Assembly: GCA_029978335.1 (NCBI GenBank) | Contig: JAPOJQ010000001.1 | Location: 1 to 64,000 of the forward strand | Origin: Actinomycetota bacterium | GTDB taxonomy: Bacteria; Actinomycetota; Acidimicrobiia; Acidimicrobiales; Ilumatobacteraceae | DNA: 64,000 nt | Reading direction: 5' to 3' | Shown: positions 1 to 64,000 of the stretch, one piece after another | Position numbering within the stretch: the stretch's first letter is position 1 | Layout: the number at the start of each line of letters is the position of its first letter | Notes under the pieces: model-generated | Seen by the model: the letters and a program-made list of their open reading frames with translations, nothing else | Database searches by the model: none | Told to the model about the DNA's origin: nothing | Translations under genes and position numbers: made by a program

Positions 1-1398
1 CATCGGTGGCTTCGCACGTCGGTGCACCCGAGCGCGTCGCTCGTTCCTGACGCCACGTCGTTTGACCATCTCTATGAACGCGCCGATCGCTTCGACGAGG
101 TCTACGACGCAATTGCTGAGCAGTTGATCATCGAGGCACACGCACGCGGCGAAGTGCTCTACGCCGTGCCCGGTTCACCACTGGTGTTGGAACGAACGGT
201 GCAGCGACTGCGTAGCGACGCATCGGTTGAGTGCATCACCTTGCCTGCGGTCTCGTTTCTCGACGCGGTGTGGGCCCGGCTCGGCATCGACCCCGTGGAT
301 GCCGGTGTGCGACTCGTCGACGGCCATCGATTTGCGACCGAAGCAGCTGGCGTCACTGGCCCACTCCTCGTCGCCCATGTGCACGCCAATTGGGTGCTGT
401 CCGAGATCAAACTCGCCATCGACCCCGGCCCCGACGACGCAGCTGCAGACGCCCTCGACGCCACCCCTGTTGTCGTCCTTCAGGCCATTGGCACCGCAGA
501 CGAAACGGTGATCGAAACCACCTGGGCGGATATGGATCGAGTCTGCTCGCCAGATCACCTGACCTCGCTCTGGATCCCCGCACTCGGAGTCCCGGCGGCC
601 AGCAGGTACCTGCGGTTTCATCAACTTGCACGCACCCTGCGCGAACGCTGCCCATGGGACATCGAACAAACGCATACCAGTCTCATCCCTCATCTTGTCG
701 AAGAGGCCTACGAAGTTGTCGATGCGATCGACCATCTCAATCCTGACGACCCGGCCACCGACGAAGCACTCATTGGCGAACTCGGCGATCTCCTCTATCA
801 AATCGAATTCCACGCAACGATCGCCGAGCAAGAGGGACGATTCACCATCGCCGATGTGACCGCATCGATCTACGACAAGCTCGTGCGGCGCCATCCCCAC
901 GTGTTCGGCGATGTGACCGCCGCCGATGCCGATGAGGTCACCCGCAACTGGGAGCGGATCAAGGCAACGGAACGGGCCACCGAGGGTCGTCGAGCATCGG
1001 TGCTCGATGGTGTGCCAAAGGCGCTACCCGCCCTCGCTCACGCCGCCACCGTCCAACGCAAAGCCGCCAAGGTCGGATTCGACTGGCCTGACGTCACCGG
1101 AGCGCTCGACAAAGTTGCCGAAGAGGCCGCTGAAGTGGTCGACGCCCGCGCGCACGGCGATGCCCACGCCGTCCGTGCCGAGATCGGGGACCTGCTCTTC
1201 GCCGTCGTCAATGTGGCACGGCATCTCGGCGTCGAACCCGAAACTGCGCTGCGATCAGCAACTGAAAAATTCATGAGCCGCTTCAACGAAGTGGAGCGAA
1301 TGGCCGCCGAACGGGACGTTGATCTTGCAACGCTCGAACTCGATGCGCTCGACGCGCTGTGGAATGAAGCCAAAGCATTGCTCGATGGGGCGCCCTGA
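1..1398 (+). CDS. mazG: MazG nucleotide pyrophosphohydrolase with methylase-like N-domain (5' partial)
   Basis: Probable house-cleaning NTP pyrophosphohydrolase of the YabN type, a tetrapyrrole-methylase-like domain followed by tandem MazG domains. The frame is open to the window edge, and in-window residues RTSVHP, VPGSPLV and LVDGHRF match the methylase-like domain, so the GTG at 22 is internal and the true start lies upstream. MazG repeat 1 (around residues 215-310) shows CPWD, HLVEEAYE and GELGDLLYQ, and repeat 2 (around 360-440) shows EEAAEVVDA and EIGDLLFAV; the EExxE and ExxD pairs are the metal ligands of the family. The next gene starts 2 bases after the stop, so the two are likely cotranscribed. 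Confidence 0.9.
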   Translation, partial: HRWLRTSVHPSASLVPDATSFDHLYERADRFDEVYDAIAEQLIIEAHARGEVLYAVPGSPLVLERTVQRLRSDASVECITLPAVSFLDAVWARLGIDPVDAGVRLVDGHRFATEAAGVTGPLLVAHVHANWVLSEIKLAIDPGPDDAAADALDATPVVVLQAIGTADETVIETTWADMDRVCSPDHLTSLWIPALGVPAASRYLRFHQLARTLRERCPWDIEQTHTSLIPHLVEEAYEVVDAIDHLNPDDPATDEALIGELGDLLYQIEFHATIAEQEGRFTIADVTASIYDKLVRRHPHVFGDVTAADADEVTRNWERIKATERATEGRRASVLDGVPKALPALAHAATVQRKAAKVGFDWPDVTGALDKVAEEAAEVVDARAHGDAHAVRAEIGDLLFAVVNVARHLGVEPETALRSATEKFMSRFNEVERMAAERDVDLATLELDALDALWNEAKALLDGAP

Positions 1399-1400
1399 CA

Positions 1401-3967
<2,567 letters not shown>

Positions 3968-4008
3968 GCGACCCTCGACAGCGACGCTGACCTGCCATCA
4001 TCGTGGGC

Positions 4009-4476
4009 ATGAACGCCGCACGGCCGACCTCATGGCGATCTCGGTTGCGTCACCGCGCCCGTCCTGCCTCCGCTGCGGGGAGATCACGGCTCGGCAATCG
4101 CCCGCCAGCACAAGGCCGTCGTAGCCGACCCGCATTGATTCTCGGAGCCGCGGTGATCATCGTGTTGACCGCCGGGGTTGCCTCGATCGTCGTTCTGCCA
4201 CTCCAGAACTACGTCGCCCAGGGCGACGAGATCACCCGCCTCGAGACCGAACTCGGCCGTCTTGAAGCGGTCAATGCAGACCTCGCTGCCGAAGTTGCGC
4301 GCCTTCGCACCGACGACGGCATTCGTGAAGCGGCTCGGGACGAACTCGGCTATGTGGCCGATGGCGAGGTGCGTCAGACGGTGCTCGGGTCCGGTGGACT
4401 GCCGATCGATCTTCCCAACGGCTGGCCCTACGGTGGACTCGCTGACATCATCGCCATGCGGTCTGCCGGCGGCTGA
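4009..4476 (+). CDS. ftsB: FtsB/DivIC-family septum formation initiator
   Basis: Bitopic cell-division protein of the DivIC/FtsB family. It has a basic N-terminal tail of about 40 residues, one membrane segment (around 45-67, LILGAAVIIVLTAGVAS), then a short coiled coil (EITRLETELGRLEAVNADLAAEV-type heptads, around 75-105) and the characteristic AARDELGYV segment (around 113-121). GTG at 4003 is also in frame, but ATG 4009 sits 7 bases after a weak CATCAT -10-like box. The position directly after eno supports the assignment. In related actinobacteria a DUF501 gene follows here; in this genome DUF501 lies 17.6 kb further on. Confidence 0.85.
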   Translation: MNAARPTSWRSRLRHRARPASAAGRSRLGNRPPAQGRRSRPALILGAAVIIVLTAGVASIVVLPLQNYVAQGDEITRLETELGRLEAVNADLAAEVARLRTDDGIREAARDELGYVADGEVRQTVLGSGGLPIDLPNGWPYGGLADIIAMRSAGG

Positions 4477-4574
4477 CCTTGCCGCCGACATTCTCACGGC
4501 CCTCGATCGGCGAGTAGTGTCCCACACATCCCCGACTGTGCGGGGTCGTGATCCGAAAGCGTGAGGGAGCGACG

Positions 4575-6857
4575 ATGGCTGGAAGCGTGCTTGGCGAGAG
4601 GGTTCTACGCAAGGAGGATCCAAAGTTCTTGACAACGGGTGGCGTCTATCTCGCCGACCTCTCACATCCCTTGCTCGAAGGCGCAGTCCACGTCGCGTTC
4701 GCTCGATCCCCGATGGCGCATGGCCGCATCGAGTCGATCGACGTTGCCGATGCGGTTGACATGCCAGGTGTTGTCGCGGTCTTCACCGCGGCCGATCTCG
4801 GCCTCGAACCCACGGCATCCAACTTCAATCCCGCCGTGGCACGCACCCTTTTGGCCAGTGACAAAGTGCGGTGGGTTGGCGAGCCGGTGGTTGCCGTGCT
4901 GGCGGAAACCTACGAACAAGCGGTCGACGCCGCTCAGGCCATCATCATCGACATTGATCCGCTACCAGCGGTCGTCGATATCGCAACAGCCCTCACGTCC
5001 GACAGTCACATCTACGAAGCCGCTGGCTCAAATGCCGTTTTTGATTCGGTCGTGTTTGGCGGCGCCGCCACGTCGGGTCCCGAATTCTTCGCGGACTGCG
5101 AGGTGGTCGTGTCGACTGAAGCGCTCAACCAGCGTGTCGCTCCATGCCCACTTGAGCCACGAGCAGCGGCTGCAGCTTGGCATGACGGCCGCCTCCACCA
5201 GTGGCTCAGCACCCAGCACGCTCAAGGTGCCGTCGGACCGATTGCGAAGGCCAACGGTGTCGAGAACGACAAGGTGCATGTTCTGACGCCTGATGTCGGT
5301 GGTGGATTCGGTGCCAAGATCGGCTGCTACAGCGAAGAACTCCTCGTTGGCGTGCTCGCCGCCCGAGTCGGACGCCCCGTCCGGTTCCAAGAGACTCGCT
5401 CCGAGTCGATGATGAACTTGGGCCACGGCCGGTCGCAGCTGCAGACGATCACCGTTGGTGGTCGACGCGACGGCAAGATCACCCACTTCCAGCTCGAGAT
5501 GGTCCAGGACTCGGGTGGATTCGCCGAGATCGGCACGATTCTCGGGGCCTTGTTCACTCGCCGGATGGCAGCAGGTGTCTACGCCTTCGACCACGTCGAA
5601 GCGCACTGCGTCTCGGTCGTGACGAACACCAATCCCGTTGTCGCCTACCGCGGAGCGGGGCGGCCTGAGGCAACTGCTGCGACCGAGCGCGCACTTGACC
5701 TCTTCGCAGCCGAGGTCGGCATGGACCCTGTCGAGGTCCGGCGCAAGAACCTCATCCCCCCCTTCATGGAACCGGTATCGACCGCCATTGGTGAGACCTA
5801 TGACGTCGGTGACTTCGAGGGAAGTCTCGACCGGGCGCTCGCCCAAGCTGACTACACGGCCCTGCGCGCTGAGCAAGCTCGCCGCCGTGAAGCCAACGAC
5901 CCAAAGATGCTCGGCATTGGCGTGAGCGTCTACGTCGAGATCACCGGCGGAGCAGGAGCGCCGCAAGAAGATGCAAAGATCGTGATTCATCCCGATGGGA
6001 CCGGAACGATTTACACCGGCACGTCGCCGCATGGTCAAGGCCATGACACGGCCTGGTCGATGATTGCGAGTGCCCAAACAGGCATCGACATCGACAAATT
6101 CACACTCGTCTGGGGTGATACCGACCTCACCCCGGTAGGTGGTGGAACGATGGGATCGCGCTCGCTGCAACAGGGCGGACTCGCCGTGCATCAGGCAGCT
6201 GCTGGCATCGTCGAACAGGGACGTCAGATTGCAGCTCGACTGCTCGAGGCCGACGAGATCGATGTCGTCCTCGACACGGCGTCTGGATCGTTCCATGTTG
6301 CGGGCACCCCGGCGGTGACGACGTCGTGGGGTGATGTCGCCGCAGCCGCTGGCGATGCCGGCCTCATCGAACAGACCACGTTCAAGACCTCAGGCGCGAC
6401 GTACCCGTTTGGCTCGCACGTCGCCGTTGTCGAAGTCGACCGCGAAACGGGTGCTGTGCGTCACCTTCGCCACATCGCCTGTGACGATGCCGGCACGATC
6501 GTGAACCCACTGCTCCTCGCCGGCCAAGTGCACGGCGGCATCGCCCAGGGCACTGCACAGGCGCTGTACGAAGAGGTCCGCTACGACGAAGACGGCAACC
6601 CGGTCACCTCCAACCTTGCCGACTACGCCATGATCTCCATGGATTTGATGCCCGATATCGAACGCATCCCGATGGAAACACCGACGTTCGTGAACCCGCT
6701 TGGAGCGAAGGGCATCGGTGAGTCGGGGACGATTGGCTCGACTCCGGCGGTGCATTCGGCGGTCATCGACGCGATGTCGCATCTCGGCGTGCGCCACATC
6801 GATATGCCGTGTACACCGGAGAAGGTGTGGCGGGCGATCAACGACGCAGCACGTTGA
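4575..6857 (+). CDS. CoxL-like xanthine dehydrogenase family molybdopterin-binding subunit (solitary)
   Basis: Large catalytic subunit of the xanthine oxidase/CO dehydrogenase family, expected to bind molybdopterin cytosine dinucleotide. The loop AYRGAGR (residues 357-363) is the form II signature rather than AYxCSFR of proven aerobic CO dehydrogenases, so the substrate is unknown. GGGFGAK (around 243), SPHGQGHDTAW and the catalytic Glu in GIGESGT (E716) are present. ATG 4575 is chosen over the in-frame GTG 4548 because GAGGGAG at 4563-4569 is ideally spaced. No small or medium subunit is adjacent; those at 11622 and 14524 could serve it. Confidence 0.9.
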   Translation: MAGSVLGERVLRKEDPKFLTTGGVYLADLSHPLLEGAVHVAFARSPMAHGRIESIDVADAVDMPGVVAVFTAADLGLEPTASNFNPAVARTLLASDKVRWVGEPVVAVLAETYEQAVDAAQAIIIDIDPLPAVVDIATALTSDSHIYEAAGSNAVFDSVVFGGAATSGPEFFADCEVVVSTEALNQRVAPCPLEPRAAAAAWHDGRLHQWLSTQHAQGAVGPIAKANGVENDKVHVLTPDVGGGFGAKIGCYSEELLVGVLAARVGRPVRFQETRSESMMNLGHGRSQLQTITVGGRRDGKITHFQLEMVQDSGGFAEIGTILGALFTRRMAAGVYAFDHVEAHCVSVVTNTNPVVAYRGAGRPEATAATERALDLFAAEVGMDPVEVRRKNLIPPFMEPVSTAIGETYDVGDFEGSLDRALAQADYTALRAEQARRREANDPKMLGIGVSVYVEITGGAGAPQEDAKIVIHPDGTGTIYTGTSPHGQGHDTAWSMIASAQTGIDIDKFTLVWGDTDLTPVGGGTMGSRSLQQGGLAVHQAAAGIVEQGRQIAARLLEADEIDVVLDTASGSFHVAGTPAVTTSWGDVAAAAGDAGLIEQTTFKTSGATYPFGSHVAVVEVDRETGAVRHLRHIACDDAGTIVNPLLLAGQVHGGIAQGTAQALYEEVRYDEDGNPVTSNLADYAMISMDLMPDIERIPMETPTFVNPLGAKGIGESGTIGSTPAVHSAVIDAMSHLGVRHIDMPCTPEKVWRAINDAAR

Positions 6858-6874
6858 TCGGGTGATCATCGGCG

Positions 6875-6880
6875 TAACCT
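6875..6880 (+). promoter_or_regulatory. -10 box TAACCT (leaderless)
   Basis: Ends 6 bases before the ABC exporter ATPase ATG at 6887. Confidence 0.6.
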
Positions 6881-6886
6881 CGCCCT

Positions 6887-7858
6887 ATGACCACCCCCCA
6901 ACGTGGACTCGAACAACCGATCATCGCCGAGGGGCTCGAGCGAGTCTTCGGTTCTGGCGAACGAGCAGTGCGCGCCGTTGACGGCGTTGATCTGAGCGTT
7001 GAGCGTGGCGAGATCTTCGGCTTCCTCGGACCAAACGGCGCAGGTAAGAGCACCACCGTTCGTATGTTGACGACGCTCTTGCGTCCAACTGGGGGAACAG
7101 CCCGCGTCGCAGGGTTCGACGTCGTCAAAGAGTCAGATGCGGTTCGACGCAGTATCGGCGTCGCCCTGCAGGACGCAGCAATTGACCCGTTGATGACCGG
7201 TGCCGAGTTATTGCATCTCCAAGCGATCCTCTACGGACTTCCCCGAGGCGAGCACACGCAGCGTGTCGGTGACCTTCTCGAACGGGTCGGACTGTCGGCC
7301 GCCGGTGATCGACGTGTCGGCACCTACTCTGGCGGGATGCGTCGGCGTTTGGACCTGGCGCTTGCGTTGATTCATGAACCGACGGTGCTCTTTCTCGATG
7401 AGCCAACGACCGGACTTGACCCGATGAGCCGCATGGCGCTGTGGGATGAGATCAGGCGCTTGAACGACGATGGAACCACGGTGCTGTTGACGACGCAATA
7501 CCTAGAAGAAGCTGACCAACTCGCCGACCGAGTGGCGATCATCGACCATGGTCGGATCGTGAGCCGTGGTCGCCCTGCCGACCTGAAGGCAGGCGTTGGC
7601 GCACCGACGCTCTTCATCGTCGTCGATCCTGCGCAAGTCGAGTCGGCCTCCGCAGTGTTGACCGCATTTGGCGAGCTTCGGCCAACTGCTGAAGGCACCC
7701 TTGGTGTTGGTCTCGTCGATGGAGCGGCCGGCGTCTCGGCGGTGGTTCGCGCCCTTGACGACGCTGGCGTGCAGGTCCAGAACCTCGAGTTGAAGGCACC
7801 CAGCCTCGACGACGTTTTCGCCGAGGCGACCGGGCACCGACTTGAGGGTGCGTCATGA
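6887..7858 (+). CDS. ABC exporter ATP-binding protein, DrrA/CcmA type
   Basis: Cytoplasmic ATPase of a drug/lipid-type ABC-2 exporter. Walker A GPNGAGKST (around residues 49-57), signature YSGGMRRRLDLA (around 146), Walker B VLFLDEPTTGLD and the switch histidine region TTQYLEEADQLADR are intact. The C-terminal extension around 225-320 is typical of daunorubicin-resistance ATPases. It overlaps the first permease by 4 bases (ATGA). A TAACCT box ends 6 bases before the ATG, so the transcript is probably leaderless. The substrate is unknown. Confidence 0.92.
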   Translation: MTTPQRGLEQPIIAEGLERVFGSGERAVRAVDGVDLSVERGEIFGFLGPNGAGKSTTVRMLTTLLRPTGGTARVAGFDVVKESDAVRRSIGVALQDAAIDPLMTGAELLHLQAILYGLPRGEHTQRVGDLLERVGLSAAGDRRVGTYSGGMRRRLDLALALIHEPTVLFLDEPTTGLDPMSRMALWDEIRRLNDDGTTVLLTTQYLEEADQLADRVAIIDHGRIVSRGRPADLKAGVGAPTLFIVVDPAQVESASAVLTAFGELRPTAEGTLGVGLVDGAAGVSAVVRALDDAGVQVQNLELKAPSLDDVFAEATGHRLEGAS

Positions 7859-8634
7859 CCGTGGCCGCCCCCCAACAGGTGATCGCTCTTTCGCGACGTT
7901 CCGTGCAGTCCATTGTGCGGCAACCGAGCGTGGTCGTGCCGTCGATGGTCTTCCCGCTCTTCTTCGTGGCGCTCGGTACGTCATCATTCGCACGGGCCAT
8001 CTCGATTCCCGGCTTCCCAGTTGTCGACTCATTTCTCGATTTCGCACTCGCAGGTTCGATCGTTCAAGGTGTCCTCTTCGGATCGATCACCAGCGCCACT
8101 GCGCTGGCGACCGATATTGAGACCGGCTTCTTCGACCGATTGCTGCTGACGCCGAGTCCAAGAGTCGGCATCTTGGTTGGGCGCCTCGCCGGTGCCATGG
8201 CGTACGGACTCGCACAGACGATCTTCTTCGTCCTCGTGCTCTTCCCGTTCGGGCTGAGTATCAAATCGGGAATCGTCGGACTCACCGCGATGGTGATCGG
8301 CGGCTTGCTCACCGCATTGGCGGTCGGAGCGGTGATGTCGGCAATGGCGCTGCGCACCGGCTCAAGCGAGGCAGTGCAAGGTTCGTTCCCGTTGTTGTTC
8401 GTGCTGTTGTTCTTCTCCTCGGCGTTTTTCCCACGCCAGACGATGGATGGGATCTACCGTCAGATCGCCAACCTCAATCCGGTCTCCTACCTTGTCGAAG
8501 GTTTCCGCTCCCTCACGATCGGCGAACTCACCACGGTCGCTGTCGCACAGACGATGCTGATTCCTGCAGCGATCGCCGTGGGCGGCCTCGCTCTCTCACT
8601 TCGTTCCCTTCGCCGAAGGGTGGCGGCAGCATGA
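7855..8634 (+). CDS. ABC-2 type exporter permease 1
   Basis: Integral membrane subunit of the exporter, about 259 residues with six predicted membrane segments and the ABC-2 layout (IETGFFDRLLLTPSPR cytosolic loop after the second segment; NPVSYLVEGFR near the end). It starts in a 4-base overlap with the ATPase and ends in a 4-base overlap with a second, divergent permease, so the three form a translationally coupled operon and probably a heterodimeric transporter. Confidence 0.9.
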   Translation: MTVAAPQQVIALSRRSVQSIVRQPSVVVPSMVFPLFFVALGTSSFARAISIPGFPVVDSFLDFALAGSIVQGVLFGSITSATALATDIETGFFDRLLLTPSPRVGILVGRLAGAMAYGLAQTIFFVLVLFPFGLSIKSGIVGLTAMVIGGLLTALAVGAVMSAMALRTGSSEAVQGSFPLLFVLLFFSSAFFPRQTMDGIYRQIANLNPVSYLVEGFRSLTIGELTTVAVAQTMLIPAAIAVGGLALSLRSLRRRVAAA

Positions 8635-9386
8635 GCGCCTCAACCGGACTCGCTGTACGCAGCTTGCGAAATATCCGTCGGCTGCCCTCGGCCTTCCTTC
8701 CAGCGCTGCTCATGCCGGTTTTCCAGGTGGTCTCGTTCTCGGGCACCTACGCCGGCATCACGTCAATACCCGGCTTCCCAACCGATCGGTCAGTCAACTG
8801 GTACCTGCCGATGGCCGTGACGATGGGTGCCTCATTCGCTGGCCTTGGAACGGGCTTCTCCATGATCCGTGACCTGCAGACCGGGTTCTACGACCGCATT
8901 CGCATGGCGCCAGCGCGCCGGCGAGACATTCTCCTTGGCCCGTACCTGGCCGCCTGGACACGCGCAGTCATCGCAGTGGTGCTCGTCACACTCGTTGGTT
9001 TTGCACTCGGTGCCCGACCCGTGGGCAATCCGTTTGCCGTATTCACGCTGTTCATCGCTGGAATTGGCATGGCAACAATCGGCACCGGCTGGGGGCTCGG
9101 CCTTGCCTACCGCTTCCGCGACATGCGAGCGGCAGCGATTATGCAGCTCACCTTGTTCCTCGGACTGTTCCTCACCGATGCCCAAACCCCGATCGACATC
9201 ATGCAGGGTTGGCTGAAGAGCGTCGCTACATGGAATCCGCTCACGCGAATTCTTCACGTCGCGCGTCTCGGATTTGTTGACGGCAACGGCGTATCCGATC
9301 TCATCATCGGCATCGTGGTGATGGCAGTGCTCGGGTCATTGGCTTGGTTCTTCGCATTGAGCGGGCTACGACGACTCGACGACTAG
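8631..9386 (+). CDS. ABC-2 type exporter permease 2
   Basis: Second permease, about 251 residues, with the same ABC-2 architecture as its upstream neighbour: DLQTGFYDRIRMAPARR corresponds to the DIETGFFDRLLLTPSPR loop, and WNPLTRILHVARLGF corresponds to the NPVSYLVEGFR region. Divergence between the two suggests an old duplication and a heterodimeric pore. The operon ends here; the next gene has its own promoter. Confidence 0.9.
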   Translation: MSASTGLAVRSLRNIRRLPSAFLPALLMPVFQVVSFSGTYAGITSIPGFPTDRSVNWYLPMAVTMGASFAGLGTGFSMIRDLQTGFYDRIRMAPARRRDILLGPYLAAWTRAVIAVVLVTLVGFALGARPVGNPFAVFTLFIAGIGMATIGTGWGLGLAYRFRDMRAAAIMQLTLFLGLFLTDAQTPIDIMQGWLKSVATWNPLTRILHVARLGFVDGNGVSDLIIGIVVMAVLGSLAWFFALSGLRRLDD

Positions 9387-9420
9387 TCACTGCGAATCCG
9401 ACGCAACGGCCGCACCCCGC

Positions 9421-9426
9421 TACCGT
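9421..9426 (+). promoter_or_regulatory. -10 box TACCGT (leaderless)
   Basis: Ends 6 bases before the channel GTG at 9433. Confidence 0.55.
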
Positions 9427-9432
9427 TGCGGC

Positions 9433-10422
9433 GTGACCTCGACGATTGCCCGATTGCGCATTGCGCTCGGGTTGGTGGCGACGGTGTTCATTGCTGGGGT
9501 CATCGGGTACCGGATCTTCGGGCTCGACTGGATGGACGCCGTCTACATGACGGTGATCACCATCACGACCGTCGGGTATCGAGAAATCACCGGCATTCCC
9601 TCGGTAGCTGAGCAGGTCTTCACGATCATCATCATCGTCACCGGAGTGTCGACCGTGCTCTACACCTTCACCTTGGGAGTGCAGGTCGTGGTTGAAGGTC
9701 AGTTACGGGATTTTGTTGGGAGGCGACGAATGAACCGACGAATCGCTGATTACAGCGGACACACCATCGTGTGCGGTTGGGGCCGTGTCGGCAAAGGAGT
9801 GGTACACGATCTCCGATCGGCAGGCAGCCAGATCGTCGTCATCGATGAGGATCCCGAGCGTGTTCGAGATCTCGACCTACCAGTGGTGGTCGGCGACGCG
9901 ACGCTCGACGCCACCCTTCGCGCCGCTGGCGTCAACAAGGCCCGCTCGCTCATCGCTGCACTCGAAGGCGACGCTGAGAACCTCTTCGTGACGCTGTCGG
10001 CACGAACTATCAACCCCGACCTCTTCATCGTGGCCCGAGCACGAGCAGATGAGAGCGTGGCAAAACTGTCACGAGCCGGCGCAGATCGGGTGGTGAATCC
10101 ACAAGAACTCGGAGCGACGCGAATGGCATCGTTCGTGTTGCAGCCCAACGTCGCTGAGTTCGTCGATGTGGTGATGCACGAAAGGTCGCTGGAGTTCAGA
10201 ATGCGCGAATTTGAGATCGCCGAGGACTGCTGGTTGAACGGCACGTCGCTACGCAATGCCAATCTGCGCGATCGCGCCAACGTGCTCGTGCTCGCCGTGC
10301 GCGACACCGACGGCAGTTTCCGAACCAACCCTTCGCCCGACACGGTGATCCGCGCTGGCGACATTGTTATTGCCGTTGGCACAACCGACAGCCTCGCCGG
10401 ATTTGCCGAGGTACTCGCGTGA
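9433..10422 (+). CDS. TrkA-N domain two-TM ion channel (potassium channel-like)
   Basis: Two-membrane-segment channel fused to an RCK (TrkA-N and TrkA-C) regulatory domain. TM1 is around residues 8-26, the pore helix and filter around 38-50, and TM2 around 58-82. The Rossmann motif GWGRVGKG (around 115) binds nucleotide, VIDEDPERV follows, and TrkA-C occupies about 250-329. The filter reads TVGYRE instead of TVGYGD, so potassium selectivity is not assured. GTG 9433 lies 6 bases after a TACCGT box (leaderless). It overlaps the next gene by 4 bases. Confidence 0.88.
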   Translation: MTSTIARLRIALGLVATVFIAGVIGYRIFGLDWMDAVYMTVITITTVGYREITGIPSVAEQVFTIIIIVTGVSTVLYTFTLGVQVVVEGQLRDFVGRRRMNRRIADYSGHTIVCGWGRVGKGVVHDLRSAGSQIVVIDEDPERVRDLDLPVVVGDATLDATLRAAGVNKARSLIAALEGDAENLFVTLSARTINPDLFIVARARADESVAKLSRAGADRVVNPQELGATRMASFVLQPNVAEFVDVVMHERSLEFRMREFEIAEDCWLNGTSLRNANLRDRANVLVLAVRDTDGSFRTNPSPDTVIRAGDIVIAVGTTDSLAGFAEVLA

Positions 10423-11102
10423 GCAGAACCCATGTCCTGATCGACCTTGATGGCACGTTGAGCGACTCCGAGCCGGGCATTCTGCGATCGCTGCAGTGGG
10501 CTTGTGAACAAGAGGGCTTTCCCGTGCCCACCGAAGCGCAGGTGCGGTCGGTGATCGGACCGCCCTTTGAGATCGGCCTGCCGACGATCGGTATCCCTGA
10601 CGATGCCCTTGAGCGCGTCGTCAACCGTTATCGGGAGCGCTACGCCTCGATCGGGGCGTACGAGAACACCTTGTATGACGGCATTATCGAGATGCTGACC
10701 GCTCTCGACGCCGCAGATCTCGTGCTGTCGGTCGCCACCGCGAAGCCAGAGGTGACCGCTCACCCCATCCTCGATCACTTCGATATTTCGCAGTGGTTTA
10801 CGGTGCGTGCCGGAGCCACGTTGACCACCGATCGACGAACCAAGGCCGAGGTCATCGACTTTGCGTTGCGGGAACTCGGCATTCACGGAGATCCCGAGCT
10901 CGGTGATCACGTGATCATGATCGGTGACCGCGACCACGATGTTCACGGCGCACTGCATCATGGAATCCCGTGCATTGGCGTCACCTGGGGCTACGGAAGC
11001 CCAGAAGAGTTGCTCACTGCAGGTGCGGTTGCGCTCGCCGAACACCCACGTGACGTTGTGGCAATGGTGCATGAGACGTACGTTGTGGAGCACTGGCGAT
11101 GA
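10419..11102 (+). CDS. HAD-superfamily hydrolase, phosphoglycolate phosphatase-like
   Basis: Cytosolic HAD phosphatase of the Gph/PhnX subgroup, 227 residues. Motif I is IDLDGTLSDSEPG (around residues 7-19), followed by an alpha-helical cap, motif II SVATAK (around 106), the motif III lysine in RRTKAEV (around 142) and motif IV IGDRDHDVHGA (around 168), with GVTWGYGSPEEL behind it as in Gph proteins. GTGA overlap with the channel gene and ATGA overlap with the next gene indicate one operon. The substrate is not determinable here. Confidence 0.88.
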   Translation: MSRTHVLIDLDGTLSDSEPGILRSLQWACEQEGFPVPTEAQVRSVIGPPFEIGLPTIGIPDDALERVVNRYRERYASIGAYENTLYDGIIEMLTALDAADLVLSVATAKPEVTAHPILDHFDISQWFTVRAGATLTTDRRTKAEVIDFALRELGIHGDPELGDHVIMIGDRDHDVHGALHHGIPCIGVTWGYGSPEELLTAGAVALAEHPRDVVAMVHETYVVEHWR

Positions 11103-11515
11103 ACACCACACCGACCTCCCCCACCATCTGCGACTCCGCCGGCGAGCAGCGTCCAAGAGGACGAGCAGATCGTGTCATGCGCCGCCTTCTGCGGTTGCCG
11201 ATCGACGGGCCGCGGGCGTCCGCTGACGATGCACGGCGCGCCTTTCAGACCTCGATCATGGTGGCGACGGTTCGCTGCTTACTCATGTACATCGTCTTTC
11301 CATTCGTCTTGCCAGCACTTGGCCTGGCCAGCGGCGTTGGGCCACTGATCGGCATCCCGATCAGCATTGCGGCGATGATCGCGATCGTGATGAGCATCCG
11401 CCGTTTCTGGCGGGCTGACCACTCGAAACGCTGGCATTACACCGTGCTTGGCACCACCGTGCTTGGCTTCCTCAGCGTCCTCATCGTCATCGATGTCGCT
11501 GAACTGCTCGGCTAG
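11099..11515 (+). CDS. Small actinobacterial membrane protein, unknown function
   Basis: A 138-residue protein I cannot assign. It has a hydrophilic basic N-terminus (about 50 residues, RRLLRLPIDGP) and then three hydrophobic stretches (around 57-78, 83-101 and 118-137) with a basic loop RRFWRADHSKRWH. The DDARRAFQTSIMVATVRC segment followed by paired helices is typical of a conserved actinobacterial membrane family. It overlaps the HAD gene by 4 bases, so it is cotranscribed with it. Confidence 0.72.
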   Translation: MNTTPTSPTICDSAGEQRPRGRADRVMRRLLRLPIDGPRASADDARRAFQTSIMVATVRCLLMYIVFPFVLPALGLASGVGPLIGIPISIAAMIAIVMSIRRFWRADHSKRWHYTVLGTTVLGFLSVLIVIDVAELLG

Positions 11516-11558
11516 TCGAACCCGCGTCACCTCCGCTGTCGACTGACCCCTCTCAAAT

Positions 11559-11576
11559 AGGGCATGATGGTGCCCT
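11559..11576. promoter_or_regulatory. Inverted repeat upstream of the cox operon
   Basis: AGGGCA-N6-TGCCCT, a perfect 6-base dyad centred 54 bases before the coxS start. It could be an operator or a short leader hairpin. No regulator is adjacent. Confidence 0.35.
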
Positions 11577-11621
11577 CGCCGTCCGACATGGGCGGCCCGA
11601 CGAGAGCATCAGGGGGATTCC

Positions 11622-12080
11622 GTGGAGATCACCGTCACCATCAACGGAAAGGCGCACACCGCCGACGTCGAGCCACGACAGCTGCTCGTGCAGTTCATTC
11701 GCGAGACGGTCGGCCTGACCGGAACGAACATCGGCTGCGACACGTCCTCGTGTGGCGCATGTTCTATTCATCTCGATGGCGAAGCCGTCAAGAGTTGCAC
11801 CTTGCTTGCTGTCCAAGCTGACGGGCACTCGGTCACGACCATCGAAGGCATGGCATCAGCTGATGGCACGCTGCATCCAATGCAGCAGGCCTTCATGGAG
11901 AACCACGGCCTGCAGTGCGGCTATTGCACACCGGGCATGGTGATGGCAGCGACCAGCCTGCTGAAAGAAAACCCGAATCCGACCGAAGAAGAAGTGCGCA
12001 TCGGCCTTGAGGGGAACCTTTGCCGCTGCACCGGCTACCACAACATCGTGCAGTCCGTGCTGGCCTGCGCCAAGGGCTGA
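11622..12080 (+). CDS. coxS: Form II CO dehydrogenase-like small subunit, [2Fe-2S] protein
   Basis: Electron-transfer subunit carrying two [2Fe-2S] clusters. The plant-ferredoxin-type cluster uses Cys39, Cys44, Cys47 and Cys59 ([10 protein letters not shown]); the distal helical cluster uses Cys99, Cys102, Cys134 and Cys136 (CGYC, CRC). Length (152) is normal for CoxS. GTG at 11622 is preceded by AGGGGG, a good ribosome site. It is first in a coxS-coxL-coxM order, the form II arrangement (form I is usually M-S-L). Confidence 0.95.
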
Positions 12081-12139
12081 CACGCCCACACAACGACATA
12101 CATCAACGACACACATCGAGAGAACTGGGGGGTTCCACG

Positions 12140-14527
12140 ATGACGATGACCGATCAGCCAACGGGGGTGCTGGGTTCGCGGATGTTGCGACGCGAGGACC
12201 CGGCGCTCCTCACCGGCGAGGCGCGTTACACCGCCGACATCGCGGTGCCAGGAGCACTACACCTCGCACTAGTCCGTAGTCCGTACGCACGGGCAAAGAT
12301 CGTCTCGATCGATACGAGTGCGGCGGCAGCGATGCCCGGCGTTCGAGCCGTGTACACGGGTGCAGAACTCGCTGACATGTGGGCAGGGCCAATGCCATGC
12401 GCCTGGCCCGTCACCGAGGACATGAAGAATCCGACGCACTTCCCGCTTGCCGTGAGTCAAGCGAACTACGTCGGCGACGGCGTCGCCTGCGTGATCGCGG
12501 AGACCGCCGAGGCTGCTCGTGATGCGGTCGAGGCGGTCATGGTCGAGTACCAGCCGCTCGAGGCAGTGGTCGATCTTGAGGATGCGCTGTCAGATCGCGT
12601 TGTGATCCATGATGAAATCGGCACGAATCGCTCATATACGTGGGATCTCAAAATCGAGGACACTGAAGGGGCCTGCGATGCGGCATTCGCCGCAGCCGCC
12701 TACAAGGTGAAGGAGCGCTACATCCAACAGCGGCTCATTCCGGCCGCCATGGAACCCCGGGCGGTGCTCGCCGTACCGCAGCCCTTTGGCGGCGATATGA
12801 CGCTGTACTCGGCAACGCAGGTGCCGCACATCTTGAAGGTGATGACCGCGCTCACACTTGGCATCCCTGAACACCAACTTCGCGTCATCGCTCCTGCCGT
12901 CGGCGGCGGCTTTGGGTCGAAGCTCAACGTGTATGCAGAGGAACTGTTGTGCGTCGGTCTCGCACGCCGGCACGGCGTGGCGGTGCGATGGACTGAGACG
13001 CGCTCAGAGGGTTGCCAAGCAACCATTCATGGCCGGGGTCAGATCCAGGACATCGAATTGGCAGCGGATGCTGATGGCCGGCTCACCGGACTCCGCGTTC
13101 GGCTCATTGGCGACATGGGTGCCTACCTTCAACTCGTCACCCCAGGCGTGCCGCTGCTCGGAGCATTCCTCTACGCCGGTGTGTATGAACTGCCGAAGGC
13201 ATTCGACTTCTCGTGCACTTCAGTGTTCACCAACATGACGCCGACCGATGCGTATCGAGGGGCAGGCCGACCAGAGGCCACCTACGCGATTGAACGGGCG
13301 ATGGACTCGTTGGCCTATCAGATCGGCATCGACCCACTCGAATTGCGCCGTCGAAACTTCATCCCCGTCGACAAGTTCCCGTACGAGGCCTACACCGGAC
13401 TTGTGTATGACTCGGGCAACCATGACGGTGCCGCCACGCTTGCCGCTGACATGGTGGGCTACGACGAACTTCGGGCCCGACAGGCCCAGCAGAACGTTCC
13501 CGGTTCGACCAAGCGGCTCGGCATTGGCCTCTCGACCTACTTTGAGATGTGCGGCCTCGCACCATCGCGCGTGCTGGCATCGCTCAACTACGGGGCCGGC
13601 GGATGGGAGGCAGCCACGGTTCGAGTGTTGCCAACCAACAAAGTCCAAGTGGTTACGGGCACCTCACCCCACGGACAAGGTCATGAGACTGCCTGGTCCA
13701 TGATCGTCGCCGAAAAGCTCGGCATCAGCCCCGACGACGTTGACGTGCTGCACTCCGATACGGCAATCGCGCCGCTCGGTCTTGACACCTACGGGTCCCG
13801 TTCGCTCTCGGTTGGCGGCGTGGCCATTGCGATGACGTGCGACAAAGTGATCGACAAGGCGCGACAGATTGCGGCACACCTGCTCGAGGCCAATCCCGAC
13901 GACCTCGAATTCACCGGTGGTGAATTTCGAGTAGCCGGATCGCCAGATCGCACGATGCCACTTGCAGCGATCGCCTTCGAGGCATTCACGGCTCACAACC
14001 TTCCCGACGGCATGGAGCCAAACCTTGAGGCCCACACCACGTATGACCCACCGAACTTTTCGTGGCCATTCGGCACGCATATCTGCGTGGTCGAAGTCGA
14101 CACGGAAACCGGCGAGGTCGAGGTCATCAAGTACGTCGCCGTCGACGACTGTGGCAATCAGGTCAACCCTCTGATCGTCGATGGCCAAGTACACGGTGGG
14201 GTCATCCAAGGCCTCGCTCAAGCACTGTTTGAAGAAGCGGTGTACGACGCTGATGGCAACCTTCGAACCTCAACCTTGGCCGAGTACCTCGTGCCGGCGG
14301 CGAGCGACGTGCCTCCGGTCATCACCGGCCATACGGTGACGCCATCACCCACAAACCAATTGGGTGTCAAGGGTGTTGGCGAGGCTGGAACCATCGCTGC
14401 AACGCCTGCCGTGATCAATGCCGTCGTTGATGCGCTGTCGGGTCTCGGCGTTCGAAATGTGCCAATGCCAGCCAGCCCGAATACTGTCTGGTCCATCATC
14501 AACGCAGCTCAAGGAGGCTCGCAATGA
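12140..14527 (+). CDS. coxL: Form II CO dehydrogenase-like large (molybdenum) subunit
   Basis: Catalytic subunit of the xanthine oxidase family, 795 residues. AYRGAGR (371-377) marks the form II/BMS group, whose physiological substrate is uncertain. GGGFGSK, TSPHGQGHETAW and the catalytic Glu (GVGEAGT, E748) are intact. ATG 12140 is preferred to longer in-frame starts because a run of six G lies 7 bases before it and the CoxL N-terminal consensus (LGSRMLRREDPALLTG) begins just after it. It overlaps coxM by 4 bases and is paralogous to the solitary gene at 4575. Confidence 0.95.
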   Translation: MTMTDQPTGVLGSRMLRREDPALLTGEARYTADIAVPGALHLALVRSPYARAKIVSIDTSAAAAMPGVRAVYTGAELADMWAGPMPCAWPVTEDMKNPTHFPLAVSQANYVGDGVACVIAETAEAARDAVEAVMVEYQPLEAVVDLEDALSDRVVIHDEIGTNRSYTWDLKIEDTEGACDAAFAAAAYKVKERYIQQRLIPAAMEPRAVLAVPQPFGGDMTLYSATQVPHILKVMTALTLGIPEHQLRVIAPAVGGGFGSKLNVYAEELLCVGLARRHGVAVRWTETRSEGCQATIHGRGQIQDIELAADADGRLTGLRVRLIGDMGAYLQLVTPGVPLLGAFLYAGVYELPKAFDFSCTSVFTNMTPTDAYRGAGRPEATYAIERAMDSLAYQIGIDPLELRRRNFIPVDKFPYEAYTGLVYDSGNHDGAATLAADMVGYDELRARQAQQNVPGSTKRLGIGLSTYFEMCGLAPSRVLASLNYGAGGWEAATVRVLPTNKVQVVTGTSPHGQGHETAWSMIVAEKLGISPDDVDVLHSDTAIAPLGLDTYGSRSLSVGGVAIAMTCDKVIDKARQIAAHLLEANPDDLEFTGGEFRVAGSPDRTMPLAAIAFEAFTAHNLPDGMEPNLEAHTTYDPPNFSWPFGTHICVVEVDTETGEVEVIKYVAVDDCGNQVNPLIVDGQVHGGVIQGLAQALFEEAVYDADGNLRTSTLAEYLVPAASDVPPVITGHTVTPSPTNQLGVKGVGEAGTIAATPAVINAVVDALSGLGVRNVPMPASPNTVWSIINAAQGGSQ

Positions 14528-15348
14528 TTCCTGCCGCATTCGACTACGTCCGGGCCTCCTCGGCCGAGGAAGCCATCAGCCTCATCGGTCAGTATGGCGA
14601 CGAGGCAAAGTTCCTCGCCGGCGGGCACAGCCTCATCCCGTTGATGAAGTTGCGGCTTGCGCAGCCCACGGTGCTCATCGACATCGGGCGCGTCAGCGAC
14701 CTGTCCTACATCCGCGACGCCGGCGAGCACATCGCGATTGGTGCGCTCACCCGCCACATGGATGTCGAGAACTCGAGTGTGCTGCGCGAACACGTTCCAC
14801 TGCTCGCCCATGCCACGTCACACGTCGGCGACCCGCAGGTTCGCCATCGTGGCACCATCGGTGGTTCCCTGGCCCATGCCGATCCTGCCTCCGACTTGCC
14901 GGCGACCACCTTGGCGCTCGGAGCGACGTACGTCGTGACCGGGCCGAACGGCTCGCGAGAGGTCGCAGCCGCTGACTTTTACCAGGGCTACCTCACCTCG
15001 ACGCTCGCCGCCGATGAGATGCTGACCGAGATCCGTGTGCCAAAGATGAAGGGCGCCGGGTGGAGCTTCCAGAAGTTCAACCGTCGAGCCCAAGACTGGG
15101 CCATCGTCGGTGTGGCTGCATGGCGTCGTGGTAACGAGTCGGGCGTCGGACTGGTCAACATGTCATCGGTGCCGGTGCTCGCTACTTCGGTGTCGGCCGC
15201 ATTGGCATCGGGTGCATCAATCGACGACGCAGCGGCCCAAGCCGCAGACGAGGCCGACCCACAGGCCGACCTCAATGCTTCGGTCGAGTACCGCCAACAC
15301 CTCGCACGGGTTCTCACCCGGCGGGCGCTGACCGACGCCTCGAGCTGA
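14524..15348 (+). CDS. coxM: Form II CO dehydrogenase-like medium subunit, FAD-binding
   Basis: FAD-binding subunit (274 residues), which accepts electrons from the CoxS clusters. FAD-contact motifs AGGHSLIPLMKLR (around 38-50) and TIGGSLAHADPASDLP (around 116-131) are intact, with the CO_deh_flav_C domain after residue 170. It completes the S-L-M set, with coxS 59 bases upstream of coxL and coxL/coxM overlapping, so the three subunits should be made together. Confidence 0.95.
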   Translation: MIPAAFDYVRASSAEEAISLIGQYGDEAKFLAGGHSLIPLMKLRLAQPTVLIDIGRVSDLSYIRDAGEHIAIGALTRHMDVENSSVLREHVPLLAHATSHVGDPQVRHRGTIGGSLAHADPASDLPATTLALGATYVVTGPNGSREVAAADFYQGYLTSTLAADEMLTEIRVPKMKGAGWSFQKFNRRAQDWAIVGVAAWRRGNESGVGLVNMSSVPVLATSVSAALASGASIDDAAAQAADEADPQADLNASVEYRQHLARVLTRRALTDASS

Positions 15349-15407
15349 ACGCGGATACCGACATCGCGCCTCCTCGTCGGCGTACACTCGTCGACGGGTG
15401 ATAGCCG

Positions 15408-16835
15408 ATGTCGATCGACGACAACACGGTTGATCAGTTCCATCTGGACGCGATCGCCGATGCAGAACACGTTCCGTACTGGCTCGATGGCGCCGATGCA
15501 CCCGAGACCAATCCCACGTTGGTGCGCACCGAGAGTTGCGACCTCTGCGTGATCGGCGGGGGCTACACCGGACTGTGGACCGCGATCATCGCCAAAGAGC
15601 GTGACCCCTCCCGTGACGTCGTCCTCATCGAGGCCCATGCCATCGGCAGCGCCGCATCGGGTCGCAACGGCGGCTTCATGGATGCGAGCCTCACCCATGG
15701 CATCTCGAATGCCTTTCGACACTTCCCCGATGACGTTGAAGTGCTTGAAGAACTGGGGATGCGCAACCTGGACGAGATCGAGACGACCCTGCGCCGATAC
15801 GGCATCGAATGCGACTACCAGCGCACCGGCGTCATTGAAGTGGTGGCGCAATCGCATCCGGGAAGCTATGAAAAAGAGCTCCACGACGAGTACGCCCTTA
15901 TGGAACGTCTCGGGCACGAGGTGACGTGGCTCGATCAGGAGCAGATGCGCGCCGAGGTTGCTTCTCCGACGTACACCGGTGGGCTCTGGGACCGAAACGG
16001 CTCGGCGCTCGTCGACCCAGCACGCCTGGTCTGGGGACTGAAAGCAGTTGCTGAACGGCTCGGCGTCCGGATCTACGAAGACACGAAGGCAACCGAACTT
16101 GAACGTGACGGCATCGGCGTGATCGTGGCAACGCCGCTCGGCAACGTCAGAGCGGGCCGTGTCGCACTTGCGACCAATGCCTTCAAGCCACTGCTGAAGC
16201 GGATCAGCAACTACATCGCACCCGTCTACGACTACTGCATGATTACCGAGCCGTTGACCGACGAACAGATGGCCAGCATTGGCTGGGCCAATCGTCAAGG
16301 GCTCTCCGACAACGCCAACCAATTCCACTACTACCGACTCACGTCTGACAATCGAATTCTTTGGGGCGGCTATGACGCCATCTACTACTGGGGTGGCAAG
16401 GTGTCGTCGGAACTCGAAAGTCGGCCCGAGTCGTGGGCGACGCTCAGCGCCCACTTCTTCCAAACATTCCCGCAGTTACGAGGGGTCCAATTCAGCCACA
16501 TGTGGGGTGGAGCAATCGACACCTCAAGCCGTTTCACCGTGTTCTGGGGACGAGCGCTCGGCGGCCGAGTGTCGTACGCACTCGGCTACACGGGACTCGG
16601 TGTTGCCGCTTCGCGGTTCGGTGCTGCGACCATGCTCGACCTGCTGTACGGCCGGCGATCGGTTGCCACGCAAACCTCGCTCGTTCGCGAAAAGCCATGG
16701 CCATTCCCACCCGAGCCATTCAGATTCCTCGGGATCCAAGCAACCCGTTGGTCGCTCGACCGAGAGGATCGGACGGGCCGACGCAACCTGTGGTTGCGTG
16801 GCCTCGACCGTGTGGGACTCGGCTTCGACTCCTGA
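15408..16835 (+). CDS. FAD-dependent oxidoreductase, DAO/DadA family
   Basis: Flavoprotein oxidase/dehydrogenase of the D-amino-acid/gamma-glutamylputrescine oxidase family, 475 residues. The dinucleotide fold CVIGGGYTGLWTA (around residues 45-57), the acidic ribose contact LIEAHAIG (around 73) and SGRNGGFMDA (around 84), plus the C-terminal GYTGLGVAASRFGA FAD motif (around 391), are all present. It lies between coxM and coxD in the same orientation. A TACACT box at 15383-15388 could give it a separate promoter. The substrate is unknown; amine or amino-acid oxidation is an inference from the family. Confidence 0.88.
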   Translation: MSIDDNTVDQFHLDAIADAEHVPYWLDGADAPETNPTLVRTESCDLCVIGGGYTGLWTAIIAKERDPSRDVVLIEAHAIGSAASGRNGGFMDASLTHGISNAFRHFPDDVEVLEELGMRNLDEIETTLRRYGIECDYQRTGVIEVVAQSHPGSYEKELHDEYALMERLGHEVTWLDQEQMRAEVASPTYTGGLWDRNGSALVDPARLVWGLKAVAERLGVRIYEDTKATELERDGIGVIVATPLGNVRAGRVALATNAFKPLLKRISNYIAPVYDYCMITEPLTDEQMASIGWANRQGLSDNANQFHYYRLTSDNRILWGGYDAIYYWGGKVSSELESRPESWATLSAHFFQTFPQLRGVQFSHMWGGAIDTSSRFTVFWGRALGGRVSYALGYTGLGVAASRFGAATMLDLLYGRRSVATQTSLVREKPWPFPPEPFRFLGIQATRWSLDREDRTGRRNLWLRGLDRVGLGFDS

Positions 16836-16865
16836 GCAACGAGCGACCCATTGACGCCCGAGGGG

Positions 16866-16871
16866 TAACCT
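16866..16871 (+). promoter_or_regulatory. -10 box TAACCT (leaderless) of coxD
   Basis: Ends 7 bases before the coxD GTG, so the maturation genes can be transcribed apart from coxSLM. Confidence 0.6.
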
Positions 16872-16878
16872 CACCGGG

Positions 16879-17772
16879 GTGACACCTGAGTCCGTTCAGT
16901 CTGCGCTCGCCGAACATGGCTATCTCGCCGATCGCGGCCTCTCGACGGCGCTCATGCTGGCGATCGATCTTCGACGCCCGCTCCTTCTCGAAGGCGACCC
17001 CGGTGTCGGCAAAACCGAATTGGCGAAAGTCATCGCTCAATGGACGGGCGGCGAACTGATCCGCCTGCAGTGTTACGAAGGCATCGATGTCGCCCAAGCC
17101 GTCTACGACTGGGACTACACACGTCAACTACTGCACCTTCGAGCGAGTGAAGCTGCTGGTTCAGCGAATGGACGGTCAACGTCTGACCTCGAAGCCGAGT
17201 TGTACGACGAACGCTTTCTCATTCGTCGTGCCATTTTGCGAGCCGTCACCCCCGTCGACGGACCTCCTCCGGTGTTGCTCATCGACGAAATCGACCGAGC
17301 CGATGACGAGTTTGAGGCCTACCTCCTCGAAGTGTTGTCGGACTTCCAGGTCACGGTGCCCGAACTTGGCGTGATCCGAACGGAGCGGCCTCCGGTCGTC
17401 ATCCTCACGTCCAACCGAACGCGTGATGTTCACGATGCGCTCAAGCGACGCTGCTTGTACCACTGGGTGGAGCATCCCTCGCTTGAACGCGAGGTTGACA
17501 TCGTGCGCCTTCGGGTCCCTGGGATCGCACCGGCCCTCGCCCGCAGTATCGCTGCTGCGGTGTCCGAACTGCGATCGATGGACCTGTACAAGCCACCGGG
17601 GATCGCCGAGACGATCGACTGGGCGACGGCACTGCAGCGACTGGGCATCGATGTGATCGAACCTGAATCGATGAAGGCGACGCTCGGAACCGTCGTCAAA
17701 TATCGAGAAGACACCGACAAGGTCGAAGTTCACGGACTCGGCGCAATCGCCGAACGGGCACAACTGCGATGA
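16879..17772 (+). CDS. coxD: MoxR-type AAA+ ATPase, CoxD-like
   Basis: Cytosolic AAA+ chaperone. CoxD is known to help build the Mo/Cu active site in CO dehydrogenase systems. Walker A GDPGVGKTE (around 40-48), Walker B LLIDEIDRAD (around 133), sensor TSNRTRD (around 177) and arginine-finger context RRCLYHW are intact. The GTG start is 7 bases after TAACCT, so coxD and the genes behind it probably have their own leaderless promoter. It overlaps coxE by 4 bases. Confidence 0.92.
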   Translation: MTPESVQSALAEHGYLADRGLSTALMLAIDLRRPLLLEGDPGVGKTELAKVIAQWTGGELIRLQCYEGIDVAQAVYDWDYTRQLLHLRASEAAGSANGRSTSDLEAELYDERFLIRRAILRAVTPVDGPPPVLLIDEIDRADDEFEAYLLEVLSDFQVTVPELGVIRTERPPVVILTSNRTRDVHDALKRRCLYHWVEHPSLEREVDIVRLRVPGIAPALARSIAAAVSELRSMDLYKPPGIAETIDWATALQRLGIDVIEPESMKATLGTVVKYREDTDKVEVHGLGAIAERAQLR

Positions 17773-18965
17773 ACCAAGGGAGCACGCTCCCCGCCGAACC
17801 GCTCCTCGGGTTCGTTCGTGCGCTTCGCCTCGCTGGGCTCGCCGTTCCAACCAGTTGCGCCATCAATTTCGCTGAGGCGCTCGGCCGACTCGATATTCGA
17901 CGCCGTGACGACGTGTATTGGGCCGGTCGAACGACACTCGTTCGACGTCCCGAAGACCTCAACACCTACGACACGGTATTCGCCACGTTTTGGGAGTCGG
18001 CCGCGCCAGCACCAGCATCGGCTGCGGCAACCGACTACCTCACACTGGTCGTCGATAGCGACGATGACGACTCGACATCTGACAACGACGGCGACGCCGA
18101 CGACGAGACCGCTGGCGACTCCATCGAGTTGCGGTTCTCAGCAGCGGAGATGCTGCGTCACAAGGACTTCGCTGAGTGGACCGACGCTGAACTCGCCGAA
18201 TCGCGCCGGATCATGGGCCGATTGCGCCTCAGCGGCGAGCCCCAACATTCACTTCGCCACCGGCCGACCGGGCGACGCGGTGAGCGCCCCGACCTGCGTC
18301 GAACGGTCCGAGCTGCAATGGCATCTGAAGGTGAGCCGATCCGACGACAGTGGCGATCGCCGGCCATCAAGCCACGGCGCCTCGTGCTGATCCTCGATGT
18401 GAGCGGATCGATGGAACCGTACGCGCGGGCACTGATTCGCTTTGCTCACGCTGCAGTGATTGGACGCCAGCGCGTCGAGGTATTTGCGCTCGGCACCCGG
18501 CTCACACGTATCACTCGAGAACTTCAGCGTCGAGATGTCGACGACGCCGTCAGCCACGCCGCAGCGCGGGTCGTTGACTGGAGTGGGGGCACCCGAATCG
18601 GGGAAGGGCTGCGAACGTTCAACGACCGTTGGGGTCAGCGCGGCACCGCCCGCGGCGCGGTGGTCGTGGTGTTGTCCGATGGCTGGGACCGTGGGGATCC
18701 GGAGGCACTCGCCACCCAAATGGCGCGCCTTGGCCGACTCGCCCATCGCATCGTCTGGGTCAACCCGCTCAAGGTCACGCCGGGCTACGCACCCCTTGCC
18801 CGCGGAATGGCTGCGGCACTGCCCTATGTTGACGACTTCATTGAAGGCCACAACATCAATGCGCTCGAAGAACTTGCTGCGATCGTTGGGGCATCGTCGC
18901 CATTGCGGCGACACACTGAGCAGACTGGCCATCGAACCGGTTCGGCAATGCAGGAGGCGTCGTGA
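17769..18965 (+). CDS. coxE: VWA domain protein, CoxE-like
   Basis: Partner of the MoxR ATPase in cofactor insertion. The N-terminal half is helical with a very acidic insert (DSDDDDSTSDNDGDADDE, around 97-114); the C-terminal half is a von Willebrand A domain with MIDAS DVSGSMEPY (around 211), a threonine site SGGTRIGEG (around 275) and LSDGWDRGD (around 301). About 398 residues, normal for the CoxE family. It is coupled by 4-base overlaps to coxD and to the XdhC-like gene. Confidence 0.92.
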   Translation: MNQGSTLPAEPLLGFVRALRLAGLAVPTSCAINFAEALGRLDIRRRDDVYWAGRTTLVRRPEDLNTYDTVFATFWESAAPAPASAAATDYLTLVVDSDDDDSTSDNDGDADDETAGDSIELRFSAAEMLRHKDFAEWTDAELAESRRIMGRLRLSGEPQHSLRHRPTGRRGERPDLRRTVRAAMASEGEPIRRQWRSPAIKPRRLVLILDVSGSMEPYARALIRFAHAAVIGRQRVEVFALGTRLTRITRELQRRDVDDAVSHAAARVVDWSGGTRIGEGLRTFNDRWGQRGTARGAVVVVLSDGWDRGDPEALATQMARLGRLAHRIVWVNPLKVTPGYAPLARGMAAALPYVDDFIEGHNINALEELAAIVGASSPLRRHTEQTGHRTGSAMQEAS

Positions 18966-19279
18966 GAGAACTACTCGATGATCTAGAGCGCTGGCAACGC
19001 TCTTCGACCCGGGTCGCGATCGCCCGCGTCGTCGATGTCGAGGGATCGGGCCCGCGCGGTCCTGGCGCTGCGATGGCAGTGAGCATCGACGGTGAGGTTG
19101 TGGGCAGCGTGAGCGGTGGATGTGTCGAAGGAGCCGTCGTCACCGAGGCCCTTGCCCTGCTCAACGGCGACCGCGAGCCCGGGCTCGTGACCTTCGGGTA
19201 TAGCGACGATGAAGCATTTGCAGTCGGTCTGACCTGCGGTGGCACGATCCGCCTCTTCATTGAGGAGTTCAACTGGTGA
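18962..19279 (+). CDS. XdhC/CoxI N-terminal domain protein
   Basis: A 105-residue protein that is only the XdhC_CoxI domain, which in full-length XdhC helps hold and insert sulfurated Mo cofactor. GSGPRGPGAAM, SVSGGCVEGAVV and LTCGGTIRLFIEE match the family. In many actinobacteria this domain begins a single protein of about 380 residues; here it ends at TGA 19277-19279 and the rest is the next ORF, in a GTGA overlap. Either a natural fission or a frameshift in the sequence. Confidence 0.85.
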   Translation: MRELLDDLERWQRSSTRVAIARVVDVEGSGPRGPGAAMAVSIDGEVVGSVSGGCVEGAVVTEALALLNGDREPGLVTFGYSDDEAFAVGLTCGGTIRLFIEEFNW

Positions 19280-20079
19280 CGCTGTCACAACGACTCGCCA
19301 CCGCTCTTCGTGAAGGTGTGCCCATCGCCCTGGCGACCGTGATCGAGGGACCCGGCGTTGGCCGTCACTTACTGATCGATCCGCATGGTGATCCGGAGGG
19401 CTCCCTTGGCCATCCCGACCTCGACCGTGTGGTGCATCGAGACGGCATTGCTGAACTCGAAGCCGGACGTTCAGGGGTTCGCACCTACGGCCCCGAAGGC
19501 CAGACCACACCCGAAGACCTGATCGATACGCCACAGGTCAAGGTGTTCGTTGAAAGTTGGGCTCCGCCACCTCAGATGTGGATCTTCGGTGCTGTTGACT
19601 TCACCGCGGCGCTCGCGCGCGTCGCCAAGGTGCTTGGCTATCGGGTCATCGTGTGCGATGCACGAGAGATTTTCGCCACCGGACGCCGCTTCCCGATGGC
19701 CGATGAGGTGCGTGTCTCGTGGCCTTCGCCGCTGTTCGCGGAACGTGGTGGCGAACTCGGTCCACGCGACGCGGTGTGCATTCTGACCCATGATCCGAAG
19801 TTCGATGTTCCAGCGGTGCAGGGCGCGCTCGCCACTCGCGCTGGCTACATCGGTGTGATGGGGAGTCGCACCACCCATGCCCGCCGCGTGGAACGCCTCG
19901 CCGAGGCCGGCATCACCAACGTGGCCGATCTCAATCGACTCATGTCGCCGATCGGGCTTGATCTCGGTGCTCGAACACCGGAGGAAACCGCGATCTCAAT
20001 CTGCGCAGAGATCATTGCGGCTCGAACCGGCCGTGGGGCTCGGTCGCTCCGAGACGGATCAGGGCCGATCCATCCCTGA
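19276..20079 (+). CDS. XdhC family protein, C-terminal part with Rossmann domain
   Basis: 267 residues. The first 100 or so (ALATVIEGPGVGRHLLI, GSLGHPDLD, GRSGVRTYG) match the middle of long XdhC/CoxI proteins, and the rest is the XdhC Rossmann domain (MWIFGAVDFTAALARVAKVLGY, ILTHDPKFDVPA, YIGVMGSRTTHARR). It is the expected partner of the preceding 105-residue domain. The role is Mo-cofactor handling for the Cox enzymes. It ends 4 bases from the convergent NlpC/P60 gene. Confidence 0.88.
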   Translation: MTLSQRLATALREGVPIALATVIEGPGVGRHLLIDPHGDPEGSLGHPDLDRVVHRDGIAELEAGRSGVRTYGPEGQTTPEDLIDTPQVKVFVESWAPPPQMWIFGAVDFTAALARVAKVLGYRVIVCDAREIFATGRRFPMADEVRVSWPSPLFAERGGELGPRDAVCILTHDPKFDVPAVQGALATRAGYIGVMGSRTTHARRVERLAEAGITNVADLNRLMSPIGLDLGARTPEETAISICAEIIAARTGRGARSLRDGSGPIHP

Positions 20080-20083
20080 CGAG

Positions 20084-20731
20084 TTACGGGGTCGGATCAG
20101 CGAATCGGACCCAACTCGCCCGGCGATCCGAGAGCACCATGTACTCAACGGTCCGACCGCGCGTCGGGCTGTGCACGATGGCGTCGCCGACGCCGAGATA
20201 GAGCATCACGTGTCCTGGGTACCAGACGAGATCGCCGGCATGGGCGTCGTCGTGAGACACCTCGGTCGCCGCTGCGAATTGGTTACGGCTCGAACGCTCA
20301 AGTTCGACATCGGCTTGCGACCACGCATAGCGCGTGAGCCCCGAGCAATCGAACGCCTCTCCGGGGGCTGAGGCATACCTGCGGTAGGTCACTCCAAGTT
20401 GTCCGAGCGCTGCGAGTACGGCCGTCTGTCCATCGAGGTCAGCAACGGCCCACGCATCGACCATCTCGACGGGATCGAGCCCGAGGGTGCGGGCAACAAC
20501 CGCTGCCACTGCATCTCGGTTATCAAGATAGGTGAGATAGGCAGCGGTATCCCCTTCGCTTTCCCATCGCTCAAGTGCATCGAGTGCCGCGTGTGCCCCC
20601 GACGTGACGTCAACCTGTTCGGACACTGGCTCGCCTGCAGCGGCTGCATGCGACACACCGATACCGGCACTGACGAGGATCATCGTCACGATGCCAGCAA
20701 GGCGGAGCGAGGGTCGGCGAGAACGGTCCAT
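20084..20731 (-). CDS. Secreted NlpC/P60 peptidoglycan endopeptidase
   Basis: Cell-wall hydrolase exported through Sec. The N-terminus has basic residues, a hydrophobic core (LAGIVTMILVSAGIGVS) and an AAAAG cleavage region (around 30-34). The C-terminal NlpC/P60 domain carries the catalytic Cys in AFDCSGLTRY (around 127) and the His in PGHVMLYLG (around 174). It is on the opposite strand inside the cox maturation cluster, with no evident link to it. A likely promoter is TTGATT/TAGATT (20792-20797 and 20768-20773, 18-base spacer). Confidence 0.9.
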   Translation of the reverse strand: MDRSRRPSLRLAGIVTMILVSAGIGVSHAAAAGEPVSEQVDVTSGAHAALDALERWESEGDTAAYLTYLDNRDAVAAVVARTLGLDPVEMVDAWAVADLDGQTAVLAALGQLGVTYRRYASAPGEAFDCSGLTRYAWSQADVELERSSRNQFAAATEVSHDDAHAGDLVWYPGHVMLYLGVGDAIVHSPTRGRTVEYMVLSDRRASWVRFADPTP

Positions 20732-20767
20732 AGGTGGCCTCAGAGGCGTCGACAGATCGACGTGACG

Positions 20768-20797
20768 AATCTACCGTCATGATTTCGTAACAATCAA
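20768..20797 (-). promoter_or_regulatory. Probable sigma-70-type promoter of the NlpC/P60 gene
   Basis: Reading the minus strand, TTGATT (20797-20792), an 18-base spacer and TAGATT (20773-20768). This is one of few promoters here with a recognisable -35. It gives a leader of about 30 bases. Confidence 0.45.
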
Positions 20798-20862
20798 CGC
20801 GACCGACACAGATCCGTCATCGATCCGTCATCTTCTGTCGTCGTTATTCACCCGACCGTGAA

Positions 20863-20874
20863 GGGTGCGAGACT
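20863..20874 (+). promoter_or_regulatory. Putative extended -10 element GGGTGCGAGACT
   Basis: Same 12-mer as at 24930-24941, here 6 bases before the mocA ATG. GAGAC-T-GTCTC dyad symmetry (20869-20879) overlaps it. Confidence 0.35.
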
Positions 20875-20880
20875 GTCTCA

Positions 20881-21474
20881 ATGCCGTCCGCCCCGCACCC
20901 AAAGGTCGTTGCGGTGCTGCTCGCCGCCGGCGCCGGACATCGTTTCGACGGACCAACCCACAAGCTGTTGGCGACGATCGACGGCGTGCCGATTTGGCAA
21001 CACGCTCTGAACGCAGCGCTCGGCGCCAATGTGCCAGTTGTCCTCGTCACTGGAGCCGCCGAACTCGCTCCCATACCGCCGACCGTGACAGTGGTCCACA
21101 ATTCCAACTGGCAGCAAGGCCAGGCAGGATCACTCACTCTCGGCATCCAAGCCGCTCGCGACCTCGGCGCTGAGGTTGTGGTGACGGGTCTCGCCGATCA
21201 ACCCGGGGTGAGTGCATCCGCATGGCGCCGACTCACTCAGCACACCGCTGACCTCGCCGTCGCGACCTATGACGGCCAACGTGGTCATCCAGTGCGGATT
21301 GCACACACCTACTGGCCTGAACTACCCACGCACGGTGACCTCGGAGCTCGCGACGTGCTCGCTCGGCACGCCGACGCCGTTGAGCAGATACCCTGCGAGG
21401 GTTCGCCCGATGACATCGACACTGCAAAGGACCTCGAACGATGGCTGAGACGATCACCAACGAGTTCACCGTAA
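20881..21474 (+). CDS. mocA: MocA-like molybdenum cofactor cytidylyltransferase
   Basis: Nucleotidyltransferase of the MobA/MocA family, expected to join CTP to molybdopterin to give the MCD cofactor used by xanthine oxidase family enzymes. The nucleotide loop is LAAGAGHRFDGPTHKLL (around 13-29), and GLADQPGVSASAW (around 101) and GQRGHPVRI (around 131) are family motifs. 197 residues, normal. Its presence inside the cox cluster fits the cofactor need. It overlaps coxG by 34 bases. Confidence 0.88.
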   Translation: MPSAPHPKVVAVLLAAGAGHRFDGPTHKLLATIDGVPIWQHALNAALGANVPVVLVTGAAELAPIPPTVTVVHNSNWQQGQAGSLTLGIQAARDLGAEVVVTGLADQPGVSASAWRRLTQHTADLAVATYDGQRGHPVRIAHTYWPELPTHGDLGARDVLARHADAVEQIPCEGSPDDIDTAKDLERWLRRSPTSSP

Positions 21475-22133
21475 ATCGCCCGATTGACGAAGCATGGGCC
21501 GTGCTCTGCGACGTCGAGCGCATTGCGCCCTGTCTGCCCGGCGCTCAACTTCAAGAAATTGAAGGCGAGACCTTTCGCGGCGTCGTCAAGATCAAGCTCG
21601 GAGCGGTGAACGCCAACTTCAAAGGCGAAGCCAAATTCGTCGAACGCGATGACACCGCTCACCGCGCCGTGTTGTCGGCATCTGGTCGTGACACCGGTGG
21701 TCGTGGCAACGCGAGCGCCGACGTGACCGCCGAGGCCGTTGCCTTGTCCCCCACGAGCACCCGTTGCACCGTTACCGCGGAGCTGCACATCACCGGCAAG
21801 GTGGCTCAATTCGGTCGAGGCATCATGGGCGACGTTTCCAAGAAGCTGATGGATCAGTTCTCGGCCAACCTCAACACCATGCTCGATGAGCAGGTCGTAT
21901 CGGCACCTGCGGCTGAGTCCAACGAGTCGGGTACTCACGACACACCGGCCCCTTCGTCAACATCCGCCGATGACACCGGCCCGAACGAGCGGCCGACCGT
22001 ACGCCGCATCGAAGGACCGGCAGCAGAACCCATCGACGTCGCAGGCCTCGCTGGCCCGGCCGTGTTGAAGCGCGTCGCCCCCGTTGCACTGGCGGTGCTG
22101 GTGCTCCTCTTACTCTTCCGCCGACGTCGGTGA
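21441..22133 (+). CDS. coxG: CoxG-like SRPBCC protein with C-terminal membrane anchor
   Basis: CoxG family protein, thought to recruit CO-dehydrogenase-type enzymes to the membrane. The SRPBCC fold spans about 1-150 (FTVNRPIDEAWAVLCDVE, CLPGAQL, GKVAQFGRGIM), followed by a Ser/Thr/Pro-rich linker (155-200) and a single membrane helix near the end (VAPVALAVLVLLLLF) capped by four arginines. The start lies 34 bases inside mocA. The next gene begins in a GTGA overlap. Confidence 0.9.
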   Translation: MAETITNEFTVNRPIDEAWAVLCDVERIAPCLPGAQLQEIEGETFRGVVKIKLGAVNANFKGEAKFVERDDTAHRAVLSASGRDTGGRGNASADVTAEAVALSPTSTRCTVTAELHITGKVAQFGRGIMGDVSKKLMDQFSANLNTMLDEQVVSAPAAESNESGTHDTPAPSSTSADDTGPNERPTVRRIEGPAAEPIDVAGLAGPAVLKRVAPVALAVLVLLLLFRRRR

Positions 22134-23068
22134 CCGCCGAGGTTGCTTCCGAAGACGACCGGCGTCAGATCAAGGAGCTGCTCGGCCGGGAGCCAATGGG
22201 GGTCTTCACCGTTGCCGTCCGCGATGCCAGCGGTCGTCCCGTCGTGATCGAGAATGCACCCCTCCTCGACGACGGAACACCGATGCCGACGAGGTTCTGG
22301 CTCGTCGGTGCAACCGAGAGCCACGCCATCGCCACACTCGAGGCAGATGGCGGTGTGCGACGAGCAGAAGCCGCAATTGCTCCTGGCGACATCGAAGCCA
22401 CCCACCGTCGCCACGCTGCGGCTCGTGACGCGCTCATCCCCGATGATCACGAGGGTCCACGCCCAACTGGCGGCGTGGGAGGCACTCGCACCGGCGTGAA
22501 GTGCTTGCACGCCCATTACGCGTGCCACCTCGCCGGCGAGGACGATGCCGTTGGCGAGTGGGTCGCTCAACGATTGTCAGAGGTCCGACTCACCGTTGGC
22601 GCCCAGAGCACCAACGTGACGATTGCAGGGCGAATCAGCGAACTCCCTACCGGCATCGATGACATCACCCAGCGGATCTCCCACCGCGACCCGCCAGATC
22701 CCGCCGACCTGACGAACGCGATTGGCGTGGTGACCGATCAACTCGATGACCTGCTTCTGCGCGCTGATATCGAACGGCAGTCGATCTCTGGACTGGTGAT
22801 CGATGGACGACCTGGAACGGCGATGGCGGTGCTTGAAACCGGTCTCGCTGTCACCGAATCGACCGAAGTTGATCGCGCCACACTTGAAGAACTGTTCCGC
22901 TTGCTCGCAACCGACGATGCATCGGGCCGAGCATCGCAGCCAGGACTTGTGGCTGACGATGCCCCCATTGTGCTGGCGACGGCGATTATCGGCGTGGCAG
23001 TCTCACGGCGGCTTCGTGTTGACCGGATCCGACTTGGCGACGACACGACGCGGAGCGTGCGGACGTGA
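22130..23068 (+). CDS. DUF501 protein fused to the C-terminal half of a Ppx/GppA-like domain
   Basis: 312 residues. The first 145 or so are DUF501 (MGVFTVAVR, PTRFWLVG, GVKCLHAHYACHLAG). From about 152 the sequence tracks the second half of exopolyphosphatase/GppA: GAQSTNVTIAG corresponds to the GGGST loop, then LPTGIDDITQR, the RDPPDPADL linker, VIDGRPGTAMAVLE, and DDAPIVLATAIIGVAVSRRL near the end. The N-terminal Ppx subdomain with the first phosphate loop and catalytic Glu is absent, so hydrolase activity is unlikely. In other actinobacteria DUF501 and ppx are separate neighbours. Fusion is my inference from motif alignment. Confidence 0.75.
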   Translation: MTAEVASEDDRRQIKELLGREPMGVFTVAVRDASGRPVVIENAPLLDDGTPMPTRFWLVGATESHAIATLEADGGVRRAEAAIAPGDIEATHRRHAAARDALIPDDHEGPRPTGGVGGTRTGVKCLHAHYACHLAGEDDAVGEWVAQRLSEVRLTVGAQSTNVTIAGRISELPTGIDDITQRISHRDPPDPADLTNAIGVVTDQLDDLLLRADIERQSISGLVIDGRPGTAMAVLETGLAVTESTEVDRATLEELFRLLATDDASGRASQPGLVADDAPIVLATAIIGVAVSRRLRVDRIRLGDDTTRSVRT

Positions 23069-23709
23069 TGATGCGAGGCCCACGGTCATCACCGCGCGGC
23101 AGTCACCTGAACCTGCGCGGCGCTCGCGTCAGTCTTCGCCCGCTTACCGACACCGACTTCAACGCGTGGAGCGAGATCCGCCAGCGCAATGCCGATTGGC
23201 TTTTGCCGTGGGAACCACTGCGGCCGCCGTACCTGCCCGACCCGGCGACCGACCGTGGAGCGTTCGTCACTCGCTGCCGGGCCAGGGAACGAGAAACCAT
23301 CGCGGACCACGCGTATCCCTTTGGCATCTTTCTCGGCGCCACGTTGATTGGTGAGATCAACCTCAACAACATCGTTCGTGGCGCGCTACAGACGGGAACG
23401 GTCGGCTACTGGATCGACCGCCAACATGCCGGACATGCCTACATGTCGGAATCATTGGTGGTGGTCTGTGACTTCGCGTTCGAGCGACTCGACCTTCATC
23501 GCCTCGAGATCTGCATCGTCCCGCGCAATGTCAACAGTCGGCGAGTTGTCGACAAACTCAGCCTGCGCCTCGAAGGCACAGCCGAGCGATACCTACAAAT
23601 CGCCGGCACGTGGGAGGACCACCTCCGCTACGCGATCACGCTTGAAGAATGGACCGAACGTCGGGACGAGCTCACCAAACGGTGGCTCGTCCCGAGTCCG
23701 ACGAACTAA
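23068..23709 (+). CDS. GNAT acetyltransferase, RimJ/RimL type
   Basis: Probable protein N-terminal or amino-group acetyltransferase using acetyl-CoA. GARVSLRPLTDTDF begins the fold (around 12), GVG-type strand is TVGYWIDRQHAGHAYMSESL (around 112-131, with the acetyl-CoA loop), and RLEICIVPRNVNSRRVVDKL (around 148) is the RimJ hallmark. ATG 23068 overlaps the previous stop by one base (TGATG); GTG 23065 is also possible. Confidence 0.88.
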   Translation: MMRGPRSSPRGSHLNLRGARVSLRPLTDTDFNAWSEIRQRNADWLLPWEPLRPPYLPDPATDRGAFVTRCRARERETIADHAYPFGIFLGATLIGEINLNNIVRGALQTGTVGYWIDRQHAGHAYMSESLVVVCDFAFERLDLHRLEICIVPRNVNSRRVVDKLSLRLEGTAERYLQIAGTWEDHLRYAITLEEWTERRDELTKRWLVPSPTN

Positions 23710-23721
23710 CGCGTGAGTTGG

Positions 23722-24042
23722 TCAGCCGTGCGCCAAGCGACGTTCTGCCGCCGCACGCTGTTGGCGAAGCACCGTGCGGCGCTTCCAGGTCTTGGTCTTC
23801 CAGTGGCGAAGCTTGCGTGAACGCTTCGCCTGCTTCACCCGTGCGACCTCAGCATCGTGATGATGAATGGGCTTCCACGCCGAGCCGGGCTCATGCAGAT
23901 CCTCGGGGTCGACCCCCGCACTGACCTGATGAGCGACCTGGTCGAGTTCGACCTGGATCCGGTGGCGCTCCCCATGCGCATGGGCTCTCAACTCCTGCTT
24001 TGGCGGAAGCGGTGCTTCCGCATTGCGGTGTCGCTGACTCAT
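23722..24042 (-). CDS. Small basic histidine-rich protein, unknown function
   Basis: 106-residue hydrophilic protein that I do not recognise. It starts MSQRHRNAEAPLPP and contains HAHGERHRIQVELDQVAH, a central WKPIHHHD and an Arg/Lys-rich C-terminus (SRKLRHWKTKTWKRR) likely to form helices and bind nucleic acid or ribosome (inference). It is accepted as real because AGGAGGT (24055-24049) sits 6 bases before ATG 24042; a longer reading from 24108 lacks such a site. It ends 12 bases from the GNAT gene. Confidence 0.65.
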   Translation of the reverse strand: MSQRHRNAEAPLPPKQELRAHAHGERHRIQVELDQVAHQVSAGVDPEDLHEPGSAWKPIHHHDAEVARVKQAKRSRKLRHWKTKTWKRRTVLRQQRAAAERRLAHG

Positions 24043-24101
24043 CGGGCTACCTCCTGTGGTTGTGGTGGTGAGCTCCTCCCCTTCCCCACACAGTAACCCA
24101 T

Positions 24102-24120
24102 TGTTCACCTTCGGTGAACA
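24102..24120. repeat. Perfect inverted repeat TGTTCACC-TTC-GGTGAACA
   Basis: Eight-base arms around a TTC loop between two minus-strand genes. No T-run follows on either strand, so it is more likely a protein-binding site than a terminator. The half-site GTTCAC recurs in the palindrome at 25006-25017. Confidence 0.5.
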
Positions 24121-24166
24121 GGACCGAAGGTCACAACATCGGACCCCAGTTGTTCAGCCCCCTTTG

Positions 24167-24922
24167 TCACGATTTGGATGAGATCTTCGCCTTGAGCGCA
24201 GCAATTCGCTCGGCGAACCACGGTTGGTGAGCGGTCCACACCTGCGGATCGAGTTCCTTCGCAACCGCTGCCGAGTGGGTATCCACGTCGGCCATTTCCG
24301 CAATGGTCCGCTTCGTGATCATCACCAACTCGCGTGGGGCCGACGCTGCACCCGCCGCGAGGGAACGGGCTGCAGACATCAACTCAGCATCATCGACACA
24401 GCGGTGGGCCAGCCCAAGTCGCTCGGCCTCGGCACCGTCAAGCACCTCGGAGAACACCACCGTCGCCATCGCCGTTTGCGGACCGACAATTCGGCGCTGC
24501 ATCCACGTGTGGCCGCCACCAGGATGGAGACCGATCTGCAGGAAACGGGTGTCGAACTTGGCCCGACGGGCTGCAATCCGGACATCACAACCGAGCGCAA
24601 GGTTCATTCCCGCTCCGACCGCTGCCCCATTCACCGCTGCAATCGTCGGAAGACTCGAACGGGAAATTCGCAAGAACCCCTCGTAGATCTGGCCCAGACT
24701 CTCCGCCGTTGCGGTCTGAAGATTGCCGAGGTCAGCGCCAGCACAAAAGGCCGGGCCAGCTCCGGTAACGATGACTGCAGAGCACGCCTCATCGGCCTCG
24801 AACGCATCCATCGCCGCCACGATTTCATCGACCATTGGCAGCGTCATGGTGTTGCGGGTATCGGGGGCGTTCAGCGTGAGCGTCCCAATTCCATCGGTCA
24901 CATCGGTTATCACGAGAGTCAT
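24167..24922 (-). CDS. Enoyl-CoA hydratase/isomerase family protein
   Basis: Crotonase-fold acyl-CoA enzyme, 251 residues. The oxyanion-hole motifs are AFCAGADLGNL (around 58-68) and AAVNGAAVGAGMNLALG (around 94-110). At the usual catalytic glutamate region the sequence reads LQIGLHPGGGHTW, a variant common in actinobacterial EchA proteins, so hydration of enoyl-CoA is not certain. A GGGTGCGAGACT element lies 7 bases before the ATG. It is divergent from the nucleoside operon. Confidence 0.85.
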   Translation of the reverse strand: MTLVITDVTDGIGTLTLNAPDTRNTMTLPMVDEIVAAMDAFEADEACSAVIVTGAGPAFCAGADLGNLQTATAESLGQIYEGFLRISRSSLPTIAAVNGAAVGAGMNLALGCDVRIAARRAKFDTRFLQIGLHPGGGHTWMQRRIVGPQTAMATVVFSEVLDGAEAERLGLAHRCVDDAELMSAARSLAAGAASAPRELVMITKRTIAEMADVDTHSAAVAKELDPQVWTAHQPWFAERIAALKAKISSKS

Positions 24923-24929
24923 AGTTGCG

Positions 24930-24941
24930 AGTCTCGCACCC
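24930..24941 (-). promoter_or_regulatory. Putative extended -10 element GGGTGCGAGACT
   Basis: Twelve bases ending 7 before the start of the enoyl-CoA hydratase gene. The identical 12-mer sits 6 bases before mocA at 20863-20874, which suggests a promoter core (TGN plus GAGACT) for leaderless transcripts. Confidence 0.35.
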
Positions 24942-25005
24942 CCACAACCTCACGAACGTGTCCGGTTGGTGAACTGATCACCTGCGCGCGCTGTAGTGTC
25001 GTGGC

Positions 25006-25017
25006 GTTCACGTGAAC
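25006..25017. promoter_or_regulatory. Perfect palindrome GTTCACGTGAAC upstream of the nucleoside operon
   Basis: A 12-base palindrome 58 bases before the lipoprotein ATG. A second dyad, GGTGA-N5-TCACC (24968-24982), lies just upstream. Together they look like operator sites for a dimeric repressor of the uptake operon (inference). Confidence 0.45.
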
Positions 25018-25075
25018 AGCCATCTCAAGCACCCGCTTGGGAGGCGAGCAACCCATCTCCGACAAGGGGGAGAAC

Positions 25076-26152
25076 ATGATCAAGTCCAAGCGCCTCGTCG
25101 CTGGGGCGTTGGCGGCCGTACTGGCACTCGCCACCGCCGCCTGCGGCGGAGACGACACCGCTGACGCACCGGCCGAAGAGCCAGCTGCCGAAGAGCCTGC
25201 TGCCGAAGAGCCTGCTGCGGAGGCCATGAGCCTCGGCGTGGCGTTCGACACCGGTGGCCGCGGCGACGGCACCTTCAACGACGCCGCAGGCCGCGGCGCC
25301 GACCAGGCCGAAGCTGAACTCGGCTTCACCGTTGCCGAACTCGAGGCCACCACCGCTGACGACCGCGGTCCGAACCTCGAGGCGCTCTCGGGTGCGGGCA
25401 ACGACCTCATCGTCGCCGTCGGCTTCGCCTTCGGTGATGCTCTCGGCGCGATCGCCGAGGCAAACCCTGAGACGTTCTACGGCTGGATCGACGGCTACTT
25501 CGACGGCCCGAACATCATCACCACGGCATTCGCAGAGCACGAGGGCTCGTTCCTCGTTGGTGCAGCAGCTGCGTTGAAGAGCGAGTCAGGTCACATCGGC
25601 TTCATCGGTGGCCAGGAAATCGACCTCATCAAGAAGTTTGAGGCCGGTTACATCGCAGGCGCCAAGGCCGTCAACGCCGACATCGTCGTCGAATCGCAGT
25701 ACCTCGGCGCAGCCGGCGACAACGCCGCCTGGGGTTCGCCCGACAAGGCCAAGGAAATCGCTCTTGCGTGGTACGCAGATGGCGCCGACGTGGTCTACAC
25801 CGCAGCTGGTGGTTCGGGTCGTGGCACCATCGAGGCCGCAGTTGAAGCTGGCGAGGGCAAGTGGGCCATTGGCGTTGACTCTGACGAGTACTTCGTCGAC
25901 ACCGCTGAACAGCAGGCACACCGCCTGACCTCAATGCTCAAGCGCGTCGACACCGCCGTGTTCGAGATGGCGAAGAACGTCAAGGAAGGCACCGCCGCCG
26001 GTGGCTTCTACCCGTTCAACCTCGCCAACGACGGCGTTGGTTACGCAACCTCGGGCGGCCACATCGACGACATCGTCGATCAGCTCGAGGACTTCAAGGC
26101 CCAGATCATCTCCGGGGCCATCGAGGTTCCGACCTCACCCGACGGCCTCTGA
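25076..26152 (+). CDS. BMP/PnrA-family nucleoside-binding lipoprotein
   Basis: Surface lipoprotein capturing nucleosides for ABC uptake. The lipoprotein signal ends in LATAAC (Cys around 22), followed by an acidic spacer of EEPAA repeats encoded by near-identical 15-base units (25179-25223). The BMP domain shows DTGGRGDGTFN (around 61), VAVGFAFGDALG, FIGGQEIDLIKKFEAGY and VYTAAGGSGRGT. ATG 25076 is chosen because AGGGGGAG precedes it and the signal peptide starts there. Two hairpins follow the gene, which may raise its level over the membrane subunits. Confidence 0.93.
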   Translation: MIKSKRLVAGALAAVLALATAACGGDDTADAPAEEPAAEEPAAEEPAAEAMSLGVAFDTGGRGDGTFNDAAGRGADQAEAELGFTVAELEATTADDRGPNLEALSGAGNDLIVAVGFAFGDALGAIAEANPETFYGWIDGYFDGPNIITTAFAEHEGSFLVGAAAALKSESGHIGFIGGQEIDLIKKFEAGYIAGAKAVNADIVVESQYLGAAGDNAAWGSPDKAKEIALAWYADGADVVYTAAGGSGRGTIEAAVEAGEGKWAIGVDSDEYFVDTAEQQAHRLTSMLKRVDTAVFEMAKNVKEGTAAGGFYPFNLANDGVGYATSGGHIDDIVDQLEDFKAQIISGAIEVPTSPDGL

Positions 26153-26160
26153 GCCGTTAC

Positions 26161-26182
26161 ACGAGAGCCGACGAGCTCTCGT
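26161..26182. repeat. Hairpin ACGAGAGC-N6-GCTCTCGT
   Basis: Perfect 8-base stem starting 8 bases after the lipoprotein stop. It may protect the 3' end of the lipoprotein mRNA or act with the next hairpin. Confidence 0.45.
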
Positions 26183-26198
26183 GACATCAATGTAGGTG

Positions 26199-26227
26199 GA
26201 GAGCCCGGGTCCTTGACCCGGGCTCTC
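26199..26227 (+). terminator. Strong hairpin, probable attenuator after the binding-protein gene
   Basis: Perfect 12-base stem GAGAGCCCGGGT / ACCCGGGCTCTC with a 5-base CCTTG loop. It lacks a T-run (TGCTAG follows), so it is not a textbook intrinsic terminator but could pause or partially stop transcription before the ATPase gene. Confidence 0.55.
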
Positions 26228-26276
26228 TGCTAGAAACGGTACGTCTGTTGGCGACAAGGTCAGGAAGTCGGGGGAG

Positions 26277-27818
26277 ATGAACGAGCATTACCAGCACACG
26301 GGAACCACCGCGGTTCGGTTGACGGGGATCGGCAAGCGATTCCCCGGCGTGATTGCCAACCACGATGTGAACCTGAATGTCCGAGCGGGCACGATCCACG
26401 CGATCGTCGGCGAGAACGGGGCTGGCAAATCAACCCTGATGAAGACGCTCTACGGAATGCAGCAGCCCGACACCGGCACCATCGAGGTCGGTGGCACTGA
26501 ACGACACTTCCGCTCCCCCAGCGAAGCGATTGATGCCGGAATCGGCATGGTGCATCAGCATTTCATGCTCGCCGACAACCTCTCGGTACTCGAGAACATC
26601 ATCTTGGGAAGCGAGCCCGCACGCAGAGGCGTGATCAATGCTGGTGATGCCAGGCGTCGAATCGGCGACATCGTCGCCTCCCTCGGCGCAGAGCTCAATC
26701 TCGACGATCCCGTCAGCGAACTCGGCGTGGGCGAACGTCAACGTGTTGAGATCGTCAAGGTGTTGTACCGAGGTGCGAGGGTGCTCATCCTCGACGAACC
26801 CACCGCAGTGCTCGTGCCCGAAGAAGTCGACGAACTCTTCGACACCTTGCGTCGTCTCGTCGATGACGGCGCAACCGTGATTTTCATTTCGCACAAACTC
26901 GATGAAGTGCTGCACGTATCCGACGACATCACCGTCATGCGTCAAGGCACCACCGTGGCGGAGACCACCCCTTCACAGGTCGACCGTGCGGGCCTTGCCG
27001 AACTCATGGTGGGATCGGAACTTCCCTCGCCCGCTGGTCGAGTGACCGCTATCGGCGAGGAGGTTCGGCTCCGAGTCCACGATCTGGTTGTGCCGGGGGT
27101 TGAGGGTCGTCCGGCCGTCGAGCATGCATCATTTGAGATCCGTGCCGGCGAAATCCTCGGTGTCGCTGGTGTTGAGGGCAACGGCCAGTTCGAGCTTTGC
27201 ACGGCGTTGCTTGGCCTTCGTGCGGCGACTGGCGAGGTGGTGATCGACGGACATGACATCAGCCACGCCAGCACGAGAAGCCGACATGAGGCGGGCCTCG
27301 CCTACATTCCGTTCGACCGACATCGCGAGGGGCTCATGCTCAATGCCCCGCTTTGGGAGAACGCGCTACTCGGCCGGGAGGACAACCCTGAACTCTCCAA
27401 GGGGCCACTGGTCGATATCGCTGCTGCCCGGGCCTCAACGGTCGGCATCATTGAACGATTCGGTGTGTTGACCCCCGACGAAACCACACCGGCATTCGCA
27501 CTGTCCGGTGGAAATCAGCAAAAGCTCGTCGTTGGCCGGGCGATGGTGAGCGAACCGTCGGTGCTCGTCGCAGCGCACCCCACCCGAGGAATTGACGTCG
27601 GTGCCCAAGCGGCGGTGTGGGACGAAATCCGACGGGCCCGCGATAACGGCATGGCGGTGCTGTTGGTCTCTGCGGACCTCGAGGAACTCATCGGACTATC
27701 CGATCGCATCGCTGTGATGTTCGACGGTCGGATCACCGCAATGCTCGATCCCGATACCACCACACCGGCCGAACTCGGAGGTCACATGACCGGCTCGCAT
27801 CAGGAGGCAGCGCGATGA
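26277..27818 (+). CDS. Nucleoside ABC importer ATPase, NupO/YufO type (double ABC domain)
   Basis: Fused two-domain ATPase energising nucleoside import. Domain 1 has Walker A GENGAGKST (around 43-51), signature LGVGERQRVEI (around 150) and Walker B VLILDEPTAVL. Domain 2 has the degenerate Walker A GVEGNGQFEL (around 298) typical of this family and signature LSGGNQQKLVVGR (around 406). 513 residues, normal. A GGGGGAG site abuts the ATG. It overlaps the first permease by 4 bases. Confidence 0.94.
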   Translation: MNEHYQHTGTTAVRLTGIGKRFPGVIANHDVNLNVRAGTIHAIVGENGAGKSTLMKTLYGMQQPDTGTIEVGGTERHFRSPSEAIDAGIGMVHQHFMLADNLSVLENIILGSEPARRGVINAGDARRRIGDIVASLGAELNLDDPVSELGVGERQRVEIVKVLYRGARVLILDEPTAVLVPEEVDELFDTLRRLVDDGATVIFISHKLDEVLHVSDDITVMRQGTTVAETTPSQVDRAGLAELMVGSELPSPAGRVTAIGEEVRLRVHDLVVPGVEGRPAVEHASFEIRAGEILGVAGVEGNGQFELCTALLGLRAATGEVVIDGHDISHASTRSRHEAGLAYIPFDRHREGLMLNAPLWENALLGREDNPELSKGPLVDIAAARASTVGIIERFGVLTPDETTPAFALSGGNQQKLVVGRAMVSEPSVLVAAHPTRGIDVGAQAAVWDEIRRARDNGMAVLLVSADLEELIGLSDRIAVMFDGRITAMLDPDTTTPAELGGHMTGSHQEAAR

Positions 27819-28945
27819 GCGACGGACGTCCGAGCGGTCCGCTCGGCAAGATCCTCACACCATCGAGAGCATCGGCAATGCGGTCGTCCGGCACGACCAT
27901 TGCGAGTTCTCTGGCTGCAATCGCCATTGCGCTCACCATCTGCGCAGTACTGCTTGCTGCCACGGGCAAGAACCCCATCGACGCGTACTCAACCATTCTC
28001 GAAACCGGAGCGAGTGGCAACAAGCTGCTTGAGATGATGCGTCGCGCAACGCCGCTGATCTTTTCGGCGACAGCGGTGGCGATCGGGTTCAAGATGAACA
28101 TCTTCAACATCGGCGTCGAAGGCCAGTATCTCTTCGCTGCCCTCATCGCTGCTGAAGTCGGTAGCCATCTCTCATTGCCAGGACTGCTCCACGTTGCGGT
28201 GATCCTTCTGGTGGCCATGGTTGCTGGTGCTGCATGGGCGTCGATTGCTGCGGTGCTGAAGGTGTCGAAGAACGTGCATGAGGTGATCTCAACGATCATG
28301 CTCAACTACATCGCGCTCTCGGTCATCCAATGGCTGTTTGAGAATTTCTTCCGCGATGACAGCGACGGCGGACTCAACGTCAAGACCACCCTGCTCCCCT
28401 ACTCGGGCAAGATGCCCGACATCGTCAGCGGCCGCCTCAACGCGATGTTTGTCGTCGCACTCGTCACGGTGGCAATTTTCTGGGTGGTTGTCTATCGAAG
28501 CCGATTCGGCTTCCGACTGCGAGCCTCCGGCTTCAACGCCACCGCCGCGGCCACTGCTGGTATCGACGCACGGCGCATGACCGTCATTGCCATGCTGCTG
28601 TCAGGAGCAGTAGCTGGACTAGTGGCGATGCAGAGCGTCACCGGTGAGGCCTTCGCTTATGGACCTAACGCCACGCCAATCCAATTCGGATTTGCCGGCA
28701 TCACCGTTGCCCTGCTCGGGCGCAACCATCCCGCAGGCATCGTGGTCGCTGCGCTCCTTTTTGGATTTCTCGACTCCACGTCGGCGGAACTGCAGTTGGC
28801 TGCGGTTCCGAACTCGATTGTCAAGGTGATGCAGGCGATCATCGTGTTGACGGTGGTCATCATCAACGAGGCAACGATCCGACGCATGAACATCAAGACC
28901 GCCGAACGAGCGCGCGCTGAACTCGCCGCAGGAGGTGCGCAATGA
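27815..28945 (+). CDS. Nucleoside ABC importer permease 1, NupP/YufP type
   Basis: Integral membrane subunit of the BPD_transp_2 family with about nine or ten membrane segments. RRATPLIFSATAVAIGFKMNIFNIG-type motif (ATPLIF, around 70; FNIGVEGQYLF, around 98) is characteristic, as is the coupling segment FGFRLRASGFNATAAATAGID (around 230) and GFAGITVALLGRNHPAGI (around 288). It is coupled on both sides by 4-base overlaps. Confidence 0.93.
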   Translation: MSDGRPSGPLGKILTPSRASAMRSSGTTIASSLAAIAIALTICAVLLAATGKNPIDAYSTILETGASGNKLLEMMRRATPLIFSATAVAIGFKMNIFNIGVEGQYLFAALIAAEVGSHLSLPGLLHVAVILLVAMVAGAAWASIAAVLKVSKNVHEVISTIMLNYIALSVIQWLFENFFRDDSDGGLNVKTTLLPYSGKMPDIVSGRLNAMFVVALVTVAIFWVVVYRSRFGFRLRASGFNATAAATAGIDARRMTVIAMLLSGAVAGLVAMQSVTGEAFAYGPNATPIQFGFAGITVALLGRNHPAGIVVAALLFGFLDSTSAELQLAAVPNSIVKVMQAIIVLTVVIINEATIRRMNIKTAERARAELAAGGAQ

Positions 28946-30222
28946 CCACCACGATCGACGCCATGCCAACGGCGAACCCGCGTCGAATGTCAAAGGCCCA
29001 ACGCCTTGTGCTGATGGGTCTCACCCTCGTCGCCGTCATGTCAGTCACCCGACTATGGACCGGCTACGACAACCTCACGTCGTCGGGCACCATCGGGGCG
29101 GCGCTTCGCCTCACGGTCCCCATCTTGTTGGCAGGTCTCGCTGGGCTGTGGGCCGAGCGAGTGGGCATCTTGAACATCGGCATCGAAGGCATGATGATTC
29201 TGGGCACATGGTTCGGAGCGTTCGGTGCATGGAAGTGGGGACCGTGGGTCGGTCTCGTCCTCGCGGTGTTGGGTGGCATGCTCGGCGGCCTCATCCACGC
29301 CATCGCAACGATTCGGTTCAGCATCGATCAAGTGATCTCCGGCGTGGTGATGAACCTGTTCGCCTTCTTCGGCGTCCGGTACCTCAGCGAACTGTTATTT
29401 GTCGGACAACCACAAGGCGGCATCAGCCAGTCGCCACCCCAGTCATCAGCAATCCCACGCATCGATGTTCCCTTCCTCGCAGGGGGCCCGATCGGTGGTT
29501 GGACGTCGCCAGACATCCTCGGATGGTTCGAAGAGCGGCGATGGTTCCTCATCGGTGACCTCGCCGGCATTCTGAAAGGACTGACCTCCAACCTTTCCCT
29601 CGCATCGCTCATTGCGATCTTGCTGGTGCCCCTCTCGGCGTGGGTGCTGTGGCGCACCACTTTTGGACTCCGGTTGCGTTCATCAGGTGAGGCACCCGAG
29701 GCAGCGGAAAGCCTTGGCGTTGACGTCATACGAGTTCGTTACATCGGTCTGTTGATCTCGGGAGGTCTTGCCGGACTGGGTGGCGGATTCCTTTCGATCG
29801 TGTCGTCGTCGTACTACCGGCAAGGTCAAACCGCGGGCCGCGGCTTCATCGGCCTTGCCACGATGATCTTCGGCAACTGGCGGCCGAGCGGTGTCTTGGG
29901 CGGCGCTGCGGTGTTTGGCTATTCCGAAGGCCTCAAGCTGGTCGCCGGGGGCAGCATCACCGGGCTCTTCCTCTTCATTGCCCTCGTATCGCTCCTCGTG
30001 CTCATGGTCGCGATGCAGGCGCGCGCGCAGCGCCGTGCGCTCACGACGGTCATCATCGGTGCGCTCGCCGTGCTCGCATTTGCCACCGTGAACGAGGTGC
30101 CCGAATCATTGACGCAGTCGCTGCCGTATGTGGTCACCTTGGTGGTGCTCGCCACGGCGAGTCAGCGTCTGCGACCGCCAGCGAAGGCCGGTGCGCCATA
30201 TCGTCCGGGCGGCGCTCATTGA
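28942..30222 (+). CDS. Nucleoside ABC importer permease 2, NupQ/YufQ type
   Basis: Second permease of the heterodimer, 426 residues, somewhat long because of a loop of about 60 residues between segments (ISQSPPQSSAIPRID through LAGILKG). It shows GLWAERVGILNIGIEGMM (around 68), the coupling segment GLRLRSSGEAPEAAESLGVD (around 247) and RGFIGLATMIFGNWRPSG (around 300). It overlaps or abuts the first adenosine deaminase gene, so uptake and deamination are cotranscribed. Confidence 0.92.
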   Translation: MTTTIDAMPTANPRRMSKAQRLVLMGLTLVAVMSVTRLWTGYDNLTSSGTIGAALRLTVPILLAGLAGLWAERVGILNIGIEGMMILGTWFGAFGAWKWGPWVGLVLAVLGGMLGGLIHAIATIRFSIDQVISGVVMNLFAFFGVRYLSELLFVGQPQGGISQSPPQSSAIPRIDVPFLAGGPIGGWTSPDILGWFEERRWFLIGDLAGILKGLTSNLSLASLIAILLVPLSAWVLWRTTFGLRLRSSGEAPEAAESLGVDVIRVRYIGLLISGGLAGLGGGFLSIVSSSYYRQGQTAGRGFIGLATMIFGNWRPSGVLGGAAVFGYSEGLKLVAGGSITGLFLFIALVSLLVLMVAMQARAQRRALTTVIIGALAVLAFATVNEVPESLTQSLPYVVTLVVLATASQRLRPPAKAGAPYRPGGAH

Positions 30223-30224
30223 CG

Positions 30225-31298
30225 ATGGAGATCACCGCGGAGGCGGTGCGGCGAGCACCAAAAGCGCTGTTGCACGATCACCTCGATGGCGGCTTGCGAG
30301 TGGCCACCGTGATCGAACTGGCCGACGCGATCGGCTGGACCTTGCCCAGCAACGACGCAGCTGAGTTGCAACGTTGGTTTACCGCTGGGGCTGCGTCCCT
30401 CGACCTCTTGGCGTATCTCGCTACGTTCGATCACACCCTTGCGGTGATGCAGTGCGCCGAGCACATCGAACGGGTGGCACGCGAAGCAGTCGAGGATCTC
30501 GTTGCCGACGGCGTGGTGTACGCCGAAATTCGCTACGCCCCCGAACTCCACGGCATCGCTCCGCACGCATCAGTCGAAGCGATCTGTGCCGGCATCCGTG
30601 CAGCCGAAGCCGCAGCATCGACCGCAGGCACTCCGATTGTGGTGAATGTCATCGTCTGTGCGATGCGCACCGAACAGCGATCCCTCGAGATTGCTCAGTT
30701 TGTCGAACAGATTCGACGGCGCGAGCCCAAAGTGGTCGCTTTTGACCTCGCTGGTGCTGAGACCGGCGGGCCACCATCGCCGCCCGCGGAGGCGCTCAGT
30801 TCCGCCCGCCAGCACCACATGAACATCACCATTCATGCGAGCGAACCACCTGATCTCGAGTTGATCTCGGATGCGCTGCAACATGGTGCGCATCGGATCG
30901 GCCACGGCGTCCGGCTGCAGTCGGACATGACGATGGTGGACGACACCGTGACGAGCTGCGGACCGCTCGCACGCTACGTGCTCGATCGGCGTGTCCACTT
31001 GGAGATGGCACCGACCTGCCATGTTCATGTCGGTGCGGTGCCGAACCTTGAGTCACACCCGATCGCAGCGATGTTGCGAGCTGGATTTAACGTCGGCGTG
31101 AACACCGATAACCGTCTGATGAGCGACGTGATGCCATCGTCAGAACTGTGGAATCTCCATCGCACCCACGGGCTGACGTGGAGTGAAATGGAAGTCCTCA
31201 CCATCAACGCCGTCGAGTCATCGTTCGCCCCCTTGGAAGAACGGCGGCGCATTGTCGACAGCGTCGTTCGTCCCGCCTACGAAGCGATGGTCGGCTGA
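30225..31298 (+). CDS. add: Adenosine deaminase paralogue 1
   Basis: Zn-dependent adenosine/deoxyadenosine deaminase family. The metal site HDHLDGG (around 18), GVVYAEIRYAPEL (around 98), the proton-shuttle region IHASEPPD (around 204), IGHGVRL and NTDNRLMS (around 293) are present. The usual HAGE motif reads HASE here, unlike the second copy (HAGE), so substrate preference may differ. TTG 30219 overlapping the permease stop is an alternative start. The partner copy is at 32205. Confidence 0.88.
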   Translation: MEITAEAVRRAPKALLHDHLDGGLRVATVIELADAIGWTLPSNDAAELQRWFTAGAASLDLLAYLATFDHTLAVMQCAEHIERVAREAVEDLVADGVVYAEIRYAPELHGIAPHASVEAICAGIRAAEAAASTAGTPIVVNVIVCAMRTEQRSLEIAQFVEQIRRREPKVVAFDLAGAETGGPPSPPAEALSSARQHHMNITIHASEPPDLELISDALQHGAHRIGHGVRLQSDMTMVDDTVTSCGPLARYVLDRRVHLEMAPTCHVHVGAVPNLESHPIAAMLRAGFNVGVNTDNRLMSDVMPSSELWNLHRTHGLTWSEMEVLTINAVESSFAPLEERRRIVDSVVRPAYEAMVG

Positions 31299-31320
31299 CC
31301 AGACCGCCCCGTCGACGGCG

Positions 31321-31326
31321 TACGCT
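31321..31326 (+). promoter_or_regulatory. -10 box TACGCT (leaderless) of the dioxygenase gene
   Basis: Ends 6 bases before ATG 31333 and so fixes that start; gives the dioxygenase, second deaminase and upp an internal promoter. Confidence 0.6.
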
Positions 31327-31332
31327 CATTGC

Positions 31333-32208
31333 ATGGCAGGCGTGCTCAGCGACGAACAGATCGAACAGTTCCACCGTGACGGTTTCGCGGTGGTGACCGA
31401 CATGGTGGGTCCTGAGCAGCGACGTCAACTCATGGAGCGCGCGGTGGCCATCGTCGACGAGTGGCAACCGACTGGCGCACAGACGGTGTTCACCACGCAA
31501 GAGCAAGAGCGGACCTCGAACCGCGAGTTTCTCTCGTCGGGGTCCAACATCTGGTGTTTTTTCGAGGCCGAGGCGTTCGACGAGCATGGCGAACTCCGGC
31601 AGGCCAAACACCTCAGCATCAACAAGATCGGGCACGCCCAACACGATCTCGATCCGGTGTTCTCTGCATTCACCTACACCGATGATCTCGCCGGTGCCGC
31701 CGCTGACATCGGCATGACCGACGCCCTCGCCCTGCAGAGCATGTACATCTTCAAACAACCAGGCATCGGCGGTGAGGTCGGGTGCCACCAAGACGGCACC
31801 TTCCTCTACACCGATCCATTGACCGTGACCGGATTCTGGTTCGCCCTTGAAGATGCAACCCTCGACAACGGCTGTCTTTGGGCGGCCCCTGGCGCGCATC
31901 GCGCGCCTCTGCGCAAGGTCTTCAAGCGACTCGGCGACGATGACGCGGGAACCGAATTCGACGTTCTTGACCCGACCCCGCTCCCGGACGCGCCGCAGGA
32001 TCTGGTGCCACTCGAAGTGCCAGCGGGAACGATGGTCGTGCTCGACGGTCGTCTCCCGCATTGGAGCGATGTGAACCGGTCAGGACGCAGCCGTCATGCG
32101 TACTCCCTGCACTGCATCTCGGCTGCGGCTGACTACCCGGACTGGAACTGGTTGCAGCGCCCGAGCGATTTGCCGCTGCGGCGTCTCGATCGGAGCGATC
32201 GGGCATGA
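31333..32208 (+). CDS. Phytanoyl-CoA dioxygenase family protein, PHYHD1-like
   Basis: Fe(II)/2-oxoglutarate-dependent oxygenase, 291 residues. The iron facial triad appears as HQDGTFLY (H-x-D, around 155-157) and [19 protein letters not shown] (second His around 239, 2OG-binding Arg just after). [17 protein letters not shown] opens the PhyH domain. ATG 31333 is 6 bases after TACGCT, so it has its own leaderless promoter. It sits between two adenosine deaminases, and ends in a 4-base overlap with the second. Action on a nucleoside-derived substrate is an inference from context. Confidence 0.88.
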
Positions 32209-33293
32209 GCCCGGTTGACCTCGAACTCGCACGACGAGCACCAAAGGCGCTGCTCCACGACCACCTCGACGGCGGTCTTCGACCACAGACCGTCATCGAA
32301 CTCGCGAAAGAGTTCGGCTACCAGCGACTGCCGACGACCGATGTCAGCGATCTCGCCGTGTGGTTCAACCGTGGGGCAAAACGCAATGACCTCGTGCTGT
32401 ATCTCGAGACCTTCGCCCACACCGTCGGCGTGATGCAACACGCTGACGCGCTTGAACGCGTGGCATATGAGTGCGCACGCGATCTCGCCGACGACGGGGT
32501 GGTGTACGCCGAAGTTCGATTCGCCCCGGAGTTGAACCTGGAGGCTGGGCTGACTCTCGATGAGGTGGTGGCCGCTGCCCAGCGTGGGCTGATGCGTGGT
32601 GCTGAAGAAACCGGGACCACCATGCGCCTCATCCTGTGTGCGATGCGTACCGCAGCGCACAGCCGCGAAATTGCTGAACTCGCCGTGCGCTGGCGTGACG
32701 CGGGCGTCGTCGGATTCGACATCGCCGGGGCCGAAGCGGGGCATCCTCCATCACGACATCTCGATGCCTTTCAGTACGTGCAACGCGAGAATTTCCACTC
32801 GACGATTCACGCCGGTGAAGCATTTGGCCTACCGAGTATCTGGGAGGCGCTGCAGTACTGCGGTGCCGCACGACTCGGACACGGTGTACGCATCGTTGAT
32901 GACATTTCTGGCCCACCGGGACACGAAACACTCGGAAGGCTCGCCCAATTCGTGCGCGACCGTCGGGTGCCACTTGAACTCTGCCCGACATCGAACGTCA
33001 ACACCGGTGTCTGTGCCTCGATCGCCGCGCATCCGATCGGCATGTTGCGCCAACTCCGGTTCCGGGTCACGGTCAACACCGATAACCGGTTGATGTCGAA
33101 TACCTCGATGTCGAACGAGTTTGCCCAACTCTCGGCAGCCTTTGGATGGGGTCTTGACGATGTCGAATGGCTGACCATCAACGCCATGAAGAGCGCCTTC
33201 ATCGAGTTTCCCGAGCGACTTCGCCTGATCAACGACATCATCAAGCCGGGATTCGCAGCTCTACGACAGGAAGTGACGACAGGGGCGCAATGA
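32205..33293 (+). CDS. add: Adenosine deaminase paralogue 2
   Basis: 362-residue deaminase with the canonical set: HDHLDGGL (around 18), [11 protein letters not shown] (around 103), [11 protein letters not shown] (around 201), LGHGVRI and NTDNRLMSN (around 290). It is more canonical than the copy at 30225. The start overlaps the dioxygenase stop and the end overlaps upp (ATGA), so the dioxygenase, deaminase and upp form one coupled unit. Confidence 0.92.
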
Positions 33294-33931
33294 CTATTGA
33301 GGTCGTCATCGTCGATCACCCGATCGTGGCCGACTCGCTCGCCTCGGTGCGTTCGATCGATACGCCAAACGGGGAGTTTCGACGCCATGTTGAACGCGTC
33401 GGCCTCGTTCTCATGGCCGAAGCGACTCGCCACTTGCCCACCCAGACCACCGCGGTAACCACACCGTTGTGCGACACCACAGCGGTGCGACTTATTGCAT
33501 CGCCGGTGCTCGTACCGGTGTTGCGCGCCGGACTCGGGCTGCTCGCACCTGCGCAACAGTTACTCCCTGACTCCCCCGTCGGGTTCGTTGGCGTCGCCCG
33601 CGATGAGCACACCTTTGAGCCGGTCGCCTATGTCAACAAGTTGGCCGACGACCTTGAAGGACGCCCGGTGATCGTGCTTGATCCGATGCTGGCAACCGGC
33701 GGTTCATTGCTGCACGTGATCAATCTGCTCACCGACCACGGCAACGCGCTCCCGCTCACCGTCGTGTGCCTGCTCGCCGCGCCTGAGGGGATCGACCGAC
33801 TGCGCGCCGCTGAACTGCCGATCGATGTCACGATCGTCACCGCTTCAGTCGATGAACGGCTCAATGAGTCGGCATTTATCGTGCCCGGACTGGGCGATGC
33901 GGGCGACCGACTCTTCGGCCGACCAGGCTGA
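33290..33931 (+). CDS. upp: Uracil phosphoribosyltransferase
   Basis: Converts uracil and PRPP to UMP (pyrimidine salvage). 213 residues. [12 protein letters not shown] (around 78), the PRPP loop [15 protein letters not shown] (around 125) and the uracil loop [13 protein letters not shown] at the C-terminus are diagnostic. ATG 33290 overlaps the deaminase stop; the longer in-frame reading has no ribosome site and lacks homology. The stop is 5 bases from the convergent phosphomutase. Confidence 0.95.
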
Positions 33932-33936
33932 CGCTG

Positions 33937-35532
33937 CTAGTTCTGCAACACGTCGACCAGTGCGTCGGTGGCGGTCGTCGGATCCACGCCAACACCCTCG
34001 GCGTAGATCTTGATCTTCGGCTCAGTCCCGCTTGGGCGCACCTGAAGCCGGATACCGCCGTCGAGTGTGAACCGCAGCAAACCGGCCTCGGGATACTCCG
34101 TCATCGACAGCACCGCACGGCCGTCGATGACGGTCGGCGGTGAATCTCGTAGCGCTGCTACCGCTGCTAACCCGAGCGCTGGATCCATCGGCACCGATCG
34201 CTCAACGATCTGATGCCGTCCATGACGTGCGGCGAGGGCGTCGAGGCGACCAGCAAGGTCCGTTCCTTCGGCTGCGGCGACGGCCGCGATCTCGGCGAGC
34301 ACGACAGCAGCAGTGATGCCGTCTTTGTCCAACGGCCGACCGGCGACGAGATAGCCGAGTGCCTGTTCGTAGCCAAAGACAAAACGAGCGTCGGGATGCT
34401 CGAGCACGGTGCGGGCAATCCACTTGAATCCGGTGAAGGTCTCAGCTGATTGCACGCCGTGTTCGGCCGCAATCGAGGCCAGCATCGACGACGACACCAG
34501 CGTGGTGACGACCAGCCGATCGTCACCGGAACCATGCTGAAGAATGTGATCAGCGAGCAACCACCCGATCTCGTCACCGCCAAGACGTCGCCAACCCGAC
34601 GCTGTAGGAATCGCGGCGCCGAGTCGGTCGGCGTCGGGATCATTCGCAATCGCAAGGACAGCCCCGACCTGCGACGCGAGGTCGATCACCGCGTCCATTG
34701 CTCCCGGTTCCTCGGGATTTGGAAACGCTACGGTCGGGAACGACCCATCAGGGTCATGCTGCACGGCGACGATCGACGGTGTGCCCAATCCAGCCGCCCC
34801 GAACGCGTCGACGAGCAGCGAACCCCCAACACCGTGGAGCGCCGTGTAGGCAATGGTGACGGGAGGGACATCTCGTCGATGGCGGCACATGGGCACCGCA
34901 TCGAGATACGCAGTGCGCAGTGCGTCATCGAGTCGTTCGATCAGCGGATCGTCCGGGTCACTGAGTGCCACCGACAGCGGATCGACGGAATCGATTGCGG
35001 CAGCAATCTGTGCATCGATCGGCGCAACGATCTGAGCGCCCTTCTCGAGATACACCTTGTAACCGTTGTCTGCTGGCGGGTTATGGCTTGCCGTGACCAT
35101 TACCCCCGCTGCAGCACCCACCCCAGTGATCGACCACGCCAACAGCGGTGTGGGCACCATCTCGGAGAACAACATGGCGCGGATCCCTCGAGCGGCACAC
35201 ACACGGGCGGTATCGAGCGCGAACAGATCAGACTTGCGCCGCGCATCAAAACCGATCATGACCCCCCGGGTCGCCGCATCTGGAGTAGTCGCCAACAGGT
35301 AGTCAGCAAGCCCCGCAGCGGCCTGGCGAACGACGAGCCGATTCATTCGCATTGGCCCAGCGCCTACTGCGGCCCTCAAACCAGCGGTGCCAAACTGCAA
35401 TCGTCCTGAGAACCGGCGAGCGAGCTCGTCAGCGTCATGGTTCACGATCTCGGCTAACTCCCGGCGAATGTCATCGTCGGGCTCAGCCGCAAGCCACGCT
35501 CGAGCGGTATCCGAGACTTCGTCGGGCGTCAC
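33937..35532 (-). CDS. pmmB: Alpha-phosphohexomutase family enzyme, PGM2/PmmB type
   Basis: Phosphosugar mutase, 531 residues. The PGM2-type features are FGTAGLRAAVGAGPMRMNR (around 42-60), the phosphoserine loop TASHNPPADNGYKVY (around 146-160), the metal loop NDPDADRLG (around 296), GDEIGW sugar loop and RPSGTEPKIKIY phosphate loop near the C-terminus. Family members act on phosphoglucose, phosphomannose or phosphopentose; beside upp, add and a nucleoside kinase, ribose-1-phosphate/ribose-5-phosphate conversion is plausible (inference). Its GTG start forms a GTGA overlap with the upstream kinase stop. Confidence 0.9.
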   Translation of the reverse strand: MTPDEVSDTARAWLAAEPDDDIRRELAEIVNHDADELARRFSGRLQFGTAGLRAAVGAGPMRMNRLVVRQAAAGLADYLLATTPDAATRGVMIGFDARRKSDLFALDTARVCAARGIRAMLFSEMVPTPLLAWSITGVGAAAGVMVTASHNPPADNGYKVYLEKGAQIVAPIDAQIAAAIDSVDPLSVALSDPDDPLIERLDDALRTAYLDAVPMCRHRRDVPPVTIAYTALHGVGGSLLVDAFGAAGLGTPSIVAVQHDPDGSFPTVAFPNPEEPGAMDAVIDLASQVGAVLAIANDPDADRLGAAIPTASGWRRLGGDEIGWLLADHILQHGSGDDRLVVTTLVSSSMLASIAAEHGVQSAETFTGFKWIARTVLEHPDARFVFGYEQALGYLVAGRPLDKDGITAAVVLAEIAAVAAAEGTDLAGRLDALAARHGRHQIVERSVPMDPALGLAAVAALRDSPPTVIDGRAVLSMTEYPEAGLLRFTLDGGIRLQVRPSGTEPKIKIYAEGVGVDPTTATDALVDVLQN

Positions 35533-36518
35533 ACGACCAGCGTACGCAACTCGACGAGCGGCCGCGGACCGACGTGTGAGATCACCTCGCCCGCAGCAAT
35601 CGCTCCAAGCCGGGCACAACCCTCAAGATCATGACCGTGGGTAAACCCGTAGAGGAAGCCCGCCGCGAAAAGATCACCGGCCCCAGTGGTATCGACCACT
35701 TTGGGCACCGGTCGCGCTGCAACCTCGAGAATGGTCTCGGGTGTGATCACCAACGATCCGCGAGCACCCATGGTCACTGCGGCCATACGACAATCTCGAC
35801 GTACCTCGGTCACCGCCTCGGCGAATGTGTCCGATTCGTAGAGCGCAGTCAGCTCTTCTGCGTTACCAAAGAGGAGATCGACCCGGTCGGTGATCAGCGA
35901 ACGAAAGTCGTCACGATGGCGATCAACGCAGAACGAATCCGACAGCGTGAGCGATACCAGACGACCGGCATCATGCGCAGCGCTGGCGGCATGACGGAAC
36001 GCAGCTTTGGCGTCGTCACGGTCATAGAGGTAGCCCTCCATGTAGAGCACCTGGCCATTCGCAACGACGTCGAGATCAAGGTCATCGGGCGTCAACAAAC
36101 TCGACGCACCGAGATACGTGTTCATCGTGCGCTCTGCATCGGGGGTGACGACAATGACACAGCGGCCGGTTGGCACACCGTCGGCGTGAGCACCAGGCGC
36201 AAAGTGCACCCCGACCGCGCGTAGGTCGTGACCGAATGCCCCACCGAGATCGTCATCGCTGACCTTTCCGATGTACGCCGCCCGTCCACCGAGGCTCGCA
36301 ACGCCGCACACCGTATTTGCAGCCGAGCCACCGCTCATTTCAACGGCCGAACCAACCGAACGGTAGAGGTGAACTGCCCGGTCGGTGTCAACGAGCGTCA
36401 TCGATCCCTTGACCAGTTCGTGCGTGGCGAGAAAGGCATCGTCGGCATGGGCAATCACGTCAACGAGGGCATTGCCAATGCCCACCACATCGAACTGTGC
36501 CTTTGGCGGTGCCGTCAC
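35529..36518 (-). CDS. PfkB-family nucleoside kinase, adenosine kinase-like
   Basis: Ribokinase-fold kinase, 329 residues, closest by motif to adenosine kinases. VVGIGNALVDVIA (around 12), SGGSAANTVCGVASLGG (around 58-74) and the catalytic VDTTGAGDLFAAGFLYG (around 278-294) are intact. The GTG start at 36518 lies 7 bases after TAGCGT, which fixes it against longer readings. It is first in a minus-strand pair with the phosphomutase, adjoining the nucleoside salvage genes. Adenosine as substrate is inferred. Confidence 0.9.
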   Translation of the reverse strand: MTAPPKAQFDVVGIGNALVDVIAHADDAFLATHELVKGSMTLVDTDRAVHLYRSVGSAVEMSGGSAANTVCGVASLGGRAAYIGKVSDDDLGGAFGHDLRAVGVHFAPGAHADGVPTGRCVIVVTPDAERTMNTYLGASSLLTPDDLDLDVVANGQVLYMEGYLYDRDDAKAAFRHAASAAHDAGRLVSLTLSDSFCVDRHRDDFRSLITDRVDLLFGNAEELTALYESDTFAEAVTEVRRDCRMAAVTMGARGSLVITPETILEVAARPVPKVVDTTGAGDLFAAGFLYGFTHGHDLEGCARLGAIAAGEVISHVGPRPLVELRTLVV

Positions 36519-36525
36519 CGTGACG

Positions 36526-36531
36526 ACGCTA
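36526..36531 (-). promoter_or_regulatory. -10 box TAGCGT (leaderless) of the PfkB kinase
   Basis: Lies 7 bases upstream of the GTG at 36518 on the minus strand; 34 bases from the divergent pepN box. Confidence 0.55.
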
Positions 36532-36565
36532 GTCAGTGCGCACCGCACCGACCGGTGACCGTCGG

Positions 36566-36571
36566 TACCAT
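36566..36571 (+). promoter_or_regulatory. -10 box TACCAT (leaderless) of pepN
   Basis: Ends 7 bases before the pepN GTG at 36579. Confidence 0.55.
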
Positions 36572-36578
36572 CGCTCGG

Positions 36579-39098
36579 GTGAACGATGACGTGGCCAACC
36601 CCCACCGCCTTCCCCGACATGCTCTGCCGATTCGCTATGGCGTCGAGCTTCGGCCGGATCTTGATTCGGCAACCTTCAGCGGCACCGTCACCATCGAAGT
36701 CGACATCGCCGAGGGCGGCCATCAGTCCCTGGTGCTCAACGCAGCAGAACTCATCATCCATGACGCGACGGTCGATGGCGTTACCTGCAGCTTTGCGCTC
36801 GATGAAGCGCTCGAACGGCTCACACTCACAGTGGAGCATCCGCTGGCGAGCGGTCGCCATCACGTCCGGATCGAGTTCGACGGCACGATCAACGACAAGC
36901 TTCGCGGCTTCTATCGATCGACCTATGTCGACGCGACCGGAACCGAGCGGGTCATCGGCACTACCCAAATGCAGTCAACGGACTGCCGAAGGGCCTTCCC
37001 ATCGTGGGACGAACCTGATTTCAAAGCGGTATTCGGCATCACCCTCGACATCGCCGATGACCTAATGGCGGTGTCGAATTCACCTGAGGTGCAACGCGTC
37101 CCGACCGGAGCCGGTCGAGTGGCGGTGACCTTCGCTGACACCATGCCGATGAGCACCTACCTCGTTGCCTTCATCGTCGGTCCGTTGGAAGCGACCGACT
37201 GGATCGATGTTGATGGCATCCCGATGCGCATCGTTCACGTGCCCGGCAAAGGCCACCTGACCGCCTTCGGTCTCGAAGTTGGAGCGTTCTGCCTTCGATG
37301 GTTCCAGGATTACTACGGCATCCCGTATCCGGCTGAAAAGGTCGACCTCTTGGCATTGCCCGACTTCGCTGCTGGCGCAATGGAGAACCTCGGATGTATC
37401 ACCTTCCGTGAGAATCTGCTGCTGGTCGACCCGGGAGCGGCCACTCAGCCCGAGCGTCAACTCGTCGCCGATGTCGTGGCCCATGAACTCGCCCACATGT
37501 GGTTCGGCGATCTCGTCACCATGCGCTGGTGGAACGGCATTTGGTTGAACGAAGCATTTGCGACCTTCATGGAGATCGCCGCATGTGACGCCTTCCGGCC
37601 CGAATGGGGCCGCTGGCTCACCTTTGGGCTCGAACGGACGGCCGCATTCGAGACGGACTCGCTCTCGAGCACTCGGCCGGTCGAGTTCGAGGTGCGATCG
37701 CCCCAAGACGCCGAAGGAATGTTCGATGTGCTGACCTATCAAAAGGGCGGGGCCTTGTTGCGCATGTTGGAACAGCACCTCGGAGCCGACCGATTCAGGG
37801 CCGGCGTGTCGCACTATCTGCGGACGCACGCACTCGGGAACACCGAAACGTCGGACTTGTGGGATGCCATCGAGGAGACGAGCGGCGAACCCGTGCGAAC
37901 CCTCATGGATTCGTGGATCTGGCAGCCGGGCTATCCACTCATCTCGGCCCGCCTCGATGGCGGAGACTCCTTGGTGTTGTCACAACAACGCTTCTCCTTC
38001 GACGGTGACGCAGATGACGACACCCTGTGGATGGTTCCCATCGCGGTGCGAACCGTCGCTGGCACGCAACGCCTCTTGCTCGATCGCCGTGAGATCACGA
38101 TCGAGGTCCCGAGGGGCCCAATCATCGTCAACGCGGGTGGCGATGGCTTCGTCCGTGTGGCCTACGACGCCGAACTGTTGAGTCGCGTAGCAGCGTCGCT
38201 TGATGAATTGAGCGTGTTGGAGCGCTACTGCCTCGTCGACGATGCACTCGCAGCGCTGCACGCTGGCCGCCTCAGCGCTGACGCGCTTGTTGATCTGTTG
38301 TGCTCATTCACCAACGAAGACAGCCTGCCGGTCTGGCAAGCGATCACCGGGGCATTCCGTATGTTGCGGCGAATCGGCGGCGATGAGGCGGACCATGCGC
38401 TGGCCGCACGGGTTCGCCACCTGATGGCCCCCTTGCGTGAGCGCCTTGGCGAACCAGCTGACGGCGAGCCTGAACTCACCGGCACACTTCGCGGTCTTGC
38501 GCTGCGCACCCTGGCCGTGTCTGCGCACGATCAGGACGCCATCGACTACTGCCGATCCCTACTCGACGCAGCGGACCGGGGCGACACGGTCGATCCAGAG
38601 TTACTCGCCGCAGCGACCACGGCTGTTGCCGCCACGGGCGGCCCCGACGAGTATGAGCGACTGCTCGACGGATATCGAACAGGGTCAACGCCTCAGGAAC
38701 AGCTCCGGCATCTCTACGCGCTCGCCGAGTTCGACGATGCCGATCTCATTCGTCGGACCTGCGAGCTCGCCATGTCGGGCGAGGTGAAGACCCAGAACGC
38801 ACCGTTCCTCCTGCGCTCATGTATCGCCAACCTGCGCCACGGTGCGCTCGCGTGGGATTTCGTAGCGCGACATTGGTCAACAGCGAACGACCGCTTCCCG
38901 ACCAACACGATCGTCCGAATGGTGGATTCCGCGAAGTTGCTCATCGAGGACAACGAGGTGCGATTGGTGCAGTCGTTCTTTGCAGAGCATCCCATTCCGC
39001 AAGCGGCAGCCACCCTGCGCCAGATCCTTGAGCGCCAAGAAGTGAATGCACGCTGCGCGAGCGAACAGCGCCCGGTGCTCACTGCTCTGACGACGTAA
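36579..39098 (+). CDS. pepN: Aminopeptidase N, M1 family metallopeptidase
   Basis: Cytosolic zinc aminopeptidase, 839 residues, normal for actinobacterial PepN. The exopeptidase motif GAMEN (around 267) and zinc site HELAH (302-306) with the third ligand Glu325 in WLNEAFA are intact. The ERAP1-like C-terminal domain follows after about 520. GTG 36579 is 7 bases after TACCAT; the long upstream extension to 36228 is antisense to the kinase and is rejected. The stop abuts the stop of the next gene with no gap. Confidence 0.95.
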   Translation: MNDDVANPHRLPRHALPIRYGVELRPDLDSATFSGTVTIEVDIAEGGHQSLVLNAAELIIHDATVDGVTCSFALDEALERLTLTVEHPLASGRHHVRIEFDGTINDKLRGFYRSTYVDATGTERVIGTTQMQSTDCRRAFPSWDEPDFKAVFGITLDIADDLMAVSNSPEVQRVPTGAGRVAVTFADTMPMSTYLVAFIVGPLEATDWIDVDGIPMRIVHVPGKGHLTAFGLEVGAFCLRWFQDYYGIPYPAEKVDLLALPDFAAGAMENLGCITFRENLLLVDPGAATQPERQLVADVVAHELAHMWFGDLVTMRWWNGIWLNEAFATFMEIAACDAFRPEWGRWLTFGLERTAAFETDSLSSTRPVEFEVRSPQDAEGMFDVLTYQKGGALLRMLEQHLGADRFRAGVSHYLRTHALGNTETSDLWDAIEETSGEPVRTLMDSWIWQPGYPLISARLDGGDSLVLSQQRFSFDGDADDDTLWMVPIAVRTVAGTQRLLLDRREITIEVPRGPIIVNAGGDGFVRVAYDAELLSRVAASLDELSVLERYCLVDDALAALHAGRLSADALVDLLCSFTNEDSLPVWQAITGAFRMLRRIGGDEADHALAARVRHLMAPLRERLGEPADGEPELTGTLRGLALRTLAVSAHDQDAIDYCRSLLDAADRGDTVDPELLAAATTAVAATGGPDEYERLLDGYRTGSTPQEQLRHLYALAEFDDADLIRRTCELAMSGEVKTQNAPFLLRSCIANLRHGALAWDFVARHWSTANDRFPTNTIVRMVDSAKLLIEDNEVRLVQSFFAEHPIPQAAATLRQILERQEVNARCASEQRPVLTALTT

Positions 39099-40334
39099 TC
39101 AGCGCGCGTCTGGCTGAGTAATCACTCCATCTGCGAGCAAGGCAGCGATTCGAGCCTCGTCGTAACCGAGCTCGGCGAGAACCTCGATGCTGTGTTCTCC
39201 GACGTCGGGAGCCACACGACGCGGTGACCACGACGACGTCTCGAAATCGACCGGCGTCGCAACCATTGGACGAGTCGCTCCCCGCTCTCGCTCAGGAACG
39301 GCGACGAGTGCCCCAGATGGCACAAACTGCGGATCGGCGATGACGTCGTCAATCGAATTCACCGGCGCCCAGAACACATCGGGTTCATCCGCGAAACGCT
39401 GCGTCACCTCGGCGAGTTCCATCGTGGCAAAGACCCCGTCGAGCACGCCGATGAGTTCACCACGATGTTTGAATCGTGCCCGTTCGGTGGAAAACCGCTC
39501 GTCATCGAGCCATTCGGGATGTCCGAGGGCACGCGCGAGTGGCGGGAAGTGACGATCGCTTGCAATCCCGACCAGCCACAGCACCCGATCATCTGCGGTC
39601 GTGTAGTTGTTTGCCATCGGGTTCGGCGCAACCCGCCGATCGACCCGCGGCGGCACCCGTCCCCAGTCGAGGGCAATGTTGAGATCAAAGCCCATCATGT
39701 AAATGCCTTGACGGAACAACGACGTGCTGACCACCTGGCCTTCACCAGTTCGTTCGCGATGTAGGAGCGCTGCAGCAATACCGCCAGCGAGCGTCATTCC
39801 GGTGGCGTGGTCACCCATGCCACCGCGTTGCACCGGTACCTGACCATCGGGTGTTCGTAATGAATCCGCTATGCCCGTGCGCGACCAAAACGCCGCAAGG
39901 TCATACGCAGCACGATCGGCATCGGGGCCATCGGTGCCGTAACCGGTGATGTGCCCGTAGATGAGCGAAGGGTGGCGACCCATCAGCGTTGCCGCATCAA
40001 GACCCGCCCGCGCCAGAGCCGCCGATCGCAAATTGGTGATGAAGACGTCGGCACCCGCCACCAGATCGGCCATGACGGCGGCTCCCGCCTCGCTGCGGAT
40101 ATCAAGCGCGATGCCGCGCTTGCCACGGTTATCCAACTCAAACACCGGGTTGGTGTCTGGCTCACCCCCAAAGATGTACTTGAACGAGCGATTCGGGTCA
40201 CCGTCAAGCGGTTCAACTTTGACGACGTCGGCTCCCCAATCCGCCAGCACCAAGGCTGCCGCTGGACCTGCGATCCACACCCCGAGTTCAACAACCTTGA
40301 TACCGCTGAGCGGCCCGCTCCCTTGTGGCGCCAT
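39099..40334 (-). CDS. CaiB/BaiF family CoA-transferase
   Basis: Class III CoA-transferase or alpha-methylacyl-CoA racemase relative, 411 residues. LSGIKVVELGVWIAGPAAALVLADWGADVVKVEP-type N-terminus (ELGVWIAGP, DWGADVVKVE around 25-45), NRGKRGIALD (around 73) and the catalytic Asp in AAYDLAAFW (around 156) are present. ATG 40334 lies 6 bases after TACCGT. The acyl-CoA substrates cannot be told; no beta-oxidation operon is adjacent. Confidence 0.9.
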   Translation of the reverse strand: MAPQGSGPLSGIKVVELGVWIAGPAAALVLADWGADVVKVEPLDGDPNRSFKYIFGGEPDTNPVFELDNRGKRGIALDIRSEAGAAVMADLVAGADVFITNLRSAALARAGLDAATLMGRHPSLIYGHITGYGTDGPDADRAAYDLAAFWSRTGIADSLRTPDGQVPVQRGGMGDHATGMTLAGGIAAALLHRERTGEGQVVSTSLFRQGIYMMGFDLNIALDWGRVPPRVDRRVAPNPMANNYTTADDRVLWLVGIASDRHFPPLARALGHPEWLDDERFSTERARFKHRGELIGVLDGVFATMELAEVTQRFADEPDVFWAPVNSIDDVIADPQFVPSGALVAVPERERGATRPMVATPVDFETSSWSPRRVAPDVGEHSIEVLAELGYDEARIAALLADGVITQPDAR

Positions 40335-40340
40335 GTACGA

Positions 40341-40346
40341 ACGGTA
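40341..40346 (-). promoter_or_regulatory. -10 box TACCGT (leaderless) of the CoA-transferase
   Basis: Lies 6 bases upstream of ATG 40334 on the minus strand, deciding against the in-frame start at 40364. Confidence 0.55.
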
Positions 40347-40395
40347 GCCACTGCGCTGCATCACATCGGGGTCGGCGTACTGCGGATTGGCGGTC

Positions 40396-40401
40396 TACGG
40401 T
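40396..40401 (+). promoter_or_regulatory. -10 box TACGGT (leaderless) of the GGT gene
   Basis: Ends 6 bases before ATG 40408. Confidence 0.5.
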
Positions 40402-40407
40402 GCCCAC

Positions 40408-41973
40408 ATGACGCAGTTTCCGTGGAGCTCGGTTCGCGCAACACAACACCTCGTGGCCAGCGCCGATCATCTCGCCTCTCGCGCCGGTGACCGGATCTTC
40501 GAAGCCGGGGGGAATGCAGTCGACGCGGCACTCGCGACCAACGCAGCCATAGCCGTGACCGGGCCACACCTGTGCGGCATGGGCGGCGACCTCTTTGCGC
40601 TGGTGCACACGCCCGACGGTGTCGTGGCGTTGAATGCGAGTGGTCGCGCTGGCAGCGGCGCCGATGCGTCTGCGCTGCGAGCCGATGGGCACACGGTGAT
40701 GCCGTTACGGCATGACATTCGCGCGGTCACGGTGCCGGGTTGTGTCGACGGCTGGCTCGCACTGCATGAGCGTTTTGGCTCATTGCCCTTGGCCGACATC
40801 CTCGCTCCGGCGATCGACCTCGCCTCTCACGGCTTCGCTGCAAGCCCACTACTCGTTGGGGCACTCGAGCGCGTTGATGTCGCAGGCCGGGAGCGCCTGC
40901 ACGAATTGGTGAGCCAAGCGACGCACGTCGGCGCAGTGATTCGTCGCCCCGGTGTCGCTCGCACTCTCGTAGCGATCGCAGATCACGGACGGGCTGCGTT
41001 CTACGAAGGCGAGTTCGCCGAGGGACTCCTTGCGCTTGGCGGTGGGCTCTACAGCAGCGATGACCTTGCACACTCGACTGCTGAGTGGGTGACGCCGTTG
41101 ACCGCGTCAGCGTTCGGTGTGGAACTGCACACGATCCCGCCGAACTCGCAGGGCTATCTCACCCTCGGCGGGGCGATCGCCCTCGAGGACGTCGACCTGC
41201 CGGATCCCGACGACGAGCGGTGGGCGCACCTGCTCATCGAAGCAGCGAGAATTGCAGGCTACGACCGACTCGATGTGCTCCACGAGCACGCAGATGGCGA
41301 AGCGCTCCTCGACGCCATCAGGAACCGACGCCATCTCCTCAACCCCGAACAGGCATCGAACCGTGGTGCGAATACCGGTGCTGGCGACACGACCTACCTG
41401 TGCACGGCCGAGCTCGACGGCCTCGCAGTGTCGCTCATCCAGTCGAACGCGTCGGGATTCGGTTCGTGGCTCGTTGAGCCATCAACGGGAATCAACCTGC
41501 ACAACCGTGGCCTCGGGTTCTCACTCGTCGACGGCCATCCGGCCGAGTTTGGACCGGGGCGTCGACCGCCCCACACGCTGTCGCCAGCACTCGCCACACG
41601 CTCCGGGGAGTTTCTGTCCGTCTTTGGAACCATGGGCGGCGACGCACAGCCACAGATCCTGTTGCAGATCGCTACACGTCTTTTCCACCATGGACAGTCG
41701 CCGGCCCAAGCGATCGCTGCAGCCCGTTGGGCACTTGCTGGCCCCCGTACTGGTTTTGACACGTGGGACGACATGTCGTCACAAGGTGTTGATATCGAAG
41801 GGCACGCCCCGGCTGAATGGGCGGACCGTCTGAGTGCTCGCGGTCACCGAACCTCCACGCTGCCAGCTTGGGATTCGACCTTCGGGCATGCGCACGCCAT
41901 CGTTCGACATGGCGATGGGCTCTCGGGAGCAGCCGACCCTCGAACCAGAGTTGGGTCAGCAATCGGTCGCTAG
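40408..41973 (+). CDS. Gamma-glutamyltransferase family protein
   Basis: N-terminal-nucleophile hydrolase of the GGT family, 521 residues. ASRAGDRIFEAGGNAVDAALA (around 25-45, AGGNAVDAA), GPHLCGMGGDLF and the self-cleavage site DTTYLCT (nucleophile Thr around 329) are visible. No signal peptide is apparent, so it is probably cytosolic, unlike secreted GGTs. ATG 40408 is 6 bases after TACGGT. Its TAG overlaps the TAG of the convergent methyltransferase in the shared tetranucleotide CTAG. Confidence 0.87.
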   Translation: MTQFPWSSVRATQHLVASADHLASRAGDRIFEAGGNAVDAALATNAAIAVTGPHLCGMGGDLFALVHTPDGVVALNASGRAGSGADASALRADGHTVMPLRHDIRAVTVPGCVDGWLALHERFGSLPLADILAPAIDLASHGFAASPLLVGALERVDVAGRERLHELVSQATHVGAVIRRPGVARTLVAIADHGRAAFYEGEFAEGLLALGGGLYSSDDLAHSTAEWVTPLTASAFGVELHTIPPNSQGYLTLGGAIALEDVDLPDPDDERWAHLLIEAARIAGYDRLDVLHEHADGEALLDAIRNRRHLLNPEQASNRGANTGAGDTTYLCTAELDGLAVSLIQSNASGFGSWLVEPSTGINLHNRGLGFSLVDGHPAEFGPGRRPPHTLSPALATRSGEFLSVFGTMGGDAQPQILLQIATRLFHHGQSPAQAIAAARWALAGPRTGFDTWDDMSSQGVDIEGHAPAEWADRLSARGHRTSTLPAWDSTFGHAHAIVRHGDGLSGAADPRTRVGSAIGR

Positions 41974-42803
41974 TGGGCAGAGCCGTTGCGAACGGCCCGC
42001 AACGTGTACGACATGGGAATCCGCTCTGGCCGGTCCATCAATCGAAATTCACCGCCACCCACGTCGACCATTGCATCACCAAGCGGTCGCCACGGAATGG
42101 TGTCGTGCTCGACGTAGTCGATAACGCTGAGTCCGACAGCGGTCAGCGCAGCAAAGATCTCGCCGAGACCGTGGTTGAAATGGATCAGCCGAGGCGATTC
42201 GAGTGCGTCCTCATGATCGACATACGTCACCGTCGCCTCGGCAACGACGCCATCGGTTTCGAAGTAGGGATACTCAAGAGCCACGAGACCGTCGCTTCGT
42301 GGATCGTCGAGCGCCCACACCACGGGATGCGCCTCGCGGATAAACAGTTCTCCACCCGGTCGCAGCAGCGCTGCGACCGTGGCCGCCCACGAGGTGATCT
42401 TGGGAATCCAACACAACGCACCAATACCGGTGTACACGAGATCAAACTGGCGACCACCGAGTGCCGACACGGCATCGTCAACAGTGGCAACCACGTAGTC
42501 CACATGTGGCTGAGCGGTCTCGCTCAATGAGCGAGCAACCTCGATCGCTGACGGACTGAAATCAAGTCCCGTCACCCGTGCGCCGAGGCGAGCGAGCGAG
42601 AGTGTGTCGGTGCCGATGTGGCACTGGAGGTGCACGACGTCACGGCCAGCGATATCACCGAGTCGTTCACGATCAAAACGAACCACGCCAGACAGGTGAT
42701 TCGGATCCGAGCGAAATGTGTCAAGGCCGTACTCGGCACTCGCCGCGTGCAACGCCACACGAGATTCCCAATGTTGGCGATTGGTCGCAATCGGATCAGG
42801 CAT
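41970..42803 (-). CDS. Class I SAM-dependent methyltransferase
   Basis: Small-molecule methyltransferase of the Methyltransf_11/25 type, 277 residues. The SAM-binding motif I is VVHLQCHIGTDTLSLARLGA (around 57-76), motif II acid loop VTGLDFSPSAIE (around 78) and motif IV FDLVYTGIGALCWI (around 126). ATG 42803 is preceded by GGGGGTG at a good distance; GTG 42809 is possible. The substrate is unknown. Confidence 0.87.
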   Translation of the reverse strand: MPDPIATNRQHWESRVALHAASAEYGLDTFRSDPNHLSGVVRFDRERLGDIAGRDVVHLQCHIGTDTLSLARLGARVTGLDFSPSAIEVARSLSETAQPHVDYVVATVDDAVSALGGRQFDLVYTGIGALCWIPKITSWAATVAALLRPGGELFIREAHPVVWALDDPRSDGLVALEYPYFETDGVVAEATVTYVDHEDALESPRLIHFNHGLGEIFAALTAVGLSVIDYVEHDTIPWRPLGDAMVDVGGGEFRLMDRPERIPMSYTLRAVRNGSAH

Positions 42804-42860
42804 CGACACCCCCGTGACGCCACATGACGGTCAGACGACGGAGAATGTCAATGATCAAAG

Positions 42861-42933
42861 TGGAGCTGAGGGGAATCGAACCCCTGGCCTCGACAGTGCG
42901 ATTGTCGCGCTCTACCAACTGAGCTACAGCCCC
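42861..42933 (-). tRNA. tRNA-Ala(CGC)
   Basis: A 73-base cloverleaf on the minus strand. Acceptor stem GGGGCTG/CAGCTCC includes the G3-U70 wobble that marks alanine tRNAs; the D arm is GCTC/GAGC, the anticodon stem CGACA/TGTCG has loop ATCGCAC with anticodon CGC (42900-42898), and the T arm is AGGGG/CCCCT with loop TTCGATT. The discriminator is A73 and CCA is not encoded. It reads GCG codons. A TACACT box (42950-42945) lies 11 bases upstream of the mature 5' end. Confidence 0.96.
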
Positions 42934-42963
42934 GACGGTCGGCGAGTGTATCGCCGTCTCGGA

Positions 42964-43491
42964 TTAGCGACGCAGCCAGTCGTCGCCCGTGGGCGACTGC
43001 GACCATGGCGATGTCGAACGCTGGCGAATCGAAACCAGCACGTAGACGTAGCCGCACAGCGCGAGGAAGGTCATCGAGAAGAGGTACAAGAACGCCACCT
43101 CTTTGGTCGTCGCAGCGAGAAACAGCAGGCTCGCTGAACCCAACGCCAATCCCACGAACACATTGGTCCGACGACGACGAACGAGCTCAGCCGGTGGAAC
43201 CGATGACATTCGACGTCCAGAGCCATCGGCGTTCAACCCGTGAACACGACGCTGACGCTCCGGGGCGACCACCTGTCGGGGCTGTGAACGATGCGATGGA
43301 GCGAGCGGACGTGCAGCACTACGCATCGAGCCAGAGGCCCGAGCGGGCACCGAACCCTGCAGGCGAGACAGTTGGCGATGGAAATCCGATACCGACGAAT
43401 TGGGGCGGTTCTCCATCCGAGAGCGCATCAGCGGCGGGAGGAGCACCGCGGCCCATGCAGCAGCGAGAATGAGAAGGACGAGTTCACCCAT
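42964..43491 (-). CDS. Conserved actinobacterial membrane protein
   Basis: 175-residue protein with one N-terminal membrane helix (around 3-22, LVLLILAAAWAAVLLPP), a family motif RSRMENRPNSSVSDFHRQL just after it, an Arg/Ser-rich linker of about 80 residues and two membrane helices near the C-terminus (around 113-155). The SRMENRP segment recurs in actinobacterial proteins next to moeA/galU-type neighbourhoods and a tRNA, as here. Function unknown. Confidence 0.8.
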   Translation of the reverse strand: MGELVLLILAAAWAAVLLPPLMRSRMENRPNSSVSDFHRQLSRLQGSVPARASGSMRSAARPLAPSHRSQPRQVVAPERQRRVHGLNADGSGRRMSSVPPAELVRRRRTNVFVGLALGSASLLFLAATTKEVAFLYLFSMTFLALCGYVYVLVSIRQRSTSPWSQSPTGDDWLRR

Positions 43492-43587
43492 GGTTCAGAC
43501 AGTGTTTGTGGGCCAAGCCCGTTCTTTACGATTCTACGACGATTATGACGAACTCAGCAACATCTGAGTCAGACGCCATGACCGAGG

Positions 43588-44073
43588 TCACACCGCGGCG
43601 TCGCGCCGATAGGTGCCCGACCGACCGCCGGTCTTCTCCCACAGCGCAAGATCACCGATCACCATCGCTCGGTCAGCTGATTTACACATGTCGTAGATGG
43701 TGAGCGCTGCAACCGAACAGGCATGCAAGGCCTCCATCTCGACGCCCGTCCGCTCCACAGTTTCCACCACCGCTTCAACGACGATGGCATCCTCACCGAT
43801 ATCGAAGGACACCGATACCGCCCCGATCATCAACGGATGACAGAGCGGAATCATCTCTGCAGTCCGCTTCGACGCCTGGATACCAGCGACTCGAGCCACA
43901 GCGAGCACATCGCCCTTTGACACCGCGCCCTCGGCAATCGCCTGCGCCGTCGCCGGCGACATCGAGACTCGACAACGGGCGACCGCACGGCGATGGGTGG
44001 GCTCTTTCGGCGTCACATCGACCATGTGAGCACGACCCTGCGGATCGAGGTGGGTGAACGATGGTTCGCTCAT
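43588..44073 (-). CDS. moaC: Cyclic pyranopterin monophosphate synthase
   Basis: Second half of the first step of molybdenum cofactor synthesis, forming cPMP from the MoaA product. 161 residues, full length. FTHLDPQGRAHMVDV (around 5-19), KGDVLAVARVAGIQASKRTAEMIPLCHP (catalytic-site segment, around 53-80) and GVEMEALHACSVAALTIYDMCK (around 113-134) are diagnostic. The ATG is 8 bases after TACGCT. It lies 24 bases downstream of moaA. Confidence 0.96.
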   Translation of the reverse strand: MSEPSFTHLDPQGRAHMVDVTPKEPTHRRAVARCRVSMSPATAQAIAEGAVSKGDVLAVARVAGIQASKRTAEMIPLCHPLMIGAVSVSFDIGEDAIVVEAVVETVERTGVEMEALHACSVAALTIYDMCKSADRAMVIGDLALWEKTGGRSGTYRRDAAV

Positions 44074-44081
44074 GGCTTCAG

Positions 44082-44087
44082 AGCGTA
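44082..44087 (-). promoter_or_regulatory. -10 box TACGCT of moaC
   Basis: Lies 8 bases upstream of the moaC ATG on the minus strand. Confidence 0.5.
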
Positions 44088-44097
44088 GCGATCACGC

Positions 44098-45093
44098 TCA
44101 GCCGCCAATCTGGCTCATGGTGCGAGCAGGGCGAATGAACGACACTTGATTGATCTGGTGTCCAGCCCACTTGGCGCCCACCGCGGCCTCGATCAATGCA
44201 GCCAACGCGTCGTCATCGCCCTCGGAGCGCAGCAACGACCGAAGGTCGGACTCCTCGGTTGCAAACAAACAAGTGCGGAACTGACCTTCGGCGGTGAGTC
44301 GGACCCGGTCACAATCACCGCAGAACGGTTTCGTCACCGTGGGAATCACGCCAACGGTGCCGCGCCCGTCGAGATAGCGCCACCGGTCAGCGGGCGCAGC
44401 GCCGCGCGCTGGCATCTGCTCAAGCGGAAACACCGCAGCGATGCGTTCCACAATCTCGTCTTGGCCAACGACGCGATCGTTTGCCCAATGGCCCGACGCA
44501 TCGAGTGGCATGAACTCGATGAAGCGCACTTCGACCCCGCGTTCACGACCGAACTCAGCCATCGCAACAATCTCGTCGTCGTTTGCCCCTCGTTCCACGA
44601 CCGTGTTGATCTTGACCGGTTCAAAGCCAGCGTCGATTGCAGCATCGATACCGGCGAGCACATTGTCAAGTTCGTCGCGCCGCGTCATCTCGGCGAAGCG
44701 CTCACGCTGGAGCGTGTCAAGGCTGATATTGATTCGCCCCAATCCCGCAGCACGAAGATCGTGTGCACTGTTGCGCAACGTCGCACCGTTCGTCGTCATC
44801 GCGAGGTCAACGCCGAGCGCAGCCAACTTCTCGATCAGGGTCGTGAGGTGAGCACGAACCGTTGGTTCGCCACCGGTCAAACGGATACCGTCGACACCGA
44901 ACCGTTCGACGAAGAGCCGGGCGACTCGCTCAATCTCTTCAAAGCTGAGCACCTCACTGCGCGGCAACCATTCCATTCCCTCGGACGGCATGCAGTAGGT
45001 GCACCGGAAGTTGCAGCGATCGGTCACCGAGATACGCAGATCGCGAATGACCCTCCCGTATGGGTCAACGAGATCGCGAACTCCCCCGGACAT
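44098..45093 (-). CDS. moaA: GTP 3',8-cyclase
   Basis: Radical SAM enzyme starting molybdenum cofactor synthesis from GTP. It has the SAM cluster CNFRCTYC (around 23-30), RLTGGEPTVR, the second [4Fe-4S] site PFCGDCDRVRL...TC (Cys around 259, 262 and 276) and the C-terminal GG of MoaA. 331 residues. ATG 45093 is fixed by the N-terminal consensus LVDPYGRVIRDLRISVTDRC and by TATCCT 6 bases before it. That promoter sits in the 3' end of moeA, so moaA can be transcribed separately. Confidence 0.96.
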   Translation of the reverse strand: MSGGVRDLVDPYGRVIRDLRISVTDRCNFRCTYCMPSEGMEWLPRSEVLSFEEIERVARLFVERFGVDGIRLTGGEPTVRAHLTTLIEKLAALGVDLAMTTNGATLRNSAHDLRAAGLGRINISLDTLQRERFAEMTRRDELDNVLAGIDAAIDAGFEPVKINTVVERGANDDEIVAMAEFGRERGVEVRFIEFMPLDASGHWANDRVVGQDEIVERIAAVFPLEQMPARGAAPADRWRYLDGRGTVGVIPTVTKPFCGDCDRVRLTAEGQFRTCLFATEESDLRSLLRSEGDDDALAALIEAAVGAKWAGHQINQVSFIRPARTMSQIGG

Positions 45094-45097
45094 GGTC

Positions 45098-46312
45098 TCA
45101 GGATAGAAGCAAGAGCACGGCCACGTCTGCCCCGGCGGGCACACCGTCCCCGTCAGGTACCACGGCGATGGCATCTGCGGTCGCCGTCGCTGCCAATTGA
45201 TGACTCCCCTGAGCTCGAACAGGACGCACATGGCAACGGCCGTCATCGGCGAACGACGCCGTCACCCGCATGAGATGCGTCTTGCCATCGGGACGGCGAA
45301 CGAGCCCGTCATCGGCAACCGCCACCACACTCGGCCGAGACAGCCGACCATGTCCCATCATGCGCCGCAGCGCCGGGCGAGCGAACATCTCAAAGCTGAC
45401 GAGGGAACTCACAGGGTTGCCGGGCAAGCCGAATATCGGCGTGCCATCGAGCAAGCCAAATGCAAACGGCTTTGCCGGCTTGATGGCCACCTGCATCCAG
45501 CGCATGTCAGCAATCCGAGCGAGCACGGCCTTGACCACGTCATAGTCACCCATCGACACGCCACCGCTCGTCACCACCGCGTCGTGATCAGCCGCGGCCG
45601 CACGCAGTGTCGCCTCCAGCACCGCTTCGTCATCACGAACAATGCCGAGGTCGGTCACCGCACAACCGGCTGCTTCGAGCGCTGCCGCCAACATCTGACG
45701 ATTGCTCTCGCGAATCTCACCCGGCGCGAGGGCACGACCATCGTCCACCAACTCATCGCCTGTCGACAGCACCGCAACACGCGGCCTTGGATACACCGAA
45801 ACCGAGTGAGCATTGATCGTCGCCAACACCCCGACCACCGCTGGGGTGATCACGGTGCCAGCCGTGAACAACACATCGCCGGGTCGAACATCGTCGCCGG
45901 CTGGACGAACCGACGCGCCGACCTCCACCGAGGCCGAGACTCGAACCCGATCATCGCCGAGCCGTTCGGTGTCCTCGACCATGACCACGGCATCGGCTCC
46001 CGGGGGAATCGGCGCTCCGGTCATAATCCGAATGGCTTCGCCCGTCGCGAGCGCTCGCTCCCCTGGCCCCGCACCTGCAGCAATCTCTCCGATCACCGCA
46101 AGCTCCACAGGTTGATCGCCAGCAGAGGCCACATCACTGGCTCGCACGGCGTACCCATCGACGGCGGTGTTGTCGAACGGCGGCACCACCTCTGACGCCA
46201 CGACGTCCTCAGCGAGCACCAAACCAACTGCTTGACGGCGAGGCATCGCGACCGGCGCTGCTGGCACACATGTCGAGAGGACAAACGTCTGGGCTTCCTC
46301 GAGCGGAATCAC
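45098..46312 (-). CDS. moeA: Molybdopterin molybdenumtransferase
   Basis: Inserts molybdate into adenylylated molybdopterin. 404 residues with the MoeA four-domain plan: PLEEAQTFVL start, VPPFDNTAVDGYAVRA (around 45-60), GEAIRIMTGAPIPPGADAVVMVED (around 86-109), VLSTGDELVDDG (around 181) and VTSGGVSMGDYD, GLPGNPVSS (around 290). The GTG start is 7 bases after TACCGT. With moaA, moaC and the mocA at 20881, the window supplies much of the cofactor route needed by the Cox proteins. Confidence 0.95.
   Translation of the reverse strand: MIPLEEAQTFVLSTCVPAAPVAMPRRQAVGLVLAEDVVASEVVPPFDNTAVDGYAVRASDVASAGDQPVELAVIGEIAAGAGPGERALATGEAIRIMTGAPIPPGADAVVMVEDTERLGDDRVRVSASVEVGASVRPAGDDVRPGDVLFTAGTVITPAVVGVLATINAHSVSVYPRPRVAVLSTGDELVDDGRALAPGEIRESNRQMLAAALEAAGCAVTDLGIVRDDEAVLEATLRAAAADHDAVVTSGGVSMGDYDVVKAVLARIADMRWMQVAIKPAKPFAFGLLDGTPIFGLPGNPVSSLVSFEMFARPALRRMMGHGRLSRPSVVAVADDGLVRRPDGKTHLMRVTASFADDGRCHVRPVRAQGSHQLAATATADAIAVVPDGDGVPAGADVAVLLLLS
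45100..45105 (-). promoter_or_regulatory. -10 box TATCCT (leaderless) of moaA
   Basis: Lies 6 bases upstream of ATG 45093, inside the last codons of moeA. Confidence 0.55.
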
Positions 46313-46319
46313 ATCTGCG

Positions 46320-46325
46320 ACGGTA
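46320..46325 (-). promoter_or_regulatory. -10 box TACCGT (leaderless) of moeA
   Basis: Lies 7 bases upstream of the moeA GTG on the minus strand. Confidence 0.5.
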
Positions 46326-46364
46326 CCGCGCTGCGAGTGGCGAGCACCACGGCAGACTGGACTG

Positions 46365-46907
46365 GTGACCGTTCACGACGCATTCCCCGCTGACGGGTTC
46401 ACTGCGCGCTGGGACACCTGGGACGGAGAGCACAGCGAAGAACTCACGCTCCGATGGGAAAACGAGGCATGGACTGCGACCGGGGTCGTGGGGCGCGAGC
46501 GCTTTCAGTACGTGGTTCGACTGTCGCCCCTTTGGCAGGTGCGTCAATTTCTGCTGTTTCGTGATCTCGACGAACCCGACCTCTGGTTCGGAACCGATGG
46601 CCACGGTCGATGGGGAGAGATGAATGGCGCCCATCGACCTGACCTCGACGGGGGCACCGACCTCGCCTTCGGATGCACGCCGTTCGATCACCTTGCGCCG
46701 ATTCGGCGCGAGGGCGACGCTGGCACCATTGCGGTGCCCGCGTTACAGATCGACGTCGAGACCCTCGGCATTGTCGTTGCGCCGCGGGAATATCGTCGTT
46801 TGAGCGAGCGTCGATGGGCCGTCGACAATGGCGATGTCACCATCGACTTCAGCGTCGACCGCTACGGCTTGCCACTCGACATCGACGGTGCATTTCGCCG
46901 GCGCTGA
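46365..46907 (+). CDS. Putative glycolipid-binding family protein (DUF1089-type)
   Basis: 180-residue soluble protein of the putative glycolipid-binding family (PA1994-like fold). The recognisable pattern is ARWDTWDGEHSEELTLRWEN at the start of the fold (WDGEHSEEL), FQYVVRLSPLWQVRQFLL, then GCTPFDHLAPIRR (around 105). The biological ligand is unverified. The stop TGA abuts the galU stop, giving the palindrome TGATCA. Confidence 0.72.
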   Translation: MTVHDAFPADGFTARWDTWDGEHSEELTLRWENEAWTATGVVGRERFQYVVRLSPLWQVRQFLLFRDLDEPDLWFGTDGHGRWGEMNGAHRPDLDGGTDLAFGCTPFDHLAPIRREGDAGTIAVPALQIDVETLGIVVAPREYRRLSERRWAVDNGDVTIDFSVDRYGLPLDIDGAFRRR

Positions 46908-47783
46908 TCAGCGCTCAGCGCGATCAATCGCCGCACGCAGACGCTGGGCAAGTGGCCCGCTGCGGTCGCTACGAACCGCATGCTCCACGGCGGCGGCAAG
47001 AAATCCATCGGGGGTCCCGGTGTCCCAGCGATCCACACAAGCGAGCACGCCGTGGAACGGACTGCGATGGGCTTGGGCGCGCAACGCGTCGGTGAGTTGC
47101 AGTTCACCGCCAGCGCCAGGGGTCAGCGCCCCAATCTCGGCAAACACGTCGACTGTCAGTACGTAGCGTCCGATCACGATCATCGAGCTTGGAGCTGCCT
47201 CGACGGCGGGCTTCTCTACGAGGTCTCGAACAGCCACGACCCCACGATCATCGACCGATCCGATCGGATCGATGACCCCATAGGCCGATACCTCAGAGCG
47301 AGGAACTTCCATCAGTCCAACGACGCTGCCTGCGCTCGCAGAGCACACGTCAATCATCGTGCGCAGCAACGCTGATCCGCCCATGATCTCGTCGGGCAGT
47401 GACACGACGAATGCGTCGCCCTCCACCACCGATGCTGCGCAGCCGACCGCATGCCCGAGGCCGAGCGGACGGTCCTGATGGACGATCGACACCCGCCAGT
47501 CCCTCCCAATCGACGCAAGACGATCGGCAACACCGTCGGCGCCTCGATCACGTAACGATGCAACGAGTGCCGGCGCGGCTTCGAAATACGCCCGGAGCGA
47601 CGGTTTCGATTCGCTTGATACGACCACCACATGATCGATTCCTGCGTCGAGCGCCTCATCAATGACGAGCTGGATCGCTGGTGTATCGCCGATCGGCATC
47701 AGTTCTTTCGGCACGGCTTTGGTCGCCGGCAGAAAACGTGTGCCGAGCCCTGCGGCCGGAATGACGAGGGTGCTGGCCTGCAC
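46908..47783 (-). CDS. galU: UTP--glucose-1-phosphate uridylyltransferase
   Basis: Makes UDP-glucose for cell-envelope glycans. 291 residues. LVIPAAGLGTRFLPATKAVPKELMPI-type signature (AAGLGTRFLP around 9-18, KAVPKELMPI around 20), RPLGLGHAV (around 106) and VEKP metal/sugar region are present. Start GTG 47783 is preferred to GTG 47804 because TATCGT lies 7 bases before it. The start is 27 bases from the divergent FmdB gene, whose -10 box overlaps its own. Confidence 0.92.
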   Translation of the reverse strand: MQASTLVIPAAGLGTRFLPATKAVPKELMPIGDTPAIQLVIDEALDAGIDHVVVVSSESKPSLRAYFEAAPALVASLRDRGADGVADRLASIGRDWRVSIVHQDRPLGLGHAVGCAASVVEGDAFVVSLPDEIMGGSALLRTMIDVCSASAGSVVGLMEVPRSEVSAYGVIDPIGSVDDRGVVAVRDLVEKPAVEAAPSSMIVIGRYVLTVDVFAEIGALTPGAGGELQLTDALRAQAHRSPFHGVLACVDRWDTGTPDGFLAAAVEHAVRSDRSGPLAQRLRAAIDRAER

Positions 47784-47790
47784 GATCCCG

Positions 47791-47800
47791 ACGATATCTT
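47791..47800. promoter_or_regulatory. Overlapping divergent -10 boxes, galU and fmdB
   Basis: TATCGT on the minus strand (47796-47791, 7 bases before galU GTG 47783) shares its TA with TATCTT on the plus strand (47795-47800, 10 bases before the FmdB ATG). Confidence 0.5.
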
Positions 47801-47810
47801 TCACGGCGTT

Positions 47811-48146
47811 ATGCCCACGTACGTGTACAGGTTCATCGACACCGGCGAGACGATTGAAGTACAGCAGTCCTTCAACGATGACGCGCTGACTGAGGCCGTC
47901 CACCCATCGACTGGTGAGACGTTGCCCGTGAAGAAGGTCTTCCAGCCCGTTGGCGTGACCTTCAAAGGTGGCGGTTTCTACAAGACCGACAGCCGCGGCG
48001 GATCCTCAACGAGTTCGTCAACGAATTCGTCAACGACGTCGACATCGTCATCCGCGACCAGTTCCCCTGACGCTTCTGGCGGCACCTCAGCCTCGACGTC
48101 ATCGACATCGGACAGTTCGTCCGGTTCGAGCACCAGCGCAGCCTGA
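47811..48146 (+). CDS. FmdB-family protein lacking all zinc-ribbon cysteines
   Basis: 111 residues. The N-terminus MPTYVYRF, VQQSF, VKKVFQPVGVTFKGGGFYKTDSR follows the FmdB regulatory/chaperone family, but the two CxxC pairs are replaced (YRFIDTGET and EAVHPSTGETL) and the whole protein contains no cysteine. Residues 60-111 are almost only Ser, Thr, Ala, Gly and Asp, probably disordered. FmdB relatives next to galU are known in mycobacteria (Rv0991c region). A function without zinc is unknown. Confidence 0.8.
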   Translation: MPTYVYRFIDTGETIEVQQSFNDDALTEAVHPSTGETLPVKKVFQPVGVTFKGGGFYKTDSRGGSSTSSSTNSSTTSTSSSATSSPDASGGTSASTSSTSDSSSGSSTSAA

Positions 48147-48194
48147 CCCGTAGCGTCACCCCGGCCGCCCCTCACCACATCTTGGGAGGCCAAG

Positions 48195-48626
48195 TTGATC
48201 GCTCTTCCATCGCGTGCCATACACGCCGTCGACCTCGTGACCGTGCTCTTCGCTCGATGGCGAGGTTGGCGATTGCGTCACCGTTTTGCCACCGAAGCCG
48301 CTGCCGTCATCATTGCGTTGCTCGCCCTCGTCACCGGCGGCACGAACACTGCTCCACTCGATAACACCGTGCCAAAGAATGTCGACATCCCGGCCGATTG
48401 GGTGATCATCGCCCTCGACGCCCCGCCGGCGCTAGAACTCGCCATCGGCGATGCGGTCATCGTTCTCGCTGACGGCATCGTCATGACCGAGAACGCTCAG
48501 GTTGCAGGACTCGTCGGCGACGGAGCGATCACGATTGCCATGCCGATTGCTGACGCCGGACCGATTGCAGCCGCAGGATCCTCAGCGGTTGTCGCTGCGA
48601 GCGCCCGTCAGATCACGCAACAATGA
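48195..48626 (+). CDS. SAF-domain membrane protein, CpaB/RcpC-like
   Basis: 143 residues with a short basic N-terminus, one membrane helix (around 34-50, AAAVIIALLALVTGG) and an extracellular SAF-like beta-clip (PADWVIIALDAPPALELAIGDAVIVL). Such proteins occur next to fmdB in actinobacteria; a link to pilus assembly is only by domain similarity. The TTG start is supported by GGGAGG (48184-48189) 5 bases upstream. Its 3' end overlaps uppP by 14 bases. Confidence 0.72.
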   Translation: MIALPSRAIHAVDLVTVLFARWRGWRLRHRFATEAAAVIIALLALVTGGTNTAPLDNTVPKNVDIPADWVIIALDAPPALELAIGDAVIVLADGIVMTENAQVAGLVGDGAITIAMPIADAGPIAAAGSSAVVAASARQITQQ

Positions 48627-49419
48627 GCACGATGACGCCGAGCGCAATTCGGTACAGCACGAAGGGCGTGAACGAACGAGTACGAACGAAGCGCAGGAGA
48701 CCAGCCACCGCACACCAGCCCGACACCGCAGCCGTCACCCCACCAACGATCATCGCCGTGCCGAGGCCATCGGGGATGCCGTCGCTCGCGAGTCCCACCA
48801 TCTCAAAGACAAAGGCACCGAGAATGACGGGAATCCCCATGAGAAACGAGAATCGTGCCGCGTCGTCGCGAGCGATGCCGAGCGCCCGCGCCGCTGACAT
48901 CGTCACACCAGAACGAGAGGTGCCGGGATTGAGCGCAAGCACCTGCGCCACACCGATCACTGCGGCATCACGAGCACCGATCGACTCGATTCGACGAACC
49001 CCCAGCAATCGATCAGCCACCGCCAGCACGACCCCGAACAGCACCAATGACCACCCAATCACCACTGGAGTCCCCAATCGCTCATCGATGAACCCCTCCA
49101 ACAGCACACCGGCAAGCGCCGCAGGAATCGCCGACATCACGAGCAACCAACCAAGCCGCGCATCCTGATCTCGACGCCGAACTGCAGACGGTGACAGCCC
49201 GGCAACGACAACGCGCCGAAGATCGTGACGGAAGTATCCAACGACGGCACACAAGGTCCCAAAGTGCAACGCCACATCAAAGGCGCGGCCAGCAGATCCC
49301 GCCGGTTGCTCCCAACCGAATACCCGAGGCACCAATTCGAGGTGCCCGCTCGACGAGACTGGAAGAAACTCGGTCAGGCCTTGGACGACGCCCAGCACCA
49401 CTGCGTGGAGCAGATCCAT
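48613..49419 (-). CDS. uppP: Undecaprenyl-diphosphatase
   Basis: Membrane phosphatase (BacA family) recycling undecaprenyl diphosphate for peptidoglycan synthesis and giving bacitracin tolerance. 268 residues with about eight membrane segments. The catalytic regions GLTEFLPVSSSGHLEL (around 14-29) and NPGTSRSGVTMSAARALG (around 167-184) are intact. It starts 4 bases after the pmbA stop, so it may be cotranscribed with tldD and pmbA. Confidence 0.95.
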   Translation of the reverse strand: MDLLHAVVLGVVQGLTEFLPVSSSGHLELVPRVFGWEQPAGSAGRAFDVALHFGTLCAVVGYFRHDLRRVVVAGLSPSAVRRRDQDARLGWLLVMSAIPAALAGVLLEGFIDERLGTPVVIGWSLVLFGVVLAVADRLLGVRRIESIGARDAAVIGVAQVLALNPGTSRSGVTMSAARALGIARDDAARFSFLMGIPVILGAFVFEMVGLASDGIPDGLGTAMIVGGVTAAVSGWCAVAGLLRFVRTRSFTPFVLYRIALGVIVLIVA

Positions 49420-49423
49420 CAGA

Positions 49424-50770
49424 TCACGACGTTCCGCTGACCGTTACGCCGCCGACAACCAGCGACACGCCAGCCGCACGCATCGGCAACCACTCGACGT
49501 CGCTCCCCACTTCGACGACGTCACTCAAGAGGCGCTGGATAGTCGTTGCCAGCGTGAACTCGCGAATGGGCTCAGCGAGCACACCATTGCGGATCACAAT
49601 GCCCGATGCGCCGACCGACACGTCGCCGCTGATGGTGTTCACGCCCGAGTGCAGGCCCGACACCGACAGCACCAGTACACCGTCACCAACGCCTGCGATC
49701 AGGTCATCACGAGAACGACTACCCGGCTCCAACGCCAGGGCGAGACACCCAGCGCTCGGCGAACCTGCGTAGCCGCCACGAACCCCGTTGCCGGTACTTG
49801 GCACCCCGGCACGACGTCCCGAATACGACGAGTGCACAAAACGCTCGAGGCGGCCAGCACCGATCAACACATTTCGACGAGCGGCCAGGCCTTCGCCATC
49901 GGTATCGGTCGCTGTATAGGCACGGGGATCGGTCGGATCGTCGATCAAGGTCACTGCGCTTGAGGCGATGTCGTCGCCGAGGCGCTCGGCGAAGATGCTG
50001 CGCCCCTTCACCACCGCCTCGCCGTTGAGCGTCGATCCGATGACACCCAAGAGCTGTGCCGTTACCAACGGATCAAAGACCACCGTGGTCCGGCCCGACG
50101 GCGGCTTGCGTGCCCCGAGCAGTCGAGTCGCACGGTCGACTGCCTCTTGCGCCGCGCGCTCAAGATCGAACTCGCCGGGATGTGCGCCGATACTGAATCC
50201 AAAACCGGTCTGTGTCTCGCCATCGCCATCGGCGAGCGTGGAAACGCTCACGTGGCATGCATTTGATCGACCATGTCGACGCACGCCGGTCGACGTCACG
50301 ATCGCCGCTTCACCACCACCGTCGACGTAGTTGGCATCGTCGACACGGATACGCGAGTCGAGGCCCTTCGTGATCGACTCGAGTTCAAGCGCCAACGCCA
50401 CTTTGTCGGTGGTGGCGAAGCCAGCCAACTGCTCATTCCACAACTCTTGATCGATCGTTGCTACCCCGTCAGGTTCGGCCAGGCCGGCCCATTCATCAGG
50501 CGTGCCGAATGCCACGTTCTCGCGGGCCTCGGCGAGCACCTCGTGTATCGCAGTGAGATCAAGCGTCCCGGCGTGGGCAAAACCAGTTCGTCCACCAGAA
50601 ATGATCCGGATGCCAATTCCTTCGGATGCGGCAGCGACAAAGTGTTCGACTTCTCCGCCATACACACGGACCTCGGTACTCGATCCACGGGCCACATACG
50701 CCTCGATCTGCTCGCCCGGAAGGGCGGCCCCAACAACCGCATCAGCAATGTCGAGCAGTTCTGACGTCAT
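49424..50770 (-). CDS. pmbA: TldD/PmbA family protease subunit, PmbA/TldE type
   Basis: Non-metal-binding partner of TldD in the heterodimeric metalloprotease that matures small peptides (such as microcins or ribosomally made precursors) in known systems. 448 residues; it lacks the HExxxH motif, has IRIISGGRTGFAHAGTLD (around 49) and the C-terminal LEPGSRSRDDLIAGVGDGVLV region. ATG 50770 overlaps the tldD stop (ATGA), so the two subunits are translationally coupled. Confidence 0.92.
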   Translation of the reverse strand: MTSELLDIADAVVGAALPGEQIEAYVARGSSTEVRVYGGEVEHFVAAASEGIGIRIISGGRTGFAHAGTLDLTAIHEVLAEARENVAFGTPDEWAGLAEPDGVATIDQELWNEQLAGFATTDKVALALELESITKGLDSRIRVDDANYVDGGGEAAIVTSTGVRRHGRSNACHVSVSTLADGDGETQTGFGFSIGAHPGEFDLERAAQEAVDRATRLLGARKPPSGRTTVVFDPLVTAQLLGVIGSTLNGEAVVKGRSIFAERLGDDIASSAVTLIDDPTDPRAYTATDTDGEGLAARRNVLIGAGRLERFVHSSYSGRRAGVPSTGNGVRGGYAGSPSAGCLALALEPGSRSRDDLIAGVGDGVLVLSVSGLHSGVNTISGDVSVGASGIVIRNGVLAEPIREFTLATTIQRLLSDVVEVGSDVEWLPMRAAGVSLVVGGVTVSGTS

Positions 50771-52164
50771 GCCGCCGTACCTCCCACCGTCAGCGATGCC
50801 ACTCGAAGCGTCGGCTGACCGGTGCCAACAGGCACGCCTTGTCCGTCCTTGCCGCACGTACCAGGACCGCCCATGTCAAAGTCATGACCCAACATGTCGA
50901 TGTCGCTCAGCACCTGCGGGCCGTTGCCGATGAGGTTGCCCTCACGCAAGGGCTCGGTAATCCGCCCGTTCTCAATCAAATAGGCCTCGCGCATACCAAA
51001 CACAAAGTCACCCGTGGCGGTGTTGACGCTGCCGCCGCCAAGACGCGCCACGTACACGCCGTTGGCAGTCGAGGAGATGATGTCGTCTGGGTCATCAGGC
51101 CCCGCGAGCACAAACGTGTTCGTCATCCGGACCATCGGCAGGGAGGTGTAATCCTCACGACGGCCATTGCCCGACACCGGTCGGCCTTCACGATCAGCAC
51201 GAAGGTGGTCCCACATGTAGTCGACGAGCACACCGTCGCGGATCAAGACATTGCGGCGCGTCGCATGGCCCTCATCATCGAACGAACGGGTGCCCCATTC
51301 GCCAGGGACCGTCCCGTCATCAACGAGCGTTACGAGCGGCGAAGCGACCAACTCGCCAATGCGCCCTGCGTACACACTGGCGCCCTTTGCGACATGATCG
51401 GCCTCAAGCCCGTGGCCACACGCCTCATGGAACAACACACCACCGGTTCCCTTGGCAATCACCACCGGCATCTGCCCCGATGGCGCCGGGCGGGCTCGCA
51501 ACTTCAGCACCGCTTGATCAGCTGCTGAGCGAGCGAGATCGGCCACCGACGTCTCGTCGAAGATCTCCCAACCCAGGGTGTACCCGAGCGACTCCGAACC
51601 GGTCTGCATGCCGGTGTCGCCGTCAGCCACAGCGGAGACCCGGAACAAGACGCGCGTCACCTCATCGGTCGCGAAGACGCCGTCGGTGTTCGCAATCAAC
51701 ACCCGCTTCACGCTGTCGCCAATCCCAGCCGAGACCTGCACGATCGATGATGAGACGCTACGCGCAGCATCATTTGCGGCTTCAAGCAGCGCCACTCTGG
51801 CTGCCTTGGTGACATCGAGTGGGCTGACCGCCACCTTGCGTCGCACACCACGATCTGGCTCCCGTCCGTCAAGCGACACCGTGTGCGAGCCGCCATCTCC
51901 TGCGCCGGCCGCGTCCGCTGCGGCCTGCGCTGCGGCGAGCAGCGACGCTTCGCTCAGATCCGCGGTGTGTGCGTACCCGGTCGTCTCGCCACGGACCACT
52001 CGAATGCCGGCACCACGGTCACGACCATTGGACACCTGGTCCACCCGGCCGTCGTCAAATGACACCGAGACGTTCCGGCGATCCTCGCAGTACACCTCGG
52101 CGAACGAGGCTCCGCGGGCACGCGCGGTGGTCAACACCCGTTCGATGACATCTGCCGCAATCAC
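50767..52164 (-). CDS. tldD: TldD metalloprotease subunit
   Basis: Zinc-dependent protease subunit, 465 residues. The active site HEACGH (H246, E247, H251) is intact, with DGTVPGEWGTRSFDDEGH (around 285) and NTATGDFVFGMREAYLIENGRI-type C-terminal strand motifs. The GTG start lies 6 bases after TAGCAT (leaderless). It is encoded with pmbA. No RiPP precursor gene is evident beside them, so the peptide substrate here is unknown. Confidence 0.94.
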   Translation of the reverse strand: MIAADVIERVLTTARARGASFAEVYCEDRRNVSVSFDDGRVDQVSNGRDRGAGIRVVRGETTGYAHTADLSEASLLAAAQAAADAAGAGDGGSHTVSLDGREPDRGVRRKVAVSPLDVTKAARVALLEAANDAARSVSSSIVQVSAGIGDSVKRVLIANTDGVFATDEVTRVLFRVSAVADGDTGMQTGSESLGYTLGWEIFDETSVADLARSAADQAVLKLRARPAPSGQMPVVIAKGTGGVLFHEACGHGLEADHVAKGASVYAGRIGELVASPLVTLVDDGTVPGEWGTRSFDDEGHATRRNVLIRDGVLVDYMWDHLRADREGRPVSGNGRREDYTSLPMVRMTNTFVLAGPDDPDDIISSTANGVYVARLGGGSVNTATGDFVFGMREAYLIENGRITEPLREGNLIGNGPQVLSDIDMLGHDFDMGGPGTCGKDGQGVPVGTGQPTLRVASLTVGGTAA

Positions 52165-52170
52165 GGGGCC

Positions 52171-52176
52171 ATGCTA
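52171..52176 (-). promoter_or_regulatory. -10 box TAGCAT (leaderless) of tldD
   Basis: Lies 6 bases upstream of the tldD GTG at 52164 on the minus strand. Confidence 0.55.
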
Positions 52177-52229
52177 GGACGCACGGTGCAAGCGAGCGCG
52201 TCGGTGGTCAAGACGCCGAAATTGCCAGT

Positions 52230-52235
52230 TAGCGT
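52230..52235 (+). promoter_or_regulatory. -10 box TAGCGT (leaderless) of the thioesterase
   Basis: Ends 7 bases before GTG 52243 and decides that start. Confidence 0.55.
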
Positions 52236-52242
52236 CTGCTCC

Positions 52243-52653
52243 GTGCAGATCCCAGTGGGAGCGAGAGGCGAAGCGCACCTCGTCGTGAGTGCGGCCGATA
52301 CCGCCAAGTCGATGGGATCAGGCGACGTTGACGTCTTGGCGACCCCGCGGCTGGTGGCGCTGTGCGAACAGGCGACATGCGCCGCAATCACCTCGCTCGT
52401 TCCTGAAGGTTCAACCACCGTGGGGATGAAAGTCCAAGTGGATCACCTGCAACCAACGCCCATTGGCGCTGATGTCACCGCTGAGGCGGTGCTCGACCGT
52501 ATCGAAGGTCGCCGGCTCAGCTTTACCGTCTCGGCATATGACGCTGGCGGCCTTGTCGCTGCCGGCCGGGTGACCCGCGTCGTCGTGGAACGTGACCGGT
52601 TCATGGCCAAGTGTTGCGCCACCGGCGAGACGCCCGCAGTCACCGCCGAGTGA
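52243..52653 (+). CDS. Hotdog-fold thioesterase, FlK-like
   Basis: 136-residue hotdog protein resembling fluoroacetyl-CoA-specific and related acyl-CoA thioesterases. The FlK-like features are VLATPRLVALCEQATCAAI (around 30-48) and GMKVQVDHLQPTPIGADVTAEA (around 60-81). GTG 52243 is chosen because TAGCGT ends 7 bases before it and homology starts there; ATG 52171 is rejected since it overlaps the tldD promoter. The substrate is not known. Confidence 0.8.
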   Translation: MQIPVGARGEAHLVVSAADTAKSMGSGDVDVLATPRLVALCEQATCAAITSLVPEGSTTVGMKVQVDHLQPTPIGADVTAEAVLDRIEGRRLSFTVSAYDAGGLVAAGRVTRVVVERDRFMAKCCATGETPAVTAE

Positions 52654-52703
52654 TGGCGCTCCGCCACGCCCTGCCGGTAAGCGACAGATAGCGTCGTACC
52701 GTC

Positions 52704-54659
52704 ATGTACCTCGAGCACATCAACTCTCCAGAGGACGTCCGCACGCTGTCCGCGGCCGAACTCGATGTGCTGTCGAGTGAGATTCGCGAGTTCATCGTTG
52801 ATGCCGTTGCCGGAACGGGCGGGCACCTCGGTTCAAACCTTGGAGCCGTCGAACTGTCGATCGCGCTGCACCGAGTTTTTGAATCACCACGCGATGCCGT
52901 GTTATGGGATACCGGTCACCAGGCCTACGTCCACAAAATCTTGACCGGTCGACGCAGCGGCTTTGAGCAACTTCGGCAATCCGGCGGCTTGTCTGGCTAT
53001 CCCAGCCGGGAGGAGAGCCGTCACGATCTCGTGGAGAACAGTCACGCCTCGACCATTCTCAGCTACGCCTACGGCCTCGCTGTCGGTCGAGATGCTGGGC
53101 GCAGCGATCATCGCCACATCGTCGCAGTGATCGGCGATGGAGCGATGACTGGCGGCATGGCCTTTGAGGCACTGAACAACCTTGGTCATTCGAACCGACG
53201 CGTCATCATCGTGCTCAACGACAACGGACGCAGCTATGCGCCGACCGTGTCGAACCTGTGGGCCAACGCCCAAGGCACCGATGAGCGAAGCGGGCACCCG
53301 AGCCTTCCTGATCGCATCACCTCAACCCTGTCGCACGCCCTCACCGATATTCGGATGAATCCCGTCTACGTGCGCCGCCAACGGCGACTCGAACGGTTCC
53401 TCCATGAACTCCCCGGTGTCGGACCGCAAGCAGAACGCGTGATGGAGTCGTTCAAGGCGGGCGTTCGAGAGTTTCTGCAGCCACCAGCGTTCTTTGAAGC
53501 CCTTGGTGTTCGCTACACCGGACCGGTCGACGGTCACGACATCGCCGCATTAGAAGGTGCGTTCCGCAAGGCCATCGAGTTGTCCGACGAAGGTCCGATC
53601 GTGGTGCATGTGCTCACGCAGAAAGGCCGTGGCTATGCGCCGGCCGAATCGGACGATGAAAAGCACCTGCATGACGCGCCGATCTTCGACCCGGTGGCCG
53701 GGCCGCCGAAGTCGGGACCGTCGGGCTACACGCAGGCGTTTTCTGAAGCCGTGGTCGAACTCGCTCAGCGCGACGAACGCATCGTCGCGATTACCGCGGC
53801 AATGCCCGGTCCAACGGGCCTCATTCCGTTCCAAGAGCAATTCCCCGATCGGTTCATCGATGTTGGTATCGCTGAACAGCACGCCGTGACTGCGGCGGCC
53901 GGCATGGCAATGGCCGGTATGCGACCAGTCGTCGCGATCTACTCGACGTTTTTGTCGCGAGCATGGGATCAGGTCGTCTACGACGTTGCCCTTCACCGAC
54001 TGCCGGTGATCTTCTGCCTCGATCGAGCGGGCGTCACCGGTCCTGACGGAGCGAGTCACCACGGCATGTACGACATGGCACTGTTGTCAAAGGTTCCTGG
54101 CATGCGCGTGCTTGCACCATCGACCGCCGACGAGCTTCGCCAGATGGTCGCTGACGCGGCCACCCTTGCTGACGACGGACCCGTCGTCATCCGTTACCCA
54201 CGCGGCAACGCCCCGGAGTCGGTGGATCCGGTCGGTTCGGGCCTCAACGCGCGTCTCGTATCGGCGAGCAATGCATCGCGCGATATTGCGATCTTGGCGG
54301 TTGGGCGAATGCTGCCCACTGCCGAAGACGTGGCGGGAAAGCTTGCTGCCGATGGCATTGGTTGCAGCGTCTGGGACGTCCGATCGTGCACACCGCTCGA
54401 TGTCGAAATGATCGCCGATGCCACCGGACACCGCAGCGTCGTGACACTAGAAGACGGCATCGCTGACGGCGGTATCGGCTCGCTGATCGCTGATGCCGTG
54501 CAACGTGCGGCGTTCGATGCAGATCACGCTCCCCCTCCCGTCACCGTTCTCGGCCTGCCGACGGTCTTCATCCCCCACGGCACCCCCGAAGAGATCTTTG
54601 AACGGTTCGGCCTTGATCCGGTATCGGTTGCTGACGCTGCTCGTCGCGCCCTGCGCTGA
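52704..54659 (+). CDS. dxs: 1-deoxy-D-xylulose-5-phosphate synthase
   Basis: TPP-dependent first enzyme of the non-mevalonate isoprenoid pathway. 651 residues. It contains TGHQAYVHKILTGRR (around 72), the TPP/Mg motif GDGAMTGGMAFEALNN (around 147-162), LNDNGRSYAPTVSNL, and the transketolase pyrimidine domain DVGIAEQHAVTAAAGMA (around 387). TAGCGT at 52689-52694 is 9 bases before the ATG. The TPP-regulated thiamine operon at the window end supplies its cofactor. Confidence 0.96.
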   Translation: MYLEHINSPEDVRTLSAAELDVLSSEIREFIVDAVAGTGGHLGSNLGAVELSIALHRVFESPRDAVLWDTGHQAYVHKILTGRRSGFEQLRQSGGLSGYPSREESRHDLVENSHASTILSYAYGLAVGRDAGRSDHRHIVAVIGDGAMTGGMAFEALNNLGHSNRRVIIVLNDNGRSYAPTVSNLWANAQGTDERSGHPSLPDRITSTLSHALTDIRMNPVYVRRQRRLERFLHELPGVGPQAERVMESFKAGVREFLQPPAFFEALGVRYTGPVDGHDIAALEGAFRKAIELSDEGPIVVHVLTQKGRGYAPAESDDEKHLHDAPIFDPVAGPPKSGPSGYTQAFSEAVVELAQRDERIVAITAAMPGPTGLIPFQEQFPDRFIDVGIAEQHAVTAAAGMAMAGMRPVVAIYSTFLSRAWDQVVYDVALHRLPVIFCLDRAGVTGPDGASHHGMYDMALLSKVPGMRVLAPSTADELRQMVADAATLADDGPVVIRYPRGNAPESVDPVGSGLNARLVSASNASRDIAILAVGRMLPTAEDVAGKLAADGIGCSVWDVRSCTPLDVEMIADATGHRSVVTLEDGIADGGIGSLIADAVQRAAFDADHAPPPVTVLGLPTVFIPHGTPEEIFERFGLDPVSVADAARRALR

Positions 54660-54675
54660 GCCAATCCCCTCGCCC

Positions 54676-54681
54676 TAGGAT
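54676..54681 (+). promoter_or_regulatory. -10 box TAGGAT (leaderless)
   Basis: Ends 6 bases before the enoyl-CoA hydratase ATG at 54688. Confidence 0.55.
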
Positions 54682-54687
54682 CTGCGC

Positions 54688-55491
54688 ATGAACGATCCCT
54701 TGTGGCGGGAGCGCTATCGCCGATTGCAGTTCGAAGACCATCCACATGGTGTCGTACTCGTCACGCTCTCGAACCCGGGGCGACTCAATGCAACCGATGC
54801 CGCGATGCACGCCGAACTCGCCACCGTGTTCCGTGATCTCGACGCCGATCCCACCGTCGCTGCGGTCGTGGTGACCGGCGCCGATGGCGCATTCTCCGCT
54901 GGCGGCGATCTCGATTGGATCGCTCAGCAGGTCGGCAATCATGACCAGACGATGACCGTCATGCGAGAAGCCGGCGACATCGTTCGCACCCTCATCGAAT
55001 GCGACACTCCGGTCGTGTCCGCCATCAATGGCGTCGCAGTGGGTGCAGGACTCGCAGTGGCCCTCATGGCCGATATCAGCGTGATCGATGAAGACACACG
55101 GTTCACCGATGGTCACATCCGCCTCGGCGTTGCCGCTGGGGATCATGCCGTGGCCATTTGGCCGCTGCTGTGTGGCATGGCCAAGGCCAAGTACCTCTTG
55201 ATGACCGCTGATTTCATCGACGGACGCGAAGCCGAGCGCATCGGCCTCGTCTCCAAGGCGGTGCCAGCCAGCGACGTGCTCCCAGAAGCACTTCGGATTG
55301 CATCGGTGCTTGCGACCGGGCCGACGATGGCAACTCGGCTCACGAAGCGAGCACTCAATCATTGGCTTCGCCAAGCGCTTCCAGCCTTTGAGGCGAGCCT
55401 CGCGTACGAGATGCTGAACTTCCTCGGGCCCGATGCTGCCGAGGGGCTCGCGGCGCTGCAGGAAAAGCGTCGGCCAAGGTTTGAGACATGA
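54688..55491 (+). CDS. Enoyl-CoA hydratase/isomerase family protein
   Basis: Crotonase-fold protein of 267 residues with oxyanion-hole motifs AFSAGGDLDWIA (around 69-80) and AINGVAVGAGLAVALMAD (around 112-129). The region of the second catalytic Glu reads RLGVAAGDHAVAIWPLL, so the reaction is uncertain. ATG 54688 is 6 bases after TAGGAT (leaderless). It heads a coupled set (ATGA overlaps) with the phosphatase and PLP enzyme that follow. Confidence 0.88.
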   Translation: MNDPLWRERYRRLQFEDHPHGVVLVTLSNPGRLNATDAAMHAELATVFRDLDADPTVAAVVVTGADGAFSAGGDLDWIAQQVGNHDQTMTVMREAGDIVRTLIECDTPVVSAINGVAVGAGLAVALMADISVIDEDTRFTDGHIRLGVAAGDHAVAIWPLLCGMAKAKYLLMTADFIDGREAERIGLVSKAVPASDVLPEALRIASVLATGPTMATRLTKRALNHWLRQALPAFEASLAYEMLNFLGPDAAEGLAALQEKRRPRFET

Positions 55492-56288
55492 CCACCCCCT
55501 ACGCTGATGAACTCGCGCTCGCGGTTGAGCTGGCCGATATCTGCGATGGTGTAACGCTGCCCCTCTTCACGTCTCGGTCCTTTAGCGTGGAACACAAGGC
55601 CGATCGCTCTGAAGTCACCGAGGCTGATCGAACCGCTGAACGCCTTGTCGTCGATCACATCATCAACCGCCACCCCGACCATGCCGTGTTCGGCGAAGAG
55701 CACGGCACCGCTGGCGCAACCGATGCCGAATGGACATGGATCATCGATCCGATCGACGGCACCTCCGGCTTCACCCGCGGCATTCCCGTGTGGGCAACGC
55801 TGCTCGCCCTTGAACACCGAGACCGAGGACTCTGCGTCTCGATGATCTCGGCGCCAGCGCTCGGGAGGCGCTGGTGGGCAACCGCCGGAGGCGGCGCGTG
55901 GGCCGATGGCCGACGGTGCGCCGTGTCGATGATCGACGACGTCAGCGAAGCGCAAGTCAACATCATTCTCAACGACGGATGGGGCACCCTCGGCGCAACA
56001 GAACAACTCGTCCGACTTGCTCTTGATGCCCGCCGAAGCCGAGGAATGGGCGACTTTTGGCAGCACTGCCTCGTAGCAGAAGGCGCAGTCGACATTGCCG
56101 TTGATGCAGTTGGCCTCGAGCCGTACGACATCGCCGCTGTCCGGTTGCTGGTGGAGGAAGCCGGCGGCCGACTCACCGACCATCAGGGGCAGAGCAGCCA
56201 CGCAGGCCCAACGGCCATCAGCTCCAATGGCCTTCTTCACGACGAGGTACTTCGCCGGATCGGCACGGCGGTACCGTTCGTCACATGA
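55488..56288 (+). CDS. Inositol monophosphatase family protein (HisN-like)
   Basis: Mg-dependent sugar-phosphate or histidinol-phosphate phosphatase, 266 residues. Metal sites GEEHG (around 68), IIDPIDGTSGFTRG (around 85-98) and the C-terminal EPYDIAAVRLLVEEAGGRLTD (around 205-225, replacing the usual WDxAAG) are present. The pattern GFTRGIPVWATLLAL fits the histidinol-phosphatase (HisN) subgroup better than inositol phosphatases, but no his gene is nearby. Confidence 0.87.
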   Translation: MTTPYADELALAVELADICDGVTLPLFTSRSFSVEHKADRSEVTEADRTAERLVVDHIINRHPDHAVFGEEHGTAGATDAEWTWIIDPIDGTSGFTRGIPVWATLLALEHRDRGLCVSMISAPALGRRWWATAGGGAWADGRRCAVSMIDDVSEAQVNIILNDGWGTLGATEQLVRLALDARRSRGMGDFWQHCLVAEGAVDIAVDAVGLEPYDIAAVRLLVEEAGGRLTDHQGQSSHAGPTAISSNGLLHDEVLRRIGTAVPFVT

Positions 56289-57448
56289 CCGAGCAGCAAC
56301 GCTTCACGGCTGCCACCGAAGCGGTGAATGCAGGACGCAGCGTCAATGATGGCGCGCTCTCAGCACCACTGTGGACAAACGTGGTGTGGGAAGCGGGCGA
56401 TGCCTCGATCGCTGCTGCGCAGGCAGATGCCGTTCGACCCGACCGTTTCTACGGCCGCTACGGCAATCCCACCGTCACCGCGTTCACCGATGCCATTGCA
56501 ACGCTCGAGCACGCCGAAGCAGCGCTGGCTTTCGGTTCAGGCATGGGTGCGTTAGCAACAACGGTGTTCGCGCTGTGCTCCAACGGCGACCACGTCGTCG
56601 CCTCCGACCGCTGCTACGCCGGCACTCGAGCCCTGCTCGATGGTCCAGCGGCACGTCTTGGCATCTCAACCACGTGGGTTGACGCAACGACACCAGGCGC
56701 TGTTGCCGCAGCCGTCATACCCGGCCGAACGATGCTCGTCATCGTCGAGACACCATCGAACCCGCTGCTCGATCTGGTCGACCTCGACGAAATCGGCAAC
56801 ATCACAGGGCCATTCACCATGGTCGATTCAACGTTCGCCACCCCGCTCGGTCAACGACCACTCGACTACGGCATCGACCTAGTGATGCACTCGGCCACCA
56901 AAGGGATCGCTGGCCATAACGACGTAACAATGGGCGTCGTCGCAGGCGAACGTGAATTGATCGACACGATCTGGGGCTACTCGACCATTCACGGCGCCAC
57001 GCCGTCCCCGTTTGATGCCATGCTCGCCTTGCGCGGTCTGCGCACGCTCGATGTGCGTCATGAACGCCAGAGCACCACCGCGGTTCACCTCGCACGACAA
57101 CTGCAGTCGCATCCAGGTGTCACGGCCGTCCACTATCCACTGCTCGATACACACCCTCGGGCCGAACTGGCCGCACGACAGATGACGCGTGGCGGTTCAC
57201 TGCTGTCGTTCGAGTTGACTGAGGATCGTTACGCCGCATTCGTTGATTCGCTTACCCTTATTCGTTGTGCCACCTCGCTCGGCGGGCCAGAAACCATCGT
57301 GTGTCAACCGTCGACGACGACACATGCCCATCTCAGCGTCGGCGATCGGCTCGCCATCGGGATCTCTGAACGACTGGTGCGGATGTCGGTTGGCCTTGAG
57401 CACGTCGATGACCTCTGGGCCGATGTCGCTGGCGCCCTGACGCCGTAA
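56285..57448 (+). CDS. Cys/Met metabolism PLP-dependent enzyme (cystathionine gamma-synthase/lyase type)
   Basis: Fold-type I PLP enzyme in trans-sulfuration or related gamma-elimination/replacement. 387 residues. YGRYGNPTVTAF (around 58-69), LAFGSGMGA (around 81), VDSTFATPL (around 179) and the PLP lysine in HSATKGIAGHNDVTMG (Lys around 203) are intact. It is coupled by a 4-base overlap to the phosphatase, and the stop TAATG overlaps the next start. Confidence 0.9.
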   Translation: MTEQQRFTAATEAVNAGRSVNDGALSAPLWTNVVWEAGDASIAAAQADAVRPDRFYGRYGNPTVTAFTDAIATLEHAEAALAFGSGMGALATTVFALCSNGDHVVASDRCYAGTRALLDGPAARLGISTTWVDATTPGAVAAAVIPGRTMLVIVETPSNPLLDLVDLDEIGNITGPFTMVDSTFATPLGQRPLDYGIDLVMHSATKGIAGHNDVTMGVVAGERELIDTIWGYSTIHGATPSPFDAMLALRGLRTLDVRHERQSTTAVHLARQLQSHPGVTAVHYPLLDTHPRAELAARQMTRGGSLLSFELTEDRYAAFVDSLTLIRCATSLGGPETIVCQPSTTTHAHLSVGDRLAIGISERLVRMSVGLEHVDDLWADVAGALTP

Positions 57449-58011
57449 TGCTCACCAGCATTGCCGTCTCGCTGTTCACTGTGTTCGTCGCCGAAATTGG
57501 CGACAAGACACAGATCATCGCGCTGGGTTTTGGTGCTCGGCATCGCCTTCGTGTGGTCGTCATCGGCCTTGGCTTGGGTTATGCCATCTCCAATCTCGCG
57601 GCCACGTTGATCGGTGCTGCGCTCGGCGACGCCCTTCCCGCTCGAACGATCGGCATCATCAGCGGGCTGATCTTCTGTGGTTTAGCAATCTGGACCATTC
57701 GCGATGCAGCGCACCAGCACAACGACACGACCACCACCATTCGCGGCCCTGCGGTCATCGCGGTGGCAGTCGCCATTGCGATCGGCGAACTCGGCGACAA
57801 GACACAGATCGCAACGGCCGCTCTCGCGACGAGCGGCACTGTTGCCGGCACCTGGATCGGTGCGACGGTCGGCGCTACGGCTGCTGGAGCCCTCGGCGCC
57901 GTCGCTGGTCATCGTCTCGCTGGGAGCATCACACCAACGGCGCTTCGACGAGGCGCTGCTGCGGCGTTCGCACTCGCTGGAGTGGTCACGTTGGTGACCA
58001 GCCTGCGTTGA
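57448..58011 (+). CDS. GDT1/TMEM165 family cation transporter (UPF0016)
   Basis: Six-segment membrane protein of 187 residues, a family linked to Mn2+/Ca2+ export. The two inverted-repeat signatures are AEIGDKTQIIALGFGARH (around 13-30) and GELGDKTQIATAALATSG (around 112-129), with the conserved ExGDK(T) acids in the membrane. It starts one base inside the PLP enzyme stop and ends 4 bases from the convergent nfuA-like gene. Confidence 0.92.
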   Translation: MLTSIAVSLFTVFVAEIGDKTQIIALGFGARHRLRVVVIGLGLGYAISNLAATLIGAALGDALPARTIGIISGLIFCGLAIWTIRDAAHQHNDTTTTIRGPAVIAVAVAIAIGELGDKTQIATAALATSGTVAGTWIGATVGATAAGALGAVAGHRLAGSITPTALRRGAAAAFALAGVVTLVTSLR

Positions 58012-58015
58012 ACGT

Positions 58016-58669
58016 TCAGGCGTAGTAGGGGTTGGAACCAGTGGTGTGGTCGGTGAGATCGCGCACCGCGGTGATCGCAGCTACGGCCTCAACGACCATC
58101 GTCTGCACCCCATCGAGCATGGTTGCTTTGCTCATCGAGCATCCGTGGCAACCGCCGCCCATCGTCATGTAGGCAGTGCCCTCTCCATCGTGACCGACGT
58201 AGGTCACGAATCCGCCGTGAGCAGCGAGCGCCGGGTTGACTTCAGCCGCCACCAGCGCCTCAACCTCAGCCGACACCGCATCGTCGGTCGTGAGCCCTTC
58301 GATCGTGGGCGCCGACGGTCGATTGGGGTTGCGGATCACGAGGCCCTGTGATTCGGTGTGATCGAGCACTGCACCACGAAGCAACTCAACGGAATCCGCT
58401 GGCACGATCACTTTCAGGTCGCCGATGGTGCGCACTTCGTCGGTAAACGCTGCCGTGAGGAACTCATCGAAACCAAGGTCATAGCGAAACTCTTCACCCG
58501 GTGCCGAGATGATGGCCATCCTGAGCCCTAATGACGAGGGATCTTCCTCTGCATCACGCAACCCAAGGATGACCGAGCGCGCCGCTTCGGTGATCTCAAC
58601 GATCGGGGCGGACACGTCAACCGCATCGGTGGCTGCAAAGGGACTTTGCCGGGCGTCGGGCGCTGACAT
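58016..58669 (-). CDS. nfuA: NfuA-like iron-sulfur cluster carrier
   Basis: 217 residues with an A-type-like (HesB) N-terminal domain (around 25-110, EITEAARSVILGLRD) lacking its cluster cysteines, followed by a NifU C-terminal domain with the cluster-binding CHGC (around 177-180) in GGGCHGCSMSKATMLDGVQ. This is the NfuA architecture, delivering [4Fe-4S] clusters to targets such as radical SAM enzymes. The ATG is 6 bases after TAGCCT. Confidence 0.92.
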   Translation of the reverse strand: MSAPDARQSPFAATDAVDVSAPIVEITEAARSVILGLRDAEEDPSSLGLRMAIISAPGEEFRYDLGFDEFLTAAFTDEVRTIGDLKVIVPADSVELLRGAVLDHTESQGLVIRNPNRPSAPTIEGLTTDDAVSAEVEALVAAEVNPALAAHGGFVTYVGHDGEGTAYMTMGGGCHGCSMSKATMLDGVQTMVVEAVAAITAVRDLTDHTTGSNPYYA

Positions 58670-58675
58670 GGGATC

Positions 58676-58685
58676 AGGCTACCGT
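58676..58685. promoter_or_regulatory. Overlapping divergent -10 boxes, nfuA and MDMPI gene
   Basis: TAGCCT on the minus strand (58681-58676, 6 bases before the nfuA ATG) and TACCGT on the plus strand (58680-58685, 8 bases before ATG 58694) share the central TA within a 24-base intergenic region. Confidence 0.6.
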
Positions 58686-58693
58686 CGAGTGTC

Positions 58694-59458
58694 ATGACGG
58701 TCGATCCCTACGTGACGTGTCCGCTTGCGGTGAGCACCTACATCGAGTCGGTTCGGTCCGATGCCGCAACACTCGCCGACCTTGGCCGGGTCGAACCGCT
58801 CACCACACCGATTGCGACCTGTGGTGAGTGGACACTTCGAGAACTCCTTCGTCATGTGGGTTTCGTCCACCGTTGGGCCACGCACGCCATCGCCGATGCC
58901 GCCGCCCCTGACCGTGCCAGCGTGCCAATGCCAGCAGACGAGACGAGCGACTCGCTCGTGTCGTGGTTCATCGAGGGCGCGAACGGCATCAGCGAGGCAT
59001 TAGCAACACTGCCCACCGACGCACCGACATGGCATCCCTTTCCTGCGCCGCTCGTTGGTGCCGTCTGGGTGCGTCGTATGGCGCACGAAACAATGGTGCA
59101 CCGACTCGACGGTGAACTCGCTGCCGGACGCACGCCGTTCGTTGACCCAGTGCTCGCCAGCGATGGTATTGATGAGTATCTGAGCCTGATCGTTCCGCAT
59201 CTCGTCCGACAGGGACGCGTTGACCTCCCCACGTCGTCGCTCCACCTCCATTGCACCGATGTCGCCGGCGAATGGCTGGTCACGAACATCGATGGACTCG
59301 GTCTCGTCCGAGAACACGCCAAAGGCGATGCCGCTGTCCGTGGGCCCGCAGGGGCCATACTCGCCGAGCTCTGGGGCCGGCGCGCAGCACTCGGTCAGTG
59401 CGACATCGTCGGCGACGCATCTGCGGCTGACGCATGGCTCGCCATCGGAGGAAACTGA
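58694..59458 (+). CDS. Maleylpyruvate isomerase (mycothiol-dependent/DinB-like) family protein
   Basis: 254-residue MDMPI-family protein. The N-terminal helical bundle has metal-ligand candidates in ELLRHVGFVHRW (around 50-60) and MAHETMVHRLDGE (around 131-143), with the MDMPI C-terminal domain after 165. Such proteins use mycothiol, the actinobacterial thiol, in many cases; the real reaction is unknown. The ATG is 8 bases after TACCGT. The start is 24 bases from the divergent nfuA-like start. Confidence 0.85.
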   Translation: MTVDPYVTCPLAVSTYIESVRSDAATLADLGRVEPLTTPIATCGEWTLRELLRHVGFVHRWATHAIADAAAPDRASVPMPADETSDSLVSWFIEGANGISEALATLPTDAPTWHPFPAPLVGAVWVRRMAHETMVHRLDGELAAGRTPFVDPVLASDGIDEYLSLIVPHLVRQGRVDLPTSSLHLHCTDVAGEWLVTNIDGLGLVREHAKGDAAVRGPAGAILAELWGRRAALGQCDIVGDASAADAWLAIGGN

Positions 59459-59461
59459 GCC

Positions 59462-60406
59462 ATGGGATCCGGCAACCGGGCACGGATCCCCCAGCAACTC
59501 ATCGGCCAACTCGCGGTCGTCGGTGCCACTACGTGTTTCGGCTTGAGCTACTCCGTCATCAAATGGCCTGGCACCTCAGGTTCGGTCATCGCATGGTGGC
59601 GGCTTGCCGTCTCAACCGTGATCTGGTGGACCATCCTCGCCATACGCCGCCAACGCCGCGGTGTGCCGTTCCCCTCTCGAGCCACGTGGCGCGCCGTGGC
59701 GCCGGCCGCATTGTTCTTCGGTCTCAACATCTCGGTGCTGTTCACGGCAGTCACCCGAACGAGCGTTGCGCACACCGAGTTCATCACTGCACTCGCACCT
59801 GTCTTGCTCATCCCCGCCGGCTTTGTGCTGTTCCGTGAGCGACCACAGTGGCGAGCCTTGCGATGGGGAGCGTTGAGCTTCATCGGCATCGTCATCGTGT
59901 TAGCGGCCGGGCCATCTAACGGAGTTGCGACCGTCGGTGGTGACCTCCTCATGATCATCGCCGTATCGGCCTACGTCGGCTACCTCCTCAGCGCGAAGCG
60001 CGCTCGATCGGTCGGCATCAGCACCGTCGAGTTCATGTCGATCATGATGCCGGTCGCACTCATCACCGCCACGCCGGTGGCGCTTGCCGTGTCAGCGGAC
60101 GAATTCATTCCCTCATCGGGAACGACGTGGGCAGCGATTTCGATCCTGGCGGTGCTCACCGGCATGCTCGCTCACGGGTTCGTGGTGTACGCGCAGCGAA
60201 CCGTGCCCATCGCGACCATCGGTGTCATCCAATCCGGCCAGCCCGCACAAAGCACGTTCTGGGCGTGGCTCTTCCTCGGCGAGACCATCTCACTCACTCA
60301 GGTCCCCGGCATGATCTTGGTGATCGCCGGCTCGGCGCTCGTGGTGTGGACAGGCCAACGTCGACATGCCGGTCACTCCCGCGTCACCAGCGATCAACCA
60401 ACCTGA
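59462..60406 (+). CDS. EamA/DMT-superfamily transporter
   Basis: Ten-segment membrane transporter made of two EamA repeats (around 12-140 and 155-300), 314 residues. SYSVIKWPGTSGSVIAWWRL in repeat 1 and AQRTVPIATIGVIQSGQPAQSTFWAWLFLGE in repeat 2 (segments GVIQSGQPA, FLGE) follow the family. GGAGGAAA precedes the ATG, 3 bases after the MDMPI stop. The substrate is unknown. Confidence 0.9.
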   Translation: MGSGNRARIPQQLIGQLAVVGATTCFGLSYSVIKWPGTSGSVIAWWRLAVSTVIWWTILAIRRQRRGVPFPSRATWRAVAPAALFFGLNISVLFTAVTRTSVAHTEFITALAPVLLIPAGFVLFRERPQWRALRWGALSFIGIVIVLAAGPSNGVATVGGDLLMIIAVSAYVGYLLSAKRARSVGISTVEFMSIMMPVALITATPVALAVSADEFIPSSGTTWAAISILAVLTGMLAHGFVVYAQRTVPIATIGVIQSGQPAQSTFWAWLFLGETISLTQVPGMILVIAGSALVVWTGQRRHAGHSRVTSDQPT

Positions 60407-60431
60407 CATCTCCATCGGGTAGTAAGGATGC

Positions 60432-61259
60432 GTGCGCATCCTGGTAACGAACGACGACGGCATCTCCTCGGTGGGTCTCCACCACCTGGCGCGAGCAATG
60501 ACACGACACGGTCATGTCGTGGTGGTCGCACCCGACACCGAATACTCCGGTGCCGGGGCGGCAATCGGTGCAATCCACCGCAATGTGCCCGAAGTCCACG
60601 AAGCAAAGATCGATGGCGTGCCCGAGTCCTGGGCGGTGAGCGGGGCGCCGGCATTGTGCGTGTTCATGGGGCGCCTCGGTGCATTTGGAGAGCCGTTCGA
60701 TCTGGTGGTGTCGGGCATCAACCCAGGGGCGAATGTCGGTCGCAGCGTGTACCACTCCGGCACGATCGGTGCATGTCTGACGGCTCGCAATGGGGGCATC
60801 AGCGGTGTGGCCGTGAGCCAGGCGGTCACCGGTTGGGGTGTCGAAGGCCAAGGTTGGGACGACATGATCGCCAATCAACGCTGGGAGACCGCTGCGTCGG
60901 TGGCTGACAGCTTCGTCGAAGGACTCATCGCTGGGGGCCTGCCGGGCGAACCGGTGGTCGCCAACATCAATGTGCCCAACACGTCGGTCGCCGACCTGCG
61001 CGGATGGCGTCGCACTCGGGTCGAATTTGAGCCGATTCGCGGCATGTCCAAAGCCGTCCTTCATCCCATCGAAGGGCAAGCCGGTTCGTATTCGGTGGAA
61101 TTCTCTTATGGGGAAGCAGCGGATCTTCCCGATGACACCGATGGTGGTGCCGTCGAGGCTGGCTATGTCTCGATCGGTTATCTCTCTCGCCTCACCGCTC
61201 TCGATCGCCATGATCTCGACGCTGCGGAGCGTGCCGTTGACTCGCTCCTTGGGGGCTAA
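60432..61259 (+). CDS. surE: 5'/3'-nucleotidase SurE
   Basis: Survival-protein E family nucleotidase, removing phosphate from nucleoside monophosphates. 275 residues. RILVTNDDGISSVGL (metal Asp8 and Asp9, around 2-16), VVVAPDTEYSGAGAAI (around 33) and VSGINPGANVGRSVYHSGTIGA (metal Asn around 99) are intact. The GTG start lies 6 bases after TAGTAA, a weak -10. It ends 18 bases before the thiamine-operon riboswitch leader. Confidence 0.95.
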   Translation: MRILVTNDDGISSVGLHHLARAMTRHGHVVVVAPDTEYSGAGAAIGAIHRNVPEVHEAKIDGVPESWAVSGAPALCVFMGRLGAFGEPFDLVVSGINPGANVGRSVYHSGTIGACLTARNGGISGVAVSQAVTGWGVEGQGWDDMIANQRWETAASVADSFVEGLIAGGLPGEPVVANINVPNTSVADLRGWRRTRVEFEPIRGMSKAVLHPIEGQAGSYSVEFSYGEAADLPDDTDGGAVEAGYVSIGYLSRLTALDRHDLDAAERAVDSLLGG

Positions 61260-61264
61260 GCCGG

Positions 61265-61270
61265 TACCCT
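61265..61270 (+). promoter_or_regulatory. Putative -10 box of the thiamine operon
   Basis: TACCCT, which would start transcription near 61277, just ahead of the TPP riboswitch fold. Confidence 0.4.
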
Positions 61271-61276
61271 TGCGCT

Positions 61277-61370
61277 ACCGATAACCGAAGGGGAGCTCAC
61301 GCCAAGTGGGCTGAGAGGGTGGCTGGGGCCGCCGACCCGATGACCTGATCCGGGTAATGCCGGCGGAGGC
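61277..61370 (+). ncRNA. TPP riboswitch (THI element)
   Basis: The leader of thiN contains the conserved TPP aptamer core: GGGGAGC (61290-61296), the P3 hairpin CTCAC/GTGGG, CTGAGAGG (61311-61318), an extra hairpin GGTGGC/GCCGCC, and ACCTGATCCGGGTAATGCCGGCG (61343-61365). The ribosome site GGAGG (61365-61369) directly ends the aptamer, 5 bases before the GTG, so ligand binding should hide it and block translation. No terminator hairpin lies between the aptamer and the start. Confidence 0.95.
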
Positions 61371-61374
61371 AGTA

Positions 61375-62055
61375 GTGAACGAATCGACCGAACAGCGAGC
61401 CGCTCGGTGGGTGATCGTCGTCACCGGCGCCGAACCATTCGATCAACACGTCATCGATGACATTCCCAACGACGCCGAAGTAATTGCCGCCGACTCCGGT
61501 CTCGATCACGCGCTGGCCGTTGGACTCACACCGTCGACCGTCGTCGGCGACTTCGACTCGATCAGCGAGGCTGGACGCCGCTGGGCCGACGCCAATGCCA
61601 CCATGATCAGCCATCCGGTCGACAAGGACGCCACGGACACCGAACTTGCGCTCGCCCTCGCAGCCGACCTCAATCCTGATCATCTCGTCCTCGTCTCAGG
61701 TGGCGGCGACCGCCTCGATCACATCTTTGCGGCCATTGGCGCACTCACGTCGTCGGTGCTCGTCAGCGTTCCGGTGCTCGAGGCTCGATGGGGCTCCGAG
61801 CGGATCCGAGTGCTGCATGGTCCGGGCCGGGCGACGATTCCCACGACCGTTGGTGCCACCGTGTCGGTGCTCGCGCTCGCCGGGCCGGCGACCGGGGTCG
61901 GACTCACCGGAACGAAATGGACGCTTGACCACGACGAGCTCAGGCCGCTAGCGGGCCGTGGCGTCAGCAACGTGGCAACCGATGACACGGTGACGGTCAC
62001 TGTGACCACCGGCGTGCTCGCCGTATTCCACTCCTGCGGGGCTGCCGCCTCATGA
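61375..62055 (+). CDS. thiN: Thiamine pyrophosphokinase
   Basis: Converts salvaged thiamine to TPP. 226 residues. AADSGLDHALAVGLTPSTVVGDFDSIS (around 35-60: ADSGLDHA, GDFDS), the dyad HPVDKDATDTELAL (around 80) and GGGDRLDHIFAAIG (around 107) are the catalytic motifs. The GTG at 61375 uses the riboswitch-adjacent GGAGG; an ATG at 61357 would lie inside the aptamer. It overlaps thiB by 4 bases. Confidence 0.94.
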   Translation: MNESTEQRAARWVIVVTGAEPFDQHVIDDIPNDAEVIAADSGLDHALAVGLTPSTVVGDFDSISEAGRRWADANATMISHPVDKDATDTELALALAADLNPDHLVLVSGGGDRLDHIFAAIGALTSSVLVSVPVLEARWGSERIRVLHGPGRATIPTTVGATVSVLALAGPATGVGLTGTKWTLDHDELRPLAGRGVSNVATDDTVTVTVTTGVLAVFHSCGAAAS

Positions 62056-63086
62056 TGCGGCGCTCTCTCCTTGCTGCGTTGCTCGTCGTCATCACAGCGT
62101 GCGGTTCGCCAACAGAACCGAACGTCGTCACCCTCGTGACCTATGCGTCGTTTCCGGTCAGCGATACGCCTCTCAACGCAGCGATTACCCGATTCAGCGC
62201 TGCGTCTGGCATCGAGGTCAACATCGTGATCGCTGGCGATACCGGCACCATGGTGACCAAAGCCGCACTCACGGCCGGCAATCCCGAAGGCGACGTCATG
62301 TGGGGCATCGACTCGACGATGCTCGGCCGTGCGGTCGACAGCGAGATCTTTGAGTCGTACCGCTCACCCTCAGCTGATCGCATCCGCCCCGAACTCGCTG
62401 ACACGGTGCCCGATGAGTTGGTCACTCCGGTCGACTTTGGCGACGTGTGCGTGAACTTCGACCGTGAATGGTTCGATGCCGCTGGTCTGGCACCACCGGC
62501 GACGCTCGACGACCTGATCGACCCGATGTATGCCGACCTGCTGGTGGTCGAGGATCCCGCGGCATCATCGCCTGGCCTGGCGTTCTTGCTCAGCACCATC
62601 GACCGCAATGGAGACGGTTGGGAGCGGTATTGGCGACAACTCGTCGACAACGGTGTGCTCGTCGCACCCGACTGGGACAGCGCCTACTACGGCGCCTTCA
62701 CCCGAGCCGGTGGCGACCGCCCACTCGTGGTCAGCTACGGGTCGAGCCCACCCTATGAAGTGCTGTTCAGCGACAATCCCGATGCCACGACCGCGCCCAC
62801 TGGCGTGATCGCTGACACCTGCTATCGACAGATCGAATACGCCGGGGTATTGCGGGGCACCGATGCGCCCGAGGCCGCCCGTCGATTGATCGATTTCTTG
62901 ATCTCGGACGAGGTGCAACAACTCGTTCCACTCGATCTCTACGTCTTTCCAGCGGTCGACGTCGCGCTCGACCCAGTGTTCGTTCGTCACGCGGTCATCC
63001 CCGATGACCCCGCCATGATCGATGCAGCAACCATCGACACCTCTCGAGCGGATTGGATTTCCCGGTGGTCCGAGATCGTGGGCTGA
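62052..63086 (+). CDS. thiB: Thiamine ABC transporter substrate-binding lipoprotein
   Basis: Periplasm-side thiamine-binding protein, 344 residues. The lipoprotein signal MRRSLLAALLVVITAC places the anchored Cys near 17. The mature part has the ThiB/AfuA pattern VTYASFPVSD (around 30), GDVMWGIDSTMLGRA, PVDFGDVCVNFDREWF (around 128), the DPAASSPGLAFLL segment and VSYGSSPPYEVLF (around 228, ligand contact in this family). It is coupled to thiN and overlaps thiP by 22 bases. Confidence 0.93.
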   Translation: MMRRSLLAALLVVITACGSPTEPNVVTLVTYASFPVSDTPLNAAITRFSAASGIEVNIVIAGDTGTMVTKAALTAGNPEGDVMWGIDSTMLGRAVDSEIFESYRSPSADRIRPELADTVPDELVTPVDFGDVCVNFDREWFDAAGLAPPATLDDLIDPMYADLLVVEDPAASSPGLAFLLSTIDRNGDGWERYWRQLVDNGVLVAPDWDSAYYGAFTRAGGDRPLVVSYGSSPPYEVLFSDNPDATTAPTGVIADTCYRQIEYAGVLRGTDAPEAARRLIDFLISDEVQQLVPLDLYVFPAVDVALDPVFVRHAVIPDDPAMIDAATIDTSRADWISRWSEIVG

Positions 63087-64000
63087 ATCGGCCACCCTCG
63101 TGGGTCGGCCTCACAGCGGCCTGCGTGCCGATCGCCGTCATCGCCGCCTTCGTAGTCATCCCTGCAACCGCGCTGGTGGCCCGTACCATCGGCACCGGTT
63201 GGCCCCAGGGTGCATTCGACGTCAACCGAACGGTATTCGTCGTTGGTTCGACAGTCGCCCAAGCTGCGCTGTCGACCATCCTCACCGTACTGCTCGGGCT
63301 TGGACCCGGCATTGTCATTGCGCGCTACCACTTCCAAGGCAGGACCACGCTCGTGTCGGCGCTGACCGCAGTCTTCGTGATGCCGACGGTGGTCATCGCC
63401 GCCGGCGTGCGTTCGGCACTTCCTGCGCCACTCGACAGCGGATGGACAGCAGTGGTCATCGCGCACGTGGTGTTCAATCTCGCGGTTGTCGTACGCATCG
63501 TCGGCTCAACCCCGATGCCAGGTTCACTCGAGCGCACCGCTCGAACACTCGGAGCAGGTCCAATAGACGTGCTCCGCACCGTCACGTTGCCGCTGATCGC
63601 CCCGGCGGTTGCAGCCTCGGCAGCAATGGTGTTCGCACTGTCGTTTACGAGCTACGGGGTCGTGCGGATACTCGGGACCCACGCGGTCACCACCATCGAG
63701 GTGGAGATCTGGCGAGAAACCGTGGTGCTCGGACGAGTCGATCGCGGCACCTTTCTCGCGCTCATACAAGTCGTCGTGCTCGCCATCGTCGCTGGCGCAT
63801 GGATCCTTCTACGCCACCGCCGACGACCAGCACCGTTCATCGGCGAAGCGCCGCGGCGCGCTCCACGTTGGATTGCCGCGGTCATTGCGCCACTCGTCAT
63901 CGTGATGGTGACGCCCTTCGCCACCCTCGCTCTTGGGTCAGTCCGTGTGACCAATGGTGTATCGCTGTCGGCGTGGCGGGCGGTCCTCATGCCTAGCAAC
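63065..64000 (+). CDS. thiP: Thiamine ABC transporter permease (3' partial)
   Basis: An open frame of 312 codons runs from GTG 63065 to the window end without a stop. It encodes several membrane helices (PIAVIAAFVVIPATALVA, LVSALTAVFVMPTVVIAA) and the EAA-type coupling loop ERTARTLGAGPIDVLRTVTLP (ARTLGAGP) near residue 160, followed by FTSYGVVRILGTHAVTTIEVEIW, which matches ThiP. The GTG lies 22 bases inside thiB. ThiP has two permease halves; the second is cut off after MPSN. Confidence 0.9.
   Translation, partial: MVRDRGLNRPPSWVGLTAACVPIAVIAAFVVIPATALVARTIGTGWPQGAFDVNRTVFVVGSTVAQAALSTILTVLLGLGPGIVIARYHFQGRTTLVSALTAVFVMPTVVIAAGVRSALPAPLDSGWTAVVIAHVVFNLAVVVRIVGSTPMPGSLERTARTLGAGPIDVLRTVTLPLIAPAVAASAAMVFALSFTSYGVVRILGTHAVTTIEVEIWRETVVLGRVDRGTFLALIQVVVLAIVAGAWILLRHRRRPAPFIGEAPRRAPRWIAAVIAPLVIVMVTPFATLALGSVRVTNGVSLSAWRAVLMPSN

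Follow-up and report, generated by a model that had tools for sequence, protein, structure and literature searches.

One open reading frame in the window, by which we mean the whole 64,000-nucleotide stretch analysed here, raises the question of why half of an enzyme should be kept once the other half is gone. The frame encodes 312 amino acids from a GTG start, contains no stop or frameshift, and joins a DUF501 domain (residues 1-150) without a linker to lobe II, the second half, of a Ppx2-type Ppx/GppA protein (residues 151-306). The features needed to follow the argument are these.

3104 to 3955, forward strand: enolase (eno), ancestral neighbour of ftsB-DUF501-ppx2, about 18 kb upstream of DUF501
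4162 to 4371, forward strand: FtsB/DivIC, ancestral upstream neighbour of DUF501, about 18 kb upstream of it
21441 to 22133, forward strand: CoxG, upstream syntenic marker (PF06240, E 4.6e-18); its stop overlaps the start of the fusion gene
22130 to 23068, forward strand: the fusion gene
22130 to 22579, forward strand: DUF501 domain, intact (residues 1-150; PF04417, E 5.6e-22; 0/64 conserved columns lost)
22580 to 23065, forward strand: Ppx2 lobe II, half ASKHA fold of the order bbb-a-b-a-b-a (residues 151-312, ordered to about 306; AlphaFold)
22595 to 22618, forward strand: degenerate P2 phosphate/metal loop (residues 156-163, VGAQSTNV replacing IGGGSTE; alignment)
22688 to 22738, forward strand: kept helix-start motif DPPxPxxLTNAIGxVxD (residues 187-203; invariant positions in fused proteins)
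22880 to 22948, forward strand: kept class-specific patch (residues 251-273, TLEELFRLLATDDASGRASQPGL; alignment)
23065 to 23709, forward strand: GNAT acetyltransferase, downstream syntenic marker (PF13302, E 4.3e-21); its start overlaps the stop of the fusion gene

The DUF501 part, encoded by the only DUF501 gene of the genome, is matched by PF04417 over residues 29-146 with 78.6 bits against a cut-off of 23.8. PF02541 (Ppx-GppA) aligns only its profile positions 140-270, to residues 172-304, and scores 15.9 bits, under its 27-bit cut-off. We take this match to be real, since Pfam reports the same family in fused orthologues (at up to 8.9e-06) and the predicted structure matches lobe II of Ppx/GppA proteins. 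Lobe I, with the P1 phosphate loop (DxGTNS) and the catalytic Arg and Glu, is absent between DUF501 and lobe II. A PDB sequence search with the protein found no relatives, nor did single-protein scans of viral sequences and, at first, of genome contigs.

An AlphaFold model of the fusion, built with 56 aligned rows, has a mean pLDDT of 94.2 and a pTM of 0.89 over both domains together, and shows no disordered linker. Its residues 151-302 form a single ASKHA lobe, and the best 37 Foldseek matches in the PDB are all Ppx/GppA proteins; the structure matches listed for the 312-residue model fall mainly on the Ppx part, not on DUF501. In VIA-align, residues 147-306 superimpose on 133-296 of Aquifex Ppx/GppA (1t6c; Z 18.0, 2.0 Å over 153 residues), and residues from about 147 to 306 match lobe II of 23 Ppx/GppA PDB entries (Z 12.5-18.6). 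A natural DUF501-full-Ppx fusion from a sister genus (L065), used as a control, aligns to the whole of Ppx (Z 43.6, 305 residues), which, together with the confinement of the window protein to lobe II, indicates that lobe I is missing and lobe II complete. The initial annotation had read the gene as DUF501 fused to the second half of Ppx without the catalytic subdomain and had expected a half-ASKHA fold; Pfam, the model and the lobe II-only structure match bear out both.

The window protein was used to survey 61 relatives. The fused half occurs in every member of the window genus with a complete gene, the members without a full match being incomplete or fragmented (G002, G008, G009) or cut by a contig end (G013). 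It is also found in genera g5, g7, g8, g9, g17, g19, g20 and g50 and in one member of g11, and a half-Ppx is encoded as a separate gene in g11, g13, g14, g16, g18 and g21. Counted over all fetched loci, redundancy included, there are 103 separate full, 47 fused half, 24 separate half and 19 fused full forms. The half form is fixed across many Ilumatobacteraceae genera, and the architecture is clade-wide.

All halves found lie directly 3′ of DUF501. In the separate half forms of this family lobe II starts 62-80 nt past the DUF501 stop, compared with 446-524 nt for a complete ppx2; a different half form, with a distance of 167 nt, is seen in families f5 and f17. CoxG and the GNAT acetyltransferase flank DUF501 in all four architectures. 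The distance from DUF501 to the start of the GNAT match is 476-700 nt for a half and mostly 934-1137 nt for a full-length ppx2, the slot of the half being shorter by about one lobe I. These conserved flanks and the shorter gap indicate that the half occupies the ppx2 slot, which holds a half-Ppx in the Ilumatobacteraceae clade and full-length ppx2 in relatives. The initial annotation had described DUF501 and ppx2 of mycobacteria as separate neighbours beside eno and ftsB. They are indeed usually separate neighbours, but here eno and ftsB, although on the same contig and strand, are not adjacent. Between ftsB and DUF501 lie molybdenum hydroxylase/CO dehydrogenase accessory genes (17769-22133: CoxE, XdhC N-terminal and full, MobA-like, CoxG), and this order, with CoxG overlapping the start of DUF501, recurs widely in Acidimicrobiia.

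Several loci outside the main group are worth recording. Two more half-Ppx genes with a different breakpoint follow DUF501 in f5 (L073) and f17 (L079) and appear to be independent truncations; the f17 half keeps part of the P2 loop (VDIGVGST). A second kind of fusion, DUF501 with full-length Ppx2 in one frame, occurs in genus g6 and in scattered other Acidimicrobiia and Actinomycetota (genomes G020, G069, G084, G097, G108, G119, G129 and G149, loci L065 and L093-L099; further loci L144, L160, L171, L212 and L223). It has the same order and a single open frame as in the window, whereas its Ppx2 is complete, with both lobes. Three loci titled Bifidobacterium breve (L156, L166, L179; CAMBPP010000012.1, CAMCZG010000038.1, CAMDLK010000004.1) carry acidimicrobial DUF501-ppx2 genes with synteny as elsewhere, and their titles look mislabelled.

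A tree of DUF501 alone (146 columns) was poorly resolved and was replaced by one of DUF501 plus lobe II. The Ilumatobacteraceae halves group together in this tree as a single clade (45 rows, SH-aLRT 100), with the f5 and f17 halves outside it, although shared loss of conserved residues could partly group the halves. Starred branches of the tree require a minimum of three switches between the half and the full form, on this alignment most simply explained as, apparently, three losses of lobe I; the fusion state requires eight parsimony changes.

Which residues survived was assessed by comparing 31 halves with full Ppx2 sequences, 20 of them acidimicrobial and 29 from elsewhere. Lobe II has 36 positions that all actinobacterial Ppx2 conserve, mainly in the phosphate/metal site, and their mean retention in the halves is 0.25. 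For the 21 class-specific positions, whose conservation among actinobacterial Ppx2 is confined to those of Acidimicrobiia, it is 0.70 (Mann-Whitney p 2e-6, only a guide since positions are not independent). Of the metal ligands in DxGGGSTE the Asp is kept in 16% of halves and the Glu in 0/31; the AG of AGTxTT is kept in 0%, the Arg of GRxDVI in 3% and SExDILDG in 0-10%. The GGGST-like loop noted in the initial annotation is thus rightly placed in lobe II, but is degenerate: the P2 region of the window protein reads TVGAQSTN, with T155 and N162 in place of the Asp and Glu ligands and S160-T161 kept. In contrast, E236, F256, R257 and R293 are invariant across the halves, F256 and R257 being present in 100% of them against 0.03 in other actinobacterial Ppx2. 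Across ten genera, 16 fused proteins likewise share P191, L194, T195, N196, G199 and D203 without exception. The f5 and f17 halves have lost hardly any of the class-specific residues and retain the motif. The class-specific segment, AAVExGL...AEDVFRTLATExxxDRxHNPGL, is also present in full Acidimicrobiia Ppx2 that are otherwise normal (e.g. L088:2044-2973), where the consensus of the patch is AaEDVFRTLATExxxDRxHNPGL; neither other actinobacterial Ppx2 nor the family's Ppx-HD paralogues were seen to carry it. Of the 64 DUF501 columns conserved in the full-Ppx lineage, none is lost in the half-Ppx lineage; the core in the window protein comprises R20, R31, P37, P44, G49, P51, P53, T54, E71, R99, G118 and K124-C125-L126-H127. 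Together, the intact DUF501 and the lost pan-Ppx residues indicate that DUF501 persists in the absence of an active Ppx, and that the surviving part is not the catalytic face.

We consider it probable that the Ppx2 lobe II is a catalytically dead, structural or regulatory partner of an intact DUF501. In the proposed model, lobe II of the Acidimicrobiia Ppx2 would first have gained a second, non-catalytic surface (ExG, AEDVFRTLATE, DRxHNPGL) that binds DUF501. Ppx catalysis would then have become dispensable and lobe I would have been deleted, apparently three times, leaving lobe II as a subunit with a structural or regulatory role, which later often became fused to DUF501. DUF501, with its R, E and K-C-L-H core unaffected, would be the working part. 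The class-specific motifs might alternatively be conserved for the folding of lobe II alone. Covariation between the domains was weak, as no inter-domain pair stood out clearly in mutual information (Neff 67) from the values within domains, and the model of the DUF501-full-Ppx fusion, for which fewer paired sequences were used, has a pTM of 0.73, that is, no confident docking on full Ppx2.

What is known of these proteins elsewhere is consistent with such a partnership. DUF501 is essential in Corynebacterium diphtheriae, is reported to be essential in C. glutamicum and Mycobacterium tuberculosis (Rv1025), and adjoins ftsB (PMC10166564). By analogy with this essentiality and ftsB linkage in other actinobacteria, its role is probably linked to growth or division. 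The window protein has the complete domain with the same R/E/K-C-L-H core as Rv1025 and diphtheriae_00818, but these proteins usually stand alone and it adds a C-terminal half-Ppx. In Mycobacterium smegmatis DUF501 is also joined to an operon neighbour, there FtsB at the N-terminal side (PMC9846249), in contrast to Ppx at the C-terminal side here. Three fusion forms (FtsB-DUF501, DUF501-Ppx2 and DUF501-half-Ppx2) argue for physical association. With Ppx2 of the Rv1026/Cg1115 type (PF02541) the half shares the lobe II fold, the slot directly after DUF501 and homology over the profile positions given above; it differs in having no lobe I, and the halves in having no Mg ligands or P2 loop and in often being fused to DUF501. 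Among 20 papers that mention DUF501, judged largely by titles, there is no description of a DUF501-half-Ppx fusion.

The half could instead be a remnant that is merely tolerated, persisting by folding onto DUF501 or because its deletion would harm DUF501 expression. Its divergence between genera would fit, as dN/dS is about 0.60-0.98 for the half and 0.21-0.45 for DUF501, and so would the poor recognition of the halves by Pfam. Within the window genus, however, dN/dS of close pairs is 0.06-0.20 in the half, much as in DUF501 (0.08-0.15), and these low values indicate that the half is maintained by purifying selection. A remnant would also have to account for the strictly invariant residues across ten genera, for three apparently independent truncations and for the survival of unfused halves, whose retention no fusion imposes. 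We therefore regard a tolerated remnant as rather unlikely.

A second alternative is that lobe II is a ligand sensor, binding polyphosphate, a nucleotide or (p)ppGpp and gating DUF501. The genome encodes makers of such ligands, PPK1 and PPK2 (on contigs C81 and C68) and RelA/SpoT, the lobe II fold is intact with S160-T161 in place, and pppGpp inhibits the ATPase of full Ppx2 Rv1026 (PMC3411833). The metal ligands, the AG of AGT, the Arg of GRxDVI and SExDILDG are nevertheless lost across the halves, and the cleft has no lobe I side. Of the earlier suggestion of a binding or regulatory module for polyphosphate or (p)ppGpp, the binding part thus fares poorly on the alignment, in which the phosphate/metal residues are the very ones lost, and we think a sensor of this kind quite improbable; a regulatory or partner role of the half for DUF501 is plausible. 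Genus g1, to which the window genome belongs, has PPK1 and PPK2 with no PF02541 exopolyphosphatase detected, and PPK2-type or other enzymes may be the only ones that degrade its polyphosphate.

Very little speaks for a new enzyme in which DUF501 replaces lobe I and forms a composite active site with lobe II. The invariant DUF501 core looks enzyme-like (R20, R31, E71, R99, K124, C125, H127), and the orientation of DUF501 on lobe II is confidently predicted (pTM 0.89). However, the catalytic-side residues of lobe II are those that are lost, and DUF501 is conserved alike with a full or half partner, so that no lineage-specific change of an active site is seen. The predicted secondary structure of DUF501, three strands followed by a mainly helical part, is also unlike that of lobe I. 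A preserved lobe I encoded elsewhere was considered and rejected, as there is no separate PF02541 match: in a search for a full-length ppx, no other PF02541 protein was detected in the window genome (85.5% complete), nor any in the listed members of the genus, up to 98% complete; a separate Ppx-HD is present in several other genera of the family.

Finally, although the window genome is a fragmented, 85.5% complete MAG and other genera have a full ppx2 at this locus, as the initial annotation had anticipated for an error, a sequencing or assembly error or local pseudogene has virtually no chance of being correct, since the half architecture is found clade-wide, in over 20 genomes of which some are single-contig assemblies (fused in G033 and G075, a separate half in G027), and in an uninterrupted frame under purifying selection.

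Returning to lobe II as a catalytically dead partner, its retention fits the behaviour of M. tuberculosis Ppx2 (Rv1026), which has no detectable exopolyphosphatase activity and yet is required for optimal growth (PMC3411833). Tentatively, the main role of Ppx2 in the Actinomycetota could be that of a subunit in an essential DUF501 complex with ties to FtsB and cell division, its phosphohydrolase lobe being dispensable, and the Ilumatobacteraceae half would be its minimal, pseudo-enzyme form, showing which surface matters. DUF501 is a widespread actinobacterial protein, reported as essential in several actinobacteria including M. tuberculosis; the repeated loss of its partner's catalytic lobe, with one non-catalytic surface kept, points to a physical link between DUF501 and Ppx2 and singles out candidate residues for it.
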